Positions 1-10,850 of a stretch of 10,850 nt of DNA are shown here, piece by piece. The first letter of the stretch is position 1. Each line of letters opens with the position of its first letter. The DNA is from Candidatus Bathyarchaeota archaeon (GTDB taxonomy: Archaea; Thermoproteota; Bathyarchaeia; 40CM-2-53-6). The translations under genes were made by a program, and so were the position numbers. The notes beneath the pieces are model-generated. The model worked only from the letters and a program-made list of their open reading frames with translations. It did no database searches and was not told where the DNA came from. The DNA is taken from assembly GCA_005888695.1 (NCBI GenBank), contig VBBH01000142.1, forward strand, positions 1 through 10,850. Reading direction: 5' to 3'.

Positions 1-1068
1 CCCTGGAACACCGGGTATCCCCCGTTCTTCTTCCTGCTTCTGGGAGGTGTGGCCCTGCTCGGCTCATTGGGGGGATCGATGACCCTTGCAACGGTTTCTT
101 GGAGCTTACGAATAGGGCTAGTGATTGGACACGTGGCCCTCGGCGGACTCGCGTATCTCACACTAAGGAGAATGAAGATCGATATTCTTGCCAGGCTTGC
201 AGTCCCAGCACTGATAGTATTGCTGCCCTCTTTCTATCAGATGGGCGAGGTCTGGTTCCACGCGGACGTATTCGGACTAGTACTACTGGTCGGGGCAGTG
301 TACTTGCTCTGCGCGGAACGCTGGATAACGGGATCACTATTACTGAGCCTCTCGGCCGCCTTCAAAATTCATCCGATATTAGCACTTCCACTCGTCGCGA
401 TCTGGTTGTTCCGGAAGGGAAGATTGAGCCTTACTATCCTAGGAGCTTTGTTCCTGCCATTTCTGTCTTTGACGGTTGTACCGCTACAGAATCTTCCGGG
501 CTATTATGGATCGTTCGTGCAGCAGAACATATCAGTCCGACCGTCCTGGAGTTTTTCCCCGTTCATACTAGCCTACAAAGTGTTGCCGTCTCTGTCCAAT
601 ATTGAGTTCTCAACACTGTTGGTTAACCAGATCTGGATACTCTTGACGATTGCTCTGTTTTCATTTGTGTTGGGTTTTGCTTGGCGAAATCCGAATAGTC
701 TTCAAGCAGCAGACATTGTCTGCCTAGGAGTCGCAGTATGGTTGATCCCGCTGAGGCAATTATTCCACTACTACGCCTTTTGGGCGATAATACCGTTCAT
801 GCTGCGGGGGAACTTGAAACAGATGACTCTAGCTCTTTTGCCATTTGAAGCAGCTTGTGATCTCGCCGTGTACGCGTGGACGGTACGGCCTGACTGGGTT
901 CTCTCTCAACAATCAACCGGACTACTACTCTCTATGCTCGATATGATCCTTCTCGTCGCGTCCATCGCGGCCTGCGTATTCCTAGTCTTGAGAACCAGCA
1001 TTCTAGAACAGAGAATTATCGAAGCCCCGATCGATAGGTTAGAAGTCCTAGCTCCAGTGCCGTCCTAG
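1..1068 (+). CDS. Polytopic membrane protein, probable GT-C/GT87-like glycosyltransferase (5' end outside window)
   Basis: The frame is open from base 1 and reads through a PWNTGYPPFFF-like stretch, so the gene begins upstream of the window; the GTG at 49 is probably internal. The product is very hydrophobic with roughly nine or ten membrane segments. The sequence AAFKIHPILALPLVAIWLFRKGR (here split for reading: AAFKIHPILAL, then PLVAIWLFRKGR, near 356-423) matches the K-x-x-P-x-L-x-LP pattern followed by a basic loop that is common in DUF2029/GT87 polyprenyl-phosphate sugar transferases. The YPPFFF start and the short charged C-terminal tail also fit. The catalytic acidic residue of GT-C enzymes would normally lie in the first loop, which is missing here, so activity cannot be judged. 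The stop is 26 nt before the SIS-domain gene, suggesting co-transcription and a possible link to glycan or nucleotide-sugar metabolism. Family assignment is by general resemblance only; another multi-pass membrane protein is possible. Confidence 0.6.
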   Translation, partial: PWNTGYPPFFFLLLGGVALLGSLGGSMTLATVSWSLRIGLVIGHVALGGLAYLTLRRMKIDILARLAVPALIVLLPSFYQMGEVWFHADVFGLVLLVGAVYLLCAERWITGSLLLSLSAAFKIHPILALPLVAIWLFRKGRLSLTILGALFLPFLSLTVVPLQNLPGYYGSFVQQNISVRPSWSFSPFILAYKVLPSLSNIEFSTLLVNQIWILLTIALFSFVLGFAWRNPNSLQAADIVCLGVAVWLIPLRQLFHYYAFWAIIPFMLRGNLKQMTLALLPFEAACDLAVYAWTVRPDWVLSQQSTGLLLSMLDMILLVASIAACVFLVLRTSILEQRIIEAPIDRLEVLAPVPS

Positions 1069-1094
1069 TCAATTGGCGAACGGAGGGTCATTGA

Positions 1095-2045
1095 GTGTCG
1101 TCTCTGGATGCAATGAGGAGAAGTATTGACAGCCAACCATCGACCCTCTCGACGTACCGCGACGAACTTCATCGACACAGAAGTGAGTACGCCACACTCA
1201 AACCAACACGGACAATTTTCACAGGGTCAGGGGATTCTTACTCTGCAGCTTTATTCGCTTCCGAACTTTCCAATGGACGATTGCTGGCGTTCGACCCTTA
1301 CGAGTTGTCGAAGAAGACGTGGATCGCAGAGGAAAAGAATATCGTCATAATTTCTGTCAGCGGAAAAACAAAGACGAATATAAAACTCGCAAAGAAATTG
1401 AGACGTAAGGCCCGAGCAGTTGTAGCGGTGACATCCGATCCGTACAGTCCTCTTGCGCTCAAGTGCGACGATACCCTAATTCTCGATCATCACAAGGAGA
1501 ATGTACCCACCGCGGGGACATCGAGCTATACTTCGAGCTTGTTGGCGTGCGGATTCTTGCTTGGAAAGCTGCCTAAAGCGCTGGACGTTAGCAAGACGCT
1601 AGCTGGTGCTTGGACCTGGGCGGAGAAGGCGGCAAAGCGATCGATCCCGACTTCGTTCACTGTTATCGGATCCGGATTGGAGCATGCTGTTGGCTACTAT
1701 GGGGGATTGAAGTTCAATGAGGTTCTTGGCCTACCCGCAACTTGTCAGTATCCGGAGGAATTCGGACACGCTTACTTATTCTCCCTCAAGAAAACAGACA
1801 GTATTGTCTGTATGAGCCCCGATTATGACCCGAAGACTCATGCGGTTTCCGAAGGATTGCGGAAGTCTCATCTTCGAACATTGAGCGTTCAATCCCGATC
1901 AAGAGATCTTGTCTTACGAGGTGTCGAGTTGGCTTTCTACTTTCAATGCTTCGCTTATGTTCTGGCTCGGAAGAAAGGTTTGAAGGAATGCGCCTATATT
2001 TCTGACAAGAAGAGACTAGCGACTAGCAGCGCAATGATTTACTGA
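1095..2045 (+). CDS. Double-SIS-domain sugar-phosphate isomerase-like protein (GlmS isomerase-type, no glutaminase domain)
   Basis: A 316-residue soluble protein with two SIS domains. The first (about residues 38-160) has TGSGDSYSA, SVSGKTKT and a TAGTSSYTSSLLA loop that parallels the GlmS sugar-binding strand. The second (about 186-300) has IGSGLEHAVGYYGGLKFNEV. Aligned by eye to E. coli GlmS, Lys485, Glu488 and the ring-opening His504 correspond to K206, E209 and H225. The C-terminal Lys603 (LAKS) appears as Thr in LATS near residue 310, so the classical glucosamine-6-phosphate synthase reaction is doubtful. The N-terminal Ntn glutaminase domain is absent. Candidates are an ammonia-dependent or hydrolytic aminosugar-phosphate isomerase/deaminase or a fructosamine-type deglycase. 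The GTG start is chosen because GGAGGG at 1082-1087 stands 7 nt upstream; an in-frame ATG lies six codons later. It probably shares an operon with the membrane transferase 26 nt upstream. Confidence 0.8.
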   Translation: MSSLDAMRRSIDSQPSTLSTYRDELHRHRSEYATLKPTRTIFTGSGDSYSAALFASELSNGRLLAFDPYELSKKTWIAEEKNIVIISVSGKTKTNIKLAKKLRRKARAVVAVTSDPYSPLALKCDDTLILDHHKENVPTAGTSSYTSSLLACGFLLGKLPKALDVSKTLAGAWTWAEKAAKRSIPTSFTVIGSGLEHAVGYYGGLKFNEVLGLPATCQYPEEFGHAYLFSLKKTDSIVCMSPDYDPKTHAVSEGLRKSHLRTLSVQSRSRDLVLRGVELAFYFQCFAYVLARKKGLKECAYISDKKRLATSSAMIY

Positions 2046-2058
2046 ACAGATCCATAGA

Positions 2059-2081
2059 TAGACTCTATAGGGCTGAGTCTA
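2059..2081. terminator. Convergent-gap hairpin
   Basis: TAGACTC (2059-2065) and GAGTCTA (2075-2081) form a perfect 7-bp inverted repeat with a 9-nt loop, placed in the 40-nt gap between two converging genes. The position suggests a bidirectional terminator or transcript-end structure. No T-tract follows on either strand, so termination is an inference. Confidence 0.35.
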
Positions 2082-2085
2082 GCTT

Positions 2086-2349
2086 CTAGAGTGGTTCAAC
2101 GTAGCCGTAGTGTTCACGTATGATACTGCGAACCTTCTCCGCATTTTCGGTCGTATTTTTCCCCAAGAAAATCTTGACGGTGTGTCCTTTCTCAACTTCG
2201 TAATTGAATCCATTCTGCTTGATCTTTTCGAGAGCCTCGTTGAGTTTGAAGTGGCTACCGAATGTGCCGACTATGATTGCTGCTTTCTTACTCTTCGGGG
2301 CGAGTTTCCCCGCAGACTTTCTGAGACCTTCCGCTAGACCGTACGCCAA
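2086..2349 (-). CDS. Small hypothetical protein (87 aa)
   Basis: The family is not recognised. The product is soluble and lysine-rich with a beta-strand AAIIVGTFGSHF, a helix NEALEKIKQNGF, another strand EVEKGHTVKIFLG and a final helix NAEKVRSIIREHY. This implies a compact alpha/beta domain of the beta-alpha-beta kind. The only usable start is TTG at 2349. The open frame continues upstream as SASRKDGFWPGRESL before meeting a stop at 2401-2403, without another start codon, so the N-terminus is uncertain. The gene begins 28 nt after the stop of the F420-type reductase on the same strand, so the two are probably co-transcribed. No clear ribosome binding site is visible. Codon pattern and plausible secondary structure favour a real gene over the opposing open frames. 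Confidence 0.6.
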   Translation of the reverse strand: MAYGLAEGLRKSAGKLAPKSKKAAIIVGTFGSHFKLNEALEKIKQNGFNYEVEKGHTVKIFLGKNTTENAEKVRSIIREHYGYVEPL

Positions 2350-2377
2350 AGATTCTCTACCCGGCCAGAATCCGTCT

Positions 2378-2788
2378 TTACGCGATGCTGATAATTGACT
2401 CTAGCGGTCTCGACGTTTCCGGCCTCTTGCCGATTACGCGCCCTACCTCTACTTCTATCGCTTGTCTTTGCGACCTCTTCCTTCCCCCGTACCATCGTTC
2501 CATCTGGTCTAGTCCATACTTAGTGCTGAAGAGACTATAGATCTTGCTCAGTTTGTCTGGTACTAGTCTTCCAAGGCCTTGGAATGCGACTTCTAGAACC
2601 TCGATCTCAGCCTTTGGATTGCGGGAGAGGTTCTTCCACCATTGGGAGCCTTTGTGTGCGAGAAAGAAGATCTTCCCGTCTTCGTAGGCGAACCATAACT
2701 GGACGGTCCTCCTCAGATGCGTCTTCCTGCCTGTTACGGTGAGCTTTAGATACGGTGCCTCCTCGAAAAGTAGACTACTTTCAACCAT
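2378..2788 (-). CDS. Deazaflavin (F420)-dependent nitroreductase-family split-barrel protein
   Basis: A 136-residue protein with the family pattern YLKLTVTGRKTHLRRTVQLW (about 13-32), then a strand IFFLAHKG and the helix WWKNLSRNPKAEIEV (about 50-64). These match the Ddn/F420H2-dependent quinone reductase group (PF04075-like): the T-x-GRKT-G/x-x-R-x-x-x-L-W motif followed by W-x-x-N-L-x-x-NP. Length agrees with the family (about 130-150 aa). Members bind F420 or a flavin and act in the cytoplasm, often on quinones or nitro compounds; the substrate here is unknown. The substrate-side Gly of GRKTG is His in this copy (GRKTH). The ATG start at 2788 is preceded by GAAGG. A TTAAAT element on the minus strand near 2833-2838 could be its TATA box. 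It leads a two-gene minus-strand unit. Confidence 0.78.
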   Translation of the reverse strand: MVESSLLFEEAPYLKLTVTGRKTHLRRTVQLWFAYEDGKIFFLAHKGSQWWKNLSRNPKAEIEVLEVAFQGLGRLVPDKLSKIYSLFSTKYGLDQMERWYGGRKRSQRQAIEVEVGRVIGKRPETSRPLESIISIA

Positions 2789-2910
2789 CCTTCGATCCCT
2801 CTGAATACACCCCCTCTTGGGTCGGCTTCATGATTTAACCTAGTCGCTGTGCCAGTTCGGGACAGGAGTAACTGGTTGGAAAACCGTCTAGTCAAGCAGA
2901 GTGTGTATTA

Positions 2911-2930
2911 GTGATTAGACTGACAATCAC
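2911..2930. promoter_or_regulatory. Palindrome upstream of the ABC transporter operon
   Basis: GTGATT (2911-2916) and AATCAC (2925-2930) make a perfect 6-bp inverted repeat with 8-nt spacing, about 38 nt before the likely TATA element. It is a candidate regulator site, inferred from position only. The 250-nt stretch 2789-3037 otherwise shows no convincing gene. Confidence 0.3.
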
Positions 2931-2967
2931 CCGGTCACTCGAGCGTTCATGGAGGCGGGCTCGAAGG

Positions 2968-2980
2968 TATTTACATAAGG
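2968..2980 (+). promoter_or_regulatory. Probable TATA element of the ABC transporter operon
   Basis: TATTTACATAAGG is the most AT-rich element between the divergent genes. With the usual 25-nt spacing it would start transcription near 3000, giving a leader of about 38 nt before the GTG at 3038. Confidence 0.35.
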
Positions 2981-3037
2981 ACAGTAGCCCAGCGGACGCA
3001 TTATCCAATTCAAGAGTGAGTTTGGAAGCGCGTCTCG

Positions 3038-4741
3038 GTGGACCTAGCCCTAGCACTTCAACTGAACGCCGTGGACCCTCTGAATCCAATTAACCTTCCG
3101 TACTTCGCGGCTCGCAGTCTCCTCCGTCTCACATTAGCCTTCGGACTTAGCCTGGGCTTTGCCCTTGCATATGGAATTGCGGCAGCGATGAGCCGTAGAG
3201 CCTCTCACGTCCTACTTCCAGTACTCGACGTTCTCCAATCGGTCCCAGTTCTAGGCTTCCTTCCTGCGGTCTTTATTTTCGTCCTGACCCGAGTCCCCGG
3301 CGAGGGCGGACAGGAGCTTGCTTCGATAATCTTGATCTTTACGGCAATGGTCTGGGCGATGACGTTCGCAGTAATTACTGGGATTAACCAAATACCGAAT
3401 GATATCAAAGAAGCATCGAAGGCCTATGGGATCACCAGATCCCGATATCTCAGGCAAGTGGTGTTGCCTGCGATTTATCCTGAGCTGATTTGGGGATGCA
3501 TATTGGCATGGGGGGGCGCATGGTACTTCATTCCAGTAGAAGAGTATGCAACATTCGGAATGACGCAAGTGCAACTTAAAGGCCTTGGATTTTTCATAGC
3601 GCAGGCCGCAGCGGAGAGCCGACTCGATTCCGCGATCATTGGCTTGGTAGCCATGGTCCTAGTGATCATCGCCATTAATCGAATAGTCTGGAGACCATTG
3701 GTCGCGAGGACGGAAAAGTACAGGTACGAAGCTACGGGGGGACAAAGAGGATTTCACGCCAGGCACGGCAAACTAAGGTCAAGCCTCCTGAAGTACGAGG
3801 GTCGCATAGCCAACCCGATCGTCACGTTCTTCAAGTACGAGAAAACGAACCTCTCTTCGTTCCTAGAAACTGTTCCGAGAGTACACGTACCGCCCAAGGT
3901 CAGAGAACGACTCGCGAGAATTTTTCTCGTCACTCGGGTGATCGTGATCATAGGATTTCTTGGTCTGATGGTCCTTGTAATATTCTTCCTAGAAAACTCT
4001 CCTATACCAACCTTACAAGCTGCACTGAACCAGATTCAATCCTTCCAACCAATAAAGGGTTGCACAGGCTGTCTCAGTGGTTTCCCACTGCTGGCATATT
4101 CGACAGCTTCATCTCTTCTCAGATTGCTGGCCGCTTATCTCATTGCCCTGGGTTGGACGCTTCTTGCGGGGATTGCTATAGCGAGAAGACAAAAACTAGC
4201 GAAGGCATTGATCCCAATCTTCGACATCGGCCAATCAATTCCTGCAACCGCATTATTTCCGATCGTAACGCTCTTGATTCTGAGCCGGATATCTTCCCCA
4301 ATGGGGATACAACTCGCCTCAATAGTACTTCTTCTCACCGGAATGCAATGGTACCTGCTGTTCAACATAATCGGTGCAATACATAACATTCCCAATGACA
4401 TCTCTGAAAGCACCTCCGCCTACGGCGTTTCTGGCAAGCGGTTCATCCGGGAGATACTCATACCCGCATCCTTCCCTGCGATAATATCGGGAAGCATGCA
4501 GGCGTGGGGTGGTGGTTGGAATGCGACAATAGTCTCGGAATACATAGTCACAGGTCAACAACAAGTACAGCAAGTCGCCGGGCTAGGAGCAGTCTTGGTA
4601 AATGCTAACAATGCAGGGTCCGCAGGGACCGTTGTAATCGCTACCGCGATAATCATCATGACATTAACCATTTTGATTATCAACAGGCTGGTTTGGCACA
4701 GGTTGATGAAGAGAGCCGACAGGTACAAGTTCGAATCCTAG
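3038..4741 (+). CDS. ABC transporter permease, tandem-duplicated NitT/TauT-like (two fused permease halves)
   Basis: A 567-residue membrane protein with two homologous permease halves (about 20-230 and 300-567). Each carries the cytoplasmic EAA loop that contacts the ATPase: EASKAYGITRSRYLRQVVLP at about 125-144 and ESTSAYGVSGKRFIREILIP at about 456-475, each followed by a P-x-I/L-x-x-G and AWGG motif. Each half also ends in the same signature, NRIVWRPLVARTEKY at 214-228 and NRLVWHRLMKRADRY at 549-563, showing internal duplication. This matches the duplicated anion-transport permeases of COG4986, usually around this length. A CTGC pair (C352, C355) lies in the loop preceding the second half. 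The GTG at 3038 is the first possible start after an in-frame stop at 3017-3019; a GTG at 3071 is an alternative that fits the usual N-terminus well. The ATPase gene follows after 18 nt. The transported ion is not deducible. Confidence 0.88.
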   Translation: MDLALALQLNAVDPLNPINLPYFAARSLLRLTLAFGLSLGFALAYGIAAAMSRRASHVLLPVLDVLQSVPVLGFLPAVFIFVLTRVPGEGGQELASIILIFTAMVWAMTFAVITGINQIPNDIKEASKAYGITRSRYLRQVVLPAIYPELIWGCILAWGGAWYFIPVEEYATFGMTQVQLKGLGFFIAQAAAESRLDSAIIGLVAMVLVIIAINRIVWRPLVARTEKYRYEATGGQRGFHARHGKLRSSLLKYEGRIANPIVTFFKYEKTNLSSFLETVPRVHVPPKVRERLARIFLVTRVIVIIGFLGLMVLVIFFLENSPIPTLQAALNQIQSFQPIKGCTGCLSGFPLLAYSTASSLLRLLAAYLIALGWTLLAGIAIARRQKLAKALIPIFDIGQSIPATALFPIVTLLILSRISSPMGIQLASIVLLLTGMQWYLLFNIIGAIHNIPNDISESTSAYGVSGKRFIREILIPASFPAIISGSMQAWGGGWNATIVSEYIVTGQQQVQQVAGLGAVLVNANNAGSAGTVVIATAIIIMTLTILIINRLVWHRLMKRADRYKFES

Positions 4742-4759
4742 CACGAGGATGAGAGCCAG

Positions 4760-5515
4760 ATGACCGAGGAACCAGTTATCCGGATCGACAAGGTATCCAA
4801 GTCTTTTCTAAGCGAAGAAAAGCCTGTTGCGGTCTTGGAGAACGTGTCCTTTAATGTGGGCAAGGAATTCCTTTGCATAGTAGGTCCGAGCGGGTGTGGC
4901 AAATCCACTCTTCTTCGAATGATCGATGGATTAGACAGACCTAGTCAAGGTAACGTGTACTTTCACGGCAAACCAGTCGAAGGCCCGACTCCGATGATGG
5001 GCATGGTATTCCAGACCTTTGCTCTAATACCATGGAAGACAGTGCTAGAGAACGTCGAAATGGGACTCGCATGGATGAAGATCACGGAGGAAGACCGGCT
5101 CAGGCGATCAGAGAAATTTATCCAAGACGTCGGATTAGACGGTTTTGAGGCCTCGTATCCCAAAGAACTATCCGGCGGTATGAAACAAAGAGTTGGAATA
5201 GCACGAGCCCTTGCTTTGGAGCCGGAAGTATTGCTAATGGATGAACCCTTCTCTAGCCTTGACGCGTTGACTGCAGAGGGATTGAGGAAAGAAGTCTTGG
5301 AGATTTGGAGCAATCCGCAGTTCTCCACTAACTCTGTGATAATGGTCACTCATAACGTGCAAGAAGCGGTTGGTATGGCAGACACAGTTATAGTGATGAG
5401 CCCGCGTCCTGGAAAGGTGATCGACAATGTCCGGATCGAGATGGATCGGCCACGGGACCAGAGGGATCCTAGGTTTTACGATTATGTCGATCGGATTATC
5501 TCAAGGATCAGCTAG
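4760..5515 (+). CDS. ABC transporter ATP-binding protein, NitT/TauT (TauB/SsuB-like) family
   Basis: A complete 251-residue nucleotide-binding subunit. Walker A GPSGCGKST is at 42-50, the Q-loop Gln at 85, the signature LSGGMKQR at 137-144, Walker B VLLMDEP at 157-163, the D-loop SSLD at 165-168 and the switch His at 198. The motif order and the FQTFALIPWKTVLENV stretch are typical of nitrate/sulfonate/taurine importers (COG1116). It energises the duplicated permease immediately upstream (18-nt gap), acting on the cytoplasmic face. The ATG at 4760 has GAGG at 4745-4748. It ends right after the core fold and lacks the C-terminal AAA-associated domain found in many longer relatives; that domain is encoded separately on the opposite strand, overlapping this gene's 3' end by 8 nt. 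Confidence 0.9.
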   Translation: MTEEPVIRIDKVSKSFLSEEKPVAVLENVSFNVGKEFLCIVGPSGCGKSTLLRMIDGLDRPSQGNVYFHGKPVEGPTPMMGMVFQTFALIPWKTVLENVEMGLAWMKITEEDRLRRSEKFIQDVGLDGFEASYPKELSGGMKQRVGIARALALEPEVLLMDEPFSSLDALTAEGLRKEVLEIWSNPQFSTNSVIMVTHNVQEAVGMADTVIVMSPRPGKVIDNVRIEMDRPRDQRDPRFYDYVDRIISRIS

Positions 5516-5987
5516 CGGTAGTGGAAGTCTTATGCAGGATTATTCCTGCACCGTCATAGTCGAATAGATCCGCAAACACACCCCATCGGACCACAAGACG
5601 GACCCCGTCGTGGACATCTTTGAACGGACCGTACGCTCCCTCAATCAGCTCCTCCACGTCAACGAGTGAGAGCCTCTTCTTCTTTTCTAAGTCCTTCAAG
5701 ATCTTCTTGTAGAGATCAACCTCGCGCAATTGCTCCCCGATTATCAGCTTTCGGGCCGGCATCTTGGCGGAAAGTATCTTGCGACCACTCTCGGTCAAGG
5801 AGATTTCCCCATCCTTCACCGTTACTAGTTCCAGCAATTCCGCCGTCGCGATCGGCGGAAGGAGATCGTCAATGTCCAGATGGAGATCGATGTTGAGCTT
5901 GGCAACGCTCGTCTTCCCTGTGTATGCGCGCAGAACGTCAAGAAGGCCGAATACTTGTGATACGCCTGAGGAAGGATAGGCGGGCAT
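5508..5987 (-). CDS. Stand-alone AAA-associated domain protein (COG4754/PF09821-type)
   Basis: A 159-residue protein whose whole length matches the AAA-associated C-terminal domain: VFGLLDVLRAYTGKTSVAKL at 12-31, then LDIDDLLPPIATAELLELV (37-55), DGEISLTESGRKIL (59-72), and the closing VVRWGVFADLFDYDGAGIIL. In many bacteria this domain is fused behind a NitT/TauT ATPase and is thought to regulate or sense for the transporter; here it is free. The gene converges on the ATPase gene with their stop codons overlapping by 8 nt. The fold appears to be winged-helix-like helices plus a small alpha/beta tail. The ATG at 5987 lies about 33 nt from GTTAAATC read on this strand, consistent with an almost leaderless transcript. 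A DNA-binding role cannot be excluded. Confidence 0.8.
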   Translation of the reverse strand: MPAYPSSGVSQVFGLLDVLRAYTGKTSVAKLNIDLHLDIDDLLPPIATAELLELVTVKDGEISLTESGRKILSAKMPARKLIIGEQLREVDLYKKILKDLEKKKRLSLVDVEELIEGAYGPFKDVHDGVRLVVRWGVFADLFDYDGAGIILHKTSTTAS

Positions 5988-6016
5988 AGGACGTCCAAAT
6001 GCCGGTCTAATCGAGA

Positions 6017-6024
6017 GTTAAATC
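6017..6024. promoter_or_regulatory. Possible shared, bidirectional TATA element
   Basis: GTTAAATC lies between divergent genes, about 33 nt from the ATG at 5987 (minus strand) and about 36 nt from the ATG at 6056 (plus strand). Both distances fit archaeal promoters with short leaders. Read on the minus strand it is GATTTAAC. Confidence 0.35.
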
Positions 6025-6114
6025 ACTTCCTAAGACTTGATTCTCAAACGATCAAATGGCTGAATCCCCAACACTAAATAGCGAACCGGAGGAAAAGCCA
6101 CTTTCGGGTTTTCG

Positions 6115-6411
6115 TTGGCAAAAGAAGATCATCCAGTGGAACTGATCGATGACCAGGCAGGAGAATATCGAAAAGTTCTAGAGAAGGAGGTTTCAAGTCA
6201 CAAGTTGTTCTCCAAACTCACTTTCTTGACGGGACTAGGGTTAATCGTTCTCGGCTTCGCAATAGGTGCGTACGTTATGTCAACTGCTACATTGGGTTAC
6301 CTGCTTGTACTCGTAGGAACTATCCGTTTTCTGAATAGTTTCTACGACTTGCAGAGAAAGGATAAACTTCAGGTCGAACTCGATCGGCTGAAGCACCAAT
6401 TCAAAAGATGA
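6115..6411 (+). CDS. Small membrane protein with two transmembrane segments (98 aa)
   Basis: The product has an acidic helical N-terminus (EYRKVLEKEVSSHKLFSKL), two membrane spans (about residues 36-55 and 60-80) and a basic coiled-coil-like tail (RKDKLQVELDRLKHQF). This suggests a membrane-anchored hairpin with both ends in the cytoplasm. I do not recognise the family. The TTG at 6115 is a poor start: GGAGG at 6088-6092 is 22 nt away. An ATG at 6056, well placed for the promoter at 6017-6024, opens a different frame reading MAESPTLNSEPEEKPLSGF. One extra base in the TTTT run at 6109-6112 would join the two frames into about 118 residues, so the true gene may start at 6056 and be frame-shifted here. 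Confidence 0.6.
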   Translation: MAKEDHPVELIDDQAGEYRKVLEKEVSSHKLFSKLTFLTGLGLIVLGFAIGAYVMSTATLGYLLVLVGTIRFLNSFYDLQRKDKLQVELDRLKHQFKR

Positions 6412-6423
6412 CAAACCAAGTTC

Positions 6424-6458
6424 ATTGACCGGGTACTCGGTATGACTCGGTGGTCAAT
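6424..6458. repeat. Inverted repeat with inner direct repeat
   Basis: ATTGACC (6424-6430) and GGTCAAT (6452-6458) are perfect inverted 7-mers around a 21-nt core that holds ACTCGGT twice (6435-6441 and 6445-6451). It lies between the small membrane gene and the zinc-ribbon gene. It may be an operator for the latter or a 3'-end hairpin of the former. Confidence 0.4.
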
Positions 6459-6502
6459 TAACGAAACATTAAGTTGCCCAGCATGAGGAGCATCTTTTCG
6501 AT

Positions 6503-7045
6503 ATGTACTGCGCAAGGTGTGGTACACAACTTCCGGACGATGCAGTATTCTGTGTCAAGTGTGGAACACAGACAGGCCAATCGTCACAGTCTATGTCAAC
6601 CCTGACGACGGTAGAGTCTACTAATGCGGGTCAAGTCTTAGGGTCCGCCAATGCAACATCGTTGAAATGTTCCACGTGTGGAGCATCGATAGCTCCCAAG
6701 TTCGGAGAAATGATCATCACCTGTGAATACTGCGGCGCAAGCATCACGCTTGGTAGCTTGGGCTGGTCGAATATCAAGAAGCAGACTATGCTAGCTCTCA
6801 AGGTTCGGACCGCGGACGATGCCACTCAACTCGTTAGATCGATGATGGATAGGGGTCTCCTCCATCGACACTTGCAAGAAAGCTCCACTCTCGAAGAAAT
6901 GAACCTCTCCATTGTTCCGTATTGGCTTGTCGGCGTCTCGGCGAAGGCCTCGATAATAGCGACGGACATGGTTATGGAAGGCGCACAAGTCGGCAACTAC
7001 GGCAGCATTGCTTGGAGTAATGGCCGGCGGGTTAGGAAGCGGTAA
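6503..7045 (+). CDS. Zinc-ribbon protein, N-terminal part of a frameshifted gene
   Basis: Two four-cysteine zinc ribbons are visible: C3/C6 with C17/C20 (MYCARCG, CVKCG) and C56/C59 with C74/C77 (CSTCG, CEYCG). They are followed by a mixed alpha/beta region with HRHLQESSTLEEMNL (121-135) and VPYWLVGVSA. The reading is convincing through GNYGSIA at 164-170, then changes to a basic, unrelated tail and stops at 7043-7045. The gene at 7008-7535 in another frame picks up exactly there with a glycine-rich linker and a matching domain (VPIWFARY in it echoes VPYWLVGV here). I infer one original protein of about 343 residues broken by one extra base near 7013. Function is unknown; zinc-ribbon proteins of this kind are common in archaea. 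GAGGAG at 6485-6490 precedes the ATG by 12 nt. Confidence 0.75.
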   Translation: MYCARCGTQLPDDAVFCVKCGTQTGQSSQSMSTLTTVESTNAGQVLGSANATSLKCSTCGASIAPKFGEMIITCEYCGASITLGSLGWSNIKKQTMLALKVRTADDATQLVRSMMDRGLLHRHLQESSTLEEMNLSIVPYWLVGVSAKASIIATDMVMEGAQVGNYGSIAWSNGRRVRKR

Positions 7046-7535
7046 TCGTCGAGGCGGGTTCGGTGGTGGAGGTGCTCCATTGCTGGAAGGGGCCTTGTTA
7101 GGCTCGATGATGAGTCATGGAATGGGCGGTGGTAGCGGGCCCAGAAAAGCGATTCAAATGAATCAGAACTACAATTATCCCGTTGTGGCCTTGAAGGGTT
7201 TGACCGAGTATCAACCTCACGACTATCAGTTTACTATTGAAGAGAGGAGTCTCTTTGACATTTCGAAATATCCAAAAGGTATCAAGATTCTGAATGGTGA
7301 CATCAGCGAAGATGCCGCAAAGAATCAGGCTAAGACGCTTGTTGACGAGCTGCAATCTCAAAAGGCTCACGCGCAATATCACATGATCCAGCAAATCTCC
7401 TCGGAGGAGGATCTGTCTGATACCGAGCTATTGCATGTTCCAATCTGGTTTGCTCGCTATAACCATAAGGGGAACAAAATCGTGCTGATATTAGACGGCA
7501 ACTCCGGGAACGTTATCAATAGCACGGGGCTTTGA
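7008..7535 (+). CDS. C-terminal part of the frameshifted zinc-ribbon gene
   Basis: This frame starts in a glycine-rich linker (GGLGSGNRRGGFGGGG, then a Gly/Met-rich stretch) and continues as a folded domain with YPVVALKGLTEYQPHDYQF, ISEDAAKNQAKTLVDELQ and the ending VPIWFARYNHKGNKIVLILD, then GNSGNVI. The last part resembles the 'W-F-x-Y-x-x-KG-x-x-x-x-x-x-DG-x-SG' closure found in archaeal and bacterial zinc-ribbon membrane or secretion-related proteins. No ribosome binding site of its own is convincing, although a TTG at 7008 or the ATG at 7020 (preceded by GGAG) could serve through translational coupling from the upstream frame, which overlaps it to 7045. Best read as the second half of the gene beginning at 6503. 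Either an assembly indel, a true mutation or a recoding site explains the break. Confidence 0.65.
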   Translation: MLGVMAGGLGSGNRRGGFGGGGAPLLEGALLGSMMSHGMGGGSGPRKAIQMNQNYNYPVVALKGLTEYQPHDYQFTIEERSLFDISKYPKGIKILNGDISEDAAKNQAKTLVDELQSQKAHAQYHMIQQISSEEDLSDTELLHVPIWFARYNHKGNKIVLILDGNSGNVINSTGL

Positions 7536-7583
7536 GCGCGATTGATGATAGATCCATTTTCGCGTCCAGGCTGATCTAAGAGT

Positions 7584-7811
7584 TTAGAGAGTCCTTTCCT
7601 GGCTGTCTGATACATGAATCTCCGGTATTCTGACACTAGCCAAGAAGAGGATGCCCCCAACCAAGAGGAGGAGGATGCCTGACACAAAGTAGACGTCCGT
7701 GGAAAGCGTTGGACCATTGTAAGCTACTCTCGAGCTGACAACGTACATTGACTCTGCTATTACTCCGAGCAGCAATAACGTGATCCCAATAAGAAACAGT
7801 ATCTTCCTCAT
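7584..7811 (-). CDS. Small two-span membrane protein (75 aa)
   Basis: A short hydrophobic hairpin protein: an N-terminal MRK, a first span (about residues 4-22), a polar stretch SSRVAYNGPTLSTD that would lie outside the cell, a second span (about 42-60) and a charged tail. Positive charges at the N-terminus are consistent with both ends inside. The family is not recognised. The ATG at 7811 lies about 31 nt after ACTTAAGT on the minus strand, a possible TATA element, so the message could be nearly leaderless. It converges on the zinc-ribbon gene with a 48-nt gap. Overlapping minus-strand frames (7457-7717, 7636-7821) look like shadows. Confidence 0.55.
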   Translation of the reverse strand: MRKILFLIGITLLLLGVIAESMYVVSSRVAYNGPTLSTDVYFVSGILLLLVGGILFLASVRIPEIHVSDSQERTL

Positions 7812-7875
7812 AACTCGTCAATATAGAAAGCGAAAAGCAACGACTTAAGTCCTGTTTAACTCAGGAGCACTCCCG

Positions 7876-7918
7876 CTCGGACTCCAGGAGATAACAATAA
7901 GCCTGGAAGGGAGTCGAG
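7876..7918 (+). other. Strong imperfect hairpin in a 245-nt gene-poor stretch
   Basis: CTC-G-GACTCC-AGG (7876-7888) can pair with CCT-GGAAG-GGAGTC-GAG (7902-7918), leaving a 13-nt AT-rich loop and two small bulges. The stretch 7812-8056 has no convincing coding frame. The hairpin could be part of a small RNA or an untranslated leader; nothing else there is recognisable apart from a TATACTCA element at 7991 that could serve the gene at 8057. Confidence 0.35.
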
Positions 7919-8056
7919 ACTACGCTTGCAACCTATTTTCTTGGGATCGAACGCCTCTAATCATTGTCGTTCCAGACGGCTTAACGCGGGTATACTCACA
8001 ACAGTGATCAAAAGGTACAAGCAATTCTTGGGTCGCCCTCGGACCCTCGAATCCTT

Positions 8057-8374
8057 ATGCCAGTAGTTGTATCCATCCCTGATGACTGGTTCAGCCACGA
8101 CTTTTCAGGTGCACTGTTCTGTCCGGAGTGCAAGGGGCCGACAATATGGGAAGAAATATCTGTTCAGGCTCCTACTGACAAAGACATTCTCATGTTCAGA
8201 TGTGCGCAGTGTCACGATTACTCGCCGCCTTCCCGTCCGAAAGAAAGGCTAACCCTAAGGTCACTCAGAACTCACGAGCGGCCTACCGAGATGCGTCCGG
8301 AGGGGTCCCCCAAGGAACGTTCTCAAAGTCGACAACTCTTACTTTCCCACTTCTCACATCGGATCCACCCGTAG
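8057..8374 (+). CDS. Small zinc-ribbon-like protein (105 aa)
   Basis: Two CxxC pairs, C22/C25 (FCPECKG) and C49/C52 (RCAQCHD), separated by 23 residues, form a single zinc ribbon with intervening beta strands (TIWEEISVQ and DILMFRC). After residue 58 the sequence becomes basic and low in hydrophobic residues (RPKERLTLRSLRTHERP), so the tail is probably unstructured. The ATG at 8057 has no strong ribosome binding site; a TATACTCA element 63-66 nt upstream is a possible promoter. The frame ends 6 nt before the 3' end of the minus-strand tRNA gene. Such small zinc ribbons may bind nucleic acid or protein, but no function can be assigned. Confidence 0.55.
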   Translation: MPVVVSIPDDWFSHDFSGALFCPECKGPTIWEEISVQAPTDKDILMFRCAQCHDYSPPSRPKERLTLRSLRTHERPTEMRPEGSPKERSQSRQLLLSHFSHRIHP

Positions 8375-8403
8375 GATAGTTGGTGCGGCCGCCGGGATTT
8401 GAA

Positions 8404-8431
8404 TTCCCGGACCATCCTATCCGGATGATCT
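8404..8431 (-). other. tRNA intron 2 (position 53/54, 28 nt)
   Basis: Exon CCCG pairs with intron CGGG as the 4-bp central helix. The 5' bulge is GGA (cut after GG), the 3' bulge AAT (cut after AA), and an 8-bp inner helix GATCATCC with GGATGGTC closes a GGATA loop. Removal restores CCGGG-TTCAAAT-CCCGG, a canonical T arm. All parts fit the archaeal splicing endonuclease rules. Confidence 0.82.
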
Positions 8432-8456
8432 CCCGGGTCGTTGGGTTGGAGGCCCA

Positions 8457-8479
8457 ATGGACGCACAATCCCGTACGCT
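8457..8479 (-). other. tRNA intron 1 (position 27/28, 23 nt)
   Basis: On the tRNA strand exon bases GGAC pair with intron bases GTCC as the 4-bp central helix. The 5' bulge is ATA (cut after AT), the 3' bulge ATT (cut after AT), and the inner intron hairpin is GCGTA with TGTGC around a 6-nt loop. The outer exon-exon helix is weak, so this is a relaxed motif. Cutting at these points joins 27 to 28 and restores the TTGGG anticodon stem. Confidence 0.8.
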
Positions 8480-8516
8480 ATGTCCTAGACCAGGCTAGAC
8501 TACGGCCGCTCGATGG

Positions 8517-8531
8517 CCGGTTTTAAACCGG
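8517..8531. repeat. Palindrome just upstream of the tRNA gene
   Basis: CCGGTTTTAAACCGG has perfect 7-bp arms around one T and ends 7 nt before the tRNA 5' end. Its TTTAAA core is TATA-like, but it is about 15 nt from the tRNA start, too near for a standard TATA element. Confidence 0.4.
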
Positions 8532-8829
8532 GCCCTTTTCAGTGTTACTATCCGAGTCAGCGCCGTCTCCTTGCGAAAAATAGCAACGTGGCTAAAGAAA
8601 GTGTACCACGGAATTCGGAAAAAACGATTTGTTTGAATTACTCTTTTCAATCACTCTTCAGACACCCTCCCTTCACGCGAAAACGCATTCTCGGTTATCT
8701 CACGCGCTCCAAGTGCTCTGTCCGCTGCAAACAACGCGGTGTACGACGCAACCGATTCAGTGATGTACCAAAAGGGAGCTGGGGCATAGACACTTACAAA
8801 CGCTAGCCTCAGCTTTCGCCGGCCCAACC

Positions 8830-9081
8830 TTATGGGGCCTGGGATTCTAGCCAATCCCGCCTTGCCGAGCCTCTCGCGGTGAGAACGTACCTGAACCGCC
8901 TTCCCTTCCGCTCCCTCTTGAGCAAACCCTGCCTCCAATACCGAAGCAAAGCCATCTCCACGGCTCTCTGAGACAAATTCAAACCGTCTACCTCTCTCAA
9001 CAACTCGCGAACGCGGTCGCTATCCTCGTCCCCAGAGCCAAGCAACTTTAGAATTCTGATTTTGAGTTGATTGTGTTCCAC
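8830..9081 (-). CDS. Small winged-helix DNA-binding protein (83 aa)
   Basis: The order is helix MEHNQLKIRILKLLGSG, helix SDRVRELLREVDG, recognition-type helix LSQRAVEMALLRYWRQGLL and wing strands KRERKGRRFRYVLTARGSARRDWL: a compact winged helix of the kind seen in archaeal transcription factors. The GTG start at 9081 is supported by GCATAAATC on the minus strand (9107-9115), centred about 29 nt upstream, giving an almost leaderless transcript. After its stop at 8830, another minus-strand frame (to 8651) continues with a hydrophobic, protein-like run ending in ENAFSREGRVSEE; a frameshift truncating a longer protein is possible. It is divergent from the two-winged-helix operon at 9316 and may regulate it. 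The region 8532-8829 on the plus strand shows only an unlikely basic frame. Confidence 0.65.
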   Translation of the reverse strand: MEHNQLKIRILKLLGSGDEDSDRVRELLREVDGLNLSQRAVEMALLRYWRQGLLKRERKGRRFRYVLTARGSARRDWLESQAP

Positions 9082-9106
9082 GGCATGCTTCAGCTAACCA
9101 AAAGCA

Positions 9107-9115
9107 GATTTATGC
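9107..9115 (-). promoter_or_regulatory. TATA element for the winged-helix gene
   Basis: Read on the minus strand it is GCATAAATC, centred about 29 nt from the GTG at 9081. The distance implies transcription starting a few bases before the start codon. Confidence 0.45.
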
Positions 9116-9161
9116 TTATGCCTGAGGTGAGAGGTATTCTTCCCCCGATTTTGCATGCGGC

Positions 9162-9177
9162 GTTATGTAACACCTTG
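9162..9177 (+). repeat. Direct repeat, copy 1
   Basis: GTTATGTAACACCTTG, matching copy 2 at 9234-9249 in 15 of 16 bases and spaced 72 nt from it. It lies in the divergent promoter region between 9081 and 9316. Confidence 0.7.
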
Positions 9178-9233
9178 TTTGTTTGCCTACTTGTCGACAT
9201 GAGCCGAATCACTTTTACTTTCGCTCCCAACTT

Positions 9234-9249
9234 GTAATGTAACACCTTG
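9234..9249 (+). repeat. Direct repeat, copy 2
   Basis: GTAATGTAACACCTTG, ending 27 nt before the TATA element at 9277-9284. A transcription factor site is the simplest reading. Confidence 0.7.
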
Positions 9250-9276
9250 CATTATACCATTCGGGACAGAGAATTG

Positions 9277-9284
9277 TTATATAT
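9277..9284 (+). promoter_or_regulatory. TATA element of the winged-helix/NurA-like operon
   Basis: TTATATAT is a strong match to an archaeal TATA box. Starting 25-26 nt downstream places transcription near 9306, so the translation start must lie after that; this favours the TTG at 9316 over the TTG at 9247. Confidence 0.6.
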
Positions 9285-9315
9285 CAAACCCGAACCTTCA
9301 GCGGGCAGAGACCAG

Positions 9316-9867
9316 TTGAGCACCTTAGAGAACTACAACCCGCCTCAAAACCAGTCTTCTCCACGTAACACTCTTGAGATAACGATCCGCCACCCATCAG
9401 GCATCGAGAAGAAGATCCTCGGGCCCCCGGATGCTGTCCTCAAAGAACTTGTTTCTTACATGTCAACCGTCTATCCGTCCTTGGAACTTGTATCGAAAAT
9501 CATCCTCACAGTGGACGCAAGGGAGTTCATGGACAGCTGCTCGGGGGTCCTTGCAGCAAGCCCAGAAGGGCTAGTAGTATTGAAGGACGTATCCCACCTT
9601 CGGGACCGAGAACTCTTGATGCTCCACCTAGCCGGAGCCAGACTGATGGACATTCTCGGAAAGAAGGAAAACGATGCCTTGTCCCTGGAAGATTTGACTA
9701 GGGTGATGGGCCGACCTACCGGAACAGTGGCAGGAAGGCTGAGTGAGTTATGGAAGGAACAGTTGATCGAACGGGTTGGCAAGGGATCATACCGCCTTAC
9801 AACTATGGGTGCTCGGATAGTTGTGAAGAATCTAATGCCGAGAATGGCAGGAGCCACGGAGAAGTAG
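9316..9867 (+). CDS. Winged-helix protein A, first of two tandem paralogs (183 aa)
   Basis: The protein has an N-terminal domain beginning with strands NTLEITIRHPSGIEKKILG, a helix AVLKELVSYMSTVYPSLELV, and a strand-rich middle (EGLVVLKDVSHL). A helix RELLMLHLAGARLMDILG leads into a C-terminal winged helix (LSLEDLTRVMGRPTGTVAGR, then LSELWKEQLIERV and a KGSYRLTTMGARIV wing). The neighbour downstream has the same layout, so the two arose by duplication. The start TTG at 9316 is chosen because the TATA box at 9277-9284 lies inside the longer frame beginning at 9247, whose extra residues (HYTIRDREL) would come from promoter sequence. It is followed by paralog B after 4 nt and then a NurA-like gene, suggesting an operon. 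The family is not recognised; the fold suggests a DNA-binding role in repair or regulation. Confidence 0.7.
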   Translation: MSTLENYNPPQNQSSPRNTLEITIRHPSGIEKKILGPPDAVLKELVSYMSTVYPSLELVSKIILTVDAREFMDSCSGVLAASPEGLVVLKDVSHLRDRELLMLHLAGARLMDILGKKENDALSLEDLTRVMGRPTGTVAGRLSELWKEQLIERVGKGSYRLTTMGARIVVKNLMPRMAGATEK

Positions 9868-9871
9868 AAAA

Positions 9872-10447
9872 TTGTCTTCTCCAATCCAGCCCACAACTGG
9901 ACCACCAGAAAGGGCCAAGGTCAAGGTAACAATCGAATGGGGAGACATCAAACACACCGTCGAGGGTGACCTTGATGTCGTCGTTCGAGAAGTCATGCAA
10001 TTCGCAGCCAGGGTATTGCCAAACTACTCTCTAGCGTCCAAGCTAACCTTCAGCCCAGACTATTCAACCATGGTCGACGATCTATCAGAGGTTGTCAAAC
10101 TTACGCCAGAAGGCGAAGTGGTGGTGCTGCGACCAGAGATGTCTGCCGAGAACTCGATCCTTCTTGTCCTCTTGGCAGTACGGGTTGCGAATGCCGTCGG
10201 AAGTCGACCAAATGTCGACATGGCTCCTGAAGCCATCAGCAAGTCGATCGGACGCGCGGTCAAGACAGTCAGAAACACGCTAGCCACTATGACCAAGACA
10301 GGAGTGATTGATCGGACAAACGAGGGCGGTTACAAACTCACAATCCAGGGAATTCGTAAGGCACATGAAGCCGCACGCTCGTTAACAGCAAAGCAGGCTA
10401 TTCCTCGGCCGGAGTCATCCGGAAAGGAGGTCCAGACCTCAGGGTGA
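9872..10447 (+). CDS. Winged-helix protein B, second tandem paralog (191 aa)
   Basis: Same layout as protein A: strands AKVKVTIEWGDIKHTVEG, helix DVVVREVMQFAARVLPNYSL, then LTPEGEVVVLRPEMSAENSI aligning with A's ASPEGLVVLKDVSHLRDREL, a helix LLVLLAVRVANAVGS, and a C-terminal winged helix (APEAISKSIGRAVKTVRN with wing GGYKLTIQGIRKA, about residues 115-167). It ends in a polar, probably unstructured tail. The TTG start at 9872 comes 4 nt after the stop of gene A, with GGAG at 9858-9861 about 10 nt upstream, so translation is probably coupled. The unusually strong AAAGGAGG at 10423-10430 near its 3' end is inside a palindrome; see the regulatory entry. Partner proteins may be the NurA-like nuclease downstream. 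Confidence 0.72.
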   Translation: MSSPIQPTTGPPERAKVKVTIEWGDIKHTVEGDLDVVVREVMQFAARVLPNYSLASKLTFSPDYSTMVDDLSEVVKLTPEGEVVVLRPEMSAENSILLVLLAVRVANAVGSRPNVDMAPEAISKSIGRAVKTVRNTLATMTKTGVIDRTNEGGYKLTIQGIRKAHEAARSLTAKQAIPRPESSGKEVQTSG

Positions 10448-10494
10448 ATGACGAGCCCCGGGTGCGGGGGCAAGCGGGAAATGGGGTTTCCCGC
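10423..10494 (+). promoter_or_regulatory. Cluster of three inverted repeats before the NurA-like gene
   Basis: First, GAGGTC-CA-GACCTC (10427-10440) overlaps AAAGGAGG (10423-10430). Second, GCCCC (10455-10459) pairs with GGGGC (10467-10471). Third, GCGGGAAA (10474-10481) pairs with TTTCCCGC (10487-10494) around a 5-nt loop. They fill the end of gene B and the 74-nt gap before 10522. Possible roles are translation control, mRNA stability or attenuation. Confidence 0.5.
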
Positions 10495-10521
10495 CTGATT
10501 CTTGGGGGAATCTAGCTGACT

Positions 10522-10850
10522 ATGCTCCACCGCACCCAGAAACTATCCGACACGCTTGGAGAGATAAAAAACCTCCCAGGCGAGCTAGAATTCCAGTTCC
10601 CATCACTACCGGAACCTTTGCTACAATTATCGGAGAAGTCGATGGTGGGACTCAAGGGCACCATGGTCAGCCCACGCCCTGTCAACCTGTCGGAAATGGG
10701 CATTGAAGATGGTGACGTAGAAGACGACCTCGACCTCTCGCGCCTCCAATCGTTGAGCACTATGAAGAGGACAACCATCCAACCGGTCAAAGACGTAATC
10801 CCCATCGTTGCATGCGATGCGTCGAGTGTCAAGGTTGGTGAGACCGAGAC
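10522..10850 (+). CDS. NurA-like nuclease, N-terminal part (runs off window)
   Basis: The open frame starts with ATG at 10522 (GGGGGA at 10504-10509) and has no stop before the window end, giving 109 residues. It begins with a helical segment and a LPSLPEPLLQLSEKSMVGLK stretch, an acidic region and then DVIPIVACDASSVKVGET. The strand ending in D-A-S-S resembles the first catalytic Asp motif (VDGS-type) of NurA-domain 5'-3' nucleases, which work with the HerA translocase in archaeal DNA end resection. D99 would be the metal ligand. Position after two winged-helix genes supports a DNA-processing operon. Only the N-terminus is present, so the identification is moderate; a HerA gene would be expected nearby. 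Confidence 0.55.
   Translation, partial: MLHRTQKLSDTLGEIKNLPGELEFQFPSLPEPLLQLSEKSMVGLKGTMVSPRPVNLSEMGIEDGDVEDDLDLSRLQSLSTMKRTTIQPVKDVIPIVACDASSVKVGETE

Follow-up and report, generated by a model that had tools for sequence, protein, structure and literature searches.

Within the window, a 10,850-nt stretch of DNA from a Candidatus Bathyarchaeota archaeon, the minus strand raises the question of whether a tRNA gene broken into three pieces can be a working gene, and whether such a gene is exceptional in its lineage. ARAGORN reported no tRNA at this locus, nor did Rfam at its gathering cut-off. A preliminary description had placed a tRNA-Gly(UCC) gene at 8381-8509 on the minus strand, with introns of 23 and 28 nt at positions 27/28 and 53/54. 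An unguided search for bulge-helix-bulge (BHB) motifs and a cloverleaf covered 220 nt around the gene, with a strict BHB candidate defined by a 4-bp helix, 3-nt bulges and an inner helix of at least 2 bp. It yielded 38 BHB candidates and 248 allowed combinations of up to two introns, with a single solution displaying a cloverleaf and CCA, namely the 27/28 and 53/54 introns. Coordinates, strand, anticodon, intron sizes and intron positions are therefore as claimed, and the BHB search that the preliminary description had recommended returned exactly its intron pair. The gene consists of the following features:

8480-8509, minus strand: tRNA-Gly(UCC) exon 1 (positions 1-27), no variation being present over columns 1-30 when the window is aligned with 13 relatives
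8457-8479, minus strand: intron 1, 23 nt, at position 27/28, recognised by a strict BHB motif
8432-8456, minus strand: exon 2 (positions 28-53), with anticodon UCC in the loop CCUCCAA carrying C33, recognised by the cloverleaf
8404-8431, minus strand: intron 2, 28 nt, at position 53/54, recognised by a strict BHB motif and compensatory changes in its inner helix
8381-8403, minus strand: exon 3 (positions 54-73) and encoded CCA, recognised by sequence and the unique cloverleaf

All three exons are contained in one 129-nt gene. Read on the minus strand, exon 1 (GCGGCCG-UA-GUCU...GGAC-A-U) is followed by the 23-nt intron, exon 2 (UGGG-CCUCCAA-CCCAA-CGAC-CCGGG) by the 28-nt intron, and exon 3 is UUCAAAU-CCCGG-CGGCCGC-A-CCA. 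Removal of the introns in silico restores a cloverleaf and then CCA, with 7/7 acceptor pairs, 4/4 D pairs (one G-U), 5/5 anticodon pairs and 5/5 T pairs. Six of the seven other cloverleaf checks on the spliced tRNA hold, the failure being U33. The spliced tRNA had been called perfect, which is wrong at position 33, where the loop CCTCCAA has C33 instead of U33.

Both junctions have the claimed 4-bp central helix and 3-nt bulges, with the cut after the second nucleotide. In the intron 1 motif, GGAC of the exon (22-25) faces GTCC of the intron, with bulges AT^A and AT^T and an inner helix GCGUA/UGUGC. By eye the motif is without an outer helix and is for this reason closer to the relaxed HBh' form. 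In the intron 2 motif, CCCG of the exon (48-51) faces CGGG of the intron, with bulges GG^A and AA^T. Its inner helix, GAUCAUCC/GGAUGGUC, is paired at 8/8 positions in the window, including one G-U.

Two null tests address how readily such a structure arises. Scanning both strands of the window in 356 overlapping 220-nt segments gave solutions in two, both covering the gene, and the same strict search found no further intron-bearing tRNA solution elsewhere in the window. Among 20,000 shuffles of the letters of each intron, a strict motif formed precisely at the junction in 83 cases for intron 1 and in 41 for intron 2, and no shuffle gave both. The whole-precursor minimum-energy fold from RNAfold has a z of -2.31, with 4/200 shuffles as stable. 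As proof of the motifs this fold is weak, containing the first central helix and not the second. The null result from folding two short stretches means little because both cut through introns.

Conservation was assessed in an alignment (A1) of the window and 13 relatives, comprising 14 distinct genes and leaving out G006 (identical to G008), G005 (broken in intron 2), G003 (third intron) and G026 (other second intron). The exons are invariant except for a compensated 31:39 pair and the C33 of the window, and the named exon cloverleaf pairs are formed in 100% of cells. BHB pairs are formed in 94.0% of cells against 89.0% after shuffling, cells with a change on both sides number 20 against 8.5, and the covariation score is 0.233 against 0.132, each with 0/500 shuffles as high, where the shuffles ignore the relatedness of the sequences. 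Two other counts did not rise above the shuffles: double-change pairs (5 vs. 4.4 shuffled, 249/500) and further pair types (11 vs. 12.0, 464/500). Four of the five double-change pairs sit in the intron 2 inner helix, representing 4/7 pairs of that helix in the alignment. The central helices hardly vary because they are made partly of exon letters. For intron 1, covariation is uninformative as proof, as three of its four central pairs never vary and the intron itself is hardly variable. Orthologous copies of intron 1 (L003-L016) are 16-19 nt long, compared with 23 nt in the window.

The surroundings of the gene are conserved as well. Three neighbouring genes lie near it:

8830-9081, minus strand: PaaX-like small protein (Pfam PF07848), adjoining the tRNA gene and on the same strand in relatives
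9247-9867, plus strand: HTH-like protein, recognised by neighbourhood conservation, with a Pfam match below cut-off
9872-10447, plus strand: conserved neighbour, recognised by neighbourhood conservation, with a Pfam match below cut-off

The last of these is probably a distant paralogue of the one before it, judging by each matching the homologues of the other at about 25-30% identity. Order and orientation of the three neighbours are kept in 10/15 named loci, nine of genus g2 (L032, L034, L036-L039, L043, L044, L046) and L040 of family f6, and the locus is therefore considered orthologous. Of the other five, L041, L042 and L045 extend no further than about 1 kb on that side, L035 has one partial end match, and L033 has no neighbour homologue in about 4.4 kb on that side. 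A recent mobile insertion of the locus is not favoured, given the flank order and orientation kept in these 10/15 loci. The 27/28 intron is probably older than the split between families f1 and f6. Elsewhere in the window, 3038-5515 encodes a long ABC permease, of 567 aa and with two PF00528 stretches, and then its ATPase (PF00005), presumably a nitrate/taurine-type layout.

The nearest genome compared, G001, has 23% of sampled 31-mers in common with the window and contains tRNA pieces but no orthologue of the locus. A 24-base word spanning exon and intron was found in 15 stretches, labelled as Candidatus Bathyarchaeota (11), Crenarchaeota archaeon (2), archaeon (1) and bacterium (1, Centralia_MAG_577). 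The stretches come from family f1 genomes and, in family f6, from G026, and are taken as soil because 13/15 labels state a depth of 20 to 40 cm. Among 256 genomes of the class, the 27/28 intron pattern matched 17 (15 of genus g2, one of g3, one of f6), the 53/54 pattern 25, in f1, f3 and f7 (G039), and the strict intron-less pattern three, while 227 matched none of the three. The 53/54-pattern genes read in f1 and f3 are tRNA-Gly. Five of the 21 f1 genomes lack a 27/28 match (G001, G004, G019, G020, G021), which is not proof of absence because these genomes are 52-80% complete.

The genes themselves differ in their interruptions. Two of the intron-less genes, those of G025 and G030, were read over their full length and have an identical acceptor, D stem and T stem, and the relaxed solver also solved the G030 Gly(UCC) gene with no intron. 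By eye, the G026 gene has the 27/28 intron and a second interruption in the anticodon loop, without the 53/54 intron, and the Gly(UCC) gene of G003 (L017) has an extra D-loop insertion and thus three introns. In G005 (L018/L046) the Gly(UCC) sequence stops inside intron 2 in mid-contig, either through misassembly or because the gene is broken. A conserved block near AATCGTAAGGCAGAAAAGAC lies upstream of the tRNA gene in genus g2 (L008-L016, L018) and was not seen in the window.

The paralogous Gly(GCC) genes of f1 apparently also have two introns, at 37/38 and 53/54 (by eye, 53/54 also by pattern; L077, L078, L083, L089, L092, L093 and others), with such copies found in G002, G009, G011, G001, G007 and G015. 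The G010 copy (L228) was left unsolved by the solver. Intron 2 of the UCC gene in G014 (L012/L127) scores 0.92 against its own GCC gene, 0.96 against the best other GCC and 0.81 against the best UCC. It looks as if exchanged between the two paralogues, clearly so in one of 13 genomes. In G003 the best GCC score (0.83) also exceeds the best UCC score (0.77). Exchange as a rule is unsupported, as the best UCC is higher in the other 11/13 genomes.

The explanations that compete for this locus differ in how much of the above they can accommodate. If the cloverleaf were a chance pattern with no tRNA gene behind it, the silence of ARAGORN and of Rfam at the gathering cut-off would be expected, but the segment scan and the intron shuffles, exon conservation in relatives with covariation, and the intron-less counterparts in relatives all speak against it. 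The two null tests and the conservation rule this out, leaving it a negligible probability. The preliminary description had also considered a tRNA pseudogene, to be suspected if a second intact tRNA-Gly(UCC) gene were present and no spliced reads came from this locus. Conservation in relatives makes a pseudogene unlikely; a decayed gene family was rejected on the same ground. In the window gene itself, all stems are intact and U33 is replaced by C.

Position 33 of tRNAs is nearly always U. All 16 family Gly(UCC) orthologues read have U33 (L003-L018, the G006 and G008 genes being identical), as do the G026 gene and three intron-less matches whose pattern allowed either letter. The C33 of the window may be an error, decay of a single copy, or real, and in the tRNA it might hamper decoding. 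A sequencing or assembly error in a gene that truly has U33 would explain a single base deviating from all 16 family orthologues at so constant a position, yet this is a rather unlikely explanation given that other tRNA genes of the lineage appear to have C33. An apparent tRNA-Arg(CCU) of G010 (L216, solved by the relaxed solver) has C33 too, and its counterpart in G002 (L157, unsolved) has matching letters there. Another Arg-like gene has the letters C C U C U there in G002 L156, G010 L220, G030 L259 and G003 L246 (L156, L220 and L259 unsolved). With C33 apparently present in other tRNA genes of the lineage, it may be tolerated here. Considerably less probable than an error is recent decay of the window copy, with U33 lost while the gene family stayed functional. 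It is in keeping with C33 being found in the window alone, against U33 in the 16 UCC orthologues, and with a G005 copy that ends inside intron 2. Set against it are the other exon positions invariant in the 13 A1 relatives, which are intact in the window, the fully paired intron 2 inner helix, and the C33 of the apparent G010 tRNA-Arg(CCU) with the same letters in G002.

The locus is thus very probably a functional Bathyarchaeia gene for tRNA-Gly(UCC), and its sequence predicts a transcript with two BHB introns that would be removed by splicing. For such a gene to be spliced, the endonuclease must accept noncanonical sites, as had been pointed out, and the proposed search for its subunits was run in relatives. 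PF01974 matched above cut-off in all 41 genomes searched, with two or three matches in 35 and one match in six. Endonuclease proteins were examined in G002, which has genes of both catalytic and structural type. The stronger (189 aa) has both endonuclease domains, matches 3p1z with an E of 4.3e-42 and keeps DFAVY, DHAPF and VRKQF, retaining the Tyr, His and Lys that we take to be the catalytic triad. Its Lys42 aligns with the Lys at chain position 44 of 3p1z, presumably the conserved lysine of the Crenarchaea-specific loop. The weaker (176 aa) also has both Pfam endonuclease domains, with DFETF for DFAVY and, by eye, no matching His or Lys. In sequence, the pair fits an (alpha-beta)2 layout.

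In the proposed model, the end of intron 1 would pair with the 3' strand of the D-stem (22-25) and the end of intron 2 with positions 48-51, each pairing giving a 4-bp helix flanked by 3-nt bulges. An (alpha-beta)2-type splicing endonuclease, presumably encoded in the window's own genome and assembled from the two kinds of subunit, would cut both bulges. A ligase, which we take to be RtcB, would then connect the three exons, giving the mature tRNA that serves glycine codons. Reviews link the (alpha-beta)2 endonuclease to noncanonical introns in the passages available (PMC4090602, PMC12397907).

The gene had been put forward as notable for this genome, which a survey of relatives does not support. 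Rfam tRNA matches in G002, G010 and G030 were put through a relaxed BHB solver, the strict solver being too narrow with 12/30 loci solved. The resulting counts are orientation figures, because the solver is rough and may add or miss introns and Rfam favours less interrupted genes: in G002, 30/36 matches were examined and 18 solved, 16 with introns (27 introns); in G010, 35/46 were examined and 24 solved, of which 21 have introns (39 in total, with 15 genes carrying at least two); and in G030, from another family and listed as 100% complete, 36/42 were examined and 25 solved, 14 with introns (21 introns). Many loci stayed unsolved and some placements are doubtful, e.g. L151, L165, L178, L169/L233, L211 and L234. 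A 5.2-kb contig of G010 (C19) carries a bacterial-looking Ile/Ala tRNA pair (L211/L212) that is probably assembly contamination; without these two, G010 has 22/33 loci solved, 20 with introns, and 37 introns. As most solved tRNA genes in the two relatives G002 and G010 are interrupted (16/18 and 21/24), the window gene is not exceptional in its lineage.

Solutions with three introns were obtained for tRNA-Asn, Lys and Ser (G002 L167, L169, L179; G010 L233, L241). Ser(UGA) and, less securely, Lys(CUU) have three introns alike in G002 and G010, the third Lys intron leaving an odd variable region. Asn L167 has three introns in the strict solver and was unsolved in the relaxed run, which was given less upstream sequence.

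Comparable genes have been described in other archaea. Multi-intron genes had been regarded as mainly a feature of Thermoproteales, but such genes are also described in Thaumarchaeota, Caldiarchaeum and soil Asgard archaea (PMC8450103, PMC3293823, PMC11291895, in the parts available). The tRNAscan-SE 2.0 paper, as far as its text was available, gives 673 noncanonical introns in 217 archaeal genomes, with 0.84 intron per gene in Thermoproteales and a maximum of 71 introns in 46 genes (PMC8450103). In Thermoproteales such as Pyrobaculum, single tRNA genes likewise hold at least two short BHB introns outside the canonical position; in the available text of PMC4090602 53/54 is named and 27/28 is not, in a list ending in 'etc.', whereas the window gene comes from Bathyarchaeia, apparently from soil. 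In the wetland-soil Asgard lineages Atabeyarchaeia and Freyarchaeia, 92-95% of tRNA genes are reported to carry introns, many of them in noncanonical places, and over half are interrupted more than once (PMC11291895). These lineages share soil and interrupted tRNA genes with the window's Bathyarchaeia but are a different archaeal group. The split and tri-split tRNA-Gly of Caldivirga maquilingensis also includes an interrupted UCC gene, one of whose breaks lies where the D and anticodon parts meet, at 25/26 (PMC4090602), but there separate transcripts are trans-spliced whereas the window has three exons in one 129-nt gene. The string 'bathyarchae' is absent from the text of PMC8450103 and occurs 0 times in PMC11291895, and among the matches listed from the open-access literature no paper title concerned tRNA introns in Bathyarchaeota or Bathyarchaeia. 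The two-intron type of tRNA gene is hence already known in archaea, with no description for the class Bathyarchaeia found among those same matches.

Noncanonical multi-intron tRNA genes are apparently common in part of this archaeal class, and the window gene was one that ARAGORN and Rfam at cut-off missed. tRNAs seemingly absent from such genomes may therefore be a detection artefact. A broader proposal, tentative and somewhat doubtful, is that tRNA genes of soil Bathyarchaeia are a hot spot of interruption on a par with Thermoproteales and so far undescribed. Nearly all of these genes would then have one to three introns spread over various positions, close relatives would differ by the gain or loss of some introns or by their exchange between paralogues, and several tRNAs would manage without U33. 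The relatives of the window gene form a graded series, from no intron, through 27/28 with an anticodon-loop interruption and 27/28 with 53/54, to three introns, which helps to date intron gain and loss.
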